Shown here in pieces: positions 1-64,000 of a stretch of 64,000 nt of DNA. The notes below the pieces were generated by a model. It was given only the letters and a program-made list of their open reading frames with translations, was not told the origin of the DNA and did not search any database. Both the position numbers and the translations under genes were made by a program. Position 1 is the stretch's first letter. Every line of letters begins with the position of its first letter. This DNA comes from Sphingobium sp. Ant17 (lineage in GTDB: Bacteria; Pseudomonadota; Alphaproteobacteria; Sphingomonadales; Sphingomonadaceae). Where the stretch lies: NCBI RefSeq assembly GCF_000588875.1, contig NZ_JEMV01000023.1, forward strand, positions 3,248 through 67,247, written 5' to 3'.

Positions 1-849
1 TCTCCTTGACGGCAAGGCCCCAGGCAAGCCGCCCTTGCTGAATGATACCCAGCGCCAAGCGCTCGCGGAGGTCGTTGAAAGTGGACCGATACCAGCGATC
101 CATGGAGTTGTGCGTTGGCGGCTGATCGACCTGGCGCGGTGGCTTCATGACGAATTTGGGGTGTCTCTGACGGAAACGACCGTAGGGCGAGAGTTGAAAA
201 AGCTGGGCTATGTGAAATTGACGGCACGCCCACGTCACCATGCCCAGAACGAATATGCGATGGAGGACTTCAAAAAGGGGGCTTTGCAGCCGAGCTGGCA
301 AAGATCAAAGCCGCTCTCCCGCGCGACACGCCCATAGAGGTATGGTTCCAGGACGAGGCCCGTATCGGCCAGAAAAACAAGATCACCCGCCGCTGGGCCA
401 GGCGCGGCACCCGGCCTTCAGCGCCCAAGGATCAGAGGACCAAATCAGCCTACATCTTCGGCGCTATCTGCCCTGAGCTTGGTAAGGGCGCTGGCTTGGT
501 CCTGCCCTTCTGTAATACCCAGACCATGTCGCTGCACCTGGCGGAGATATCGCTCGCTATCGAACCAGGTGCCCACGGCGTGCTGCTGATGGATCAGGCC
601 GGATGGCACATGACCGGGAAGCTGGAAGTACCCGATAATATCAGCATCGTTCCGCTGCCGCCAAAATGTCCTGAACTCAACCCGGTCGAAAATATCTGGC
701 AGTTCATGCGCGATAACTGGCTATCCAACCGCATCTTCACGTCCCACGACAACATCGTCGACCTTTGCTGCGAAGCCTGGAACAGGCTGATCGATCAGCC
801 CTGGCGCATCATGACAATTGGACGCCGCAAATGGGCACGTGGGTCGTGA
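1..849 (+). mobile_element. IS630-family transposase, 5'-truncated by window edge, two frames
   Basis: This is the downstream part of an IS630/Tc1-type transposase, a DDE cut-and-paste enzyme. The first frame is open from the window edge to 337 and carries the helix-turn-helix region (DEFGVSLTETTVGRELKKLG). The second frame continues from about 283 to the stop at 847-849 and holds the catalytic core: VWFQDEARIG (first Asp), LLMDQAGWH (second Asp) and PELNPVENIWQFMRDN (Glu). The frames join by a -1 shift at the run C-AAAAA-GGGGG (271-281), so the protein needs a frameshift, programmed or artefactual. The 5' end and left inverted repeat lie outside the window, and I could not identify the right inverted repeat. 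Confidence 0.85.
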
Positions 850-1017
850 TCAATGCAGGTTGGTATTAGTTCCTGCGCCCAAGCAACGCCACACGATGGA
901 GGTGAAGGCAGCGATCCAACAGACTAGTAGCCCCGAGCGCCATAAGGGCAAGCCCGGCATCTCCAACAACAGCTTGTTTTCCCAAACGCCATTAAACCAT
1001 AAGAGCCCGGCGGCCAC
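850..1017 (-). CDS. Possible 55-aa membrane peptide or membrane-protein remnant
   Basis: A minus-strand reading frame opens with GTG at 1017-1015 and ends at the TGA at 852-850, directly against the IS630 transposase stop. The peptide is hydrophobic and Trp-rich (AAGLLWFNGVWENK, then WRSGLLVCWIAAFTSIVW), which looks like one or two membrane segments. There is no clear ribosome-binding site, and an in-frame stop lies just upstream. It may be the C-terminal remnant of a membrane protein cut during the IS insertion. I do not recognise a family. Confidence 0.25.
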   Translation of the reverse strand: MAAGLLWFNGVWENKLLLEMPGLPLWRSGLLVCWIAAFTSIVWRCLGAGTNTNLH

Positions 1018-1560
1018 GGGTCCATTCGCGCGTCACCTCACCCTCTTGCATAAGGCGGTGACCGATTGGGCATGTGGTAAAGGCGTGCGGGAATATCGAT
1101 TGTTAAGAATTGGGCGATTTTGTTCACTGGACGAGAACGCCGCTGCACCCGCATTTTGTCGGTCAAATGAATCAAAGCAGGAACGATGCATCGGCCCAGT
1201 CGCTTATCTCTCACCGAACAGCAACGAACAAGTCTGATCAAAATTGAATAAGGGCCAGCCAGAAGAGGCAATGCCGTGCAGAATCTATGGAGAGGGCGCC
1301 AATATCATAGTGGATATAAGGGATCTCATGCATTTCAGGACTTTGGCATGCGGGGCGGGCGAAAAAAACGCTGTCAGCGATGCGGCGAGCAGCTGAGGCC
1401 GCAGTCGTGCGGGGAAACCTCGATAGCATCGGGGTGACGACGAACAGGCCATATGGGTTGCGCCATTTCTCTCCTGGCCCAGCCTGATCGGCGATGCTTG
1501 CTTCAAAATTCTTCCACAGGATTGCCGGGGTTGGTCTGAGTATATTGGTCGCTATGGTGG
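1018..1560. other. Gene-poor stretch between the IS element and the efflux operon
   Basis: No convincing gene is visible here. Reading frames on both strands have low-complexity Arg/Ser-rich translations typical of non-coding high-GC DNA. A 24-codon frame at 1494-1568 (MLASKFFHRIAGVGLSILVA..) is hydrophobic and its TGA overlaps the ATG of the efflux adaptor. It could be a leader peptide that couples translation, or a chance frame. Confidence 0.4.
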
Positions 1561-1564
1561 TGCG

Positions 1565-2644
1565 ATGACGAACTTTGTGCAGACGACGGTGATTCTGGCT
1601 TCCTACCTTATACTTGGCGCGTGCGGGCCCGACGCGCAGACGAGCCGGGAGGATGTACCAGCCCGCGTTGTTGCTCAGAAGGCACAAAGGGTGGCGGAAA
1701 CGTCGATGGTCGAAGCGATCGGCACGGCGCGCGCAGCGACGGCCGCAGAGTTATATCCTGAAGCGGCAGGCCTGGTGACCGCCGTTCGCTTCACCGCTGG
1801 CGATTATGTGCAAAGCGGCGCGCCGCTGGTGCAACTGGACGACCGGCGCGAGCAGCTTGCGGTACGACTGGCGAGCGTTGCCGTCGCCGAAGCGGATCAG
1901 CTGCTCGGTCGCTACCGCCGGATCGAGGATACCGGGGCGCTGTCGGCGAGTCAGATCGAGGCGGGCGTGACCGCGCTGCAATCGGCGCAAATTGAGCTTG
2001 AGCAGGCCAAAGTCGCGCTGGCCGATCGCACCGTCCGCGCGCCTTTTACCGGGCATATGGGCATCCCGCAAATTGATCGCGGGGATCGAGTGACCCCGAC
2101 CACATTGATCGGCACCATTGACGACCGTACCCGTCTGTTCGTCGACTTTCCCGCGCCAGAAGCCGCATTCGAACAGCTGCGTTCGGGTGCTATCGTCTCG
2201 CTTGTGCCTTATTCGGACCCGGCGCGCACCATCGACGCGCGCGTCGAGGCGGTCGATAGTTCGATCGCTGCCGATACGCGCAGCTTCACCGTCCGCACCG
2301 TTATCGCCAACCGAAACGATGCCTATCGACCCGGGATGAGCTTTCGCGCCAATTTCGCGTCGCCCGGTCGGACGCTTCCTGCCGTGCCGGAAAGCGCCAT
2401 CATATGGGGCGGGGACGGATCATATATATGGGCGGTGCGGAGCGGGGTTGCCCGCCGCGTGCCGATGACGATCGCGGCAAGGCGCGATGGCCTCGTCCTG
2501 TTCAACGGTGCGCTGCAATCCGGCGACCGTATCATTGTCGAAGGCGTGCAGAAGGTACGTGAGGGCCAGCGCGTCGAATTGGTTGCGCGCAATGCCCCGC
2601 CGGCCCAGCAAGCCGTCGTTCGGGCAGCAGGCCAAGGGAAGTGA
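1565..2644 (+). CDS. RND efflux periplasmic adaptor (membrane fusion lipoprotein)
   Basis: This 359-residue HlyD/AcrA-type adaptor links the inner-membrane pump to the outer-membrane channel encoded downstream. It has a lipoprotein signal with lipobox LGAC (Cys20). A biotinyl-lipoyl half-motif follows (AAGLVTAVRFTAGDYVQSG), then an alpha-helical hairpin at about 95-150 and the second lipoyl half VRAPFTGHMG. The beta-barrel and membrane-proximal parts run to the C-terminus (DRIIVEGVQKVREGQRVEL). The stop overlaps the GTG start of the pump gene, which implies translational coupling. It belongs to an operon with the pump and a NodT-type channel. The substrate is not evident. Confidence 0.9.
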   Translation: MTNFVQTTVILASYLILGACGPDAQTSREDVPARVVAQKAQRVAETSMVEAIGTARAATAAELYPEAAGLVTAVRFTAGDYVQSGAPLVQLDDRREQLAVRLASVAVAEADQLLGRYRRIEDTGALSASQIEAGVTALQSAQIELEQAKVALADRTVRAPFTGHMGIPQIDRGDRVTPTTLIGTIDDRTRLFVDFPAPEAAFEQLRSGAIVSLVPYSDPARTIDARVEAVDSSIAADTRSFTVRTVIANRNDAYRPGMSFRANFASPGRTLPAVPESAIIWGGDGSYIWAVRSGVARRVPMTIAARRDGLVLFNGALQSGDRIIVEGVQKVREGQRVELVARNAPPAQQAVVRAAGQGK

Positions 2645-5600
2645 AGCAACGCGACGACCTTCCCATGCTGGCGGTCAAACGCCCGCTGTTGATTGCAGTG
2701 CTCAATCTGCTGATCGTCATCGCAGGGCTCGCCGCACTGTTCGGCGTCGAAATACGCGAATTGCCCAACGTCGATCGCCCGGTAGTATCGGTCAACGCGA
2801 CCTTCCCCGGCGCTGCGCCGCAGACGATCGATGCCGAAGTCACCAGCGTGCTGGAGGACGCCGCCGCGCGCGTCACGGGAGTTCGGCGCATCCGGTCATC
2901 AAGCGAGGAGAATAGTAGCCGCGTCCGCGTCGAATTCTCCCCCGGCGTTGATCTGGACACCGCAGCGTCCGACGTGCGCGAGGCCGTGAGCCGAGTGACC
3001 AACGACCTGCCCGATCGCGTCGAGCAGGTGCGCGTCGTCAAGGCCGACGAAGACGCGCGATCGATCCTGCAACTGGCCGTGTCGAGCCGTCGCTACGACG
3101 AAGCCGCGCTGACCACGATCATTGACAATGACATCCTGCCCGAACTGCTGAGCGCGCAGGGCGTCGCCAGCATCGGTCAGTTTGGTGCGCGGGTGCAACA
3201 GATGCGCGTTGCGATCGATCCGGTGCGCCTCAACCGCTTCGGTCTGACGGTCGGTGATGTCGCGACCGCATTGCAACGCGCCCCATACGACGTGCCCGCA
3301 GGCAGCTTCCGGTCGGACGCACAGGAGTTACTGGTACGCGCACAGGCCACCGCCGCAACGCCTGAATTGGTGCGCGACGTAACCGTGCGCGGCACCACAC
3401 GGGTAGGCGATGTCGCAGAAGTGTTTCTGGCCCCCGCCGATGCAACAAGTTTCGTCAGGCTCGACGGCATACCCATTATTGGCTTGGGGGTTATCCGGCA
3501 AGCAGGGTCGAACACCATTGAAATTTCGAACGAGGTTCAGGCTGCGGTCGAACGCGTGAGCAAGCGTTTCCCCGACATCACGATTGCGGTCATCTCCGAC
3601 GATGCCGACTTCATCCGCGTGTCGGTGCAAGAGGTATTGATCACCCTGATCTTCACGGTGGTCGTGGTGATTGTCACCATCCTGTTGTTCTTCCGATCGT
3701 TCAAGGCGACATTGATACCGGCAACCACCATCCGATCGCGCTGATCGGGGTACTTGGCGGCATCTGGTTGGCGGGCTTTTCGATCAACCTTTTGACGTTG
3801 CTCGCCCTGGTCCTGGCAACCGGCCTGATTGTCGACGATGCCATCGTGGTACTGGAAAATGCCCAAAGGCTGCAGAATGAGGGGCTGGGGCGCAAGGCAT
3901 CGGCGGTGCTCGGCACCCGCCAGGTGTTCTTCGCCGTGATCGCGACGACGGCCGTACTGATTTCGGTCTTCGTGCCTATCTCGTTCCTGCCGTCGGATGC
4001 GGGGCGGTTGTTCCGCGAATTCGGCTTCGTATTGGCGCTGGCGGTCCTGATCTCCTCCTTCGTGGCCTTATCGCTCGTTCCCGCGCTGGCCGCCAAGATG
4101 AACCTGTCGACGAACGATAGTCGGGACGGACGGCTGGCGCGCTTTGGCGGCGCGCTCAACGATCGTTACGGGCGGATGGTGCGCTGGTCGCTGGATCGAC
4201 CGATGTTGGTGATCCTGATTTCGGTTGCGGCCGCCGCGGCCGCAGGCCTGCTTTATCCAACCCTGTCCAACGAAGTCGTACCCGAAGGGGATCGCGGCGT
4301 ATTGGAAGTGTATGCAACTGGCCCTGACGGTGTCGGCATTGCCTATATGGACGGCCAGATGGATGCGATCGAGCAGGTGATCGAGCCGCTCGAACGATCG
4401 GGGGTGATCCGTTCGACGTTCTCCATTGTCGGTCGCTGGGATCCGAACCGAATTCAAGTAACCGCGCAACTCGCCGACTGGAGCGATCGCGATCAAAGCC
4501 AAGCTGAACTCGTCGATAGCCTGCGCGCGCCACTGGAGCGCATTCCAGGATCGCGGATCAGCCCGCGCGGACGCGGCACGCTCGATATTGGCGGGGGAGG
4601 CGGCGAACAGATAGAAGTGGCCCTGACCGGCACCGATTATGATGAAATCTATCGCCGCGCCCGCGCCCTTGCGGATGCCATCGATACGCGTTCGGATATG
4701 TTGGCGAATGCCGAAATATCCTATCAGCCGACTCAACCACAGATCGCGCTGGCCGTTGATCGACGCCGCGCTGCTGAATTGGGGGTCGATCTGGAACAAT
4801 TGTCGGTAACGCTGCGTGCGATGGTGGGGGGCGACGAAGTGGTGGACCTCAACGTCGGCGATCAGGCGCTACCTATTTTGCTGACGTCGGAAACGACCAC
4901 GATCACCAGCCCATCCGACCTCAACAATCTATATGTCCGCACGACCGCTGGCGGGTTAACCCCGCTTTCCACGATCGTATCGATCAAGGAAGAAGGCGTC
5001 GCCGCCCAGCTCGACCGCGTCGCCCAGCGCCGCGCGATCGAAGTGACCGCCGACATAACGAGCGGGACTATTGCTGAAGCGGTCACCGAAATCCGGCGCC
5101 TCGCTGAAGCAACCGGCAACCCGGAGGCCGATCTTATCCTTCAGGGGGAAGCAGAGACGCTTGCCGAAACCTCCAACGCGCTGTTGCTCACTTACGGCTT
5201 TGCGCTGGTCATCGTCTTCCTGGTGCTCGTCGCGCAGTTTGAGAGCCTTACCAGTGCGCTGGTCATCCTGCTCACCGTGCCCTTCGCGCTGGCGGCAGCG
5301 GTGTTGGCGTTGTTCCTCTCGGGAACGTCGCTCAACATCTATTCACAGATCGGACTGGTGATGCTGATCGGGCTGATGGCCAAAAATGGCATTCTGATCG
5401 TCGAATTCGCTGATCAATTGCGACTGGAGGGCAAATCGGTGCGCGAGGCGGCAGAGGAAGCGGCCACGCTGCGGCTGCGGCCAATCATGATGACGCTCAT
5501 CTCCACCGTCGTCGGGGCGGTGCCGCTGATCATTGCGACTGGCGCAGGGGCGGAAGCGCGAACATCGATCGGCTGGGTGATTTTCGGTGGATTGGGTCTC

Positions 5601-5747
5601 GCCGGGGTCTTCACCCTCTTCCTGACGCCGGTTCTGTATATCGTCATCGCCAAGTTCGGTAAGCCGCGCAAAGCGGATTTGACGCGCCTTAATCGCGAAC
5701 TGGACGACGCAGCGGATGGCAGTCCGCAAACGGCGGGGGCGCATTGA
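2641..5747 (+). pseudogene. RND efflux permease (HAE1 type), single-base frameshift
   Basis: This inner-membrane proton/drug antiporter is about 1,035 residues when repaired. The N-terminal half runs from GTG 2641 (an ATG at 2665 is also possible) to a premature stop at 3742-3744. The second half is open to 5747 in the next frame. The break falls at about 3732, where ACC-ATC-CGA should read ACC-ATC-CCG (one C lost from CCC); repair restores TTIPIALIGVLGGIWL. Hallmarks are the first transmembrane helix plus ELPNVDRPVVSVNATFPGA, and the TM4 relay motif GLIVDDAIVVLENAQ. As read the pump would be non-functional, but the pattern seen across the window makes a sequence error likely. Its partners are the adaptor upstream and the channel downstream. 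Confidence 0.88.
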
Positions 5748-7105
5748 TGCGTATCATCAGCGCTACCGTGGCATCCATCCTGCTCACCGCTTGCGCAACG
5801 CCTCACGATCCGATGCCGGTCATCGACACAGCTGCGGTGCCATCGGCCTTCCTCACGGGCAATCGCCTTTCGGTCGAGGGCGATGATCTGTGGTGGCGTG
5901 GATTCGACGACCCACGCCTCGACGCAATCATCGAGCGGGCATTGAGCGACAATCTGACGATCGCCGCAGCGCGCGATCGCTTGCGCGCCGCGCGCGCCGC
6001 GGTGCTGGCGGAACGGGCAGATCGCGTGCCGTCAATTTCCGGGGACATAGGCATTGACGGGACTGGCGGTGTTTCCGATCGATTAAACGCGAGTCCCGCC
6101 GGGGGGGCGGGGGTGCTGTTCAACCCTGACCTGAATGGGCGTCTGTCGCGCGAAATCGAAGCCGCTGCTGCGCGCGCGCAAGCATCCGCCTATCTGCTCG
6201 CCGATGCGCGACGGCTCGTCGTCGCGGCAACGGTACAGCAATATATTGATCTGCGCAGATCTGAAGCGCAATTGACCTTGATCGAGGAATCGACCGATCT
6301 TCAGCAGCAGACGCTGCGAATCGTCGAGTTGCGGTTTGGCGCAGGCCTATCGGCCAATCTCGACGTTCGACGCGCCGCCGCCGATTTGGCACAAACCGAA
6401 GCGCAACGGGGTATATTGCTGCTCCAGCGTTCGCAGGCTGCGCGGGCGCTGTCGGTATTATTGGGCGAGGTGCCGCAACCATTGCCACCGGCTTCGGCTG
6501 ATCAGACAATTCCCAGCTTCAGCGCAGGGCCGCCGACGGGCGTGCCCGCCGACCTGCTGCGACGCCGCCCCGATTTGCTGGTTGCCGAGGCCAATCTGGC
6601 TGAAGCGGCGGCGACCGTAGGGATTGAACAAGCCGATTTGTTACCGGCGCTTGCGCTAACGGGCCGGATTTCAATCGGGGACAGCTTCAGTCTCGGGCTG
6701 ATCGATCGCCTGATCGGTACAGTGGGGGCCATCCTTGACGTGCCGCTATTCGACGGAGGCCGACGACGCGCCGAAATCGCAGCGGCACGCGCGGAGGCCG
6801 ATGCGCGGTTCAACGATTATCGCCAGACATTGCTTGATGCGTTGCGAGAGGTGGAGAACGCCCTGGTGGGTATCGACAGTTTTTCCGCGCGCTCGGCAAG
6901 TTTACGCGACGCGATCGAACAAAGCGAGTCCGCCTTCAACCAGTCGAATGCGCTCTACCGCGAAGGGCTGACATCTTTGTTCGACGTCCTTGATGCGCAG
7001 CGCCAGTTGATCGGCAGCCGTCAGTCGTTGATCGATAGCGACGCGCAAATCGCTTTCGCGATCATCGATCTATATGCCGCAGTTGGTGCAACCACCGGCA
7101 CCTAA
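5747..7105 (+). CDS. Outer-membrane efflux lipoprotein, NodT/OprM family
   Basis: A TolC-like channel of about 452 residues that completes the tripartite RND system. It has a lipobox LTAC (Cys16). WWRGFDDPRLDAIIERALSDN is the usual N-terminal motif of the family. Two OEP repeats of long helices follow (for example AYLLADARRLVVAATVQQY and RAEIAAARAEADARFNDYR), with LLRRRPDLLVAEANLAEAAA between them. The ATG at 5747 overlaps the pump stop by one base (TGATG). It is the last gene of the operon. I saw no obvious terminator in the next 120 bases. Confidence 0.92.
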   Translation: MRIISATVASILLTACATPHDPMPVIDTAAVPSAFLTGNRLSVEGDDLWWRGFDDPRLDAIIERALSDNLTIAAARDRLRAARAAVLAERADRVPSISGDIGIDGTGGVSDRLNASPAGGAGVLFNPDLNGRLSREIEAAAARAQASAYLLADARRLVVAATVQQYIDLRRSEAQLTLIEESTDLQQQTLRIVELRFGAGLSANLDVRRAAADLAQTEAQRGILLLQRSQAARALSVLLGEVPQPLPPASADQTIPSFSAGPPTGVPADLLRRRPDLLVAEANLAEAAATVGIEQADLLPALALTGRISIGDSFSLGLIDRLIGTVGAILDVPLFDGGRRRAEIAAARAEADARFNDYRQTLLDALREVENALVGIDSFSARSASLRDAIEQSESAFNQSNALYREGLTSLFDVLDAQRQLIGSRQSLIDSDAQIAFAIIDLYAAVGATTGT

Positions 7106-7230
7106 AGCGATCGACAATAGCCACCGCGCCCGTCACATGGCGTCTTGGTAGGTCAGCGCGCTGGCCCCGTAAGCCGGCCGCCCTGATGCGAACGCCAGTG
7201 TTAGGAGACACAGAATATATCGCGGAAAGC

Positions 7231-8681
7231 CTAACCGGCATCACGCGCCAGTCGGGCACTGGTCTCCAAAACATCGGCAGTAAGTGCGGCGCGATCAATC
7301 TTCGTCAACAGACCGTCCTGTTTGAGTATGGTTCCATCGACCATCACCACCCTAATATCCGCAGGGCGTAGAGAGCGCAGGATCATAGTTGCCGGATCGG
7401 CATGCGGCAGCAGCGACAGTGCATCACGGCGAACAACGATCAAATCGGCGCACTTGCCTGGCGCCAATGACCCCGCGACGCCATCCAATCCCAAGGATGC
7501 GGCACCTTCGCGCGTACCGATCGCCAGTGCATCCAGCGGCGTCATCGCCATCTCATCGGCTGCCAGAGCATTGGCGAGACCCTGGATGATCCGCAATTCG
7601 CGCAAAAGATCGGCGGCACCCACCAATGCCGGCGTATCAATCGATGCGCCGATGACGATGCCTGCGCGCCGCAGCGCGGCAACGGGCGGCACGCCGAAGC
7701 CAACCGCCAATTCAGAAGAAGGGGCGAGCGACACGCTCGCGCCGCTTCTGGCCAACGCTGCTATCTCATCCGCCTCCGCGTTCACGGCGTGCACGATCTG
7801 CATATCGCGGCCCAGCAGACGCAGTTCGTCCAGTCGCCGAACATGCCCGCTGTTCGCCGCGCTATTGTTCGCATGGACACTGACTGGCAACCCACGGTCG
7901 CGCGCGAGAGTAAGGTCTGCGCGCCAAACCGCATCGGGCACCGCGACCGCACGACCGTCCATCGTCGCCATAACCCCGCGCCAGCCAATCCCAAGACTTA
8001 GTCGCCCACCGTCCGACCACTCCCCCCACCCTGCATGCAGGCGCGCAAAGTCGGCGGCAGCGAGCGGCTGGTCGAACGGCGTCTGGCGTGTCGCGCCGTA
8101 GGAAAAGCGCGCCCGGAGCCCGCTGTCCCGCAAGCCCGCCAGCGCGCCGCGGGCATGGGCGGGACTGCGGATATTGTGGCACCAATCGTGCACTGTGGTG
8201 ATACCATGATCAAGCGCGTCGCGGCCGCGAGCATGGCCGCCAACCGCATCTCCTTTGGGCCGAAGCGGCGACCAAGACGGCCAGTCATCGCGAAATAGCC
8301 GTTGGCGTCGCTATTGTCGGCCAGATTGCGAAGCAACGTCGTCCACAGATGCCAATGCGTATCGACCAGTCCCGGCATCACGATCGAACCACGTGCATCG
8401 AGCCGCGTCGCCGCGGGGGCAATGATATTTTTGCCTATGGCAACGATCCGGCGATTGCGCACATGGACATCGTGATCGACCAAAATGGCAGCGCCGGGCA
8501 CCATGGTCAGCACCGTAGCGCCTTGGATCAGATATTCGTCTGATACCGAATTCGCGGCGGCAGGGGAAAAGGTCAGCGCCGTCGTCGCGCCGACGCCGAT
8601 CAGCAAATCGCGTCGAGAAGGCGTGAACCGCCGATCCTGGTAAAGCAGTTTGTCGATGGGAAAGATCGCCCCATTAGTCAT
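7231..8681 (-). pseudogene. Tat-exported amidohydrolase (TRZ/ATZ-like), frameshifted
   Basis: A metal-dependent amidohydrolase of about 480 residues when repaired. A twin-arginine signal (PSRRDLLIG, Arg23-Arg24) predicts folded export to the periplasm. The metal site includes HxH in GLVDTHWHLW, His in PVSVHANN and MQIVHAVNA, and Asp in GASIDTPALVG. The C-terminal composite domain includes GKCADLIVVRRD. The N-terminal frame (from 8681) and C-terminal frame (to 7231) join at about 8215; adding one G to ACGCGCTTGAT restores AATRLDHGITTVHDWCHN. The family contains deaminases and dechlorinases of heterocyclic compounds, so the substrate cannot be named. It stands alone, convergent with the efflux operon. 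Confidence 0.8.
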
Positions 8682-9000
8682 GCATAGCCATCATAACGTA
8701 GCGGAAAGCCGAGGCGTTCCCACCAATGACGACAAAGTGCCGCGCGACAGGTGTAACAGCCGACGGTTGTATAGGGGGCAGGCTCCCGCTGCGGCCCGAA
8801 AAGCGAGGGCAAAGTGCTTGGGGCAACGCGCTCGCTTTGGCATTTTGCTAAATAGGCATTGGCCCAAATATGGGGCAACACGCTTCCACCAAATGAGCGA
8901 AAATTCGTGACGTTTTGACGAATTGCGCTAGAAAATTCCTGTTTTTTATGTCTGTTCTGTTCCCCTACTTCCTCCCCAATTCTTCTCGCAGGTTCACCTC
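8682..9000. other. Divergent intergenic region
   Basis: About 320 bases separate the divergent amidohydrolase and phosphatase genes. The part from 8820 to 8980 is AT-richer than its surroundings and probably carries promoters. I could not assign clear -35/-10 elements, and no coding sequence is supported. Confidence 0.4.
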
Positions 9001-9552
9001 ATGATCCGATCCCGGTTCGGCACTTTTCGCGGGCTGGTACGGCTTGCTTTGTCTTATCCGCAGCTCGCGCTTGGCCGTTCCGCCAGCGTTGCGCCCGATC
9101 CTGCTAGGGTGCGGCGATTGGTATTCGTGTGTCAGGGAAATATCTGTCGTAGCGCCTTTGCCGATGTAGTGGCGCAGAGCGTTGGATTGCGCAGCGCGTC
9201 CTTTGGGTTATCGACGACCACCGGGCGAGCGGCGCATGGCCCTGCTATCGCGGCGGCGCGGGCGCTGGGCCATGATCTGAGCACCCATCGCGCCGTCGAT
9301 CTGGTCGATTATGTGCCGGAGCCCGGCGACGTGTTGCTGGCGATGGAGGTGCGGCAATTGCACCGGCTGGCGGCTGACCCGCGCCTGGCTACCCTGCCCC
9401 GCATGTTGCTAGGTCGCTGGACGCGCCCGATGCTGCCACATCTGCATGACCCTTATACGCTGGATGACCGCTATATGGCGCGGTGCCTTGCCCGGATCGA
9501 ACAAGCCGTGGGCGCGCTGGTCAGGGCTTTCCCCGGCGCACGGCTTTCTTGA
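9001..9552 (+). CDS. Low-molecular-weight protein-tyrosine phosphatase
   Basis: A 183-residue LMW-PTP with an N-terminal extension of about 40 residues. The P-loop CQGNICRS (Cys44, Arg50) fits CX5R(S/T), and the general-acid Asp lies in LHDPYTLDD near the C-terminus. Bacterial members (Wzb/Etp) dephosphorylate tyrosine kinases that control exopolysaccharide export; arsenate reductase is the other main use of the fold. The convergent neighbours, an ATP-grasp enzyme and a polysaccharide deacetylase, favour a polysaccharide or envelope role, but this is inferred. The last 32 bases overlap the end of the ATP-grasp gene. Confidence 0.85.
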   Translation: MIRSRFGTFRGLVRLALSYPQLALGRSASVAPDPARVRRLVFVCQGNICRSAFADVVAQSVGLRSASFGLSTTTGRAAHGPAIAAARALGHDLSTHRAVDLVDYVPEPGDVLLAMEVRQLHRLAADPRLATLPRMLLGRWTRPMLPHLHDPYTLDDRYMARCLARIEQAVGALVRAFPGARLS

Positions 9553-10735
9553 GCATCTGCATCATGTCGCGCAGCCAGGGTCGCGGGTCGGACAGGCTGA
9601 ACACATAATAGCGCGCGCGCGGATCCAAGAAGGTCAGCAGATAGGCAGCCAGGTCAGCCAGCGGGCGCCGTTGGAAGAAGGGATCGCCGATCCGCCCCGG
9701 CGACAACAGGACGCGCGCGAGCCGCTTTGTTTCCGGCACCATATAGCGGGCGCGCAGCGTGTCGCGGGGCACCCGCGCGGCATCGGTTTGGCCCAGAACC
9801 GCGCGGCGATAGGCTTCCCAGGCGAACAGCGCCCCGCAATGCCGCGCCAGCGCCAGGCTACCCCAAAATCGGCCATTGACTTCCATCAGCCAATATCGGC
9901 CACTTTCGGCCTCATAACGATATTCGACCATCGCCTGGCCCTGCCAGTCGAGCGCACGCAGCAAGGCTTCGGACAGCGCCATTTGCGCCGCATGCGCATC
10001 TGTCGGTTCGGCCCGACAGAGCGTCGACACGCCGCCTTCCGGCGGCCATTCGTGCAAGCGGCGATGCTGGAAGCGCACCGTCGCCCGGCCATCGTCCATA
10101 TAAAGCATCTGACCAAGACCCACGCCCCGGCAATATTGCTGGATCAGCGGCCAATGGCCGACCGGCGCGTAACGGTCGAGCAATGCCGTCAACTCCTGGG
10201 CCGAGCGAATATAATCGGTCTTGAGCCATTCCAGCCCTGCCCGCTCAAGGACCGGCATGATTTCAGGAGGATTGGCCCATTTGGCAACGAGCGGATAGCG
10301 CATCGTCGCGATACGAGCGGCGAAATCCTCACCCACGCGCGGCTGCCAGGTTTGCGGGACGCACAGCCCCACCTCCGCCGCGATCTCCAGCGTGCGAAGC
10401 TTGTCCAACACTTTAGCCAGGGGCTCGGGTCGGGGCACCAGCAAATGGCAATCGCCGATGACCGGCGGCAGCGCCGAAAGCTCCAGCAGGTCGGATTCGG
10501 AAATCGCCAACACAGCCCCCGCGTTGGTCCGGGCGATCAGATCAGGGAGCCAGTTGCCCATGGGTCCGGGCGGGCGGGCTGTCATGGCGGCGCAATGACG
10601 CGATGCCGCGGCGATAGGTGCCGATTCGCGCGCGATGCCATGGACCGGGACGCCCTTTTCGCCCAGCTCGCGCACGACCGTGAGGCCGATGGCATTTTCC
10701 AGACCCAGGACGAGCGCGACGGGATAGCGGCTCAC
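9521..10735 (-). CDS. ATP-grasp domain protein (carbamoyl-phosphate-synthase-like ligase)
   Basis: A 404-residue ATP-grasp enzyme. The N-terminal pre-ATP-grasp Rossmann-like domain starts ALVLGLENAIGLTVVRELGE. The ATP-grasp core follows with LVAKWANPP, the hinge, MVEYRYEAESGRYWLMEVNGRFWGS (metal-binding Glu and Asn) and a C-terminal extension. Such enzymes join a carboxylate to an amine or thiol through an acyl-phosphate. Relatives occur in exopolysaccharide and cell-surface clusters, but the substrate is unknown. Its ATG overlaps the stop of the upstream deacetylase gene, so the two are co-translated. Confidence 0.78.
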   Translation of the reverse strand: MSRYPVALVLGLENAIGLTVVRELGEKGVPVHGIARESAPIAAASRHCAAMTARPPGPMGNWLPDLIARTNAGAVLAISESDLLELSALPPVIGDCHLLVPRPEPLAKVLDKLRTLEIAAEVGLCVPQTWQPRVGEDFAARIATMRYPLVAKWANPPEIMPVLERAGLEWLKTDYIRSAQELTALLDRYAPVGHWPLIQQYCRGVGLGQMLYMDDGRATVRFQHRRLHEWPPEGGVSTLCRAEPTDAHAAQMALSEALLRALDWQGQAMVEYRYEAESGRYWLMEVNGRFWGSLALARHCGALFAWEAYRRAVLGQTDAARVPRDTLRARYMVPETKRLARVLLSPGRIGDPFFQRRPLADLAAYLLTFLDPRARYYVFSLSDPRPWLRDMMQMLKKAVRRGKP

Positions 10736-11712
10736 GCAGGAACCAACCGATGTTCGTAGCGCCAGGTCGCCCAGGCCTGCTGCGCCAGCCGTAGCCCGGT
10801 CCGCACCTGGCTGGGCGGCACACGAGTCAGAGGCGTTGGCGAAGCGTCAGCAATGGCGGGGGACAGGTCGCGAAACCCTGCCCCGCGCACCTGCGGCAAG
10901 CGCACGGCTTCCTGGCACAGTGCCGCGAACCGCGCCTTGACCATGGCGTTGGGTCGTTCCCGATCGCGTGAGAGCATTTCGAAACTATGAGTGACGACGG
11001 TGAAGGCATCATGCCCCTCGCGCGCGGCATGGCGCAGCCCCGCGCGCATCTCCGCCGCCGACATGGCGCAGATCTGGGCGGGACGGAAACTGCCGGGCCG
11101 GTCATGAATGCCCGATACCGGCAGTTCGACGACGCCCTGCATCCGCAGAGCACTAATCTGCGCCGGATCGACGGTGATGCCGCATTCGCGTCCCAGATAG
11201 GCGGGATTGACGCTGCTGTCCCACGCCACGCCAATGGCGGCCAGTGCCCGCAACGTATCGTCATTCGCGCCGAAGTTACCGGCACGAAAGGCCGTAATGG
11301 GTGAGGCGCCTGCCTGCTCCAGCAGTGCCTTGGCAAGGCTCAGCAAGACGATCTGATCATCCAACGAGAAATCGCCGATATTGCGTCCTTGCCGATCCCC
11401 GACTGGAGACTCCTTTGCCCAGGCGAGCCATTCGGTGTGAATATGCATCTGCACTTCATGGCCTCGGCTCTCGATCGCTTCGACGATGGGAATGAGGAAA
11501 TCCGGGCCGTGAACCAGGGTGGGCATGGGATCGAGGAAGAAGACGCCTTTAAGCCCATGGCGGTCCAGCATGTCCATCTGCCAGCCGATGCCATGCGCCT
11601 GCCCCTGTGCCTCCGCCCAGATCGAGCGACTGACATTGTCGGCCAGGGGCATCCCACGCTGATACAGCGCAGAAGAAAGTTCTGTATCGACGGTGATGAG
11701 CAGCGCGGTCAT
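10732..11712 (-). CDS. Polysaccharide deacetylase family protein (NodB-like)
   Basis: A 326-residue NodB-fold carbohydrate esterase. LLITVDTELSS at the N-terminus supplies the catalytic/metal Asp, and VQMHIHTEWLAW supplies the HxxxH-like metal site. FRAGNFGANDDTLRALAAIG and THSFEM fit the later motifs. The start at 11712 (MTALLITVDTE) places the domain at the usual position; an upstream start at 11745 is possible. No signal peptide is seen, so a periplasmic location is uncertain. It probably acts on a surface glycan with the overlapping ATP-grasp enzyme. Confidence 0.8.
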   Translation of the reverse strand: MTALLITVDTELSSALYQRGMPLADNVSRSIWAEAQGQAHGIGWQMDMLDRHGLKGVFFLDPMPTLVHGPDFLIPIVEAIESRGHEVQMHIHTEWLAWAKESPVGDRQGRNIGDFSLDDQIVLLSLAKALLEQAGASPITAFRAGNFGANDDTLRALAAIGVAWDSSVNPAYLGRECGITVDPAQISALRMQGVVELPVSGIHDRPGSFRPAQICAMSAAEMRAGLRHAAREGHDAFTVVTHSFEMLSRDRERPNAMVKARFAALCQEAVRLPQVRGAGFRDLSPAIADASPTPLTRVPPSQVRTGLRLAQQAWATWRYEHRLVPA

Positions 11713-11853
11713 GGGCAGTCCGGTCAGAGGGCAACGCACCTGCATAGGAAGGAGGCGTTAAGGACCCGTAATGTGTCCCGCATGTGTCTGGCCGGTCATA
11801 GATGGAAAGAACAGCCTCTTTTCCAACCAGACGACGGATACCCAGCCGAACCG

Positions 11854-12351
11854 TCAGGCAATCAACGAAAACTCGCCATAGCTGCCCTGGAAGAACAACA
11901 ATGGCCGCTCTGGCCGGTCGACTTCCAGCGCCACGACCCGGCCTAGCACGATATAATGGTCCCCCGCCTCATGCACCGCATCCAGCGCGCAATCGATCCA
12001 AGCGACGACATCGTCCAGGATCGGCGATCCATTGGCGGATACGCGATGCACGATGCCCGCGAATTTGTCCGGGCCTGGCGCGGCAATCTGGCGGCACAAG
12101 GGCTGCTGATCGCTGGCCAGGATATTGACACAAAATTTGCCGACCGCCTCGATCCGGGGCCAGCTGCTCGACGTCTTGGCGGGAAAAAAGGCCACGAGCG
12201 GGGGATCGAGCGACACCGAGGTGAAAGAGCCGACGACCATGCCGACAGGCGCACCACTGGCTTCCACGGCCGTCACGACGCAGACGCCGGTGGGGTAATG
12301 GCCGAGCACCCGCCGAAAGGTGGCGCTGTCAAAACTGATCATCTCACTCAT
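11854..12351 (-). CDS. Flavin reductase family protein
   Basis: A flavin reductase-like FMN-binding protein of about 165 residues. The motifs FRRVLGHYPTGVCVVTA, GMVVGSFTSVSLDPPLV and KFCVNILASDQQPLCRQIA are typical of HpaC/NADH:FMN oxidoreductases, which supply reduced flavin to two-component monooxygenases. The start at 12351 is preceded by AGGAG at good spacing, and an upstream in-frame ATG at 12372 lacks one. No partner monooxygenase is adjacent. It may be coupled loosely to maeB upstream. Confidence 0.88.
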   Translation of the reverse strand: MSEMISFDSATFRRVLGHYPTGVCVVTAVEASGAPVGMVVGSFTSVSLDPPLVAFFPAKTSSSWPRIEAVGKFCVNILASDQQPLCRQIAAPGPDKFAGIVHRVSANGSPILDDVVAWIDCALDAVHEAGDHYIVLGRVVALEVDRPERPLLFFQGSYGEFSLIA

Positions 12352-12403
12352 GCCCGGTCGCTCCTGCAACATATCCTGCCGTGCATAGCACAGACTGCGC
12401 GCG

Positions 12404-14664
<2,261 letters not shown>

Positions 14665-14787
14665 CGATTATCCGCCTCTTCTGTCCGTTGCCCTGGCCCT
14701 AGCGGCAAGCCATGCTTGGGGGCAAGTGCGAGAAGACCGCTTTTTCGCGCTCTTTCCTGCGCGCCGCCTTGCCGCTATCCGGGCGGG
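14665..14787. promoter_or_regulatory. Divergent maeB/mutS promoter region
   Basis: This 123-base gap lies between two divergent genes and must contain both promoters unless mutS starts elsewhere. No confident -35/-10 pair or operator was recognised. Confidence 0.3.
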
Positions 14788-17429
14788 ATGCGCAGCGCCC
14801 CGGACACGTCCCCACCCCTTACGCCCATGATGGCGCAATATCTGACGCTCAAGGCCCAGGCGCAGGACTGCCTGCTCTTCTACCGCATGGGCGATTTCTT
14901 CGAACTCTTCTTCGACGATGCCAAGGCGGCGGCGGCCACGCTCGACATCGCGCTGACCAGTCGGGGCGAACATGATGCGCGCCGATCCCCATGTGCGGGG
15001 TGCCGGTCCACAGCGCGGAGGGCTATCTCGCGCGGTTGATCAAGGCGGGCCATCGCGTCGCCATCGCCGAGCAGACCGAAACCCCGGCGCAAGCCAAAGC
15101 GCGTGGCGGCAAGACGCTCGTGGCGCGCGACATCGTGCGATACGTGACGGCCGGCACGCTGACCGAGGAGACGTTGCTCGATTCCCGGCGGGACAATATG
15201 CTCGTCGCGCTGGCGCAGGTGGGCGGAGACAGCGAAATCGGGATCGCCGCCGCCGACATTTCGACTGGCCGGTTCGAAACGATGACCTGCCGCGCCGCCG
15301 ACCTTCATGCCGAACTCGCGCGCCTGCGCCCCAGCGAAATAGTGGTGGCGGAAGGATCGTCGCTCGACCTTCCCGACCTGCATATGTTCGATCGCGCGGC
15401 CTTTTCCAGCACTCGTGCCGAAGCGGCGCTGAAGCGGCTGTTCGCGGTCGCGACGCTGGACGGGTTCGGCCAGTTCGGCCGCGCGGAGCTGGCGGCGATG
15501 GGCGGGCTGATCGCCTATCTCGACCATGCGGGCAAAGGCACCCTGCCCTTCCTGGCGCCACCTTTGCGCCAGACGAGCGGCGGCTATGTTGCGATCGATG
15601 CGGCGACGCGCGAGAGTCTGGAGATCGTCGCAACCACGAGCGGCGCGCGCGCGGGCAGCCTCTTAGGGGCGGTCGATCGCACCGTGACGGGCGCGGGCGC
15701 GCGGCTGCTGGGGCAGGATTTGTCGGCGCCGCTGATGGACCTCGACCGGATCGAGGCGCGGCTGGGGCTGGTCCAGCTCTTCCATGACGATGCAGGATTG
15801 CGCGACCAGTTGCGCGCGGCGCTGCGGGCGCTGCCCGATATCGGCCGCGCGCTGGGACGGGTGGCGGTCGGCCGCGGCTCGCCGCGCGACCTCGGGCAAC
15901 TACGCGACGGTCTGGGCGAAGCGCGGCTGTTGCGCGAACGGCTGGGGCATCTTCCCGACCCGCCGTTGTTGCTGGCGCGGCTGCTGCCCGCACTCGATGG
16001 CCATGGCGCGCTGGTGGATGCGCTGTCGCGCGCGCTGGTGCCTGCGCCGCCAACCGAGACGGCAAGCGGCGGCTATATCGCCGATGGTTATGATCCCGCG
16101 CTCGACGAACTGCGCAGGATGGCAGGCGACGGCCGCCGCGCGATCGCCGCGCTGGAAGCCAAATATCGCGAGCAGACGGGCATTTCTACCCTCAAGATCC
16201 GCCATAATGGCGTGCTGGGCTATCATGTCGAGGTGCCTGCCCGCGCCGCCGATGCGCTAATGGTGCCGACCAGCGGTTTCACCCACCGCCAGACGCTCGC
16301 TGGCGTCGTGCGCTTCAATTCAATCGATCTGCATGAGGAAGCCGGGCGCGTGGCGCAGGCGGGTGCGCATGCGCTGGTCGCGGAAGCCGCGCATCTCGAA
16401 GAGCTGATCGCCGCCGTGCTGGGCCGCAAAGCCGATATCGCGCGCGCAGGCCAGGCGCTCGCCCGGCTCGATGTCGCGGCGGCCCTCGCTGAACGGGCGG
16501 CAGAAGGCGGCTGGCAACGACCGCATCTGATCGCCGATGACGGGTCGAACCCCTGCCTGTCGATCAGCGGCGGGCGACACCCGGTGGTGGAAGACGCGCT
16601 GCGCCGTGACGGCCAGGCGTTCGTCGCCAATGATTGCTGCCTGGTCGCCGACGACCGGCTGTGGCTGGTCACAGGCCCCAATATGGGCGGCAAGTCGACC
16701 TTCCTGCGGCAAAATGCGTTGATCGTCATCCTGGCGCAGGCGGGTGCCTATGTCCCTGCCCAATCGGCAACGCTGACATTGGTTGATCGCCTGTTCAGCC
16801 GGGTGGGCGCGTCGGACAATTTGGCCAAGGGTCGATCGACCTTCATGGTCGAGATGGTCGAGACCGCCGCGATCCTGGCGCAGGCGACCACGCGCAGTTT
16901 CGTCATCCTCGATGAAGTGGGGCGCGGCACTTCCACCTATGATGGGCTGGCGCTCGCCTGGGCGGTGGTGGAGGCTGTGCATGAGGTCAATCGCTGCCGC
17001 TGCCTGTTTGCCACCCACTATCATGAACTGACGCGGCTGGCCGAGAGTCTGTCCGCCTTGTCGCTCCACCATGTCCGCGCCCGCGAATGGAAGGGCGATC
17101 TGGTGCTACTCCATGAACTGGCACAGGGACCGGCCGACCGCAGCTATGGCCTCGCCGTCGCACGGCTGGCGGGGCTGCCCGCGCCAGTGCTCAAGCGCGC
17201 CAAGGATGTGCTCGCCCGGCTGGAAGCGGGCAAGGCGAAGACCGGCGGTATCGCGGCGGGGCTGGACGACCTGCCGCTGTTTGCCGCCGCCGCCGCGCAG
17301 GAAGAGGTTGCGCCCGACCCGGTGCGCGCGGCCATTGCCGCGATCGACGCTGACGCGCTGTCCCCGCGTGAAGCACTCGATCACATATATCGATTGAAAC
17401 AACTGGCAGCGGACGCGACGCGCGACTAG
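14788..17429 (+). pseudogene. mutS: DNA mismatch repair protein MutS, early single-base frameshift
   Basis: MutS recognises mismatches and small loops and starts methyl-independent repair with MutL. The mismatch-binding motif lies at the N-terminus in [18 protein letters not shown] (Phe-x-Glu). The ATPase core includes Walker A TGPNMGGKSTFLRQ, FVILDEVGRGTSTYDGLALAW and the ATHYHELTRL switch. The frame breaks at about 14976: GAACATGATGCGCGCCG should read GATGGCGCGCCG, giving [23 protein letters not shown]. The repaired length of about 876 residues is normal. As written the protein would stop near residue 84, so the strain would lack mismatch repair. One lost G in GGC matches the error pattern elsewhere. 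Confidence 0.93.
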
Positions 17430-17438
17430 AGAACCCGC

Positions 17439-20199
17439 ATGGTCATGCAGTTCTCCGCCTTGGGATCGCGCCGTGCGATCATCGACCGACGCGCGATTTC
17501 CGACAGCATCAACGCTCTTGCGCACACGCATAAGGGCGACCCCATGCGTCTGCGTGGGCTGATCGTCGGGGAACTCAAGGCCGCGCTGGAAGAGGGACGG
17601 GTCGAAGTTGCCCGAAGGCTGGAGGCGCGGCCCACGCGCGGGCGCGAGACGGTTACTGCTTTCGCCTTCCTGATCGACCAGATTTTGCGCCTGCTCTACG
17701 ACGCAACCACGCATCATCTTTATCCATCGGGCAATCGCAGCACCGGAGAGCGGATCGCGCTGATCGCGGTGGGCGGCTACGGCCGGGGCGAAATGGCACC
17801 CCATAGCGACGTCGATATCGGCTTCATCACCCCCTGGAAGCGACCGGCTGGACAGAGCAGGTGATCGAATCGATGCTGTATTCGCTCTGGGATCTGGGAT
17901 TGAAGGTCGGGCATAGCAGCCGGTCGATCGACGAGACGATGCGGATGGCCAAGTCGGACCTGACGGTGCGCACTGCTTTGTTGGAGGCGCGCTATGTCTG
18001 GGGCGATCGAGCGCTCTATGAGGAAACCTCCGTCCGTTTCGATGCCGAGGTGATGCAGGGCAATGCCCGCGCCTTCGTCACCGAAAAGCTGGTCGAGCGC
18101 GACGAGCGCCACAAGCGAATGGGCGACAGCCGCTATGTCGTCGAACCCAATGTAAAGGAAGGCAAGGGCGGGCTGCGCGACCTGCACACGCTGTTCTGGA
18201 TCGGCAAATATGTGAACCGGGTGCGATCGGTCGCCGAACTGGTCGATGTCGGGCTGCTCACCCAGATCGAATTACGCCAGTTCCAGAAAGCGGAGGACTT
18301 CCTCTGGGCGGTGCGCTGTCACCTGCACACCATCACCGGGCGGGCCGAGGACCGGCTGACCTTCGACCTGCAACTCGAAACCGCGACACGGATGCGCTTT
18401 ACCGGGCGGCACGGCCAGTCCGGGGTCGAGCGGTTCATGCGCTATTATTTCCTGAATGCGAAGGTCGTCGGCGACCTGACCGCCGTGTTCCTGGCCCATC
18501 TGGATGACCAGATGGGGCCGAAGGGGCGGCGCTATATTCCCGCCATCTTCCGTCGCCCCAAGAAGCTCGACGGCTTCGTGCTCGACCGGGGGCGGCTGGC
18601 TCTGCCAAGCGATGATTTTTTCAAGCCGACCCGGTGCGGTTGGTGGAAATATTCGCGCTGGCCGATCGCCATGGCCTGTCCATCCACCCCGCCGCAATGC
18701 GTGCGGCGAGCCGGGATGCGGGGCTGATCACGGCCAAGATCCGCAAGGACCCGCGTGCCAACGCCGCCTTCATGGATGTGCTGACCAGTCCGCGAGACCC
18801 GGAAACGGTGCTGCGCTGGATGAACGAATCGACCGTGTTCGGCCGCTTCGTGCCCGACTTCCGCCGGGTCGTCGCACAGATGCAGTTCGACATGTATCAT
18901 CATTACACGGTCGATGAGCATACCATCCGCGCGGTTGGCCTGCTGTCGCGGATCGAGAAGGGCGAACTAGCGCAGGATCATCCGCTGGCCACCGACCTGA
19001 TGGGCAAATTGCTCTCGCGCCGGGTGCTCTACATCGCCGTGCTGCTGCATGACATTGCCAAGGGGCGCGGCGGCGACCACAGCATATTGGGCGCGCAGGT
19101 GGCCGAGCAGCTCTGCCCGCGCCTCGGCCTCACCCCGGCGGAAACCGAAACCGTCGCCTGGCTGGTACGCTACCATCTGTTGATGTCGGCGACCGCGTTC
19201 AAACGCGATCTGGCCGATTATAAGACGATCGTGGACTTTGTTGACGTGGTGCAAAGCCCCGAACGGTTGCGGTTGCTGCTGTGCCTGACCGTGGTGGACA
19301 TTCGCGCGGTCGGCCCCGGCGTCTGGAACAGCTGGAAGCGGCAGTTGCTGGGCGATCTGTATGATTCAGCCGAGGAACTGCTGCGGCTGGGTCATAAGCA
19401 GAAGGGGCGCAGCGAGCGGGTGACCGCCAAGCAGAAGACGCTGCGCCAGGCGCTCCATATGGACGAAGCCACGTTCGAGGCGTTCAGCAAACGATTGCCC
19501 GAATCCTACTGGATCGCCGAGCCCGACGACATCTTGATCCATAATGCCGAACATATGCTGGCGGCGGGCGACGCGCCGCTGTCGATCGCGGCACATTATT
19601 ATCCGCAGCGTGGCGCGACGCTGGTCACCGTCTATGCCGCCGACCATCCAGGGCTATTCTATCGCATTGCAGGGGCCATCCATCTGGCGGGCGGCAACAT
19701 CATCGATGCGCGCATCCACACTACCCGCGATGGGGTCGCGATCGATAATTTCCTGGTGCAGGATCCGATGGGCGGCGCGTTCCACAGCCCTGAGCAACTC
19801 ACCCGCATCCGCAACGCGATTGAGGACTCGCTCTCGAACCGGCATCGGCTGATCACCAAGCTGAGCGCGCGTCCCTTGACCCGGACTCGCGCCGAAGCCT
19901 TCCGCATCGAGCCCAATGTGCTGATCGACAACAAGGCGTCGAATCGCTTCACCGTGATCGAGGTCAATGCGCGCGATCGGCCGGCGCTGCTGTTCAGCCT
20001 CGCCAATGGATTGTTCCAGTCGAAGGTGACAGTGCATAGCGCGCATGTCGCCACCTATGGCGAGCGTGCGGTGGATACTTTCTACGTTACTGATTTGTTC
20101 GGCGGGAAGATCGAGAGCAAGGCGCGGCTCCAGACTTTGGAGCGGCGGCTGCTGGAAGGCGCCGGCGGCGAAGTCGGCGAGGCGCTGGCACGCGCCTAG
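17439..20199 (+). pseudogene. glnD: [Protein-PII] uridylyltransferase/uridylyl-removing enzyme, two frameshifts
   Basis: GlnD senses glutamine and uridylylates or de-uridylylates PII. Four parts are clear: the nucleotidyltransferase site VGGYGRGEMAPHSDVDIGF, the linker, the HD domain with LLHDIAKGRGGDHS, and two C-terminal ACT domains (TLVTVYAADHPGLFYRIAGA and FTVIEVNARDRPALLFSLA). Two single-G losses break the frame: at about 17840 (TGGAAGCGACC for TGGAAGGCGACC) and at about 18625 (TTCAAGCCGAC for TTCAAGGCCGAC). Repair gives about 920 residues, the normal length. It starts 9 bases after mutS. Two hits in such a regulator argue for sequence error. Confidence 0.93.
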
Positions 20200-20699
20200 G
20201 CAACGATCTCCATACCATCGCCCGGCGCGAGCAGCGGTAACAGGCGGAGCATGTCGTCGCGATCGATAGCGACGCAGCCAGCGGTAGGGCGGCCTTCGGA
20301 CAGGTGGAAGAAGATCGCGCTCCCTTGGCCCGGTATGGGCGGCGCGTCATTATGGCCCAGCACCACGATGATATCATAAGCATCGTCAGCGCGAATCAGG
20401 TTTTCGGCCGAGACGCCGCGCGGCAGGCGAACGGGGCGATTATAGGCGGGGTCGGCGGGGTCGTCCGACCAACCATCACCAGGCCTGATCCAGCGCCAGG
20501 GCAATCGGATAGCGACGGCATCGACCTTGCCGGGCCGTAGCAACACGCCACGGATCGGCCAGAGGCCAAGCGGGGTGCAGCCATCGCCTTCGCGCTTGTC
20601 CGCCCCCGCACAAGTGCCGCCTCGGCCGATGGTGCAATCCATGACCATGGTGCCAAAGGTCAGGCGACCCGCGCCGCCATCGACGCGGATGACGCTCAT
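20196..20699 (-). CDS. L,D-transpeptidase (YkuD) family protein
   Basis: A 167-residue YkuD-fold protein. The catalytic motif is visible as [20 protein letters not shown] (His and nucleophilic Cys), preceded by [15 protein letters not shown]. YkuD enzymes form 3-3 peptidoglycan cross-links or attach lipoproteins. No signal peptide or membrane anchor is visible at the N-terminus ([16 protein letters not shown]), which is odd for a periplasmic enzyme. Its start overlaps the ribA stop, so it may be translated with ribA. It converges with glnD, sharing 4 bases. Confidence 0.82.
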
Positions 20700-21757
20700 A
20701 GCTGGTGGCCGGTCCGGTCCCGCTTGGTGGCGAGATAGCGTTCATTATGCGGGTTGGTCGGCAGGATGATCGGCAAGCGCTCGATCACGCCGATGCCCGC
20801 CGCTTCCAGCCCCGCTACCTTGTTGGGGTTGTTGGTCAAAAGCCGCACCTGCGCCACGCCGAGCAGGTCTAACATCCGCGCCGCAACCGAAAAATCGCGC
20901 GCGTCGATCGCAAAGCCGAGGCGCACATTGGCATCGACTGTGTCGAACCCCTGATCCTGCATCGCATAGGCGCGCAGCTTGTTGACGAGGCCGATCCCCC
21001 GCCCCTCCTGCCGCAGATAGAGCAGCACGCCCCAAGGCGCATCGGCGATCTGGTCCAACGCCTGATGCAGTTGCGGCCCGCAATCGCATTTGAGACTGCC
21101 GAGCACGTCGCCAGTCAGGCATTCGCTGTGCAGACGAACGACAGGCGGCGAGGCATCGCGCTTGCCCACCACCAGCGCGACATGTTCGCGCGGTTCGTCG
21201 GGACTGCGAAAGGCAATAATCTCAGCCGTTTCGCTGGCCGACACCGGCAGCCGGGCGCGCGTGGCGATGGCAAGATGAATCGCATCATCATAGGCGTCGA
21301 TATCATCGGCCTGCACCGTGACATCCACGGCCTCATCCCCTTCCGTCACGAAATAGGCGGGCAGGATGCCGGCAAGGCGAGCGAGCCGCAGCGCAGCTTT
21401 CGCCGCCTGTGGGGCGGCGAGTGGGCGGGCGCGGAACGGCCCCTTGAGCGGCGAGGCGAGGTCCAGCACCGGGTCAGAGATGGCCGTCGCGACGTCGGCA
21501 TCGATCCATGGCGCGCGCTCGACCAGCACCGGTTGATCGGGATCGGCAGCGGCCGGTTGATTGGCGAGCTTGAGCGTTTCGGCGCGGGCGGCGGAGATCA
21601 GGATATCGGCGCGGGCGGCGGGATCGAAAGCGGCAAGTGTCACCGCATCCGCCCCTTCGATCGCCATCAAGCGGATGGCGCCATCGTCGCCCACTATCCT
21701 GATCGCCCAGCCGCGCCGTAGCGCGTCAATCGCCCGAGCCGCGTCGCGCGCGCGCAT
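20696..21757 (-). CDS. ribA: GTP cyclohydrolase II with divergent N-terminal domain
   Basis: RibA opens the riboflavin pathway by hydrolysing GTP. The C-terminal half carries the zinc ligands in [20 protein letters not shown], the catalytic stretch [22 protein letters not shown] and [17 protein letters not shown]. The first 160 or so residues (from [16 protein letters not shown]) resemble a worn RibB-like domain and lack a clear dihydroxybutanone-phosphate synthase site. The length is 353 residues. The start at 21757 overlaps the xth stop by one base. The gene order xth-ribA-ldt on the minus strand suggests one transcript. Confidence 0.9.
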
Positions 21758-22554
21758 CAGAACACGAAGTCGGTGATGATGGGGATATGGTCGGAAGGCT
21801 TGATCCAGCTGCGCGCGGGTTCGACCACGCGGTGGCTCACCGCCTTGTCCGCGACGTCGCGCGTCATCCACATATGGTCGAGCCGACGACCCCGATCCGA
21901 TTCGGCCCAATCCTTCGCGCGATAACTCCACCAGGTATAAAGGCGCGCGGGCGCGGGATGGAAATGGCGGCCGATATCGACCCAATCGTTCGATGCCTGA
22001 AGCCGCGCCAATATGTCGCATTCCACAGGCGTATGGCTGACGACGTTGAGCAATTGCTTGTGGCTCCACACATCGCATTCCAGCGGCGCGATGTTGAAGT
22101 CGCCGGTCAGGATGGTCGGCTTGTTGTCCAGCGCGGCCGACCATTCGATCATCCGTTCAAGGAAATCGAGTTTCTGCCCGAACTTGGGATTGACCGTGCG
22201 GTCGGCGATGTCGCCGCCGGCGGGCACATAGACATTTTCGATCCGCACGCCATTATCGAGCCGCACGCCCACATGGCGCGCTTCGCCATTGGACTGCCAG
22301 TCGAACCGGTCATCTTCGTGGATCGGCACCTTGCTCATGATCGCCACGCCATGATGCATGCGCTGGCCGTTCAGCACCTGATGAACATAGCCCATGCGCC
22401 GGAACATGTCGGTGGGGAAAATCTCGTTCACCACCTTGGTTTCCTGCAGACACAATATGTCGGGGGCTTCCTGTTGCAGTAGCTGTTCGACGATGTCGAT
22501 GCGCGCACGGACGCTGTTGATGTTCCAGGAGCAAATGGAGAGAGTGTCGGCCAT
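21757..22554 (-). CDS. xth: Exodeoxyribonuclease III
   Basis: A 265-residue exonuclease III / AP endonuclease of the EEP fold, acting in base-excision repair. Motifs are [23 protein letters not shown] (metal Glu), [17 protein letters not shown] (Asp-Asn), RRLDHMW, and the final [10 protein letters not shown] (Asp-His). The length is normal. Its stop overlaps the ribA start. A hairpin lies just upstream. Confidence 0.94.
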
Positions 22555-22604
22555 GGGTTTGCCCTAGAAGGCCGCGTTGACGCACGCAAGCGCCAGACAG
22601 AGTA

Positions 22605-22638
22605 AGACCCCCGCTCCGGGGGCATGGAACGGGGGTCT
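22605..22638 (-). terminator. GC-rich hairpin downstream of lolA
   Basis: Arms AGACCCCCGCTCC (22605-22617) and GGAACGGGGGTCT (22626-22638) pair with one mismatch. It lies between lolA and xth on the minus strand, about 160 bases past the lolA stop. The T-tract on the minus strand is short (TTACTC), so it may be a weak terminator or attenuating structure. Confidence 0.4.
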
Positions 22639-22798
22639 CGATCGCGCCCTTGAAGCGCTTCGCGGCGAGAGCGGACCGGGTAACAGGGGGGAAATCCCGA
22701 TACCGTTTCGCGCCGTTGAGTTATAATTAGCGGCCGCCATATGAGCGGCAGATGAACGGTTTTGAAAAGCGATCGATCTGCCGCATCAGGCGCTCGGT

Positions 22799-23434
22799 TC
22801 AGCCCCCAGCCGACCGACCGCGCGGCCGGGGGTCGGTCCAGCGGAAGGCCGAATCGGCGACGGTCACGCCATAACGCTGGTTTGTCAGCCGAACAGCCGT
22901 GCGGTTATTCTGCGAATCGAGCGCGACCCAGCCATAGAGCTGCAAGCCCGCCGGACTGGCGACATTGCGCTTGAAGATCATCGTGATAGTGCCGAATTCG
23001 GGGCGCTTGGGATCCCGGGCCTCGACGCTCAAGATGCTTGGGTCGCCAGTTGGCACGACCTTCCCGAACTTGGACAGATCCTTCGACGGATCGAGCAACG
23101 CGCCGAGCGGCGAGTTGCCGATCGGCCAGCGCTGCACCTGCCGCACTTCATAGTCGATCATCGTCAGCGCCTTGCCATCGCCTACGATCAGCAGCGGCAC
23201 GCCCTTTTGATATTGGAAGCGGATCTTGCCCGGCTGCTTGATCGTCAACTGCCCAGTCAAATTCTGGCCATTGCGGTCGGTCTGGGTAAAATCCGCCGTC
23301 ATCGTCGTGACGGCGCGGACATAGGCGTTGACCTTCGTCAGGTCGGACTGGTCCGCCTGCGCAATGGCGGGCATTGCGATCGGCAGGGCGAGGGCGACTG
23401 GCGCCATGGCCAGCGCCAGAGAGATGCGCTTCAT
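22799..23434 (-). CDS. lolA: Outer-membrane lipoprotein carrier protein LolA
   Basis: A 211-residue periplasmic chaperone that receives lipoproteins from LolCDE and carries them to the outer membrane. A Sec signal peptide ends near AIAQA (residues 1-27). The LolA fold is shown by TMTADFTQTDRNGQNLTGQL and LTIKQPGKIRFQYQKG, the DYEVRQVQRWPI strand, and LDSQNNRTAVRLTNQRYG at the C-terminus. Next to ftsK, as in many bacteria, but with a separate start region of about 100 bases. Confidence 0.92.
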   Translation of the reverse strand: MKRISLALAMAPVALALPIAMPAIAQADQSDLTKVNAYVRAVTTMTADFTQTDRNGQNLTGQLTIKQPGKIRFQYQKGVPLLIVGDGKALTMIDYEVRQVQRWPIGNSPLGALLDPSKDLSKFGKVVPTGDPSILSVEARDPKRPEFGTITMIFKRNVASPAGLQLYGWVALDSQNNRTAVRLTNQRYGVTVADSAFRWTDPRPRGRSAGG

Positions 23435-23535
23435 CAGACAGGAACTCCGGTTGTTACGGATGCGGTTTAGGCGGCGCGGCTTGAACGACCTGTGAACCCG
23501 CCCGTTCCCTGCCGTTCAGCAACTTGTCCGAACCA

Positions 23536-25854
23536 TTATAACGGATTGCCATTTTCGTCGCGCAGCACTTCGCGGCGGCCGACATGGTTGGGGGCGCCGA
23601 CCAGGCCTTCCTCCTCCATCTTCTCAATGAGGCGCGCGGCGCTGTTGTAGCCGACGCGGAGTTGACGTTGCAGCCAGCTGGTCGAGGCTTTCTGATTTTC
23701 GAACACCAGTTGGCACGCCTTGCGGAACAGCTGCGCGTCGGGGCTGTCGTCGCCCAGATCCACGCCGTCGAGCGCGAAGCTGCCCTCTTCGGGTTCTTCG
23801 GTCACCGCCTGGATATAGTCAGGCTGTCCCTGCGCGCGCCAATGGTCGGCAACGACGCGGACTTCATCGTCCGAGACGAAGGGACCGTGGACGCGAGTCA
23901 GGCCCTTGCCGCCGTGCATGTAAAGCATGTCGCCCTTGCCCAGCAGCTGTTCGGCACCCTGCTCGCCCAGGATCGTGCGGCTGTCGATCTTCGACGTCAC
24001 GAAGAAGCTGATCCGGGTCGGCAGATTCGCCTTGATGACGCCGGTGATGACATCGACCGAAGGGCGCTGGGTCGCGAGGATCAGGTGGATACCCGCCGCG
24101 CGCGCCTTTTGCGCCAATCGCTGGATCAGGAATTCGACTTCCTTGCCTGCGGTCATCATGAGGTCGGCCAGTTCGTCCACGACCACCACGATCTGGGGGA
24201 GTGGCTGGAAGTCGAGCTGTTCCTCCTCATAGATCGGCTTGCCGTTTTCGGGGTCGTAGCCGGTCTGGACCCGGCGACCGAGCGGCTTGCCCTTGGCCTT
24301 GGCGGCGCGAACCTTCTCGTTATAGTTGGCAAGGTTACGGACGGAGATGGACGCCATCATGCGATAGCGATCCTCCATCTGTTCGACCGCCCATTTGAGC
24401 GCCCGGATCGCCTTTTGCGGTTCGGTAACGACCGGCGAGAGCAGATGCGGAATGTCGTCATAGGTCGACAGTTCGAGCATCTTGGGATCAATCATGATCA
24501 GGCGCAACTGGTCGGGCGTCATGCGGTAGAGCAGCGACAAGATCATCGCGTTGAGCCCGACCGACTTGCCCGACCCGGTGGTGCCCGCGATCAGCAGATG
24601 CGGCATGGGGGCAAGGTCGGCGATGATCGGTTCGCCGGAAATATTCTTGCCCAGGATGATGGGCAGCGTCCCTTCGCCGCCAAATTGCTCGCTGGTGATG
24701 AGTTCGCGGAACGACACGCCTTCGCGATGGGCGTTGGGCAATTCGATGCCGATCACCGTGCGCCCCGGAATCGTCGCAACGCGCGCAGAGAGTGCCGACA
24801 TGTTGCGGGCGATATCGTCGGCCAGCGCGATGACGCGGCTCGCCTTGATGCCAGGCGCGGGCTCCAGTTCATACATGGTGACGACCGGGCCGGGCCGGAC
24901 CTCGACGATATTGCCCTTCACATGGAAATCATCGAGCACCGATTCGAGCAACCGGGCATTGCGCTCCAGCGCGGCCTTGTCGATCTTGCCGCCCTGGTTG
25001 GCGGGAATGGGGTTGAGCAGGTCGGGCGAGGGCAGCGAACTATGGCCGAACAGATCATCCTGCGAGATCGGGGCCATCTGCCGCTGCGGCGGCGCAGGCT
25101 TGGGGCTCTGGATGGTGATCGGTGGCTTGGGTTCGTTCGACACTTGTTTGCGCGGTGCGATAACGCGTTCGGCACCATCCGTTTCCGGTTCGACGTCGCT
25201 GGCACCGATGCCGGGCAGTGCCAAAGTGGGGCGGGGTAGCGCCAATTTGGGCAGTGATGGGCGGCGCAGCGCGATGATCGGCTTTTCCAGCGCCAGGCTG
25301 CGATAACAGGCGATCAAGCCCGCGATCAGAGTCATGACGACCAATATACCGGTTATCCAAGGGGCAGCGGCGGGTGCCTGCGCCGTCAGGCTGGCAATCC
25401 CCTTGGCCGTGACGAGGCCGATCACCCCGCCCCAGCCGGCAGGCAGGCCGACCAGCGGATCATCCTGGAATAGCGACAGGGCAATGCCGATCAGGACGAT
25501 GCCGATCAGGCATTTGCCGAATTGCGCCTTCCATGTGCTCAGATCCTGGTCGCCCCACATCCGGCGCGCCGTCACCGCCATCAACGGCAGGATCAGCGCC
25601 ACCGGCACGCCCAGCAGCCAGAGCAGGAAATCAGCGCTCCACGCGCCGGGCCCCTGCATGATGTTGGCGACATGGTCGCCGGCCACCGTATTCATCGACG
25701 GATCGCTGGGCGTATAGCTGAGCAGCGCCAACGCCACGAACAAGGTCGCCAGCATCAACAGGATTGCGCCGATCAGCGCGCCGCTGCGAAGCAGGCTGCG
25801 CTTGAGCATTTCGCGCCATTCCGGCGTGCGCTTCACGGTGCGGCTGACAGCCAT
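23536..25854 (-). CDS. ftsK: DNA translocase FtsK
   Basis: FtsK pumps chromosome DNA through the closing septum and activates dimer resolution. About 772 residues from the start at 25854 (MAVSRTVKRTPEW). The N-terminus has four transmembrane segments (residues about 20-170) and is followed by a Pro-rich linker. The motor has Walker A IAGTTGSGKSVGLNAM and Walker B IVVVVDELADLMM. The C-terminal gamma winged helix (SWLQRQLRVGYNSAARLIEKMEEEG, in pieces) reads orienting sequences. It is shorter than E. coli FtsK, as is usual in alphaproteobacteria. Confidence 0.95.
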   Translation of the reverse strand: MAVSRTVKRTPEWREMLKRSLLRSGALIGAILLMLATLFVALALLSYTPSDPSMNTVAGDHVANIMQGPGAWSADFLLWLLGVPVALILPLMAVTARRMWGDQDLSTWKAQFGKCLIGIVLIGIALSLFQDDPLVGLPAGWGGVIGLVTAKGIASLTAQAPAAAPWITGILVVMTLIAGLIACYRSLALEKPIIALRRPSLPKLALPRPTLALPGIGASDVEPETDGAERVIAPRKQVSNEPKPPITIQSPKPAPPQRQMAPISQDDLFGHSSLPSPDLLNPIPANQGGKIDKAALERNARLLESVLDDFHVKGNIVEVRPGPVVTMYELEPAPGIKASRVIALADDIARNMSALSARVATIPGRTVIGIELPNAHREGVSFRELITSEQFGGEGTLPIILGKNISGEPIIADLAPMPHLLIAGTTGSGKSVGLNAMILSLLYRMTPDQLRLIMIDPKMLELSTYDDIPHLLSPVVTEPQKAIRALKWAVEQMEDRYRMMASISVRNLANYNEKVRAAKAKGKPLGRRVQTGYDPENGKPIYEEEQLDFQPLPQIVVVVDELADLMMTAGKEVEFLIQRLAQKARAAGIHLILATQRPSVDVITGVIKANLPTRISFFVTSKIDSRTILGEQGAEQLLGKGDMLYMHGGKGLTRVHGPFVSDDEVRVVADHWRAQGQPDYIQAVTEEPEEGSFALDGVDLGDDSPDAQLFRKACQLVFENQKASTSWLQRQLRVGYNSAARLIEKMEEEGLVGAPNHVGRREVLRDENGNPL

Positions 25855-26018
25855 GCTAAACCCTTGTCCCCCAAATGTTCCGTTTCGGCACAATGCGCCG
25901 GACGGCGAGTCCGCGTCAAGCCTGCGACCGATCGGCTCGTCCCGCCTTATCCGTAACAACCCTTATGGCAGGGGTGCCGCGATCCAGCGCAAAAGCGGGA
26001 CCGAAGGGAACCTGTCCC

Positions 26019-26117
26019 ATGTTCGCTGCCTATTATCCCGCGCTCGTCGTCGTTTCCATGGCCGCCTTCGCCGCCGCCATGCTGTATGTCAGCATCGAGG
26101 ATCGGCTTAAGAACTAA
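26019..26117 (+). CDS. Small single-pass membrane protein (32 aa)
   Basis: A short gene with ATG at 26019 and TAA at 26115-26117. A purine-rich GAAGGGAA lies about 8 bases upstream of the start and is a credible ribosome-binding site. The product begins MFAAYYPALVVVSM, continues with an Ala/Val-rich helix and ends in a charged tail (SIEDRLKN), consistent with one inner-membrane helix. It lies in the gap between divergent ftsK and convergent GNAT genes. I know no function for it. Confidence 0.5.
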   Translation: MFAAYYPALVVVSMAAFAAAMLYVSIEDRLKN

Positions 26118-26599
26118 CTGCGGGCCAACGCCTGCAACGCATCGCCGTCGAGCCGTTGGACGGTCCATTCGTCCATCGGCACCGCACCGATTGCGCGATA
26201 AATGGCGATGGCCGGTTCGTTCCAGTCGAGCACCGACCATTCCAGCCGGGCGCAATCCCGTTCGATCGCCAGTTCCGCCAATCGGACGAGCAGCGCCTTG
26301 CCCGCGCCTGATCCCCGCGCTTCGGGCCGAACGAACAAATCTTCAAGATAAAGCCCCGGCCGCCCTTCAAAGGTCGAGAAATTGTGGAAGAAGAGCGCGA
26401 AGCCGATGGCATCGCCCTGCCGCTCCGCGATCAGCACCTCGGCCATCGGGCGCGAACCGAAGAGATAGCGGGCGAGCGTATCGCTATCCGCCTTCACCGC
26501 ATGCGCCAGTTTCTCATAGGCGGCGAGGTCGCGGATGAACTGGATTATGGCGTCGATGTCGCCCGGTTCGGCCACGCGGATCATAATGTCATCGGTCAT
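26114..26599 (-). CDS. GNAT family N-acetyltransferase
   Basis: A 161-residue GCN5-type acetyltransferase. Motif A is visible as LYLEDLFVRPEARGSGAGKAL (acetyl-CoA pyrophosphate loop R-x-x-G-x-G/A), and the C-terminal NEPAIAIYRAIGAVPMDEWT is typical of the diamine/spermidine-type branch (YEKLAHAV near the N-terminus). The start at 26599 (MTDDIMIRV) overlaps the stop of the exporter gene upstream. The substrate is unknown. Confidence 0.9.
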   Translation of the reverse strand: MTDDIMIRVAEPGDIDAIIQFIRDLAAYEKLAHAVKADSDTLARYLFGSRPMAEVLIAERQGDAIGFALFFHNFSTFEGRPGLYLEDLFVRPEARGSGAGKALLVRLAELAIERDCARLEWSVLDWNEPAIAIYRAIGAVPMDEWTVQRLDGDALQALARS

Positions 26600-27516
26600 G
26601 CCGTTCCTGCTTCCACATGGGCCAGTTCCGGCCGTTTCGCGCGCACGGCGATAAGGCAGGCCACAATGATCAACAAGGCACCCGCCACAGTCGGCAGCGT
26701 GATCCGTTCGCCAAACACCAGCCACCCTATAATCGCCGCCCAGACGAAGGCGCTATATTCGACCGGGATCAGCCGCTGCGCCTCCGCCCGCGCATAGGCC
26801 CAGGACAGCGCCGCAAGCGAAGTGAAGGCGAGACTGGCGGCGAGCAGCACCAGCGGTACGGAAGGCAGCGGCGGCAGGACCAGCAGAAACGGCGCGCCCA
26901 GCACAAAGACGCCGAGCATGACGAGATGCTGGAAGAAAGCGACCTCGATGGGCGAGGCAAGCTGCGCCTGCTGCCGCTGGATGATGAGGTTCCAGGCAAA
27001 GAGTACCGCCGACGCCAGCACCGCCCCTGCACCCAGCAGCGCGTCGGCATCATATTGCCCCTGCAACCGGCCCGACAGGATGACACCGACACCCACCAGC
27101 CCCAGCAGCGATGCGCCGATCGCCCGTCGCCCGACTCGTTCCTTGAGCAGCAGCGCGGCAAGGTAGAGCGCGATCAGCGGTGCGATGAACGATAGGGCAA
27201 TCGCTTCGGCGAGCGGCATCCGCATGATCGCCCAGAAGAACAGCCCGGCCATCAGCGCGACCACCGTGCCGCGCAGCAGATGGATGCGCAGCACGGCGCG
27301 CGAAGGCCAGCGCTGGCGCGTTAGCAACATCAGCGCGAGGCCGAGAAGCGTGCCCGCGACCGCCCGCCAGAACAGCGCATTGTAGAGGCCGATAGCAAGG
27401 CTCAGCCCCTTCATCGCCGCATCCATGACGGCAAACAGCGCCACGCCAGCGCAGCAGACGGCAAAGGGGATGGCGAAACCAACGGCGGGACGCGACGCCC
27501 CCATGGCAGGCCTCAC
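26596..27516 (-). CDS. DMT-superfamily transporter (EamA)
   Basis: A 306-residue inner-membrane protein with about ten hydrophobic segments in two EamA repeats. Examples are [21 protein letters not shown] in repeat 1 and [21 protein letters not shown] and [18 protein letters not shown] in repeat 2. Members export amino acids or metabolites; the substrate is not evident here. The start is either 27516 or an ATG at 27504. It overlaps the stop of ispG by 4 bases and the GNAT start, so ispG, exporter and GNAT probably form one operon. Confidence 0.9.
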
Positions 27517-28673
27517 TCCGCCGCCTGCGCCTTGCCCGCGTCGGTCATCGCCGATTCCGCTTTGGCCGCTTCGATCTCGGCCGCCTTGTCCTCGACCAGT
27601 CGGACGATATGATCGACCAGGGCTTCGTCCTGTACGGTATGGTCGGTAATGCCCGACAGATAGACCATATGCTTACCGTTGCCGCCGCCGGTGAGGCCGA
27701 TATCAGTTTCGCGGGCTTCACCGGGACCATTCACGACGCAGCCGAGCACCGAGAGCGACAAGGGCGTGTGAATATGCTGGAGCCGTTCCTCCAGCGCCTG
27801 CACGGTACGGATCACGTCGAAGCCCTGCCGCGCGCAGCTGGGGCAGGAGATGACCTTCACCCCGCGGGTACGGATGCCGAGCGATTTAAGGATTTCATAG
27901 CCGACCCGCACTTCCTCTTCCGGCTCCGCCGACAACGAGACGCGGATCGTGTCGCCGACGCCTGCCCAGAGCAGGTTGCCGATGCCGATCGCGCTCTTGA
28001 CCGTGCCGCCGATCAACCCGCCTGCCTCGGTTATGCCAAGGTGGAGCGGGCAATCGACCGCTTCGGCCAGTTGCATATAGGCGGCGACCGCGAGGAACAC
28101 GTCGCTCGCCTTCACCGCGACTTTATATTCGTGAAAATCCTGGTCCTGGAGCAGCTTGATATGGTCGAGCGCGCTTTCGACCAGCGCTTCGGGGCAGGGT
28201 TCGCCATATTTTTCGAGCAGGTCCTTTTCGAGACTGCCCGCATTGACGCCGATGCGGATGGCGCAGCCATTGGCCTTGGCGGCATCGACCACTTCCTTCA
28301 CCCGCGCTTGCGACCCGATATTGCCGGGGTTGATCCGCAGGCAGGCAGCGCCAGCATCGGCCGCTTCCAGCGCGCGCTTATAATGGAAATGAATGTCCGC
28401 GACGATCGGCACCCGGGCCGCGCGCACGATCTGCTGGAGCGCTGCCGTCGACTCCTCGTCGGGGCAGGAGACGCGGATGATATCCACGCCCGCTTCCTCG
28501 CAACGGCGAATCTGGTCGATCGTGCCCTTGACGTCGTGGGTCAGCGTATTGGTCATGGTCTGGACCGTGACCGGCGCATCACCGCCGACGGGAACATTGC
28601 CGACCATGATCTGTCGGCTGCGGCGACGGGCAATATCGCGCCAAGGACGCAGGCCGGGATTATGGTCGGACAT
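27513..28673 (-). CDS. ispG: 4-hydroxy-3-methylbut-2-enyl diphosphate synthase (flavodoxin)
   Basis: IspG (GcpE) reduces methylerythritol cyclodiphosphate in the non-mevalonate isoprenoid pathway with a [4Fe-4S] cluster. The 386-residue protein begins with a TIM-barrel ([31 protein letters not shown]). Cluster ligands are the Cys pair in [14 protein letters not shown] and Cys plus Glu in [17 protein letters not shown]. The length and motif order are normal. It is the first gene of an apparent operon with the EamA exporter and GNAT protein. Confidence 0.96.
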
Positions 28674-28674
28674 G

Positions 28675-28703
28675 AAAAGGGGCTCCGTGGTTACGAAGCC
28701 CCT
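28675..28703 (-). terminator. Rho-independent terminator downstream of the FadL-like gene
   Basis: Read on the minus strand, AGGGGCTTCGT and ACGGAGCCCCT form a stem with loop AACC, followed by TTTTC. It lies about 80 bases past the stop of the outer-membrane transport gene and directly before the ispG start, so it should insulate ispG. Confidence 0.65.
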
Positions 28704-28783
28704 ATAGGGATGTTTGGTGACGGTTAAAACCGTGCCGTTTGGTGTTTCAGTTGGGCTGAGCCGGACCGCACCGGACCACTCAT

Positions 28784-30082
28784 TTAAAACCGTATCGTGA
28801 GCGACGCAGCGACCTGATCGGCATTGCCGCTGGTCTGGGCCAGCGTCGTCGCGGTGACGGTGGCGGGTGCGGGGAAATAGCTGTCCGGGCGAATGATGTT
28901 CGCCTTTTCCACGAAGGTGTGCGCGTAGCTGACGTTCAGAGCGAAAGCCTGCGACAGGTTCCAGGTCGCGCCACCGCTCAGCCAGACCCGGTCGCCATCG
29001 GGGACGCGGGTGGTCAGGTGCTGGGGATTGGTGGGCGAGCGGTCGAACATCGTACCGGCGCGCAACGTCAGCTTGTCATTGACGTCATATTCGCCACCCG
29101 CGCTGAAACTATAGCTGTCATGATATTCCAGTTCCTTGACCGACGTGCCGTTGGTCGCATTGATGGTGATCGATTCCATCACCGACCAATTATACCAGCG
29201 CGCCGTCAGCATCGCGCGCAATTGCGGCGTCAGCCGGTGCGTCATCGATAGGGTCGCGATATCGGGCAGGGTCAGCGGGGCCGTGGCGGCGAAGCTGCCA
29301 TTGGCACCGGCAAGCGGACCGACCAGACCCGAAATCACCTGCTCGCCCTGCAGGCTGTGCTTCATGCGCGAGCGATAATGGACGCCGAACTGGGTGTCGC
29401 CCGCCCGGTAGAACAACCCGGCATTCCAGCCGACCGACCAGTCGTCGCCTTCGACCGAGGCGTGGCCGTCGGCCAGCAGCGGCGAGAGTTGCGGCAGCGC
29501 GTTGGTCAGCGTCACCTTGACATATTGCACATCGACACCACCGCCCACGGACAGGTTGTCGGTCAGCTTATAGGCGGCCGATGGCTGGATATTATAGGTT
29601 TTGAGGTCGGTATAGAGCGAGTCATAGCGCCCGAAATAACCATCCTCATATTCGAGCTTCAGACCGAAGGGCGCATTGACGCCAACACCAACCCACAGCC
29701 GGTCGCTGACCTGGCCGGTGGCATAGAAGCTGGGGATGGGAATCACGCTTTCAAAGGCATTGCCACCATTCACGCCGCTGACCGGCACCTGCGTGGTCAC
29801 GCCGGGAACCGTGCGGGTGGTGCCACGATTGGTCTGCTGCGCCTTAGCGAACAGGGCGACGCCGCCGATCGAGGTCTGAATACCCGGCAATTCGGTCATC
29901 GCGGCGGGATTGAAATAGACGGTCGAGGGATCATCGCCCGCAGCCGCGCCACCCGACAGGGCGCGCCCGGTTTCCTTGGGCGATTGTTCCTGAAGATAGA
30001 AGCCACCAGCCAGCGCGGGAAGGGGCGCGGTAATCGCACCTGCGGCAAGCAGGAAGGATGGGAGGCGGCGGCTGAACGACAT
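28784..30082 (-). CDS. Outer-membrane transport protein, FadL/OmpP1 family
   Basis: A beta-barrel of about 432 residues for uptake of hydrophobic compounds such as long-chain fatty acids or aromatics. The signal peptide ends at [13 protein letters not shown]. The family pattern follows: [29 protein letters not shown] (in pieces), the NPA hatch region, repeated amphipathic strands, and the terminal aromatic VAASLTIRF. The start at 30082 puts the signal peptide at the N-terminus. A terminator follows it at 28675-28703. Confidence 0.93.
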
Positions 30083-30490
30083 GGCAGATCCTCTACTGGC
30101 GACTTTATAGCCCGGGCAGCCGAATAGGCATGGCGCGAGCCTTTGACGCAGGCCGCTTACCAACACCATGGTTAAATTCCAGTGTTTAGCGGTGACTGGT
30201 CCGTGCGATTCCGGCCATTTGACGGATCATTGCGCGTCTGACGTTACGGCGAGGGGTCGGACGAGTGAACGAAAAAGGGCAAAAAAAGCCGCCCCGGAGG
30301 ACGGCTTGTAAAGTTTTAGGAGAGGATGCCTGAAAGGCCCGTTCCTTTTGCGAGTCAGATGGCTTTGTTGCAAATGCGAAACGGACACGCCTGATTGCGT
30401 TTCATGCAATCGTTGGCATGGAATTTACATTCCGTAGCGGAAACCGGGATCGGAAAGGAATCCGGGCGGTCGGGTTTGGGAGCAAAATAG
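30083..30490. other. Intergenic region with terminator
   Basis: About 400 bases between the FadL-like gene and the phosphohexomutase gene, both on the minus strand. It contains the terminator at 30280-30307 and presumably the promoter of the FadL-like gene in 30090-30270. No coding sequence is convincing. Confidence 0.4.
30280..30307 (-). terminator. Rho-independent terminator of the mipZ/J-domain/phosphohexomutase operon
   Basis: On the minus strand, AAGCCGTCC pairs with GGGGCGGCTT around a short loop and is followed directly by a run of seven T. It lies about 180 bases downstream of the phosphohexomutase stop. Confidence 0.8.
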
Positions 30491-31864
30491 TCAGATTTCG
30501 ACCGAATCGAGTCCCGATTGCGCAAGCTGCGAATCAATTTCGGCAATCAGTCGCGCCAATCCCGCCGCATCGGCCGATTCCGCCCGCGCCACCAGCGCCG
30601 CCTGGGTATTGGAGGCGCGCAGCAACCACCAGCCGTCGGCGGTGGTGACACGCGCGCCATCGATCGCGTTCATATCCGCACCCATCACTCTGAGCCGCGC
30701 ACAAACCTCAGCGATCACGGTGAATTTGCGCACATCATCGACGGGGATGTGCAGTTCGGGCGTCACCGCCATCGCGGGCATCGCGCTGCGCCGGTCGGTG
30801 ATGCTGCCCCCTGCCCCGCTCGCGGCGCGGATCAACCGGGTCGCGGCATAGAGGCCGTCGTCATAGCCATAATAGTCATCGGCGAAGAACAGATGCCCGG
30901 TCATCTCGCCCGCGAGCAAGGCGCCAGTCTGCTTCATTCTGGACTTGATATGGCTATGGCCAGTTTTCCAGATGTCGGGCTGTCCGCCCAGCGCCGCGAT
31001 GCGATCGATCACGGCCCGACTGGTCTTCACATCGACAATAATCTGCGCGCCGGGATGGGTTTCGAGCAGATCCTGCGCGAACAGGCCGAGCAGTTGGTCG
31101 CCCGCGATGGTGCGGCCCAGCCCGTCGATCACGCCGATCCGGTCGCCGTCACCATCGAAAGCCACACCGAAATCGAGCTGCTTGTCGAGGACGAGCGCGC
31201 GCAGATCGGCAAGGTTCGCCTCCACGGAGGGATCGGGATGATGGTTGGGAAAATTGCCGTCTATCTGGGTGAAGAGCCGGTGATGCTCACCCGGCAGCAA
31301 TTGCACGAGTTTATCGACCACTGGCCCGGCCGCGCCATTGCCCGCGTCCCAGCCGATGCGCCAGGCGCGACCGTCAAAGTCCTGCATCAGCCGGGCGACA
31401 TAGCCGTCCATCAGGGCGATCGTGTCGGCCCGCCCTGCCACGCCGTCCCAGTCGCCCGCCGCCGCCATTTGCCCCAACCGAACGATGTCCGCGCCGAAAA
31501 AAGGCGCGTGGTTCTGCACCAGCTTGAAGCCATTCTGGTCGCCGGGATTATGGCTGCCGGTTATCTGAATGCCGCCATCGACCTCACAGACCGCTTCGGC
31601 ATAATAAAGCATGGGGGTTGGGCCGAGGCCGATGCGCAGCACATCGACGCCGCTGGCGGTCAACCCGTCGACCAGCGCGGCCTCCAGCATGGGGGAACTG
31701 AGCCGGCCATCATAGCCGACCGCGATCCGTGATCCCCCTGCCCGCGCGATGATGGTGCCAAAGCTGCGGCCCAAGGCCCAGGCGTCGGCGGCGTCGAGCG
31801 TTTTCCCGACCGTCCCGCGCAAATCATAGTCGCGCAGCAGCGTCGGGTGGAAGTGATGGCTCAC
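30491..31864 (-). CDS. Phosphomannomutase/phosphoglucomutase
   Basis: A 457-residue alpha-D-phosphohexomutase (AlgC/ManB/PGM type) that interconverts sugar 1- and 6-phosphates for nucleotide-sugar and polysaccharide synthesis. Motifs in order: RDYDLRGTVGKTLDAADAWALG, catalytic TGSHNPGDQNGFK, metal loop DGDGDRIGVID, sugar-binding GEMTGHLFFADDYYGYDDG, and a C-terminal phosphate-binding LRASNTQAALVARAE. It starts with GTG at 31864, overlapping the stop of the J-domain gene (GTGA). It is the last gene before the terminator at 30280. Confidence 0.93.
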   Translation of the reverse strand: MSHHFHPTLLRDYDLRGTVGKTLDAADAWALGRSFGTIIARAGGSRIAVGYDGRLSSPMLEAALVDGLTASGVDVLRIGLGPTPMLYYAEAVCEVDGGIQITGSHNPGDQNGFKLVQNHAPFFGADIVRLGQMAAAGDWDGVAGRADTIALMDGYVARLMQDFDGRAWRIGWDAGNGAAGPVVDKLVQLLPGEHHRLFTQIDGNFPNHHPDPSVEANLADLRALVLDKQLDFGVAFDGDGDRIGVIDGLGRTIAGDQLLGLFAQDLLETHPGAQIIVDVKTSRAVIDRIAALGGQPDIWKTGHSHIKSRMKQTGALLAGEMTGHLFFADDYYGYDDGLYAATRLIRAASGAGGSITDRRSAMPAMAVTPELHIPVDDVRKFTVIAEVCARLRVMGADMNAIDGARVTTADGWWLLRASNTQAALVARAESADAAGLARLIAEIDSQLAQSGLDSVEI

Positions 31865-32283
31865 CCCTGCTGCCGGTCGGCCAGCAACAGATCGCGCGCG
31901 GCATTGATCTGCGCCGCCAGCGCTTCGGTGCCGCCCTTGTCGGGATGGACCGAGGCGATCAAGCGGCGATGGGCGGCACGGATGGCGGCGGGATCGGCAT
32001 CGGGCGTAACCCCCAATAGCGCGCGCGCCTGGGCGAGATCATCGATCCGGCGCTGCGGCGAGGCAGGCGGCGGACGGCGGCGGGGCTTATATTGGCGCAG
32101 GAGAAAGAGCGCGGCACCGATCAGCACCGGTGCGCCGATCACGGGCTTGCCCTTGGCCGCCAGCACCGCGCCAACCAGTGCTGCGCCAAGCGCCATGCCA
32201 TCCTTTGCCGTCATGCGTTGCAGCCTTCCGGTCCAGATCAGCCAACCGGCAAGGCCCACGAGCAGCAGTGCCAGCCAGCCCAT
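31861..32283 (-). CDS. Membrane-anchored J-domain protein
   Basis: A 140-residue protein with two or three N-terminal hydrophobic segments (MGWLALLLVGLAGWLIW; ALGAALVGAVLAA; GAPVLIGAALFLL) and a C-terminal J-domain with the HPD motif in ASVHPDKGGTEALAAQI. J-domains stimulate DnaK; the layout resembles mitochondrial Pam18/Tim14, as in other alphaproteobacteria. Its start overlaps the mipZ stop (TGATG) and its stop overlaps the phosphohexomutase start, so all three are co-translated. Confidence 0.88.
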   Translation of the reverse strand: MGWLALLLVGLAGWLIWTGRLQRMTAKDGMALGAALVGAVLAAKGKPVIGAPVLIGAALFLLRQYKPRRRPPPASPQRRIDDLAQARALLGVTPDADPAAIRAAHRRLIASVHPDKGGTEALAAQINAARDLLLADRQQG

Positions 32284-33089
32284 CAGGCCGCGCCGAGCAG
32301 TTCCACCGGCACCGCGCCTTCGCGGGTCGGCAGGGCAAGGCCCGACACCATTTCACGCAATTCCTGCCGCGCGGCGATGTGGCTGATACCCAGTTCACCC
32401 AGATGCCCCTTGTCGAGCAGGGTGAGGCCCGAGGGGAAGAGTTCGCGGAAAATGACGCGTTCCGACAGGCCTGGAATGACGCGGAAACCGACCCGGCGCG
32501 ACAATTCCATCAGCGCATCGCCGACCCGCTTCTTGTTGCGGGCGTCATGATGCTGGAGCCGGTTGCGCAGCACGACCCAGTCGATCGACACGCCATCCGC
32601 CTTGGCTCGGGTCTTGCGCGCTTCAAAGATGAGTTCGGAATAGAAGGACAGGCGACGGACCTTGAAGCTTTCGGCATCGACCTGGCCGATCAGATCGAAA
32701 TCGACGAAACTGTCGTTCATCGGCGTGACCAGCGTATTGGCGCGGGCGGCCATGTGACGGGCAAAGACATCGTCGCGGCCGGGGGTGTCGACGATCAGGA
32801 AATCCTTGCCGTCCGACAGGGCGGCGACTTCGGCGTCCAACGCTTCGATCGTATCACCTTTCAGCACTGCAAAGTCGGGCGCGGGCAAGTCGATCTGACG
32901 GCGGCGCGCGGTTTCGGCGCGGTTTTCCAGATAGCGGGTGACGGTGCGCTGGCGCGGATCGAGATCGATCATGCCGACATTATGCCCCAGCACGGTCAGC
33001 GCGATCGCGGTGTGGACCGCCGTGGTCGACTTGCCGGTGCCGCCCTTTTCATTGGCGAAGACGATGAGATGCGGCTGCGAATTGGCCAT
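32283..33089 (-). CDS. mipZ: Division-plane positioning ATPase MipZ
   Basis: A 268-residue ParA/MinD-type ATPase. MipZ binds ParB at the origin and forms a gradient that keeps FtsZ away from the poles in alphaproteobacteria. The deviant Walker A is FANEKGGTGKSTTAVH. The MipZ-typical MIDLDPRQRTVTRYLENR follows, then switch LIVDTPGRDD and VLRNRLQHHDARNKKRV. The start at 33089 (MANSQPHLIVF) fits the family. It is divergent from panC and heads the operon with the J-domain protein. The gene lies about 3 kb from the candidate origin. Confidence 0.9.
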   Translation of the reverse strand: MANSQPHLIVFANEKGGTGKSTTAVHTAIALTVLGHNVGMIDLDPRQRTVTRYLENRAETARRRQIDLPAPDFAVLKGDTIEALDAEVAALSDGKDFLIVDTPGRDDVFARHMAARANTLVTPMNDSFVDFDLIGQVDAESFKVRRLSFYSELIFEARKTRAKADGVSIDWVVLRNRLQHHDARNKKRVGDALMELSRRVGFRVIPGLSERVIFRELFPSGLTLLDKGHLGELGISHIAARQELREMVSGLALPTREGAVPVELLGAA

Positions 33090-33199
33090 TGGACCTTGAT
33101 AACCCCGTTGATTGTCGCAATGATTCTTGACGGTCGCCAAGGCCGCAGCCTAGCAGGTCGACCGTTTGTCCCCCTGCCCTTATCGGAGCCGTTCCCCCC

Positions 33200-34045
33200 G
33201 TGCAAACCCTGTCTGACCTGCCCGCCCTTCGCGCTGCCGTCGCGGCGCTGAAAGCCGACGGAAAGCCGTTGGCGCTGGTGCCGACCATGGGCGCTTTGCA
33301 TGACGGGCATATGGCATTGGTCGAGGAAGCGAAGCGGCATGGGCGGCATGTCGTGGTGTCGATCTTCGTCAATCCCAAACAATTCGGCCCCACCGAGGAT
33401 CTGGACGCCTATCCAAGGCGCGAGGCGAAGGATGCCGCGATGCTGGCGGCGGCGGGCGTGGACCTGTTATGGCTGCCGTCGGTCGAGGTCATGTATCCGA
33501 CAGGCTTTTCTACCAATGTCAGCGTGTCGGGGGTGAGCGAGGGGCTGGATGGCGCGGCGCGGCCGGGCCATTTCGATGGCGTCGCCACCGTGGTCCTCAA
33601 ATTGTTCAACCAGGTGCGGCCCGACGTCGCGATTTTCGGCGAAAAAGACTATCAGCAACTGGCGGTGATCCGCCAAGCGAACAGCGACCTGGACATAGGT
33701 ATCGATATTATCGGTTTGCCGACCCAGCGGGCCGAAGATGGCCTCGCTCTCTCGTCCCGCAATGCCTATCTGAGCGACGCGGAACGCAAGGCCGCGCTGG
33801 CGCTGCCGCGCGCTTTGGGCGAGGCCAAGCGGTTGATGGAGAAGGGCGAGAGTGTCGAATCTGCGACCGCCAAAGCCATGATTATATTGGAAAATAGCGG
33901 GTTCGGGCCGATCGACTATGTCGCTTTGTGCGATGCCGCGACGTTGGCGCCGATGACGGTGCTGGACCGTCCGGCCCGATTGTTGGGGGCGGCGAAGCTC
34001 GGCACGACGCGGCTGATCGACAATATTGCGGTCGAGCCAATTTAG
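33200..34045 (+). CDS. panC: Pantothenate synthetase
   Basis: PanC joins pantoate and beta-alanine with ATP in coenzyme A synthesis. The 281 residues show LVPTMGALHDGHMALV (HIGH-like), VSIFVNPKQFGP, GEKDYQQLAVIRQ (KMSKS-like site later at LALSSRNAYLS) and a normal C-terminal domain. It starts with GTG at 33200 and is monocistronic, with the repeat at 34119 downstream. Confidence 0.95.
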   Translation: MQTLSDLPALRAAVAALKADGKPLALVPTMGALHDGHMALVEEAKRHGRHVVVSIFVNPKQFGPTEDLDAYPRREAKDAAMLAAAGVDLLWLPSVEVMYPTGFSTNVSVSGVSEGLDGAARPGHFDGVATVVLKLFNQVRPDVAIFGEKDYQQLAVIRQANSDLDIGIDIIGLPTQRAEDGLALSSRNAYLSDAERKAALALPRALGEAKRLMEKGESVESATAKAMIILENSGFGPIDYVALCDAATLAPMTVLDRPARLLGAAKLGTTRLIDNIAVEPI

Positions 34046-34118
34046 CGCTTTCGATAGTTAGCTAACTATCTAATAGGGCTATTTTGCTGGGTTTTGGAGC
34101 GTAGGTGCAAGCCATATT

Positions 34119-34193
34119 CCGTTCGCCCTGAGCCTGTCGAAGGGCTTTTCTTCATGAAGAAGAAGGGGGCTTCGACAGGCTCAGCCCGAACGG
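34119..34193. repeat. Dispersed palindromic repeat, copy 1
   Basis: Two inverted arms, CCGTTCGCCCTGAGCCTGTC (34119-34138, continuing GAAGG) and its complement CTTCGACAGGCTCAGCCCGA (34170-34189, continuing ACGG), surround about 25 bases of spacer (TTTTCTTCATGAAGAAGAAG). The same sequence recurs at 43182-43300. It sits between convergent panC and hemJ and can form a long hairpin; it may also act as a bidirectional terminator or a REP-type mobile repeat. Confidence 0.85.
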
Positions 34194-34237
34194 GGGTGGG
34201 GTTGGTTTTACGGTATCGAGCGTCCCGCTGGGGAGGA

Positions 34238-34678
34238 TCAGAACGGCTTTACGATCACCGCGATGACGATCACCGCCGCTGCGACGCCGGGGACTTCGTT
34301 GAGCAGGCGCAATTGGCGGTCGGTCATCGTGCGCTGGCCCCTGGCGAGCTTCTTGGCATAGCTGGCGATCCAGCCATGATAGGCCGACAGGGCGATGACG
34401 AAGAGCAGTTTGAGGTGGAACCAGCCAAAGCTCCACGCGCCGATTTCCACCATCAGCATCAGGCCCAAGACCCACACCAGCACGAGCGACGGGTTGAGGA
34501 TGATCTTGAGCAAACGCTGTTCACGGTCGATCCATTTGCGATCCTCGTCCGAGCCGACGGCGCTTTCCTGATGATAGACGAAGAAGCGCGGTATCATGAA
34601 CAGCCCCGCCATCAGGAAGATGACGAAGATGAGATGGGCAGCCTTCACCCAGAGATAGGCAGCACCGAGATAGGCCAT
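34238..34678 (-). CDS. hemJ: Protoporphyrinogen IX oxidase, HemJ (CopD family)
   Basis: A 146-residue integral membrane protein of the HemJ type, which oxidises protoporphyrinogen IX and replaces HemG/HemY in many alphaproteobacteria. The conserved pattern is visible: WVKAAHLIFVIFLMAGLFM, PRFFVYHQES, the EQRLLKIILNPSLVL stretch, WFHLKLLFVIALSAYHGW and RLLNEVPGV. His residues in the first and third helices are the likely haem ligands. It overlaps the hemE stop by one base, so two haem-pathway genes form an operon. Confidence 0.9.
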   Translation of the reverse strand: MAYLGAAYLWVKAAHLIFVIFLMAGLFMIPRFFVYHQESAVGSDEDRKWIDREQRLLKIILNPSLVLVWVLGLMLMVEIGAWSFGWFHLKLLFVIALSAYHGWIASYAKKLARGQRTMTDRQLRLLNEVPGVAAAVIVIAVIVKPF

Positions 34679-35733
34679 CAGACATGTTCCTCCTGCCGCA
34701 CATAGCTAAGCAATGCTTCGACATGCGCAATGGGGGTGTCGGGCAAAATACCATGGCCAAGGTTCATGATGTGCGGCCGGTCGGCGAAGGCGGCGCGGAT
34801 ATTGTCCACGGCTTGCTCGACCGCGTGGCCGCCGGCGATGAGGGCCAGCGGATCGAGATTGCCCTGCACCGGCATCCCTTGCGGCAGCACATGGTTGGCC
34901 CAGTGGGGATCGACGGTTTCATCGACGCCGATCGCATCGACACCCGTGCCCGCGGCATAATCGGCGAGTTTCGCGCCCGCGCCCTTGGGAAAGCCGATGA
35001 TCGGGATAGTGGGATGGAGCGCCTTCAACCGGCGCACGATCGCGGCATTGGGCGCGATGACCCAGCGTTCGAACTGGAGCGGGGCGAGGCTGCCGGCCCA
35101 GCTGTCGAACAATTGCACCGCTTCGACCCCGGCCTCGATCTGGCCTGACAGATAGGTAACGGTCGCATCGACGATTGCATCAATGAGCGCACCGAAGCGG
35201 GCGGGATCGCCATAAGCGAGGCGACGGGCCGCGCCCTGATCCTTGCTGCCCTGGCCCGCGACCATATAGGTGGCGATGGTCCAGGGGCTGCCTGCAAAGC
35301 CCAAAAAGGTGACGGAGGGGTCGAGGGCTGCCTTCACCTGCCGCACCGTCTCATAGACCGCCTCGAAACGGCTGAAATCGGGTTTCAGGGTCGAGAGGTC
35401 GGTGTCACTGAGGATCGGGGCGAGACGCGGGCCTTCGCCGGTCTCGAACCAGAGATCCTGCCCCATCGCATAGGGGACGATCAATATGTCGGAAAAGAGG
35501 ATCGCACCGTCGAAGCCGAAACGGCGCAGCGGTTGGAGCGTGACTTCGGCCGCCGCCGCACTGTCATAGACGAGTTCGAGAAAGCCGCCTTTTTCGGCCC
35601 GCAGCGCGCGATATTCGGGCAGATAACGCCCGGCCTGCCGCATCAGCCACATGGGCGGCACGGCGGGGCGTTCCCCCCGCAGGACGCCAAGGAGCGGCTT
35701 GGCCACGGGGTCGGCCATCGGGTCGAAGGGCAT
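34678..35733 (-). CDS. hemE: Uroporphyrinogen decarboxylase
   Basis: HemE converts uroporphyrinogen III to coproporphyrinogen III. The 351 residues include the signature PPMWLMRQAGRYLPEYRALR, the catalytic Asp region GAILFSDILIVPYAMGQ, GFAGSPWTIATYMVAGQGSKD and the final NLGHGILPDTPIAHVEALL. The start at 35733 follows a purine-rich AGAAGAGAAGAGAG. The gene borders the candidate origin of replication, as hemE does in Caulobacter. Confidence 0.96.
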   Translation of the reverse strand: MPFDPMADPVAKPLLGVLRGERPAVPPMWLMRQAGRYLPEYRALRAEKGGFLELVYDSAAAAEVTLQPLRRFGFDGAILFSDILIVPYAMGQDLWFETGEGPRLAPILSDTDLSTLKPDFSRFEAVYETVRQVKAALDPSVTFLGFAGSPWTIATYMVAGQGSKDQGAARRLAYGDPARFGALIDAIVDATVTYLSGQIEAGVEAVQLFDSWAGSLAPLQFERWVIAPNAAIVRRLKALHPTIPIIGFPKGAGAKLADYAAGTGVDAIGVDETVDPHWANHVLPQGMPVQGNLDPLALIAGGHAVEQAVDNIRAAFADRPHIMNLGHGILPDTPIAHVEALLSYVRQEEHV

Positions 35734-36029
35734 CGGACTCTCTTCTCTTCTATTAAGATTCAAATAGGAATGTTGGAGATAGTAGGGGCGTTGGCAGCGG
35801 GGTTTATTCGTTGTGCCCGCTTTTGCCAACAGCTTGACTCCGATCCGCCCTGCCTTGCCCGTCCGAGTCCCCTGACTTATCCCCATTATCCACAGGTTGT
35901 GGACGGAAAAGCGGGTCTGTTGGGGGCCTGTGGATAAGAGTCTGGACAGCGTGGAGCGAAAATTATGGGTCCATTCCTCCCCATTTCGTCCCTTGCTTTA
36001 TCCACAGCCTATGCACAGAGATACAGGCC
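35734..36029. other. Candidate chromosomal replication origin (oriC)
   Basis: This 296-base gap between divergent hemE and the PEP-synthase regulator has three perfect DnaA boxes TTATCCACA: 35886-35894 (+), 35929-35937 (-) and 35998-36006 (+). A near-perfect TTATCCCCA (35877-35885) abuts the first box, and a weaker CTATGCACA lies at 36009. There are four GANTC (CcrM) sites at 35757, 35836, 35865 and 35938. An AT-rich part at 35740-35790 could be the unwinding element. Most genes run away from this gap on both sides. The hemE-flanked position matches the Caulobacter origin. This is inference from sequence, not proof. Confidence 0.75.
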
Positions 36030-36857
36030 ATGGCGCGCATCCATCTCCACCTGCTTTCAGACTCCACCGGCGAGACTCTGGAGAATATCGCCAAGGCGGC
36101 GATCGGTCTGTTCGAAAATGTCGATGCGATCCGCCATTTCTGGCCGATGGTGCGATCCGAAGTCCATCTCGATCGGATCATGCAAGAGATTGCCGCCAAT
36201 CCGGGACTGGTCCTGTTTACCCTGACCAATCATCTGCTGCGCAAGCGGTTGGAGGCACGCTGCCGTGCGCTCGGCCTGCCCCATGTCGCGGCGCTCGACA
36301 GCGTGGCCGATGCGCTGTCCAACATATTGGGGCAGGAAACCCGCACCCGGCCGGGGCGCAAACATGTGCTCGACGAAGCCTATTTCGCCCGGATCGAGGC
36401 GATTCAGTTCACCATCGCCCATGATGACGGGGTGGGGCATGAAAATTGGGAGGAGGCCGACATCGTGCTGGCGGGCGTGTCGCGCGCGTCCAAGACGCCG
36501 ACGTCGATCTACCTCGCCAATCGCGGCTATAAGACCGCCAATATTCCGCTGGTGCCGGAATCGCCGCCGCCGCGAAATCTCTACAGCCTCAAACATCCGT
36601 TGGTCGTAGGGCTGACCGTCGGTCCCGAACGGCTGATCCAGATCCGCCGCAACCGGCTGCTTTCGCTCAACCAGGCGCCCGAAACCGCCTATGTCGACAA
36701 TGACAAGGTGCAGGCGGAATTATCCTTTGCCAGGCGCATGTTCGCCGACAATGGCTGGCCGGTGATCGACATGACCCGCCGGTCGATCGAGGAAGCGGCA
36801 GCGGCGATCATCAACCTGTTCAACGACCGGGAATTGGCGGAAGGCGACGCTTTATGA
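36030..36857 (+). CDS. ppsR: Pyruvate, water dikinase regulatory protein (DUF299)
   Basis: A 275-residue bifunctional ADP-dependent kinase / Pi-dependent pyrophosphorylase that switches PEP synthase or PPDK off and on. The N-terminus IHLHLLSDSTGETLENIA and the P-loop AGVSRASKTPTSIYLANRG are diagnostic, followed by NIPLVPESPPP and GLTVGPERLIQIRRNR. ATG at 36030 begins 24 bases after the last perfect DnaA box. It heads a rightward run with maf, aroE, coaE and dnaQ. Confidence 0.93.
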   Translation: MARIHLHLLSDSTGETLENIAKAAIGLFENVDAIRHFWPMVRSEVHLDRIMQEIAANPGLVLFTLTNHLLRKRLEARCRALGLPHVAALDSVADALSNILGQETRTRPGRKHVLDEAYFARIEAIQFTIAHDDGVGHENWEEADIVLAGVSRASKTPTSIYLANRGYKTANIPLVPESPPPRNLYSLKHPLVVGLTVGPERLIQIRRNRLLSLNQAPETAYVDNDKVQAELSFARRMFADNGWPVIDMTRRSIEEAAAAIINLFNDRELAEGDAL

Positions 36858-36867
36858 GGTTTTGGGC

Positions 36868-37473
36868 ATGATCGTGCTGGCGTCGCAGAGCGCAAGCCGC
36901 CGCGCGCTGCTGAGTGCGGCGCAGGTGCCGTTCGAGGCGCTGTCGCCCGGCGTGGACGAGGATGCGGCCAAGGAGGCGTTGCGCGCCGATGGGCTGGATG
37001 CGCGCGCCCTGGCCGATGCGCTGGCCGAGTTGAAGGCGCGCAAAGTGTCGCGCCGGGTGCCGGGCGCGCTGGTGCTGGGATGCGACCAGACACTGAGCCT
37101 GGATGGCGGCGAAGAACAGGGCATGATGATCGACAAGGCGGTCGATCGCGCGGATGCCGAACGCATATTGCGCCTGCTGTCAGGGCGGGTGCATCATCTG
37201 CACAGTGCGGCGGTGATCGTGCTGAATGGCGAGCCGATCTGGCGGCATATCGAGCGAGTGCGGATGACGGTGCGGCCTTTGTCTGACGCCTTCATCGCCG
37301 CTTATCTGGATGGCGACTGGGACGAATGCCGGTGGTGCGTGGGCTGCTACCGGATCGAGGGACCGGGTGCGCAATTGTTCGCCAAGGTCGAAGGCAGCCA
37401 GTTCGCGATCCAGGGCTTGCCGCTGTTGCCCTTGCTTGACTTTTTGCGCGTGCGGGGCGTTCTAGCGGCATGA
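36868..37473 (+). CDS. maf: Maf-family nucleoside triphosphate pyrophosphatase
   Basis: A 201-residue Maf protein that hydrolyses non-canonical or selected NTPs. LASQSASRRALLSAA is the N-terminal signature; VLGCDQTLSLDG, LLSGRVHHLHSAAVI and the final YRIEGPGAQLFAKVEGSQFAIQG complete the fold. The ATG at 36868 sits 10 bases past the ppsR stop. The stop overlaps the aroE ATG (ATGA). Confidence 0.92.
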   Translation: MIVLASQSASRRALLSAAQVPFEALSPGVDEDAAKEALRADGLDARALADALAELKARKVSRRVPGALVLGCDQTLSLDGGEEQGMMIDKAVDRADAERILRLLSGRVHHLHSAAVIVLNGEPIWRHIERVRMTVRPLSDAFIAAYLDGDWDECRWCVGCYRIEGPGAQLFAKVEGSQFAIQGLPLLPLLDFLRVRGVLAA

Positions 37474-38293
37474 CCGATACCCTGCCCTATGCCGAAGTGA
37501 TCGGCGATCCGATCGCGCACAGCAAATCGCCGCTCATCCATAATTTCTGGCTCAATGCGCTGGATATCGAGGCGGAATATCGCAAGACTCATGTGACGCC
37601 CGACGGGCTGGCGAGCTATTTCCTGCAGCGGCGGGCCGACCCCGATTGGCTGGGGTGCAATGTCACCATTCCGCACAAGATGGCGGTGATGGATTTTACC
37701 GACGATCCGGGCGGGGTGCGCGAGCGGATCGGGGCGATGAACACGATCGCCAGCGAGACCGGTGGGCCGCTCATTGGCACCAATACCGATGCGGGCGGCT
37801 TCCTCCAGCCCTTGCTTCGCGACCGGTGGAAGGGGCGCAGCGCGGTGCTGATCGGCGCGGGCGGTGCGGCGCGGGCGATATTGTTCGCGCTCACCAGCTT
37901 GGCGTGCCCGACATCACAGTCATGGCGCGCGATGCGGCCAAGGCGCAGGCGATGCTCGACCATGCCGGGGTGAAGGGTGCGGTGATCGGCATGGGCGAGT
38001 CCCTGCCGGCCGTCGACCTGCTCGTCAATTCGACCTCGCTCGGCATGGTGGGGCAGCCGGTGCTGGATCTGGACCTGACGCCATTGCCGCCCAGCGCGAC
38101 GGTCTATGACATCGTCTATGCGCCGTTGGAGACGGGATTGCTCAAGGCGGCGCGGGATCGTGGCCTCAAGACGCTCGATGGGCTGGAAATGCTGATCGGG
38201 CAGGCGGCGCTGGCCTTCGATATTTTCTTCGATGCGCAAGCGCCCCGCGAACTGGACGCTGACCTGCGCGCGTTGTTGCTCGCGGCGGACTGA
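37470..38293 (+). pseudogene. aroE: Shikimate dehydrogenase, single-base frameshift
   Basis: AroE reduces 3-dehydroshikimate in aromatic amino-acid synthesis. The N-terminal substrate domain has AEVIGDPIAHSKSPLIHNFW, NVTIPHKMAV (catalytic Lys) and NTIASETGGPLIGTNTDAGG. The NADP domain has VLIGAGGAARAILFAL. The frame breaks at about 37902, where AGCTTGGCGTGCCC should read AGCTTGGGCGTGCCC (one G of GGGC lost); repair gives SLGVPDITVMARDAAKAQAML, and the frame then runs to 38293 with STSLGMVGQPVL. The repaired length is about 274 residues, normal. Its start overlaps maf and its stop overlaps coaE by one base. Confidence 0.93.
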
Positions 38294-38886
38294 TGAAGAT
38301 TTATGGCCTGACCGGATCGATCGGCATGGGCAAGTCGGCGGTCGCGGCGATGTTCGCCCGGGAAGGCGTGCCGGTGTTCGACGCTGATGCGCAGGTGCAT
38401 CGGCTGCAGGGGCCGGGCGGGGCACTGCTGCCCGCAATCGAGGCGCGTTTTCCTGGTACGACCGGCCCCAAGGGTGTGGATCGCGCGAAACTGGGCGCGG
38501 CGGTGTTCGGGCATCCGCACGAACGCAAAGCGCTCGAAGCGATCGTCCATCCGGCGGTGCGCGAGGCGCGCAGCCGGTTCCTGCGCCGCCACAGATCGCG
38601 CAAATTCGTGCTGCTCGACATTCCCTTGCTGTTCGAAACGGGCGGGCAGAAGCGGTTGGCGGGCGTGATCGTGGTGACTGCGCCCGCGTGGAAGCAGCGC
38701 AAGCGCGTCCTGGCGCGACCGGGTATGACGATCGCCAAATTCCGCCAGATCGTGCATTTGCAAACCCCCGACGCCGAGAAGCGCCGTCGCGCCGATCATA
38801 TCATCCAGACCGGCACGACCTTTGCCGAAACGCGCGCGCAGGTGCGACGTCTGGTCGCTTGCCTTGGCCGCAAGACAGGCAGATAA
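38293..38886 (+). CDS. coaE: Dephospho-CoA kinase
   Basis: CoaE phosphorylates dephospho-CoA in the last step of coenzyme A synthesis. The 197 residues carry the P-loop LTGSIGMGKSAVAAMFAREG, PVFDADAQVH, HPAVREAR and LLDIPLLFETGGQKR. The lid and C-terminal region (ADHIIQTGTTFAETRAQVRRL) are normal. It overlaps aroE by one base. Confidence 0.95.
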   Translation: MKIYGLTGSIGMGKSAVAAMFAREGVPVFDADAQVHRLQGPGGALLPAIEARFPGTTGPKGVDRAKLGAAVFGHPHERKALEAIVHPAVREARSRFLRRHRSRKFVLLDIPLLFETGGQKRLAGVIVVTAPAWKQRKRVLARPGMTIAKFRQIVHLQTPDAEKRRRADHIIQTGTTFAETRAQVRRLVACLGRKTGR

Positions 38887-38907
38887 GGGTTAGCCCACAG
38901 AGTCGAT

Positions 38908-39612
38908 ATGAAGAGGGCGATGCGCGAGATTATATTCGATACCGAAACGACGGGATTTGACCCGGCATCCGGCGACAGAATGGTCGAGATCGGCTGTATC
39001 GAGCTTATCAATCGTGTGCCCAGCGGCCGGACCTTCCACGCATATTACAACCCCCAGCGCGACATGCCCGCCGCCGCCGAGGCTGTGCACGGCCTGTCGA
39101 GCCATTTCCTGTCGGATAAGCCGCTGTTCGCCAGCGGCGTCGTCGAACTGCTCGCCTTTCTGGAGGACAGCCCGTTGGTCGCGCATAATGCGCGCTTCGA
39201 TTTCGGCTTCCTCAACCATGAATTGCGGTTGTGCGGGCGGGGTGAAGTGTCGCTCGACCGGATGATCGACACGGTCGCGATCGCAAGGACGATGCATCCC
39301 GGCGCCAAGCACAGCCTGGACGCGCTCTGCACCCGCTATGGCATCGACCGCAGCCATCGCATCAAACATGGCGCGCTGCTCGATGCCGAATTGCTGGCGC
39401 AGCTTTATATCGAATTGACCGGTGGCCGTCAGATCGGCCTGGGTCTGGCACAGGAGGCAGCAAAAGAAGAGTTTGGGGCGGAACTCGCGGCGCAGGCCGC
39501 AGTTCGCCCTGTTCGTCCCGCGCGCGTCTTTGCGGCGAGCGCGACGGAGCTGGAACGGCATGCGGCGTTTATCGCGACGCTCGACAAGCCGCTCTGGCTG
39601 GAGGGGGCATAG
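38908..39612 (+). CDS. dnaQ: DNA polymerase III subunit epsilon
   Basis: DnaQ is the 3'-5' proofreading exonuclease of the replicative polymerase. The 234 residues show ExoI EIIFDTETTGFDPASGD, ExoII VAHNARFDFGFLNHEL and ExoIII ALLDAELLAQLY, with a C-terminal tail that would bind the alpha subunit. Start 38908 (MKRAMREIIF) or the in-frame ATG at 38920. Its position after coaE near the origin is conserved in alphaproteobacteria. Confidence 0.95.
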   Translation: MKRAMREIIFDTETTGFDPASGDRMVEIGCIELINRVPSGRTFHAYYNPQRDMPAAAEAVHGLSSHFLSDKPLFASGVVELLAFLEDSPLVAHNARFDFGFLNHELRLCGRGEVSLDRMIDTVAIARTMHPGAKHSLDALCTRYGIDRSHRIKHGALLDAELLAQLYIELTGGRQIGLGLAQEAAKEEFGAELAAQAAVRPVRPARVFAASATELERHAAFIATLDKPLWLEGA

Positions 39613-39649
39613 CCGGACTGACACTCCGCGCCCATGCCCCCATGTCAAC

Positions 39650-39670
39650 CGGGCCGCGTCCTGCGGCCCG
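39650..39670 (+). promoter_or_regulatory. Perfect hairpin in the hpf leader
   Basis: Arms CGGGCCGC (39650-39657) and GCGGCCCG (39663-39670) pair perfectly around GTCCT, 20 bases before the hpf start codon. It is followed by CAAAAACAAGGAG rather than T, so on either strand it is not a standard terminator. It may be dnaQ's 3' end or a 5'-UTR element of hpf. Confidence 0.5.
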
Positions 39671-39690
39671 CAAAAACAAGGAGAAGGCTT

Positions 39691-40296
39691 ATGGATATTC
39701 GTGTTTCCGGGCATCAGGTCGATACGGGCGAAGCGCTCAAGGAGCATGTCGCGACCCGGATGGAAGCGATAGCCGAGAAATATTTCTCCCGCACAATCTC
39801 CGCGCATGTGACCTTTCGACCGGCCCCGCACGGTGCCTTTCACTGCGACATCGTCTGCCATGTGATGACCGGCCTGATCCTGAAAGGGGCGGGCGAAGCG
39901 CAGGAGGCGCATCCGTCCTTCGACCAGGCGGCCGAGCGCATCGAAAAGCAGCTGCGCCGCTATATGCGCCGCCTGAAGGATCGTCACGGCCAGGCCGTTG
40001 CTGCCGAAGCGCAGCGGGTGAGCAGCTTCAGCATCGATGATATCGATGGCGCGGGCTACACCATCTTTGCTTCACCTGCGGACGAGCAGGAGGACGTGGC
40101 GGATGCGCCGCTGATCGTCGCGGAAACCCGTGTCGATATTCCCGAAGCCAGCGTATCGGACGCCGTGATGATGCTGGACCTGCGCAACACCAATGCGCTG
40201 TTGTTCGTCAATGCCGGAACGGCGGCCTATAATATGGTCTATCGCCGCAATGACGGGACGATCGGCTGGGTCGAACCGCGTATCCAGGCGAGTTGA
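39691..40296 (+). CDS. hpf: Ribosome hibernation-promoting factor, long form
   Basis: A 201-residue long HPF that dimerises and stores 70S ribosomes in stationary phase. The N-terminal S30AE/YfiA domain begins MDIRVSGHQVDTGEALKEHV and includes AAERIEKQLRRYMRRLKDR. The C-terminal dimerisation domain follows a linker and has the family pattern SVSDAVMMLDLRNTNALLF plus NMVYRRNDGTIGWVEP. AAGGAGAAGG is the ribosome-binding site of the ATG at 39691. ptsN follows, as often seen, though rpoN is not in this window. Confidence 0.94.
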   Translation: MDIRVSGHQVDTGEALKEHVATRMEAIAEKYFSRTISAHVTFRPAPHGAFHCDIVCHVMTGLILKGAGEAQEAHPSFDQAAERIEKQLRRYMRRLKDRHGQAVAAEAQRVSSFSIDDIDGAGYTIFASPADEQEDVADAPLIVAETRVDIPEASVSDAVMMLDLRNTNALLFVNAGTAAYNMVYRRNDGTIGWVEPRIQAS

Positions 40297-40302
40297 ACGC
40301 CG

Positions 40303-40357
40303 CCCGGCCCAAGGGCCGCCTGTTGACCTAAGGGTGCAGGCGGCTTAAGGGGCCGGG
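40303..40357 (+). terminator. Nested hairpin between hpf and ptsN
   Basis: Outer arms CCCGGCCC (40303-40310) and GGGCCGGG (40350-40357) enclose inner arms GCCGCCTG (40315-40322) and CAGGCGGC (40337-40344). A CTTTAATT tract follows, so it may be a weak terminator or a processed 3'/5' structure separating hpf from ptsN. Confidence 0.5.
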
Positions 40358-40425
40358 CTTTAATTCCCCGAGCATAAGCGCGTAATGTCCCCGACTGGGC
40401 GCGGCTCGGTCGGATCGGATATGTG

Positions 40426-40893
40426 ATGGTGCATTTCAACGATATCGTTTCGCCAGACGCGCTCGCCACGGGCCTGTCGGTGAACGGCAAGAAGCAGTTG
40501 TTCCAGAAGATCGCTGTGCTCGCGGCGGGTGCTTATGGGCTGGACGCGGACATGGTCGCTGATGCGCTGTTCGATCGCGAGCGGCTGGGGTCCACCGGCT
40601 TTGGCGGCGGTGTCGCCATTCCCCATGCGAAGATTGCCGGTCTCGACAAGATGTGCGGCATCGTCGTGCTGCTCGATCCGGCTGCACCCTTCGATGCGGT
40701 CGATGATCTGCCGGTCGATATCGTCTTTGCGCTGCTGTCGCCGGTCGATAGCGGGGCAGAGCATTTGAAGACGTTGGCGCGGGTGTCGCGCTACCTGCGC
40801 GACGAGGCGCAGATTGCCCGGTTGCGTGGCGCGCGCTCGACCGCTGCACTGCACGCCTTGCTGTCTGGTGGCGGGGCGCGTGACGCAGCCTGA
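40426..40893 (+). CDS. ptsN: PTS IIA-like nitrogen regulatory protein PtsN (EIIA-Ntr)
   Basis: A 155-residue EIIA-Ntr. The phosphorylated His lies in GFGGGVAIPHAKIAGLDK, preceded by ALFDRERLGSTG; LPVDIVFALLSPVDSGAEHLK is the other hallmark. It is the terminal phosphoacceptor of the Ntr phosphorelay (PtsP-NPr) and regulates potassium, carbon and nitrogen functions. The start is ATG 40426; an in-frame GTG precedes it. Its stop precedes the thioesterase start by about one base. Confidence 0.94.
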   Translation: MVHFNDIVSPDALATGLSVNGKKQLFQKIAVLAAGAYGLDADMVADALFDRERLGSTGFGGGVAIPHAKIAGLDKMCGIVVLLDPAAPFDAVDDLPVDIVFALLSPVDSGAEHLKTLARVSRYLRDEAQIARLRGARSTAALHALLSGGGARDAA

Positions 40894-40894
40894 C

Positions 40895-41362
40895 ATGCAT
40901 GCGGCGGTTGGCGCACCGGACAGCGGCGAAACCGCGCATTTCCGGGCGCTCGAAAATCTCTACCGCTCCGCGCCGATCAACCAGCTGTTCCGGTCGGAGA
41001 TCGCAATCAGCGAGCCGGGGCGCTGCACCATCGACTTCGATGTCGACGAGAGCCAGTTCCATGCCGCTGGCGCGGTGCATGGCACGGTCTATTTCAAGAT
41101 GCTGGACGATGCGGCCTTCTATGCCGCCAACAGCCTGGTGAGCGATCGATTCCTGCTCACCACCGCCTTCAACCTGCTCTTCACCCGGCCGATTGCGCCG
41201 GGGCGAATCCGCGCCGAGGGCCGCTGGATCAGCGGCAAGCGCCGCGTTTATGTCGCCGAAGCCAGCCTGGTCGATTCGCATGGCGAAGAGGTCGGGCGGG
41301 GCACCGGCACCTTCATGCGCTCTCAATTCCCCCTTTCGTCGCTCCCGGGATATCGTGGCTGA
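40895..41362 (+). CDS. PaaI-type hotdog thioesterase
   Basis: A protein of about 155 residues with the hotdog fold: GRCTIDFDVDESQFHAAGAV, HGTVYFKMLDDAAFYAANS (the HGG/HGT plus Asp pattern of PaaI-like acyl-CoA thioesterases), and FTRPIAPGRIRAEGRW. ATG 40895 is used here; a GTG at 40880 overlapping ptsN is possible. Its stop overlaps the GTG start of the DUF1491 gene. The natural acyl-CoA is unknown. Confidence 0.88.
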   Translation: MHAAVGAPDSGETAHFRALENLYRSAPINQLFRSEIAISEPGRCTIDFDVDESQFHAAGAVHGTVYFKMLDDAAFYAANSLVSDRFLLTTAFNLLFTRPIAPGRIRAEGRWISGKRRVYVAEASLVDSHGEEVGRGTGTFMRSQFPLSSLPGYRG

Positions 41363-41702
41363 GCAGCCCCCCGCCCGGCTGACCAGCGCGATGCTGATCG
41401 GCGCTTTGCGACGGCGGGCGGCGGCGGATGGCGGCTTTGCCACGATCCTGGTCAAGGGTGACGACATCAGCGGCGTTATTCTGGTCCAAGCGCTGGAAAA
41501 GGGGCGCGAAACCGGGCTGTTCGAGCGGGTATCGAACTTTACCGGCGGTTATGCGTTGATGCGCTGTGGACCTGATCCCGACGACGGTGCGCAGGCCATG
41601 TCTGCTTATGTCGAGCGGCGTCGCAGGTCGGACCCCGACCTGTGGGTGATCGAACTCGACATCCCGGAAGCGGAACGGTTCGCCGCTGAAACAATCTGCT
41701 GA
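41355..41702 (+). CDS. DUF1491 family protein
   Basis: A 115-residue protein of the alphaproteobacterial DUF1491 family, with the pattern PARLTSAMLIGALRRRAAADGG, FATILVKGDDISGVILV and a C-terminal YVERRRRSDPDLWVIELDIP. It is cytosolic by composition and has no known function. The GTG start at 41355 overlaps the end of the thioesterase gene, so ptsN, the thioesterase and this gene probably form one operon. Confidence 0.85.
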   Translation: MAEQPPARLTSAMLIGALRRRAAADGGFATILVKGDDISGVILVQALEKGRETGLFERVSNFTGGYALMRCGPDPDDGAQAMSAYVERRRRSDPDLWVIELDIPEAERFAAETIC

Positions 41703-41881
41703 TCGTTGACATAGCGCAATGGCCCGTGCAGAGGCCCGCCCACGCTGAACGCGCAGGTTGCCGCAATCGTCCAAGGGGGGCGGGCGCGGTAAACACGCAG
41801 ACGGGGGGCGGCCGGTCGTCGGACAAAGTGGGTTAAAAAAGACGACGTTTCCGGCCAAGAACCGCATGTTTTTGAGTAAAA

Positions 41882-42553
41882 ATGAGTTTTCGTCTAAGAG
41901 CTGCGATCATCGCGGCCTTTGCCTTGTCCGCCGCTGCCGCGGTCACGGCGTCCGATATGTCGATGGCGGGTGAATCCATCCCCTCTTCGGTGTCCCTCTC
42001 CAGGGACGATGCGCTGACCATGGCGCCTTCGGCCGGTTCCAAGCCCGCCGTAACTTTTGCCGCGCCGCGCGAGATCGTGCAGCCTTTGGCTACGGCCCCC
42101 AAGGCCGATCATAATTCTTCCACTTTTTCGGAGATGCAGGCCGATAGCCTCGCTGCGCTGGTCGACGCCCATGGCGCGCCCGAACAGCTTGACGGCGAGA
42201 TGCAGTGCCTCGCCGGAGCGGTCTATTTCGAATCCAAGGGCGAAAGCCTGGAAGGCCAGCTGGCCGTTGCGCGCGTGATCATCAACCGCGCCGAGTCCGG
42301 CCGGTTCGCCAACAGCCTGTGCGGCGTCGTGTATCAGCCCAGCCAGTTCAGCTTCGTGCGCGGCGGTGGTATGCCGCCGATCCGCACGCAAAGCCGCAGC
42401 TGGCGCCAAGCCGTCGCCATCGCCAAGATCGCGATGACCGACAGCTGGGACAGCCGGGCCGAAGGCGCGCTCTTCTTTCACGCCCGCCGCGTTTCGCCGG
42501 GCTGGGGCAAGGCGAAGCTGGCGATGATCGACAATCATATCTTCTATCGCTGA
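41882..42553 (+). CDS. Cell wall hydrolase (SleB-like)
   Basis: A 223-residue exported hydrolase. The signal peptide is MSFRLRAAIIAAFALSAAAA. A Ser/Ala/Pro-rich linker leads to a C-terminal SleB/hydrolase_2 domain: LAGAVYFESKGESLEGQLAV (catalytic Glu), ARVIINRAESGRF, QPSQFSFVRGG and SRAEGALFFHARRVSPGW. The family cleaves peptidoglycan glycan strands in spore formers; in sphingomonads it is probably an envelope-remodelling enzyme. A strong terminator follows. Confidence 0.92.
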   Translation: MSFRLRAAIIAAFALSAAAAVTASDMSMAGESIPSSVSLSRDDALTMAPSAGSKPAVTFAAPREIVQPLATAPKADHNSSTFSEMQADSLAALVDAHGAPEQLDGEMQCLAGAVYFESKGESLEGQLAVARVIINRAESGRFANSLCGVVYQPSQFSFVRGGGMPPIRTQSRSWRQAVAIAKIAMTDSWDSRAEGALFFHARRVSPGWGKAKLAMIDNHIFYR

Positions 42554-42593
42554 GTATTGCGGAATGTGCTGAGGCACATTTCGGTACACATCA

Positions 42594-42636
42594 AAAAAGG
42601 CCGGTTCGGATTTTTTCGAATCGGCCTTTTCTTTTG
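42594..42636 (+). terminator. Rho-independent terminator of the SleB-like gene
   Basis: AAAAGGCCGGTTCG pairs with CGAATCGGCCTTTT around GATTTTTT, with one G-T wobble, and is followed by CTTTTG. The A- and T-rich flanks make it potentially bidirectional. Confidence 0.85.
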
Positions 42637-42662
42637 TTCCTGCCTTGTTCTATGATTGCCGC

Positions 42663-43157
42663 ATGACCGCAGCCCTGACCGAGACTTGTTCCTCCCTGAC
42701 CGACGGCACGGCGCTGGCGGTAGCGCGGGGGACGCTGCGCCTGTTCTTCCGCCACGACATGAGCGGGATAATGGAAGTGCCGCTGCCCAACGGGCGGCGT
42801 GCCGACATCATGGCGATCGATGGGGCTGGGCGGCTGACCATCGTCGAAATCAAGTGCAGCCGCGCCGACTTGCTCGGCGACATGAAATGGCCCGACTATT
42901 TCGACTATTGCGACCGCTATTTCTGGGCGGTGCCAATGGGGTTCGACCTGTCTTTGTTCGACAGCGAAGCGCTATGGCCCGCGCGCACCGGGTTGATCGT
43001 CGCCGATCAATATGATGCTGAGCTGGTACGGCCCGCGCCGATCGAACCGCTGGCGGCGGCGCGGCGCAAGGCGGAGACGCTGCGCTTCGCCCGCAGGGCC
43101 GCGCGGCGGCTGACCGCGATCAACGACCCGGACCATGCCGCGGAGATCGGCTGGTAA
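42663..43157 (+). CDS. mmcB: MmcB family DNA repair protein
   Basis: A 164-residue protein of the DUF1052/MmcB family, a predicted nuclease needed for mitomycin C resistance in Caulobacter. The PD-(D/E)XK-like core is ADIMAIDGAGRLTIVEIKCS (Asp, then Glu-x-Lys), followed by ADLLGDMKWPDYFDYCDRYFW. The start at 42663 (MTAALTETCSS) fits the family; an upstream frame runs through the terminator. Monocistronic. Confidence 0.92.
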   Translation: MTAALTETCSSLTDGTALAVARGTLRLFFRHDMSGIMEVPLPNGRRADIMAIDGAGRLTIVEIKCSRADLLGDMKWPDYFDYCDRYFWAVPMGFDLSLFDSEALWPARTGLIVADQYDAELVRPAPIEPLAAARRKAETLRFARRAARRLTAINDPDHAAEIGW

Positions 43158-43181
43158 GGGGGAAATGAGCTACCCGAAAAT

Positions 43182-43300
43182 CCGTTCGGGCTGAGCTTGT
43201 CGAAGCCCTGCCATTCGTCCTCAATAAGAAGAAAAGCCCCTTTCGACTGCCTGTTAAGGCAGGCGCTCAGGACAGGCTTCGACAGGCTCAGGGCGAACGG
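43182..43300. repeat. Dispersed palindromic repeat, copy 2 (compound)
   Basis: The left arm CCGTTCGGGCTGAGCTTGTC (43182-43201, continuing GAAGCC) and the right arm CTTCGACAGGCTCAGGGCGA (43278-43297, continuing ACGG) are inverted copies of the repeat at 34119-34193. The spacer holds a second, degenerate partial arm (CTCAGGACAGGCTTCGACAG) and its own small hairpin GCCTGTTAAGGCAGGC. It lies between convergent mmcB and the ankyrin gene. Confidence 0.85.
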
Positions 43301-43327
43301 AGGAAGGGAGACCAGCCTAGCTCGCTA

Positions 43328-43939
43328 TCAGAAAACCGGACCCTGCACTGGGCCTGCGGGCTTGGCGGCAGGCTTGGCGGCGGCGAGGGCTTCGATGAGG
43401 CCGGGGGTGCGGCCGTCGCGGGCGGCATAGTCGCGCGCGGACATGCCGGCGATACTGTCGCGCTTGTCGGGGTTGGCGCCCTGCGCCACCAGCAGGCGGA
43501 CCAGGCCGAGGTCGCGCAATTGCACGGCGCGGATCAACGGGGTTTCGCCGCTGCCATTGGTCTTGTCGACCTGCGCCTTGTTGGCGAGCAGCGTCTGTAC
43601 ACCCTCCTCAAACCGGCCCTGTACCGCGTCCATCAGCGGGGTATTGCCGTCGCTGTCGGTCAGGTTGGGGTTCGCGCCCTTGGCGAGCAGGAAGGACAGC
43701 CAGGTCGCGTCGCGGCGCGCGACCACGATATGCAGGGCATTTTCACCGCTGTTGATGTCGCGGCTGTTGATGACGGTGGAGCCGGGTTTCTGGATCAGGT
43801 CGGTGACCTTCTCCCCATCCTTGTCCTTCACCGCCTTCAGGAAATTATAGGCGTCGGAAAATTGCGCCTGGGCGGGGCCGGGCACCAAAAGCGCCAGCGC
43901 GATCATGGTCATCATAGCGGAAACAAACTTGGTCTTCAT
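43328..43939 (-). CDS. Exported ankyrin-repeat protein
   Basis: A 203-residue protein with a Sec signal peptide (residues 1-25, ending GPAQAQF). Four ankyrin repeats follow: SGENALHIVVARRDATWLSF, DGNTPLMDAVQGRFEEGVQT, SGETPLIRAVQLRDLGLVRL and MSARDYAARDGRTPGLIEAL. An Ala/Lys/Pro tail ends it. Periplasmic ankyrin proteins can inhibit catalases or bind envelope partners, but no role is evident. It is divergent from the SCO1 gene, with about 57 bases between starts. Confidence 0.9.
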   Translation of the reverse strand: MKTKFVSAMMTMIALALLVPGPAQAQFSDAYNFLKAVKDKDGEKVTDLIQKPGSTVINSRDINSGENALHIVVARRDATWLSFLLAKGANPNLTDSDGNTPLMDAVQGRFEEGVQTLLANKAQVDKTNGSGETPLIRAVQLRDLGLVRLLVAQGANPDKRDSIAGMSARDYAARDGRTPGLIEALAAAKPAAKPAGPVQGPVF

Positions 43940-43996
43940 CGTCGCGCCCCGTTGCATTTGCAAATCCATCCCTAGCAGGGCATGGCTGGCCACGCC

Positions 43997-44635
43997 ATGA
44001 ACAAAGCCCGGATGCTCCTCACCCTGCCCTGTCTCGCCCTATTGGCTGCCTGTAATATGGGCGGCGGGGGCAATGCATCAAGCGGGGACAGCGTGCAGGG
44101 CGAACTGGTCGGTGCGCGGATCGGCGCGCCCTTCACCCTGACCGATCAGGATGGCAAGCCTGCGCGCTGGGAGGATTATAAGGGCCAGTATCGGCTCGTC
44201 TATTTCGGCTATACCTATTGCCCCGACGTCTGCCCGGTCGATCTGCAACGGATCATGCAGGCTTTTGCTCAATTCGAAAAGGCTGCGCCCGAGCGCGCCG
44301 CACAAGTGCAGCCGATCCTGATCAGCGTCGATCCCCAGCGGGACACGCCGGCCGTTCTGAAAACCTACGTCGCGGCGTTCCATCCCCGTCTCGTCGGCCT
44401 GACCGGTACGCCCGAACAGATCGCCAAGGTCGCCAAGGATTTCGTCGTCATCTACAATAAGGAAGGCGAGCCGGGCATGAGCGACTATCTGGTCGGGCAT
44501 AGCCGCACACCCTATCTGTTCGATCCCGACGGCAAGCCGATGGCGCTGGTGCCGGTGGATGACCCCAGCACGCCGAAAGTCGATGAGGGCGCGCCCGACA
44601 CAGTGCTGGCGTTTCTGGAAAAATGGATCAAGTGA
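43997..44635 (+). CDS. SCO1/SenC copper chaperone lipoprotein
   Basis: A 212-residue SCO-family protein that delivers copper to cytochrome c oxidase or reduces its Cu site. The lipobox is LAAC. The thioredoxin-like fold carries the copper ligands in YTYCPDVCPVDL (CxxxC) and the distal His in DYLVGHSRTPYLFDPDG. The start at 43997 (MNKARMLLTLP) is used; an ATG 15 bases earlier is in frame. Its last codons overlap the ATG of the YcgN-like gene. Confidence 0.93.
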   Translation: MNKARMLLTLPCLALLAACNMGGGGNASSGDSVQGELVGARIGAPFTLTDQDGKPARWEDYKGQYRLVYFGYTYCPDVCPVDLQRIMQAFAQFEKAAPERAAQVQPILISVDPQRDTPAVLKTYVAAFHPRLVGLTGTPEQIAKVAKDFVVIYNKEGEPGMSDYLVGHSRTPYLFDPDGKPMALVPVDDPSTPKVDEGAPDTVLAFLEKWIK

Positions 44636-45060
44636 CGCCGTTCTGGGAAAAGCCGCTCGACAAGCTCGACCGCGCTGAATGGGAAGCCTTGTGCGACGGG
44701 TGCGGCAAATGCTGCCTGCACAAGGCCGAAGATGAGGATAGCGGGCGCATCTATCCCACCAATGTCGCTTGCCGCCTGCTCGACCGGCAAAGTGGCCAGT
44801 GCAGTAATTATAAGAATCGGCGCAAGTTCGTGCCCGATTGCGTGCGGCTGACTCCGGCCAACGTACGCCAGATCAGCTGGTTGCCGCGCACCTGCGCCTA
44901 TCGGCTGCGCGGGGAGGGGTTGCCGCTGCCCGACTGGCATTATCTGCTGTCGGGCGACCGGGAATCGGTGCATCGGGCGCGCGAATCGGTGCGCGGCTGG
45001 ACCGTGGCGGAGGCCGATGCGGGCGACTGGGAGAATCATCTTGTCGACCGGGACATCTGA
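44623..45060 (+). CDS. YcgN family cysteine-cluster protein
   Basis: A 145-residue UPF0260 protein. The Cys pattern is EALCDGCGKCCLHKAE, VACRLLD, GQCSNYKNR, VPDCVRL and RTCAYRLRGEG, which suggests a metal or Fe-S cluster (YkgJ/zinc-iron chelating type). It starts within the last codons of the SCO1 gene. The function is not established. Confidence 0.92.
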   Translation: MDQVTPFWEKPLDKLDRAEWEALCDGCGKCCLHKAEDEDSGRIYPTNVACRLLDRQSGQCSNYKNRRKFVPDCVRLTPANVRQISWLPRTCAYRLRGEGLPLPDWHYLLSGDRESVHRARESVRGWTVAEADAGDWENHLVDRDI

Positions 45061-45757
45061 TCCCGACGCCGCGATCCTGATCGACGGCGTTCCGATGCCG
45101 GTACGGGTGCGACGGTCGGCACGAGCGCGCGCTTACCGGCTGACGATTGACGGGACGCGGGGTGAATTGCGTCTGTCGATGCCGGTGCGCGCGAATTTGA
45201 AGCGGGCGCTGGGCTGGGCGCAGGATCATGAGGGTTGGGTGCGGCAGCAACTCGCGCGGCAGCCTGTGTTGACGCCGCTGATCGATGGCGCGGTCTTTCC
45301 GCTGGAGGGGCGCGAGGTGCGTATCTGTTGGGAGGCGGGCGCGAGCCGGACGATCCGGTTGGAGGGCGACCGGCTGCTATTGGGCGGCGCGGCGGAATCG
45401 GTCAGTGCGCGGGTGCTGCGCTGGCTGGTGCGGCGGGCCAAAGCGGTGTTGGAGACCGAGACGCAAGAATTGGCGCGCGACCATGGGCTGATCGTTGCGT
45501 CAGTGGGCGTGGGCGATCCGCGCAGCCGCTGGGGCAGTTGCACGTCGTCGGGCGCGATCCGCTATAGCTGGCGGCTGATCCTGTGCCCGCCCAACGTGCG
45601 GCGCGCGACGGTGGCACATGAATTGGCGCATCTGCTGCACATGGACCACAGCCCGGCGTTCCACGCCGCCCATGCGCGCATTTATGGTGCCGACCCCAAG
45701 CCTGCGCGCGCGTGGCTGCGCGCGCATGGGGCCGGGCTGCATCGCTATACGGGGTAG
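45017..45757 (+). CDS. M48-type metal-dependent hydrolase (YgjP/DUF45)
   Basis: A 246-residue zincin-like protein of the YgjP (DUF45) family. RSRWGSCTSSGAIRYSWRLI and the zinc motif ATVAHELAHLLHMDHSPAFH (HExxH plus a downstream His) are clear. The N-terminal beta-rich half begins VRRSARARAYRLTIDGTRGE. The ATG at 45017 overlaps the previous gene by 44 bases; a TTG at 45041 is an alternative. The peptidase activity is inferred, and a role in nuclease-associated housekeeping is not proven. Confidence 0.88.
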   Translation: MRATGRIILSTGTSDPDAAILIDGVPMPVRVRRSARARAYRLTIDGTRGELRLSMPVRANLKRALGWAQDHEGWVRQQLARQPVLTPLIDGAVFPLEGREVRICWEAGASRTIRLEGDRLLLGGAAESVSARVLRWLVRRAKAVLETETQELARDHGLIVASVGVGDPRSRWGSCTSSGAIRYSWRLILCPPNVRRATVAHELAHLLHMDHSPAFHAAHARIYGADPKPARAWLRAHGAGLHRYTG

Positions 45758-45762
45758 GGCGC

Positions 45763-46023
45763 ATGGCGCGCAAAAAACGCTATCTGACGGCCACGATGGC
45801 GGACGGCTATGTCAAGACGATCGGGCCGACGGCGGACCCCTTCACCCATTATTGGCGGATCGTCGCCTTGCTCGACAATGGCAAGACGGAGGCGTTCTGG
45901 GGCCACGCGCGTTCGCTGGCCGAGGCGCGCAAGAAGCGGACAGCGGCGGAGGATGGCGCGCGGATGCGGGGGTGGAAAAGCTATAGCTTCGAGATTGCGG
46001 AGTTGGTCGAGACGCCAGCTTAG
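45763..46023 (+). CDS. Conserved hypothetical protein (86 aa)
   Basis: A small basic protein beginning MARKKRYLTATMADGYVKTIG with FTHYWRIVALLDNGK and a Lys/Arg/Ala-rich helix (SLAEARKKRTAAEDGARMR). No domain, signal peptide or membrane segment is recognised. It starts 5 bases after the YgjP-like gene and converges with trhO, overlapping it by 4 bases after frame repair. Confidence 0.65.
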   Translation: MARKKRYLTATMADGYVKTIGPTADPFTHYWRIVALLDNGKTEAFWGHARSLAEARKKRTAAEDGARMRGWKSYSFEIAELVETPA

Positions 46024-46843
46024 CCCCGATGCGGCCACACCCCTGACCCATCGGCCTCGCATATATGCTCGGCATCATTGGGATAGGGCAGGCCACAGCG
46101 CGGCAGGTGCTATAGTCGCCGAGCGTGAGGCCATGGCCCACCGCGACCCGCTCATCGAAGACATAGCAATCGCCCTGCCAGCGGCTTTCGCTCTCCGGCA
46201 TTTCCTCTAGATAGCGCAATATGCCACCCTTGAGATGATAGACCTCGTCAAAGCCGCGCGCCTTCACCAGCGCGGTGGATTTTTCGCAGCGTATGCCGCC
46301 GGTGCAGAACATCGCGATCTTGGGCGTCCGGCCCTGATCGCGCAGATTTTGGGCAAAATCGTCGAACCAGCCGGGAAAATCGCGAAAGGCGCGGGTTTCA
46401 GGATCGATCGCGCCCTCGAACGTGCCGATCGCGACTTCATAGGCGTTGCGCGTGTCTATGAGGATCGTGTCGGGGTCGGCGATCAGCGCATTCCATTCGG
46501 CGGGGCCGAGATGCGTGCCCGCCTGGCTCGCGGGGTCAAGGTCGTCGACGCCTAGCGTGACGATCTCCGGCTTCACCTTGACCTTCATCCGGGCGAAGGG
46601 CGCGCTGGTGGCGGTCGAATATTTGACGTCGAGGTCGGCGCAGCCGGGCAGGGTGCGGATATGGGCGACCAGCGGCGCGATTGTCTCGGCGCTGCCCGCC
46701 ACGGTGCCGTTAATCCCTTCGCGCGCGACGATCAGCGTGCCGCAGGTGCCAAGATCGGCGCAGCGCGCGCGCAGATCGGCGGCAATGGCGTCGGGATCGG
46801 GGAATGTGGCGAACCGGTAGAGGGCAGCGACGGTATAGGACAT
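46020..46843 (-). CDS. trhO: tRNA uridine-5-hydroxylase / rhodanese-like TrhO, 3' frameshift
   Basis: TrhO hydroxylates U34 of tRNAs. The N-terminal part (SYTVAALYRFATFPDPDAIA) and the rhodanese domain (ILIDTRNAYEVAIGTFEGAI; catalytic loop IAMFCTGGIRCEKSTALV) are intact, with LKGGILRYLEEMPESES. Near the 3' end the zinc-type tail breaks: TGCCGCGCTGTGG at about 46100 should read TGCCGGCGCTGTGG, giving DYSTCRRCGLPYPNDAEHIC and a stop at 46020-46022. As written the frame runs on to 45842 with nonsense. One G of GGC is lost again. Confidence 0.88.
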
Positions 46844-46910
46844 GGGGGTGGCCTATAGGGCTTTGGGCGGCCTCTTGAAAGCGGCCACGGACAGGCGCAT
46901 AGGCAGGGGC

Positions 46911-47570
46911 ATGGTTCCCCTTTCGTTCGCTGGTCATGCTTTCCTCGCGCTGCCCGAAGCCGCGCTGTTCTGGCCGGCGCAGGGCGCTTTGCTGGTTGCC
47001 GACCTGCATTTCGAAAAGGCGAGCTGGTATGCCCGTTTCGGTCAGTTCCTGCCCCCCCATGACAGCGAAGCGACGCTGGACGTGATCGAGGCGCTGGTCG
47101 CGCGCACGGGTGCGCGGGCGGTCTGGTCGCTGGGCGACAGTTTCCACGATGCCGATGGCGCGGCGCGGCTGGATCCGCAGGCGCGCGCCCGGCTCGATGC
47201 GCTGACGCAGCGGCTGGAGTGGACCTGGATCACGGGCAATCATGATGTCGGCATGGCGGCGATGCCGGGCGGGCGACGGGTCGCCGAAGCGCTGGTCGAG
47301 GGGGTCTGGCTGCGGCATGAGGCGGCGCGCGATGATGTGCGGCCCGAAATATCCGGTCACTTCCACCCCAAGCTGCGCCTGTCGCTGCGCGGGCGCCATG
47401 TGGCGCGGCGCTGCTTCGTTGCGTCGGAAACGAAGCTGATTCTGCCTGCGCTGGGAGCCCTGACTGGCGGGCTGGATGCGGACCATGGCGAGATTCGCCG
47501 GGCCGTGGGGCCGGGTGCAGCCGCGCTGGTGCCGGTTGCGGACCGAATGCTGCGCTTTCCGTTATCGTAA
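46911..47570 (+). CDS. pdeM: Ligase-associated DNA damage response endonuclease PdeM
   Basis: A 219-residue metallophosphoesterase of the PdeM type. Metal motifs in order: LLVADLHFEKASWYARFG, VWSLGDSFHDADG, WITGNHDVGM and PEISGHFHPKLRL. The family usually sits next to an ATP-dependent DNA ligase and lhr helicase, but those are not in this window. The start at 46911 follows GGCAGGGGC; longer in-frame starts lie within the trhO leader. Confidence 0.88.
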   Translation: MVPLSFAGHAFLALPEAALFWPAQGALLVADLHFEKASWYARFGQFLPPHDSEATLDVIEALVARTGARAVWSLGDSFHDADGAARLDPQARARLDALTQRLEWTWITGNHDVGMAAMPGGRRVAEALVEGVWLRHEAARDDVRPEISGHFHPKLRLSLRGRHVARRCFVASETKLILPALGALTGGLDADHGEIRRAVGPGAAALVPVADRMLRFPLS

Positions 47571-47758
47571 AGCGACGCTACGGAAACCGGAAATTAAGCC
47601 GTTGCCGATAAGCAACAGAGCATGAATATTCTGTCACCGCATCCGCAAAAAAGCGCAGAAATGCTAGGGTCTCTTGCCTTCACCCTGCTGTGGCAGCATA
47701 ATCACCCGCACGTCCCGACCCGGCAAAAAGCCGCGCGGGCAGGAGAGGATTGACCATC
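47571..47758 (+). promoter_or_regulatory. Leader of the TonB receptor gene
   Basis: About 190 bases upstream of the receptor gene. GGCAGGAGAGGATTG before the ATG contains a strong ribosome-binding site. No iron (Fur) box or other operator was recognised with confidence. Confidence 0.35.
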
Positions 47759-50560
47759 ATGACCAACAAGAGCCTTTGGGCATCGACCGCTGCGGTGATT
47801 GCGCTCGTCATGGGTGCGACCGGCGCGCAGGCGCAGGACAGTGCGGCACCGCAGGCCGCCGCCGAGCAGGACTCAGCGGAAATCATCGTCACCGCCACCC
47901 GCCGCGCCAGTGCGCTGTCGGACGTGCCGATCGCCGTGTCGGCGGTCAGCGCGCAGGCGATGCAGAATAGCGGCGCAAGCGACATCCGCACGCTCAACCA
48001 GCTTGCCCCCTCGCTGCTCGTTTCCTCCACCGGGTCCGAAGCCAATGCATCGGCGCGTATCCGCGGCATCGGCACGGTCGGCGACAATCCCGGCCTCGAA
48101 AGTTCGGTCGCGGTGTTCATCGACGGCGTCTATCGTTCGCGCACGGGCGCGGGCCTCAACGAACTGGGCGAGATCGAACGGGTCGAAGTGCTGCGCGGGC
48201 CGCAGGGCACTTTGTTTGGCCGTAATGCATCGGCGGGCCTCATCAACATCATCAGCAAGGCCCCCGAACAGACCTTCCATGCCAAGGGTGAGATCACCTA
48301 TGGCAATTATGATTATTGGCGGTTGTCGGGCCGCGTGACCGGGCCGGTGGCGGACGGCATCGCGCTCAGCCTGGATGGCGTATGGTCCAAGCGCGACGGC
48401 TTCTTCACGCTGCGCGATACGGCGGGGGAGAAGGTCGGTGATACCAATGATCGCGACCGCTATTTCTTGCGCGGGCAGGCGCTGATCGAACCCAATGATG
48501 ATCTGTCGATCCGCCTGATCGGCGATTATACCAACCGCGATGAAAGCTGCTGCGGCGCGACCTATACCGAAGCGCGGGAGCGTCGCCCCGCCGCAGGCGG
48601 TGGCTTCACCGATGCGCCGTTCAACCGGATCGCGGCGATCCTGGCCGGACAGGGCAGCGTCATTCCCGCCGACCCCTATGACCGCGACCTGACGATCACG
48701 CCGGGCCGCGACTATGTGAGTAAATTGAAGGACTGGGGCGTTTCGGGCGAGATCAATTACGACCTCGGCGGCGTGGCGCTGACCAGCATCACCGCCTATC
48801 GCGATTACAAGTCCAGCGATTATGGCGATTATGACTATAATCGCGCCGATCTTCTCTATCGCGATCCGGGCACCTATCGCCAGTTCAAGACCTTCACCCA
48901 GGAATTGCGTGCGCAGGGGTCGGCGTTCAACGACGCGCTCGACTGGCTGGTTGGCGGCTATTACGCCAATGAACGGCTGACCTTGCAGGACAATATCCGC
49001 TTCGGGGCGGACTATGGCCGCTTTGCCGCCTGCCGCCTGATGGCAGGCGCCGGGGTGAACAGCAATTTCACCGCACAGCAACTTGCGGCTTGCGGCAGTG
49101 GCCTGGCCACCCAGCCGCTGATCGCGGGGACGCAGGCCAATCTCAATGCCGGGCTGACCGCGGCGTTGATCAGCGCCGGACTGCCAGCCCCAGTTGCGGC
49201 GGGGCAAGCGGGCGCAATCTCGACGGGCCTGGGCAATGGCCTGCGCGCATTGGCTGCGATCCCGTCAGGCACGGGCGACGTTGGGTCGATCTATCGCCAG
49301 AAGAGCGAGAATTGGGCGATCTTCACCCATAATATCATTCACGTGACCAAGCGGCTCGATCTGACGCTCGGCCTGCGTTACACCCATGAAAGCAAGCGCT
49401 TTTCAGCGGACCTCAACAATAATAACGCGACGTGTGCGGCGTTGCAGTCCTCCGCTTTGCCGGGCCTTGCCACCAACCCGGCGCTGGGCAGTGCAGCGAC
49501 GCTGGCGGGCGGCATCCTGACCCTCGGCTGCCTTGGCAATGCTTCGACCAGCCTCAATGCGCTCGACCTCAATGACAAGATCAGCGACGGCGAACTGTCG
49601 GGCACGGCGGTCCTGTCGTGGAAGGCAACCGACGATCTGCTGCTCTATGGCAGCTATTCCAAGGGCTATAAGGCGGGCGGCTTCAACCTTGACCGCTTCC
49701 AGCTGGGATCGACCGGGCTGAATGCCGTTCCCGCCGTCTTCGCGCCGCGCACCAATGCCGACGTCACCAGTCTGCGCTTCGCCGCCGAAAAGGTCGATGC
49801 GTTTGAAATCGGCCTGAAATACAGCCAGCCCAAATGGAGCGCGAACGTCGCCGCCTTCCGTCAGGAGTTCAAGAATTTCCAGCTGAACACCTTCAACGGC
49901 ACCAGCTTCGTCGTGCAGAATATCAATGGTTGCGACAGCGCGCTGTCGGCCGCGCGCACGTGCGGGTCGGACGATGTGGGGCCAGGGCTGATCAGCCAGG
50001 GCGTCGAACTGGAAATGACTGCCACCCCGGCGCGCAATTTTCGGGTGACCGGTGGCTTCACCTATGCCGAAGCCAAGTTCGCCAGCCGTCTGGTGGGCAG
50101 CGGCGATGGCAGCGTGCCGCTCGACCCGGCGCTGTTCCTGTTGCCCGGATCCATCAACAGCAATGCGCCCAAGATGGTGACGACCGCCAGCGCGGCGTGG
50201 ACCCCGGACATCGGTTCAGGCGGCCTCTCGGCGCTCTTCTATGTCGATGGCCGCATGACCAGCGACTTCAACACCGGGTCTGACCTGTTCCCGGAGAAGA
50301 ATCAGGACGGCTTCGCCGTCGTCAATGCGCGCGTCGGCCTGCGTGGCCCGAACCAGCGCTGGGCGATCGAATTGTGGGGCCAGAATATCTTCAACCAGGA
50401 TTATACCCAGGTGGCGTTCAGCAGTCCGCTCCAGTCCAGCAGCCCCGGCACGTCGACCACGGGTCAATTCGCTCAGGGCGCGCCGATGGCCAACCAGTTG
50501 ATCTCCGCCTATCTGGCCGAACCACGCACCTATGGCATCACGTTGCGGGGGAGTTTCTGA
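47759..50560 (+). CDS. TonB-dependent receptor
   Basis: A receptor of about 933 residues for energised uptake across the outer membrane. A signal peptide ends near TGAQAQDSA. The TonB box-like AEIIVTATRR is followed by the plug domain (ALSDVPIAVSAVSAQAMQNS; LGEIERVEVLRGPQGTLFGR; NASAGLINIISKAPE). A 22-strand barrel ends in YGITLRGSF. Two long Ala/Gly-rich insertions (about 430-500 and 560-600) contain Cys pairs. The substrate is unknown; sphingomonads carry many such receptors for glycans and aromatics. Its 3' end overlaps yggS by 23 bases, convergently. Confidence 0.93.
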   Translation: MTNKSLWASTAAVIALVMGATGAQAQDSAAPQAAAEQDSAEIIVTATRRASALSDVPIAVSAVSAQAMQNSGASDIRTLNQLAPSLLVSSTGSEANASARIRGIGTVGDNPGLESSVAVFIDGVYRSRTGAGLNELGEIERVEVLRGPQGTLFGRNASAGLINIISKAPEQTFHAKGEITYGNYDYWRLSGRVTGPVADGIALSLDGVWSKRDGFFTLRDTAGEKVGDTNDRDRYFLRGQALIEPNDDLSIRLIGDYTNRDESCCGATYTEARERRPAAGGGFTDAPFNRIAAILAGQGSVIPADPYDRDLTITPGRDYVSKLKDWGVSGEINYDLGGVALTSITAYRDYKSSDYGDYDYNRADLLYRDPGTYRQFKTFTQELRAQGSAFNDALDWLVGGYYANERLTLQDNIRFGADYGRFAACRLMAGAGVNSNFTAQQLAACGSGLATQPLIAGTQANLNAGLTAALISAGLPAPVAAGQAGAISTGLGNGLRALAAIPSGTGDVGSIYRQKSENWAIFTHNIIHVTKRLDLTLGLRYTHESKRFSADLNNNNATCAALQSSALPGLATNPALGSAATLAGGILTLGCLGNASTSLNALDLNDKISDGELSGTAVLSWKATDDLLLYGSYSKGYKAGGFNLDRFQLGSTGLNAVPAVFAPRTNADVTSLRFAAEKVDAFEIGLKYSQPKWSANVAAFRQEFKNFQLNTFNGTSFVVQNINGCDSALSAARTCGSDDVGPGLISQGVELEMTATPARNFRVTGGFTYAEAKFASRLVGSGDGSVPLDPALFLLPGSINSNAPKMVTTASAAWTPDIGSGGLSALFYVDGRMTSDFNTGSDLFPEKNQDGFAVVNARVGLRGPNQRWAIELWGQNIFNQDYTQVAFSSPLQSSSPGTSTTGQFAQGAPMANQLISAYLAEPRTYGITLRGSF

Positions 50561-51272
50561 TCATTCCCCGGCCGCTCTTGGGCACAGGGCGGGCGGGGGT
50601 TGGACGATCGCCGAACAGAGCGGTGCCGACACGAATATCGGTCGCGCCCAGCATGATGGCGGTTTCATAATCGCCCGACATACCCATCGACAGGCGCGGG
50701 AGGCCCTCTTCCCGCGCCATTTTTGCGAGCAGCGCGAAATAGGGGGCGGGTTCGACGTCCGCAGGGGGCACGGCCATCAGGCCGAGCAGGGGAATGTCCG
50801 CATCGCGCGCGGCGGCGATCAGCGCGGGCACGTCGGCGATGGCGCAGCCGCCCTTTTGCGCCTCCGCCCCGATATTGACCTGGATATAGCAGGGGACGCG
50901 CTTGTCGGCCGCGTCCATCGCCTTGGCCAGCGCGGTCAGGAGCGAGGGACGATCGAGGCTGTGGATGACGTCGAACAGGGCAACCGCATCGGCGGCCTTG
51001 TTCGATTGCAACTGGCCGACGAGATGCAGTGCTATATCGGGATGGTCTTCGCGCAGGGCGGGCCATTTCTCCTGGCTTTCCTGCACGCGATTTTCCCCGA
51101 ACACCCGCTGGCCCGCCGCGATCAGCGGGCGGATGGCGTCGGCCCCTTGTGTCTTGGACACGGCGATCAGGGTGATGGCGTCGCCGCTGCGATTGGTCAG
51201 GCGGGCGGCCCGATCGATCGAGTCGCGCAGAGTGGAAAGGCGGAGGGCGGCTTGCGGGCTGTCGGTCGTCAT
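50538..51272 (-). CDS. yggS: YggS family pyridoxal-phosphate homeostasis protein
   Basis: A 244-residue single-domain PLP-binding protein (PROSC/YggS) that buffers PLP. The Lys Schiff-base site is in ITLIAVSKTQGADAI; FGENRVQESQEKW, LHLVGQLQSNKAADA and the phosphate-binding SMGMSGDYETAIMLGATDIRVG are the other marks. It has no enzymatic activity in known homologues. It is divergent from the thiE-like gene, with 23 bases between starts. Confidence 0.94.
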   Translation of the reverse strand: MTTDSPQAALRLSTLRDSIDRAARLTNRSGDAITLIAVSKTQGADAIRPLIAAGQRVFGENRVQESQEKWPALREDHPDIALHLVGQLQSNKAADAVALFDVIHSLDRPSLLTALAKAMDAADKRVPCYIQVNIGAEAQKGGCAIADVPALIAAARDADIPLLGLMAVPPADVEPAPYFALLAKMAREEGLPRLSMGMSGDYETAIMLGATDIRVGTALFGDRPTPARPVPKSGRGMIRNSPAT

Positions 51273-51295
51273 GCGCGCTGCTATAGGGCAGGGTC

Positions 51296-51980
51296 ATGAC
51301 CCGCCGCCACCGCAAAAAACTGCCGACGATCTGGCTGATGACCGACGAGCGGATCGCGGACGCGGCGTTGCTGGCGGCGGTGGCGCGTTTGCCCAAGGGA
51401 CGGGCGGGCATTGTGGTCCGGCATTATCGGACCGAGGGTAAGGCGCGGCGGGCGTTGTTCGAGGCGGTGCGGGGGATCGCGCGGCAGCGGCGGCTGGTGC
51501 TGCTGCTCGCGAGCGACGCGCAGACGGCGGCCGCGTGGCAGGCCGATGGCTGGCATGGGCGCGACACGCAGCAGTTGGCGCGGCCGATGGTGCATAGCAT
51601 GGCCGCGCATGATGCGCGCGAAAATGGCCGCGGCGCGGCGGTGCGGGGCGGACCTCATATTGCTCTCACCCCTCTTCCCAACCCGATCGCACCCCGGCGC
51701 CGCGAGCCTGGGGCGAGCGCGCTTTGCCGCCTTGGCGGGGCAGGCGGACGTGCCGGTTATCGCTTTGGGCGGAGTGAAGCCATGCCATCGACGGATGCTG
51801 CGTGGCATCGGCGCGGATGGCTGGGCAGCAATCGACGGTTGGTGGGTAGCGGCGCGTAGGCCGCGCATGGGTGCTGCCAACCCAGTAGCGCCAAAGTCCC
51901 TGCGGCTGCGAGAACCGTCGAGACAGGACGCGCTGAGAGGACCGTCCGGACGACGATGCTCAAGCGTTATCAACAAATGA
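51296..51980 (+). pseudogene. ThiE/TenI-like thiamine phosphate synthase, frameshifted
   Basis: The first frame encodes LPTIWLMTDERIADAALLA and QTAAAWQADGWHGRDTQQLA up to HDARE; the second frame (to 51980) encodes MAAARRCGADLILLSPLFPT, RSHPGAASLGRARFAAL and DVPVIALGGVKPCHRRMLRG. Together they match the TIM-barrel ThiE/TenI family. The join lies in the A-run at about 51622 (CGCGAAAATGGCC), where one A is extra or two bases are lost. The C-terminal extension after AAIDGWWVA looks non-homologous, perhaps because the island junction starts close by. The enzymatic assignment is moderate. Confidence 0.72.
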
Positions 51981-51984
51981 AAAA

Positions 51985-52006
51985 TGGTGCCAGAAGAGGA
52001 CTCGAA
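51985..52006 (-). other. tRNA-Leu 3'-end-like sequence, candidate att site
   Basis: On the minus strand TTCGAGTCCTCTTCTGGCAC (followed by CA) looks like a tRNA T-loop, T-stem, acceptor and CCA end, followed by TTTTT. It is one base short of a canonical end; adding a G (TCTGGGC) gives a 7-base acceptor strand as in bacterial tRNA-Leu. No tRNA body lies 5' of it, so it is a 3' fragment. Such fragments mark the distal end of elements integrated into tRNA genes. A small inverted repeat AATTGAG/CTCAATT adjoins it (52006-52025). Confidence 0.5.
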
Positions 52007-52437
52007 TTGAGAATTTACTCAATTGTTTTAAAATCTTAGTCGTCGAAAATGACTTGTGTGGATACCCTCAATTGTACCCGCAAGCAAAAAAGCAGCGCGG
52101 TGCGATGCCCATTTTCGCCGCTCTGACAATTTTTTTCTATCTATCTGCGTCTACCATAATCCACAGCAATCTGCACATGACGAACGTGAATTTGCATATC
52201 ACCATTGCTTCGACGCGGCCTTAGGGCAGTTCGCGACCAAGCCAAGTCGTTCACCAAGGTTGTAGCGAGTGTCCGGATCGGACAGGAGCCGTCCTTCGGC
52301 TAAGAGCGACAATCGGCGCACGGTCCTTCATGGCCGGTGGAATGGCCGGACCTTGGGACTTTCCCGCCAGACAGCTTCCAAGATCGGAACGGTCGAAAGC
52401 CGCCGTTTCTCGGTGTCACAACCGTTCGGTTTTGACT
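52007..52437. other. Non-coding start of the accessory region
   Basis: About 430 bases, AT-rich up to about 52200, with no supported gene. It contains a small hairpin near 52270-52305 and, at 52413-52438, a degenerate copy of the palindrome found upstream of the metal-efflux operon. Confidence 0.45.
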
Positions 52438-52438
52438 T
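52413..52438. repeat. Degenerate copy of the efflux-operon palindrome
   Basis: GTGTCACAACCG (52413-52424), then TT, then CGGTTTTGAC (52427-52436). The left arm is identical to the perfect palindrome at 61437-61462, while the right arm has diverged. It touches the stop of the dedA-like gene, at the far end of the seven-gene cluster. Confidence 0.7.
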
Positions 52439-53034
52439 TAGGTGGCACGCCACGTCGCCACACGATAAAGATATGCGGCGACCACCAGCCCGACGATGAT
52501 GTTGGTAATCGGATTCAGGTAGGCGGCAACGATCCGGTATTGCCCTTCAAGAAGGTAGCCGGCCACTGCTAACAGTGTCGTCCAGAGCGCGGTCCCAAGC
52601 GTCGTGAACAGCAGAAAACGCGGTAGACTCATACCGAACACGCCTGCTGGTACCGAGATCAGCGTTCGCAGCGCCGGGACGAGCCGACCGAGCAACACGG
52701 CTTTACCGGAATGTCGATCGAACCAGCGGTCTACGCGGTCGATATCCCGTGGTGCAAGCGTCAGCCAGCGCCCGTGCCGTTCGGCCCAGCGCCGCAGCCG
52801 ATCGGCATCAATCCACTTTCCAACATAGTACCAGAACAGCGCGCCCGCGACCGAGCCGCCCGCGCCGGCCATGATCACGCCGAACAGATTCAATCGCCCT
52901 TGCCCCGCGCCAAAACCGGCAGCGGGCATAATGATTTCGGAGGGGATTGGCGGAAACACATTTTCAAGAAACATCAGCGCGGCAATTCCAAGGTAGCCGG
53001 CTTCGTTAAGGAACTCGATTAGGCGATCGAACAC
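52438..53034 (-). CDS. DedA family membrane protein
   Basis: A 198-residue DedA/VTT-domain protein. The family core is FPPIPSEIIMPAAGFGAGQG with GSVAGALFWYYVGKW and LGRLVPALRTLISVPAGVFG, plus several transmembrane helices. DedA proteins are linked to lipid-carrier flipping, membrane homeostasis and metal or drug tolerance. It is the last gene of a leftward cluster that starts with the metal-efflux adaptor at 61353, 47 bases after the DUF347 gene. Confidence 0.9.
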   Translation of the reverse strand: MFDRLIEFLNEAGYLGIAALMFLENVFPPIPSEIIMPAAGFGAGQGRLNLFGVIMAGAGGSVAGALFWYYVGKWIDADRLRRWAERHGRWLTLAPRDIDRVDRWFDRHSGKAVLLGRLVPALRTLISVPAGVFGMSLPRFLLFTTLGTALWTTLLAVAGYLLEGQYRIVAAYLNPITNIIVGLVVAAYLYRVATWRAT

Positions 53035-53081
53035 AGGCAGTCTTTCAATGGTCGGGTGTCGTGGCGAGAAACCGGTTCAAT

Positions 53082-53861
53082 TTACCCGGCCCCGTTCTCA
53101 CCAGGATGTTGGCTTGCGCGTTGTGGCAGGATCAGGATAAGGGCCAGGATGGCCGCCGCGAGCACTGCCGAAGCAAGCGGACGGCTGAAATCGAGCCCGC
53201 CCTTTGCGATCGGCTTGTCGAGGAAATCGCCTACGGCCGCGCCGAGCGGCCGGGTCAGGATGAACGCTGCCCAGAACAGGAATATCCAGCTTGCCTTCGT
53301 CCAGAAGTAGAGGCCAGCGAGTATCGCCAGCATCGCGCCGAAGATCGCTGCTGCGCCCAGATAGCCGAGGCCCCCGGTATCCGCTGTCCAGTCGCCGAGC
53401 GCCGTGCCGAGCGTCTGCGAAAAGGTGATGGTGAGCCAGTAGAACAGCTCCGCCTTGGGTTCCCGCACGGTATCGACCGAGATCGAGCCCAGGGTGCGAT
53501 ACCAGGCGAACAGGGACGCCAGCACGCATACGAACAGCAGGGTCGAACCTCCGGGATAACCGATGCCCAACGACCGTGTGGCGAAATCCGCCATCGTCGT
53601 TCCCGCGGTGGTCGATGCGATGATCGTCCCCCAATAGAGGAACGGGTGGAAGCGCGTCGCCGCTACCTGCCACCAGACCAGCGCAATCAACGCCGTCAGG
53701 AAGATCGCGGTGCCGACAAGATAGCCCAGGTTCATCGACATGCTGACGGTATCGCCAGCGGTTTCGCCGAGCGTCGTCGCCAGAATCTTGATGATCCAGA
53801 AGCCCAGCGTGATCGCCGGCACCTTGCTCAGGAGTTCGCGCCTGTCGCCGATCTTCATCAT
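53082..53861 (-). CDS. Four-repeat DUF347 (COG4705) membrane protein
   Basis: A 259-residue polytopic membrane protein with four repeats, each marked by a Gly/Thr and Asp pattern: KILATTLGETAGDTVSM, IASTTAGTTMADFATR, FSQTLGTALGDWTAD and ILTRPLGAAVGDFLDKP. COG4705 proteins are uncharacterised; repeated Thr/Asp in helices suggest an ion or metal pathway. It starts with overlapping ATGs at 53861 right at the end of the histidine-kinase gene, so it is part of the signalling/efflux operon. The function is inferred only from context. Confidence 0.8.
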   Translation of the reverse strand: MMKIGDRRELLSKVPAITLGFWIIKILATTLGETAGDTVSMSMNLGYLVGTAIFLTALIALVWWQVAATRFHPFLYWGTIIASTTAGTTMADFATRSLGIGYPGGSTLLFVCVLASLFAWYRTLGSISVDTVREPKAELFYWLTITFSQTLGTALGDWTADTGGLGYLGAAAIFGAMLAILAGLYFWTKASWIFLFWAAFILTRPLGAAVGDFLDKPIAKGGLDFSRPLASAVLAAAILALILILPQRASQHPGENGAG

Positions 53862-55199
53862 TTTTCCCAACTGGTAGTTCGACGACAACCCCAAATCCGG
53901 GCGGCGCGAGCAGCGAAACCGTGCCCCGGTGCGCGGTCGCGACCGCAGCGACGAGTGCCAGCCCCAGGCCATGACCTTCCGACGATCGGCTACGTTCCGC
54001 GCGCGCGAACCGCTGGAACAGCCGGGACGCATCTTCGGGTGCTACACCGTGTCCATCATCGGCGACCGTTAAGCGAGCAATGGCGTCATCACGCTCCAGC
54101 TCGACGCGAACCGTCGTCCCAGGGGGGGTGTGGCGAAGCGCGTTGTCGAGGAGATTGGTGACAAGCTGTTGCAGCAGCCGTCGATCGCCCATCGTCCATA
54201 TCGCGGGGGCTATCGCTGTGACGAGCAGATGGCCGCTTGCTTCCATATCGGGGCGGTAGGTGTCGACCAGTTCCTCAACCAGTTGATCCAGCGCCACGTC
54301 CTGAAAATGGGTGCGAGGTGACAATGCTTCCACCTCCGCAATGCGCAGCAATGCTCCGAAAATATCGAGCAGTTCGCGTGATTGTGCGGCAGCGGCCTCG
54401 ATCGCTTGGCGTTTCTCGTCCACGTCCCGTGCCGATAGCGCTTCATCGAGCCGGTTATGCAGGCGGGTCAGCGGGGTGCGCAGGTCGTGGGCTACGTCGC
54501 TCGACACCTGGCGCAGGTTGTCCATCAGTCCGCCGATCCGGTCGAGCATCCGGTTGAGCGTCGCCGACACGCGATCGAATTCGTCACCCGCGCCGGTGAG
54601 CGGCATACGTCGCGCCAGATCGCCATCGATGATCGCGAGGGCGGTGCGGTCGATGTGCGCTAGGCGCGCGCGCGTCACCGCACCCACCAGCCAGGCCCCG
54701 CCGATACCGAGCAGCAGCATGACGCCGAATGCGCCCGCGAACAGCTTGAGCAGCGTCGCATCCATCTCGTCAATCACTTCGCGATCGGCCGCGACGACCA
54801 ACCGGCTGTTGTCAGGCAATCGGGTGGTCAGGGCCTGTGCGATCCGGTGTTCGCCGTCCCGCCGGTAATGCAGAAATTCCAGATAACCCGCACGGTAGGG
54901 GCGGTCGCGTCGAGCGACCCCGCGACACGGCGACCCACTGGGTCGACCAGCAGGTATTCCAGACTGGCGGTGCTTCGCGCCGCCTCGCGCCGACGAATTG
55001 CCATCGCAACGCCCGTAGGACCGTCGTCGCCTTCGTCGATCAGCGCGCGGGTTTCGATCGCGACCCGGTGATCGAGCTGGATCTCGAGCGCTTCATGCGT
55101 CACCTCATAGGCGACGACCCCGATGATAAGCGTCCCCAGCGCGAAGAGGGACGCGACGAGGGCGACAAGCCCGAAGGTGGATCGCCACGGGCGGGTCAT
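53858..55199 (-). pseudogene. Sensor histidine kinase, frameshifted
   Basis: A membrane HK of about 447 residues. The N-terminal frame (from ATG 55199, MTRPWRSTFGLVALVASLF) holds TM1 and the sensor domain; the rest holds TM2 (LLLGIGGAWLVGAV), HAMP, HisKA VSSDVAHDLRTPLTRLHNRL and HATPase LVTNLLDNALRHTPPG plus GHGLGLALVAAV. The frames join at about 54900 if one C is restored to GCCCCTAC (ATAPYRAGYLEFLHYRRDG). At the end, GGGAAAAATGATG lacks an expected stop; a sixth A would end it at about 53858, on the DUF347 start. As written the frame runs through to 53098. It pairs with the regulator upstream. Confidence 0.85.
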
Positions 55200-55873
55200 C
55201 ACGCGCCGCGGATCATGTAGCCAGCACCGCGCACGGTCTCGATCGCATCATCGTCGAACCCGGCGTTGAGCTTGGAGCGCAGGCGGCTTAAGTGCGTCTC
55301 GACGATGTTCGTCTTGGGGTCGAAATCGAAATCCCAGACCCGCTCCAGCAGCATCGTTCGCGTCATGACCCGGCGAGGATTGCGCATCAGCTCGGCGAGC
55401 AACGCGAACTCGCGCGGTTGCAGCACGATCCTACGGCCGTCGCGGGTAACGAAGCGTCGATGAAGATCCAGTTCGATCCCACCAATTACAAGCACGCTCG
55501 CCTCGGTCTGGGCAGCCGGACGCCGCCCGAGCGCATGAACACGCGCGGCAAGCTCGGAAAAGGCGAACGGCTTGACCAGATAATCGTCGGCACCGCCTTC
55601 CAGTCCTTCGACGCGATCAGCGATGCCACCCACGGCGGTGAGCATGAGGGCCGGTGTCATGTTGCCCGCCGCACGCAGCGCCTTGATAAGTGACAGTCCA
55701 TCCAGACCAGGCAGCATCCGATCGACGATCAGCGCGTCGAATTGGTCCCCAGTCGCCTGAAACAGCCCGTCGCGACCATCGGTGCTGGTGACGACATGAT
55801 GTCCCAATTCCGCAAGCCCGCGGGCCACGAAGCGGTTCGTCTCGTTATCATCTTCTACGATCAGGATTCGCAT
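55199..55873 (-). CDS. OmpR-family response regulator
   Basis: A 224-residue regulator with a receiver domain (RILIVEDDNETNRFVARGL; phospho-acceptor Asp in ALIVDRMLPGLDGLSL; Lys in DDYLVKPFAFSEL) and a winged-helix DNA-binding domain (LQPREFALLAELMRNPRRVM; TNIVETHLSRLRSKLNAGF). It resembles CopR/CzcR/IrlR-type metal regulators. The start at 55873 (MRILIVEDD) lies 10 bases after the channel gene. It probably controls the operon, perhaps through the palindrome at 61437. Confidence 0.93.
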   Translation of the reverse strand: MRILIVEDDNETNRFVARGLAELGHHVVTSTDGRDGLFQATGDQFDALIVDRMLPGLDGLSLIKALRAAGNMTPALMLTAVGGIADRVEGLEGGADDYLVKPFAFSELAARVHALGRRPAAQTEASVLVIGGIELDLHRRFVTRDGRRIVLQPREFALLAELMRNPRRVMTRTMLLERVWDFDFDPKTNIVETHLSRLRSKLNAGFDDDAIETVRGAGYMIRGA

Positions 55874-55883
55874 GGCTGCCCTT

Positions 55884-57260
55884 CTAGCCCGCCGGACCGT
55901 TCGTCTGCCATCCCCCACCCAGCGCCCGGAATAGCGCGACCTGGGATTGCGCCACGGTGAGATCGGACTGTGTTTGAGCGAGCGCGGCTTGCGCCCGCGC
56001 CCGCTCGGCATCGAACTGGATCAGCGAGGCGGCATCCCCAAGCCGAACACGGGCGGCTGCACGGCGGGCGTAAAGCGTAGATTGGATCCGCGCGGCATCG
56101 AGCGCGCGATTGCGGCGCACCTCGCCATCATAGACGGCGAGCGCGGTTTCGACTTCGCGCAATGCCCGCAATACCGCCACATCCCAGCCGGCGAGCGCCG
56201 CGCGTTCTGTTGCGCGGGCCTGTTCCAGTCGTGCTCGCGCTGGGGCCTGATTGGGGAAGGCCCAGCTTATCAGCGGTGAAGCCGTCGCGACGAAGCCACC
56301 CGTCAACAGCCCGACTGCACCACCCAGGTTCACGCGCGGGTAGAGATCGGCATGGGCGACCCCGATCCGCGCCGCGGCAGCGGCGAGGCGGCGTTCGGCT
56401 TCGCGAATATCGGGGCGACGCAGCAGTAGCGCCTGTCCTTCGCCCACGGGCACCGCCGCGCGGAGCTTCGGGGGCGCATTGCAGGCGATGTCGAACCCGC
56501 GCGCTTCAGCGGGGGGGCGGCCCTGCAAGGTTGCGATCCGGTACAGGGCATTCGCGCGCGCCGCCTCGAACGGGGCCAGCGTGGCGCGGGTGGATTCCAG
56601 CAGGCTGGCGGCCTGCGAGACTTCGAGCGGCGATACTTCGCCAGCGGCAAGCTGGTCACGTACCACGCCAACCGAGCGTTCCTGAACCGCGACAATCTCG
56701 CGCGAGACATTCGCCGCACGGGTCGCACCGCACAGATCGACATAGGCGAGCACCGTATCCGCCACGACCGCGACGCGCAGGGAGTCCAGCGCCGCAGCCT
56801 GAGCGTCAGCATCGGCCCCCGCCGCCAGCGTGCCCGAGCGCAGGCGGCCGAACAGGTCGATGTCCCAACTTGCGGTCAGGGCGAGATCGTAGTCGGTGGT
56901 CGGCACGTTCGATGACGCGCTTGGCTGCGTCGCGCTGTTGTCGATCGTGCCCGCGCTTTCGATCGTGGTTTGCGGCAGCCGCGCGGCGCGCGCCTGCCGC
57001 AGTGCCGCGCGCGCGCCGTCGAGATTGGCATAGGCGACGCGCAGATCGGCATTGGCGGCGAGGCTTGCCTGGACCAGTCGATCAAGCGCCGGATCGTCGT
57101 ACAGCCGCCACCAGTCATTCGGGACCGGGCCGATCGCCGCGGTCGGAAGGTTTGCGAAAGCACCTGTGGCGGACGCGGGTGGGATCGTCGGCGGGGGCAG
57201 AGGCGCAGACATGCACCCCGCGACCGCGAGCGCGGCGATCGGAGCAAACCGGCGGATCAT
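55884..57260 (-). CDS. Outer-membrane efflux lipoprotein, NodT/CusC family
   Basis: A 458-residue TolC-like channel with lipobox VAGC (Cys16) and the family pattern [40 protein letters not shown] and [20 protein letters not shown]. It is the channel of the heavy-metal-type tripartite pump. Its ATG overlaps the stop of the pump gene by 4 bases. Confidence 0.92.
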
Positions 57261-60200
57261 GCGGGAACTCCGGCAAGTGGGGCATCGGGCGCGGGCTTCT
57301 CCCGTCCGAAGCGCGCGTATAGCGCGGGCATCAGGAACAGGTTGAGCACGGTCGAGGAGACAAGTCCGCCCAGGATGACGATCGCCATCGGATGCTCGAT
57401 TTCATGGCCCGGCGCGTTGCCGGCGACGATCAGCGGCAGCAGCGCCAGACCGGCGCACGCCGCGGTCATCAGGATCGGCACCAGTCGTTCCTCCGCGCCG
57501 CGCAGGATCAGACGCGGGCCGAAGTCCTCGCCCTCGAACCGGCGGAGATGATCGTAGTGCGACAGCAGCATGATGCCGTTGCGCGCCGAAATGCCGATGA
57601 CCGTCACGAACCCGACCAGCGAGCCGAGCGACAGCACGCCACCCGTCAGCGCCACGCCGACTACCCCGCCGACCAGCGCGAACGGCAGGCTGGTCGCTAC
57701 CAGCGCGGTGATCCGCGCCGAGCGGAACTCCAGCCAGACCAGCAGCAGGACGCCGAGCAGGCAGAGCAGCCCCGTCGTCCAGAGCCGCTGGCGTGAATCA
57801 CGCAGCGCCGCGTATTCGCCCAGCACCTGGGGATGGTATCCGGTCGCGAACGGCATCTGACCCACAGCCGTTTCGACAGCGCGCGCGACCGTGCCGAGGT
57901 CCGCACCGGCGACATTGAGCGTGACGTCGATCCGGCGCTCACCGTTCTCGCGCTTGATCTCGTTCGGGGCAGGCATGATGCGAATATCGGCCACGTCGCG
58001 CAACCGTACCGGCGCGCCCGCGGGCGTCTGGATCATCATGTCGGCAAGCGCATGGACATCGCCGCGCACCTTCGGTTCGCCCCACAGCGCCACGTCGAAC
58101 GCTTTTTGGTCGCGGTAGATTTCGCCGACCTTCTGCCCGGCGACCAAGGTTTGCGCTTGTCGCCGTACTTCGCCCGCGGTGAGGCCCAGCGTGGCGAGAT
58201 CGCCAGGCCGGGGACGGACCTGGATTTGCGGCACCAGAACCTGTTGCTCGACTTTGAGATCGGCAACCCCGTCGATCGCCGCCACTTTGGCGCGGACACG
58301 TTCGGCCGCGGCACGAAGCTCGATCTGATCGGGACCGAAGATGCGGACGACCACCGTCGCGCCTGCGCCGCTCAGTACTTCCTTGATGCGCTCGCGCAGA
58401 TAGGTGAGCACGTCGCGGTAGAGGCCGGGATAGCCGTCGATCACTTCCTTGATGCGCGCGACGCTGGCATCATAATCGACATTCTCGTCCAGGCTGATCC
58501 ACAGCTCGGTGAAGTTCGGGCCGACCACTTCATCTGCGGCCTCCGCACGGCCGATATGTGCGCCGAAGTTGCGCACGCCAGGAATCGCGCGCAGCTCCTT
58601 GGAGGCACGGATCGTGATCCGGTCCATCGCCTCGATCGACGTGCCGGGCTTCTCGACGAAGTGCATCAGGAAGTCGGTTTCGCGGAAATCGGGCAGGAAT
58701 TGGTCCTTGAACCCGGCATAGCCGACGCCTGCCAGCAGCAGGCCGCCCGCGACGATCCCCATCGCCAGCGCCGGTCGCGCCACCATCCGCGGCAGCACCC
58801 CGGCGTAGCGGCGTTTCAGCGCCCCGACGAGCCGCGTGTCACGCTCTGCCTTGAGGGGCGCGTTCGGCAGCAGGAACAGGCACATCGCCGGCGTCACCAC
58901 CAGCGCGACCAGCAGCGACGCGGCGATCGCCAGCACATAGGCGATGGCGAGCGGTTGGAAGAACGTGCCCGCCACCCCGCCCAGGAAGAAGATCGGCAGG
59001 AACACCAGCATCACGATCAGCGACGCGAACACCACCGCCGATCGCACTTCCAGCGAGGCGGACAGCACCACGTCGAAGTTGGAGCGCGGGTTGCCCGCCT
59101 CGCGATTGAGCCTCAGTCGGCGCGCGATGTTCTCCACGTCGATGATAGCATCGTCGACCACTTCGCCGAGCGCGATGACCAGCCCCGCGATCACCATCGT
59201 GTTGATGGTGGCAGCGCTCCATAGCAACACCAGCCCCGCGCCGAGCAGCGACAGCGGGATGGCGACCAGGCTGATCGTCGCCTGCCGCCAATCGCGGGTA
59301 AAGACGAACAGCACCACGGCCACGAGCAGGCAGCCGATCGCGAGCGCGCGCGTCAGATTGTCGATCGAGCGTTCGATGAAGGTCGCAGGGCGGAAGATCG
59401 TCGTATCGACCTTCACGTCGCGCAGGCCCGGCTTCAGCTCACCGATCGCGGCCTCCACGTCTCGGGTAAGCTGGAGGGTGTTGCCGGTCGGTTGCTTCTC
59501 GACGATCAGCATCAGGCCGGGCCCGTCGTCGATGATCGCATTGCCGATCGGCGCGGCGAAGCCGTCGACCACGCGGGCGACGTCGCCGATGCGGACCGCC
59601 GCTTCGCCGCTCTGCTTGATGACCGCATGTGCAAGATCGGCCGAGGACTGGATCGCGCTCGTCTGCTGCACGGCGAGCCGCTGGGTTGCCGTATCGACAA
59701 AGCCGCCCCCACCGACCAGCACCGCATCGCCGGCCGCGGTGCGCAGTTCGGCGAGCGTCACGCCGGCCGCGCGCAGCCGGTCGGGATCGACCAAAACCTG
59801 CAATTGGCGGTCGCGCAGACCCCAGATTGCGACGTTTGCGACGCCCGGCACCGCCATCAGGCGCGGCCGGATCGTCCATCGCGCCAGTTCGGAGAGTTGC
59901 ATCTGATCGAGCTTTGCCGACGATATGCCGATCTTCATCGCCCGACTGGTTGACGACAGTGGCGGCAGCATCACCGGGGGACGCGCCGCGGCGGGCAACC
60001 GCGCCTGCACCTGTGTCACCCGCTCCTGGACGAGCTGGCGGGCGCGGATCACATCGGTGCCGCGATCGAACAGGATCGATACCGACGACAGGCCCAGCAC
60101 GGACTTGGACCGTAGCGTCATCAGATCGGGGACGCCGTTGACCGCCGTTTCGATCGGTACGGTAATCAGGCTTTCCACCTCTTCGGTCGAAAGACCAGGC

Positions 60201-60358
60201 GCTTCGGTCTGGATCTCGACCATAGGCGGTGCGAACTCGGGAAACACGTCGAGCGGCACATCGCCGGTCGCGCGTAGCCCAAGGACGACCAGCAGCGCAG
60301 CGAGCGCGAGGACGAGAACGCGCTGGGTCAGCGCGGCACGGACCAGCCAGGCGAGCAT
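57257..60358 (-). CDS. Heavy-metal-type RND efflux pump (CzcA/CusA family)
   Basis: A 1,033-residue HME-RND pump. The N-terminus ([20 protein letters not shown] and [17 protein letters not shown]) is diagnostic of the CzcA/CusA family rather than drug pumps. TM4 has the relay-type motif [20 protein letters not shown] with two Asp and Glu. The large periplasmic loops and the second half ([38 protein letters not shown]) are complete and uninterrupted. The metal cannot be read from the sequence. It overlaps both the adaptor upstream and the channel downstream. Confidence 0.93.
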
Positions 60359-61353
60359 CAGTGCGGCGTCCCGAACTCGGTCCCGAACAGCTCGGCCGCC
60401 CCGTCCGTCACGACTTCGGCACCGCGCTCCAGGCCCCGCGACAACAGCGCACGGCCGTCCGCGACGCTCGCGACCTCAATCCGCTGCCGGACATAGGTGT
60501 CGGGCGCAGTCTTCCGGTACACCCATTCGCCGCCATAGATGTCGCGGACGATCGCTGCGGTCGGGACCGACAGTCCATCCGCCCTCCCGCCAAGCGGCAA
60601 CGCCACGGAGACGCGCTGGCCGACGCGGTAGGCACGGTCGCGATTATCGAGCGCGAAGAACAGATCGACGGTGCCCGCGACTGCATTGGCCGAGGGTGGG
60701 GCCTGGACCGGGCGCGCAGCGCGCGGAGCGGCGCGATTGTCGCCGAGGGGGCGAACCGTAGCGGTGCGACCGCGTTCGATGGCGCTCACGTCGGTGCCGA
60801 ACACAGGCACCCGCACCCACAGCGTCGAGAGATTGCCCATAGACGCGATCGAGGGACCGAGCAGCCCGCGTTGCGCGCGGGCCGCATCCAGTGCTGCCCG
60901 CGCGGTGGCAAGTGCCGCCGCGGCTTCGTCGCGCCCTCGCACGCTGCCCGCCTCCTCGCGCACCAAGGCGTCGGCGCGGTTATAGGCAATGACGGCGAGC
61001 CGCACTTGCGCTTGCGCCCGCGCGACCTCGCCTTCGGCCGCAACCTGACTGACCCCAATTTGAGCGAGGTTGCTCGTAGATCCCGTTGGCACACCGGCCC
61101 CGCCGGTTGCCGGCACGACGACCTCCCCGCTCGTCTCGCGGACTTGCGCGGCCGAGCCATCGCCAATTCTTACCGTTCGGATGCCGAGACGCTGTTGCGC
61201 TTGCGTTGTGAGGGTGAGCTTCAGCAGATCGCTTTCGTGAGCGACCGCCTCCGCTTTCGCCGGGGGAGCCGGGGGAGCCGGATCACCGCCGCAGCCCGTC
61301 AGGACCGCCAGCAGGGGCAATGTGGCGATCGAAAGGTATCGGATAGGCGTCAT
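60358..61353 (-). CDS. RND efflux adaptor lipoprotein (CzcB-like)
   Basis: A 331-residue periplasmic adaptor with lipobox LTGC (Cys21). A lipoyl half ([15 protein letters not shown]), a helical hairpin ([20 protein letters not shown] and [20 protein letters not shown]) and a beta-barrel domain ([33 protein letters not shown]) follow. It is shorter than typical CzcB. As first gene of the operon it is preceded by a -10 like TATAGT (61401-61396) and the palindrome at 61437. Confidence 0.9.
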
Positions 61354-61395
61354 GCCACGACGGTAGCAGCCTCATGTTGGCGGCAGCTTGGGGCG

Positions 61396-61462
61396 ACTAT
61401 ACAAAATCCCAATGTTCGGCAGGAAGCGATGAGCTGGTGTCACAACCGGTCGGTTGTGACAC
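61396..61462 (-). promoter_or_regulatory. Promoter with 26-bp palindromic operator, metal-efflux operon
   Basis: On the minus strand TATAGT (61401-61396) is a good -10 element, about 43 bases before the adaptor ATG. No TTGACA-like -35 element is at the expected distance. Upstream lies a perfect inverted repeat, GTGTCACAACCG / CGGTTGTGACAC with GT between (61437-61462), centred about 60 bases before the presumed transcription start. That layout fits an activator site, plausibly for the operon's own response regulator. Confidence 0.6.
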
Positions 61463-61745
61463 TGCAGAACCTACCACGGTCGTCCAAGGGTTTGCGTGTG
61501 TCAGAACCCCGGTTCAGAATATCCGCTCCCGAGATCGGAAACGTGCCTCGCCTATGACTGCCTTTGGGTCGGAAGCTGCCGAAAGACTGAACCGCCGCGA
61601 ACGGCCGGTTTGTCCCACGAAGCGGCGTTCCGCTTCCGGCAACACGCGACCAGCTCAAGACATTCAGCGTCGTTGATGTGAGCGGCGGCTCCGTTCGCCG
61701 GCACAACAGGGTAATTGCTGATGTCAAAACGGCTAGGGGGCACTC
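61463..61745. other. Intergenic region, no gene seen
   Basis: Roughly 280 bases between the palindrome and the helical-repeat gene. No supported coding sequence or RNA was found. Confidence 0.4.
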
Positions 61746-64000
61746 TCAGTCCGGCCGCGACCAATGCCGTATCTGTGGCGATCCCTCCCGTACCCAGAGA
61801 ACCCCGTTGTATCGCACACGAACGTCGGATCTGCGCTTACCGCTGCCTGTCCGTCCGATACGTTCGCCGATCACGGTCCAGACAGGTTCGACCTCGTGCT
61901 TGCGCGCCATCTCCAACAAGGCGTCGCGGCGGACCAGAACATGGCTATTGTGGTCATCGCTGCCGCTGACGATCACCGGCAGGCCGTCACCGTTTACAAA
62001 GACGCCGGCATTTTCGATGTCGGGACGCAAACCGAGCGCTCCAATCAGCCATGCGATCGGGACCTGCCGTGAGAAGCCGTTAGCGAGGCTCTCGTCGAGA
62101 TGGCTTTCCCATTGAAACCCGATTGTTGGCTTGATCACTCGGTAGCATCGATCGTCGTCCGGTCCGCGTGCCCGCAGCGTGGACCATGGCTTGGCCGGCC
62201 ACGTCGATCGCCGGCCAAGCTCGCCGATAAAGGGGCCATCCGTGAGATTACCGGGCAGCCATTCGTGAAAATCGTCCGTGTGGCGCTCGGTTTCGTCGAT
62301 AAACCGCTCGCGCGTGGCGGGCGGCATCAGCAGCATGGCAATGAAGTGGAAATCGCTCTGTTCCCAGGGCACATCCCACACCCCTTTCCCGCGCGGGCCA
62401 TCGATGTCGTGTGAGGAATAGCGGTAGAGCGCGAGCCATTCGTCGCTCCCCAGATCAGATCCTAACCCCAGTTTCAGACGATCTGCTGGAAGATCGGCAT
62501 CGAATACCCATGCCTTGCGTTCGGCGGGCGGAAGATCGGGGCAGCGCAGAAGCGGGACGCTTGGTACGCCCGAGATAGCGGCTGCTTCCTTGTCGGCCGG
62601 CAGAACCGAAGGCTCGATGTCGCGAACGAACTCAACATCGAGCGGATCGTCATAGATCTTCGCGGGCTCGCCCCAGTCGGGCTTCAGCCAATTATTGTCC
62701 GCGAGCCTCGCCAGCAATTCCATCATTGCGATGCGCTGATACTTCTTGCCGATCCGTTCTACGCGGCCTCGATCTCCCTGCCGCTCACCGAACGTGTTGT
62801 CTCGCGGGAATGCCGTCTCGGTCCAGCCCAGTGCCATGGCGCGATTGGCGACCCAAAGCTTGGCGCGATGTGCGTCCACTTCCTTGCCGACGCCCTTGCC
62901 CGGGACGATCCAGACGTGGTCCGATTCGTTTGCCGCCCAGCGTTTTGCGTCGGTCGCGAACCGCCGCGCCTGCGCTGGTGTCAGCAACGCTATAAGTGCA
63001 GCTTCCGCGGCTCGTACGCGCCTGCGGTCGGCAGCGGGGATCGTCATCTTGAAGGTATCAGCATCAAACGACATGCGCTTTCGTCGATGGGCATTCCGAA
63101 GCGCCTTGAACGCAGCAGCGATGTCAGGGCGCCCTTGCGATACGTCGTCGAGAAAGGCTCTGCCGGTTTCGGAAGACGTCAGCGGCCGCGGTCCAGCGCG
63201 TGGCGCGGCCGCGAAGCGTTCAACCCGGTACTGGAGCGTGTAGCGGCCAAAATCCGCAAGGCCCTTGTAGCAGGAGCGCAGGATCGAATCGGCGCCGATC
63301 CGCTTCGCGCGCGCCTCCACGCGCGCCTCCGTGAAGTTGAAGACCGCCGCCGTGGCGCCATAGGGCGGGCGGCATCGAACGAGTTCGATCCTGGCGTCCA
63401 ATGTGCCAGCAGCATTCGCCAATTCGACGACGCCGCGAGCATAATCGCGCGCGACGATATGGACCGGGACTTGGTCACCCGCGAAGGCGTGCGTCCAAGC
63501 GGTCACGGCATGCGCTTCGAGACGGGTTGGATCGAGTGCGCGGAGGCTCGCCCCGTACAGCGCGCCGAACATCCGCTCGATGACATACGGATCGTCACAC
63601 CCGGCAAAGCGAATGAACAGCGGCTCGACCAGCGATGGCCGTTCCATGAAGACGCGGATCATCGCCTTCGTCGCGTTATCGCGAATGTTCGCGCTGGTCG
63701 AGGTAAAGGCCCATGCCAGTATGACGAGCGCCAGCCTCAGCGTCTCATCCTCAGCGCGTGCTATCCCTGGGCTCAGGCACCAATTGATCAACTTTGACAG
63801 CGGGTGCCCGGCATCGTGGTGCGCCGCATTGATGCGGCGGGTCCAGAACGCATCTCGGTCAGCAAGCTGGCGCGGTTGAAGGTTGCGATCGAGAAGGTCC
63901 GCATTCCATGGGTGCTGCTCGACCACGGCCAATTCTATCAGCAATGCGACGATATCCTCGTCATCGCGGTCGAGCCGGTTGAGCAGCTCGCGTGTCCGAG
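61746..64000 (-). CDS. C-terminal part of a large helical-repeat protein (possible STAND/Avs-type defence protein)
   Basis: The frame is open from the right window edge to the stop at 61746, about 750 residues, so the N-terminus lies outside. The first part is HEAT/ARM-like helical repeats: RELLNRLDRDDEDIVALLIE, TSANIRDNATKAMIRVFMER, DDPYVIERMFGALYGASLRA. A mixed domain with many Trp/Asp and KIYDDPLDVEFVRDIEPS follows, ending in a possibly beta-rich C-terminal domain (WSTLRARGPDDDRCYR, SGSDDHNSHVLVRRDALLEM). This layout resembles the sensor regions of STAND NTPases such as Avs, but no NTPase motif is visible here. The assignment is tentative. Confidence 0.5.
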   Translation of the reverse strand, partial: RTRELLNRLDRDDEDIVALLIELAVVEQHPWNADLLDRNLQPRQLADRDAFWTRRINAAHHDAGHPLSKLINWCLSPGIARAEDETLRLALVILAWAFTSTSANIRDNATKAMIRVFMERPSLVEPLFIRFAGCDDPYVIERMFGALYGASLRALDPTRLEAHAVTAWTHAFAGDQVPVHIVARDYARGVVELANAAGTLDARIELVRCRPPYGATAAVFNFTEARVEARAKRIGADSILRSCYKGLADFGRYTLQYRVERFAAAPRAGPRPLTSSETGRAFLDDVSQGRPDIAAAFKALRNAHRRKRMSFDADTFKMTIPAADRRRVRAAEAALIALLTPAQARRFATDAKRWAANESDHVWIVPGKGVGKEVDAHRAKLWVANRAMALGWTETAFPRDNTFGERQGDRGRVERIGKKYQRIAMMELLARLADNNWLKPDWGEPAKIYDDPLDVEFVRDIEPSVLPADKEAAAISGVPSVPLLRCPDLPPAERKAWVFDADLPADRLKLGLGSDLGSDEWLALYRYSSHDIDGPRGKGVWDVPWEQSDFHFIAMLLMPPATRERFIDETERHTDDFHEWLPGNLTDGPFIGELGRRSTWPAKPWSTLRARGPDDDRCYRVIKPTIGFQWESHLDESLANGFSRQVPIAWLIGALGLRPDIENAGVFVNGDGLPVIVSGSDDHNSHVLVRRDALLEMARKHEVEPVWTVIGERIGRTGSGKRRSDVRVRYNGVLWVREGSPQIRHWSRPD

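Follow-up and report, generated by a model that had tools for sequence, protein, structure and literature searches.

A very likely chromosomal replication origin between hemE and ppsR in a draft Sphingobium genome

The window analysed here is a 64-kb stretch of a 5.24-Mb draft Sphingobium genome in 199 contigs. At positions 35734-36029 it holds an intergenic gap of 296 bp with a GC content of 53%, compared to 61-65% in the surrounding 2-kb stretches. The left boundary gene is hemE (34678-35733, minus strand, with the start at 35733 picked by eye), which encodes uroporphyrinogen decarboxylase and was matched by TIGR01464 (384 bits, cut-off 303) and PF01208. The right boundary gene, ppsR (36030-36857, plus strand), encodes a member of the DUF299/COG1806 family (PF03618, 306 bits; NF003742, 321 bits, cut-off 225) and is predicted to be a regulator of PEP synthase or pyruvate phosphate dikinase. 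The product scored 149 of 350 bits against the narrower PpsR equivalog NF049928, which is below the cut-off; ppsR is the name used here. On the 3' side of ppsR lie a Maf-like gene, an aroE-like frame recognised by eye, coaE, dnaQ and a ptsN-like gene that scored below its cut-off. Rfam gave no match on the 64-kb window at gathering scores, and no tRNA genes were found in it. The original prediction had placed a candidate oriC in this gap at a switch of gene direction, and such a switch is present, with hemE on the minus and ppsR on the plus strand.

Three perfect DnaA boxes, TTATCCACA, were found in the gap at 35886-35894 (box 1, plus strand), 35929-35937 (box 2, minus strand) and 35998-36006 (box 3, plus strand), and together they cover 121 bp. 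A first-order model of the window gave an expectation of 0.12 such boxes per 64 kb and 0.0005 in the gap; for three of them in a stretch of 121 bp at any place in the window, the figure was ~3e-9 by our own arithmetic. This agrees with the initial claim that the grouping is far beyond chance. With up to one mismatch allowed, the window held 12 sites compared to 4.7 expected. The whole draft genome contains 12 perfect boxes, three of them in the gap, and about 10 were expected from the window's rate. Nowhere else in the draft genome do three perfect boxes occur together, and the sole other close pair is on another contig (C21), discussed further below. In a search of about 0.75 Mb of distinct sequence from Sphingobium sp. 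15-1 (G119), into which about 40 kb was entered twice, the only 296-bp cluster of at least three sites with no more than one mismatch was the hemE-ppsR gap.

PpsR relatives were detected in 115 of 119 genomes of the family. The gaps examined were those of the 30 best-scoring of these 115 genomes, our own included, and of the closest 80 of at least 574 named loci as ranked by PpsR, giving 110 loci. Removal of four identical sequences left 106 gap sequences, and two more same-contig pairs differed only in their start points; with six genomes thus read twice, 104 gaps are distinct. The divergent arrangement hemE-gap-ppsR was present in all 110 loci (104 distinct) when the alignment across sphingomonads suggested at the outset was carried out. 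The 106 gap sequences contained 311 DnaA sites with up to one mismatch compared to 7.3 expected from dinucleotide shuffles. At least one such site was found in 102 of the 104 distinct gaps, and a perfect box in 68; the two gaps that lack any such site and the 36 that lack a perfect box count against the reading as an origin. In the 29 gaps of the Sphingobium type, most boxes stand at equal distances from the ppsR start, with single boxes lost or changed in several. Mean column conservation was 0.95, 0.96 and 1.00 at boxes 1, 2 and 3, compared to 0.73 outside the boxes considered, and these values were reached by 29, 17 and 3 of the 287 9-mers of the gap. The near-expected number of perfect boxes genome-wide would be in keeping with 9-mers that cluster by chance in neutral intergenic DNA, an explanation made extraordinarily improbable by the excess of sites across the gap sequences and by box 3, which is invariant across all 29 gaps of the Sphingobium type.

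A weak DnaA-box-like sequence, TTATCCCCA (35877-35885, plus strand), directly abuts box 1, as had been described. The pair itself is therefore real; its role as the defining feature of the site is not upheld, since the pair was seen in exactly this form in only 2 of the 104 distinct gaps. As a 9-mer, TTATCCCCA is not specially conserved (mean 0.86, reached by 96 of the 287 gap 9-mers), and TCCCC precedes box 1 in 18 of the 29 Sphingobium-type gaps. On the other side of box 1, the gap alignments revealed a degenerate inverted partner, TTGTGGACG (35897-35905, minus strand). In many Sphingobium the sequence three bases on from box 1 is TGTGGATGA, which forms an inverted pair with it there; in the window this partner is degenerate.

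The hemE side of the gap was examined by nearest-neighbour stability. Stability in the window was lowest over the two 40-bp stretches that begin at 35745 and 35746, which bears out the AT-rich side noted earlier, and we designate 35745-35785 as the predicted DNA unwinding element. In 96 of the 104 distinct gaps, the least stable 40 bp were predicted to fall in the third nearest to hemE. Origins of the BUS type (DnaA-trio) have several 3'-GAT-5' triplets between a box and the AT-rich stretch. Here, TAGTAG at 35780-35785 provides two TAG triplets, so at most two DnaA-trio-like triplets, as read by eye and without a control. The lead of the gap in predicted instability is narrow: 40-bp stretches at about 52000 are nearly as unstable. 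Close by, at 51967-52165, the window has another group of DnaA sites, weaker than that in the gap and made up of three with one mismatch within 199 bp, and this spot adjoins the end of collinearity with G119 (51847). The co-occurrence of sites and unstable DNA at this second spot was counted against the reading of the gap as oriC.

Next to the unstable stretch, the alignments and conserved runs defined a block at 35790-35840, GTTGGCA...CGGGGTT...TTGCCAACA..TTGACTC, that includes an inverted repeat. Read by eye, this block resembles a minus-strand hemE promoter, with a putative TTGGCA at 35824-35829, a spacing of 17 bp and a putative TAAACC at 35801-35806. Its left arm aligns with the DnaA-box-like GTGGATA in some other genera. 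The inverted repeat TTGGC..GCCAA was found in 26 of 30 Sphingobium-type gaps compared to 10 of the 76 others, and for the latter reason it was rejected as a general origin element; it is perhaps part of the hemE promoter or an operator. The promoter-like block and the divergence of hemE and ppsR would also suit an alternative in which the boxes belong to a divergent promoter of hemE and ppsR that is under DnaA control, with DnaA acting as a cell-cycle transcription factor and the true oriC lying elsewhere. In Caulobacter, hemE transcription is described as important for replication (PMC8959179), which would also fit. We consider this alternative improbable, given the uniqueness in the genome of three perfect boxes together and the skew and parS data from relatives that follow.

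Since our own genome is divided among 199 contigs, GC skew was read in relatives. Four with one-contig, presumably circular chromosomes were each sampled at 20 x 20 kb, about a tenth of each chromosome. In these profiles, a type of check put forward with the original prediction, the minimum fell in the interval containing ppsR in four out of four, where the chance of this is 1 in 20 per relative. A minimum away from the gap, named at the outset as an outcome that would refute the prediction, was thus not seen in these sampled relatives. The permutation p of the skew amplitude was <0.0002 in G090, 0.001 in G089 and 0.005 in G102; in G119, the sole Sphingobium of the four, it was 0.43, so that the amplitude there was not above permutation. 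A minimum could not be placed from the 64-kb window alone or from a contiguous 400-kb stretch around the G119 locus, where the skew was too noisy.

Sites resembling parS (up to two mismatches) were also located relative to ppsR, with distances from our own arithmetic. Among the matches listed, 19 of 20 one-contig relatives had at least two such sites 4.9-16.4 kb off on the hemE side, and the exception, G119, had its parS 33-54 kb off on the ppsR side. The parS pattern is loose, and the reversed pattern used as a control gave 0-5 matches per genome among the matches listed; clusters were therefore counted and single matches were not. One relative (G034) also has perfect parS sites far from ppsR, again among the matches listed. 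In our own genome, a trio of parS-like sites is on a contig other than that of the gap. The frame of its dnaA gene is open, and the product matches solved DnaA structures including the DNA-binding domain 1j1v (E 1.2e-29). No perfect DnaA box was found on the contig that carries dnaA (C83); a position of dnaA near the origin is stated not to be conserved in Sphingomonadales (PMC8116508). The skew minima in four of four relatives and the nearby parS in 19 of 20 (among the matches listed) argue against a promoter with its oriC elsewhere. Together, the skew, parS, DnaA-site clustering and dnaA data make it very likely that chromosome replication in this Sphingobium starts in the gap at 35734-36029. 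The boxes, the conservation of the gap and the gene context likewise support the original oriC interpretation.

The gene context of the gap resembles that of known origins. In Caulobacter crescentus, the experimentally identified origin, Cori, is reported between hemE and a COG1806/DUF299 gene (PMC1914354), so the earlier remark that the Caulobacter origin flanks hemE can be extended to both boundary genes. Cori likewise combines several DnaA boxes with an AT-rich region (PMC1914354, PMC8959179), although its strong boxes are given as TGATCCACA (PMC4285127) rather than TTATCCACA. The origin of Rickettsia prowazekii is also placed between hemE and a COG1806 gene, and is far richer in AT, at 82.6% (PMC1914354). 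Within the family, an oriC close to hemE with conserved DnaA boxes and a putative DUE was predicted by Ori-Finder for Sphingopyxis granuli TFA, and a similar position is predicted for most Sphingomonadaceae in DoriC (PMC4741004); a similar hemE-near oriC is described for Novosphingobium sp. PP1Y (PMC4059872). The origin proposed here is thus not new in kind. What differs is the genus and, compared to those predictions, the addition of sampled skew and parS in relatives and of GANTC controls.

Five GANTC sites were found in the gap, one more than the four initially counted, compared to 0.43 expected at the window's rate. The sites at 35836-35840, 35865-35869 and 35938-35942 are kept in 27, 28 and 20 of the 29 Sphingobium-type gaps, respectively, and those at 35736-35740 and 35757-35761 are each present at the same columns in 3 of the 29. 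Every one of the 106 gap sequences has some GANTC, with 479 in all compared to 147 expected from shuffles. The density in the 104 distinct gaps was 14.5 per kb, compared to 0.7-2.5 per kb in five samples of other ORF-free DNA, a control that takes chance ORFs as coding and so covers only part of the true intergenic DNA. Clusters of at least five GANTC in 296 bp occur three times in the window and seven times in the G119 pieces, the gap being one of them in each case; GANTC clustering is therefore not unique to the gap. We found no report of GANTC density at sphingomonad origins in a literature search that barely targeted GANTC, which is weak evidence of absence.

In contrast to Cori, with its five CtrA sites, the window gap contained no CtrA site, full or relaxed, and it also differs from Cori in having no match to the loose IHF consensus WATCAN5WTR. 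CtrA sites have reportedly been seen at the Rickettsia prowazekii origin. Full CtrA sites numbered five in the 104 distinct gaps, one in each of five gaps, two of them from Sphingobium (L042, L062); this is above the ~0.6 expected, which is half of 1.2 because the symmetrical motif was counted on both strands. The relaxed form was found 36 times, in 26 of the 106 gap sequences, compared to 19.7 expected. IHF matches in the 106 gap sequences were at chance level (12 compared to 11.2 expected), which counts against the reading as an origin.

The E. coli oriC, which is flanked by genes other than hemE and ppsR, has clustered GATC methylation sites, and GATC, Dam and SeqA gate re-initiation there. 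In contrast, the 106 gap sequences that are enriched in GANTC are depleted in GATC (93 compared to 182 expected). The two kinds of origin are alike in their TTATCCACA boxes and AT-rich unwinding side (PMC4285127). By analogy with known origins, DnaA would bind the strong boxes at 35886, 35929 and 35998 and their weaker neighbours and then form oligomers in the direction of hemE; there, the DNA predicted to be least stable, at about 35745-35785, would melt and receive the helicase. The GANTC (CcrM) sites may couple initiation to the methylation state. Sources disagree on whether CcrM acts directly at Cori: a modelling paper states that full methylation is needed there (PMC2217572), and another source states that CcrM could act only indirectly (PMC10073500).

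The surroundings of the gap vary within the family. Proximity of mipZ had been offered as a mark of the origin, and a gene for MipZ is indeed ~3 kb away (PF09140, 5.3e-109). Because ParA-like proteins are picked up by PF09140 too (it gave matches in 14 of 14 control genomes), only the top match per genome was used. This best match was near ppsR in 1 of 20 relatives, the Sphingobium, and 40 kb to >1 Mb from it in the other 19, and mipZ was rejected as an origin marker. In G119, mipZ is 3 kb from ppsR, and collinearity of the window with G119 extends from 12.4 to 51.8 kb. In G090, G102, G084 and G089, the gidA-mnmE block and the adjoining parA share the strand of hemE and are some kb away from it, with the gap and ppsR coming next. 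In G119, the gidA-mnmE block is about 27-35 kb off on the ppsR side and on the strand opposite to hemE. The MnmE, GidA, GidB and ParA genes of our own genome are on contig C27. Comparison of the window at about 34000-34240 and of contig C27:36001-66000 (L219, L220) with G119 is most simply read as a ~29-kb inversion carrying oriC, relative to the parA-gidA-mnmE block, within Sphingobium; it is also possible that the gidA-mnmE block itself moved. Of the 80 named loci, 22 have panC within 3 kb upstream of ppsR (19 of these also have mipZ). PpsR identity to the protein of the window is 89% or more in 24 of the 80, and these include all 22. The proximity of mipZ thus appears to be a consequence of rearrangement in Sphingobium, and mipZ is not an origin marker here.

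The separation of the par-gidA-mnmE block from oriC in Sphingobium, and the existence of bipartite origins as described elsewhere (PMC4285127), would be compatible with a bipartite or larger origin, of which the gap would be only the core and further elements would be needed elsewhere. Boxes and unstable stretch are together in one gap of about 290 bp, and a second cluster is absent from the about 0.75 Mb of G119 that was searched; we regard such an arrangement as very improbable.

The sole other close pair of perfect boxes in our own genome led us to a noncoding element at contig C21:30006-30455 (L217:3006-3455, minus strand). The element is 427-450 bp long and conserved in Sphingobium, with 21 copies in alignment A1, from which one of 20 flanks (L240) was left out because no terminator was found in it. 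Its 5' edge consists of the tandem DnaA boxes TTATCCACA-N-TTATCCACAG. It holds a conserved CGACTC (GANTC) stretch and a predicted hairpin in which several pairs show changes on both sides (10 of 40 predicted pairs in all), and it ends in a hairpin that resembles an intrinsic terminator. Tandem boxes with up to two mismatches were found in 52 of 94 genomes of the genus, and the reversed pattern in none. The core motif identified nine more copies in genomes that lack a tandem match; among the matches listed, each has at least one box (up to one mismatch) in place and two keep both boxes. Outside the genus, matches to the 19-bp core were at the level of the reversed control. Rfam at gathering scores gave only tRNA matches for 11 element loci, and at E up to 1 gave no credible match to the element for two loci.

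The element is just downstream of a DUF985 cupin gene in 31 of 52 cases, and 11 of 22 element flanks include a tRNA-Thr. In the 16 genomes with both on one contig of known length, it lies 34-49% of that length away from ppsR by our own arithmetic when the contig is taken as a circle. One genome (G191) has two weak element matches, one of them only about 150 kb from ppsR. The element could be a DnaA-controlled RNA gene, and it is possibly a more novel lead than the oriC itself.

A broader reading would join these observations: sphingomonad origins would be a variant of the hemE origin that mostly lacks CtrA sites and is gated by methylation, and the C21-type element a second, RNA-producing DnaA-responsive site. 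The methylation state set by CcrM at the dense GANTC sites would then act as the re-initiation gate, and the element would work in the same circuit. This reading is doubtful, its odds being lowered because CtrA sites are present in a small number of gaps and because CtrA, the loss of which is described as harmless to the growth of Sphingomonas melonis, still influences replication there (PMC8116508).

With the gap very likely being oriC, these results place the origin in a draft Sphingobium genome. They also suggest that a hemE-ppsR origin is common to the sphingomonads examined, most of which lack Caulobacter-type CtrA sites there. Should the high density of GANTC be of functional importance, a direct action of CcrM methylation on alphaproteobacterial initiation would be testable in sphingomonads.
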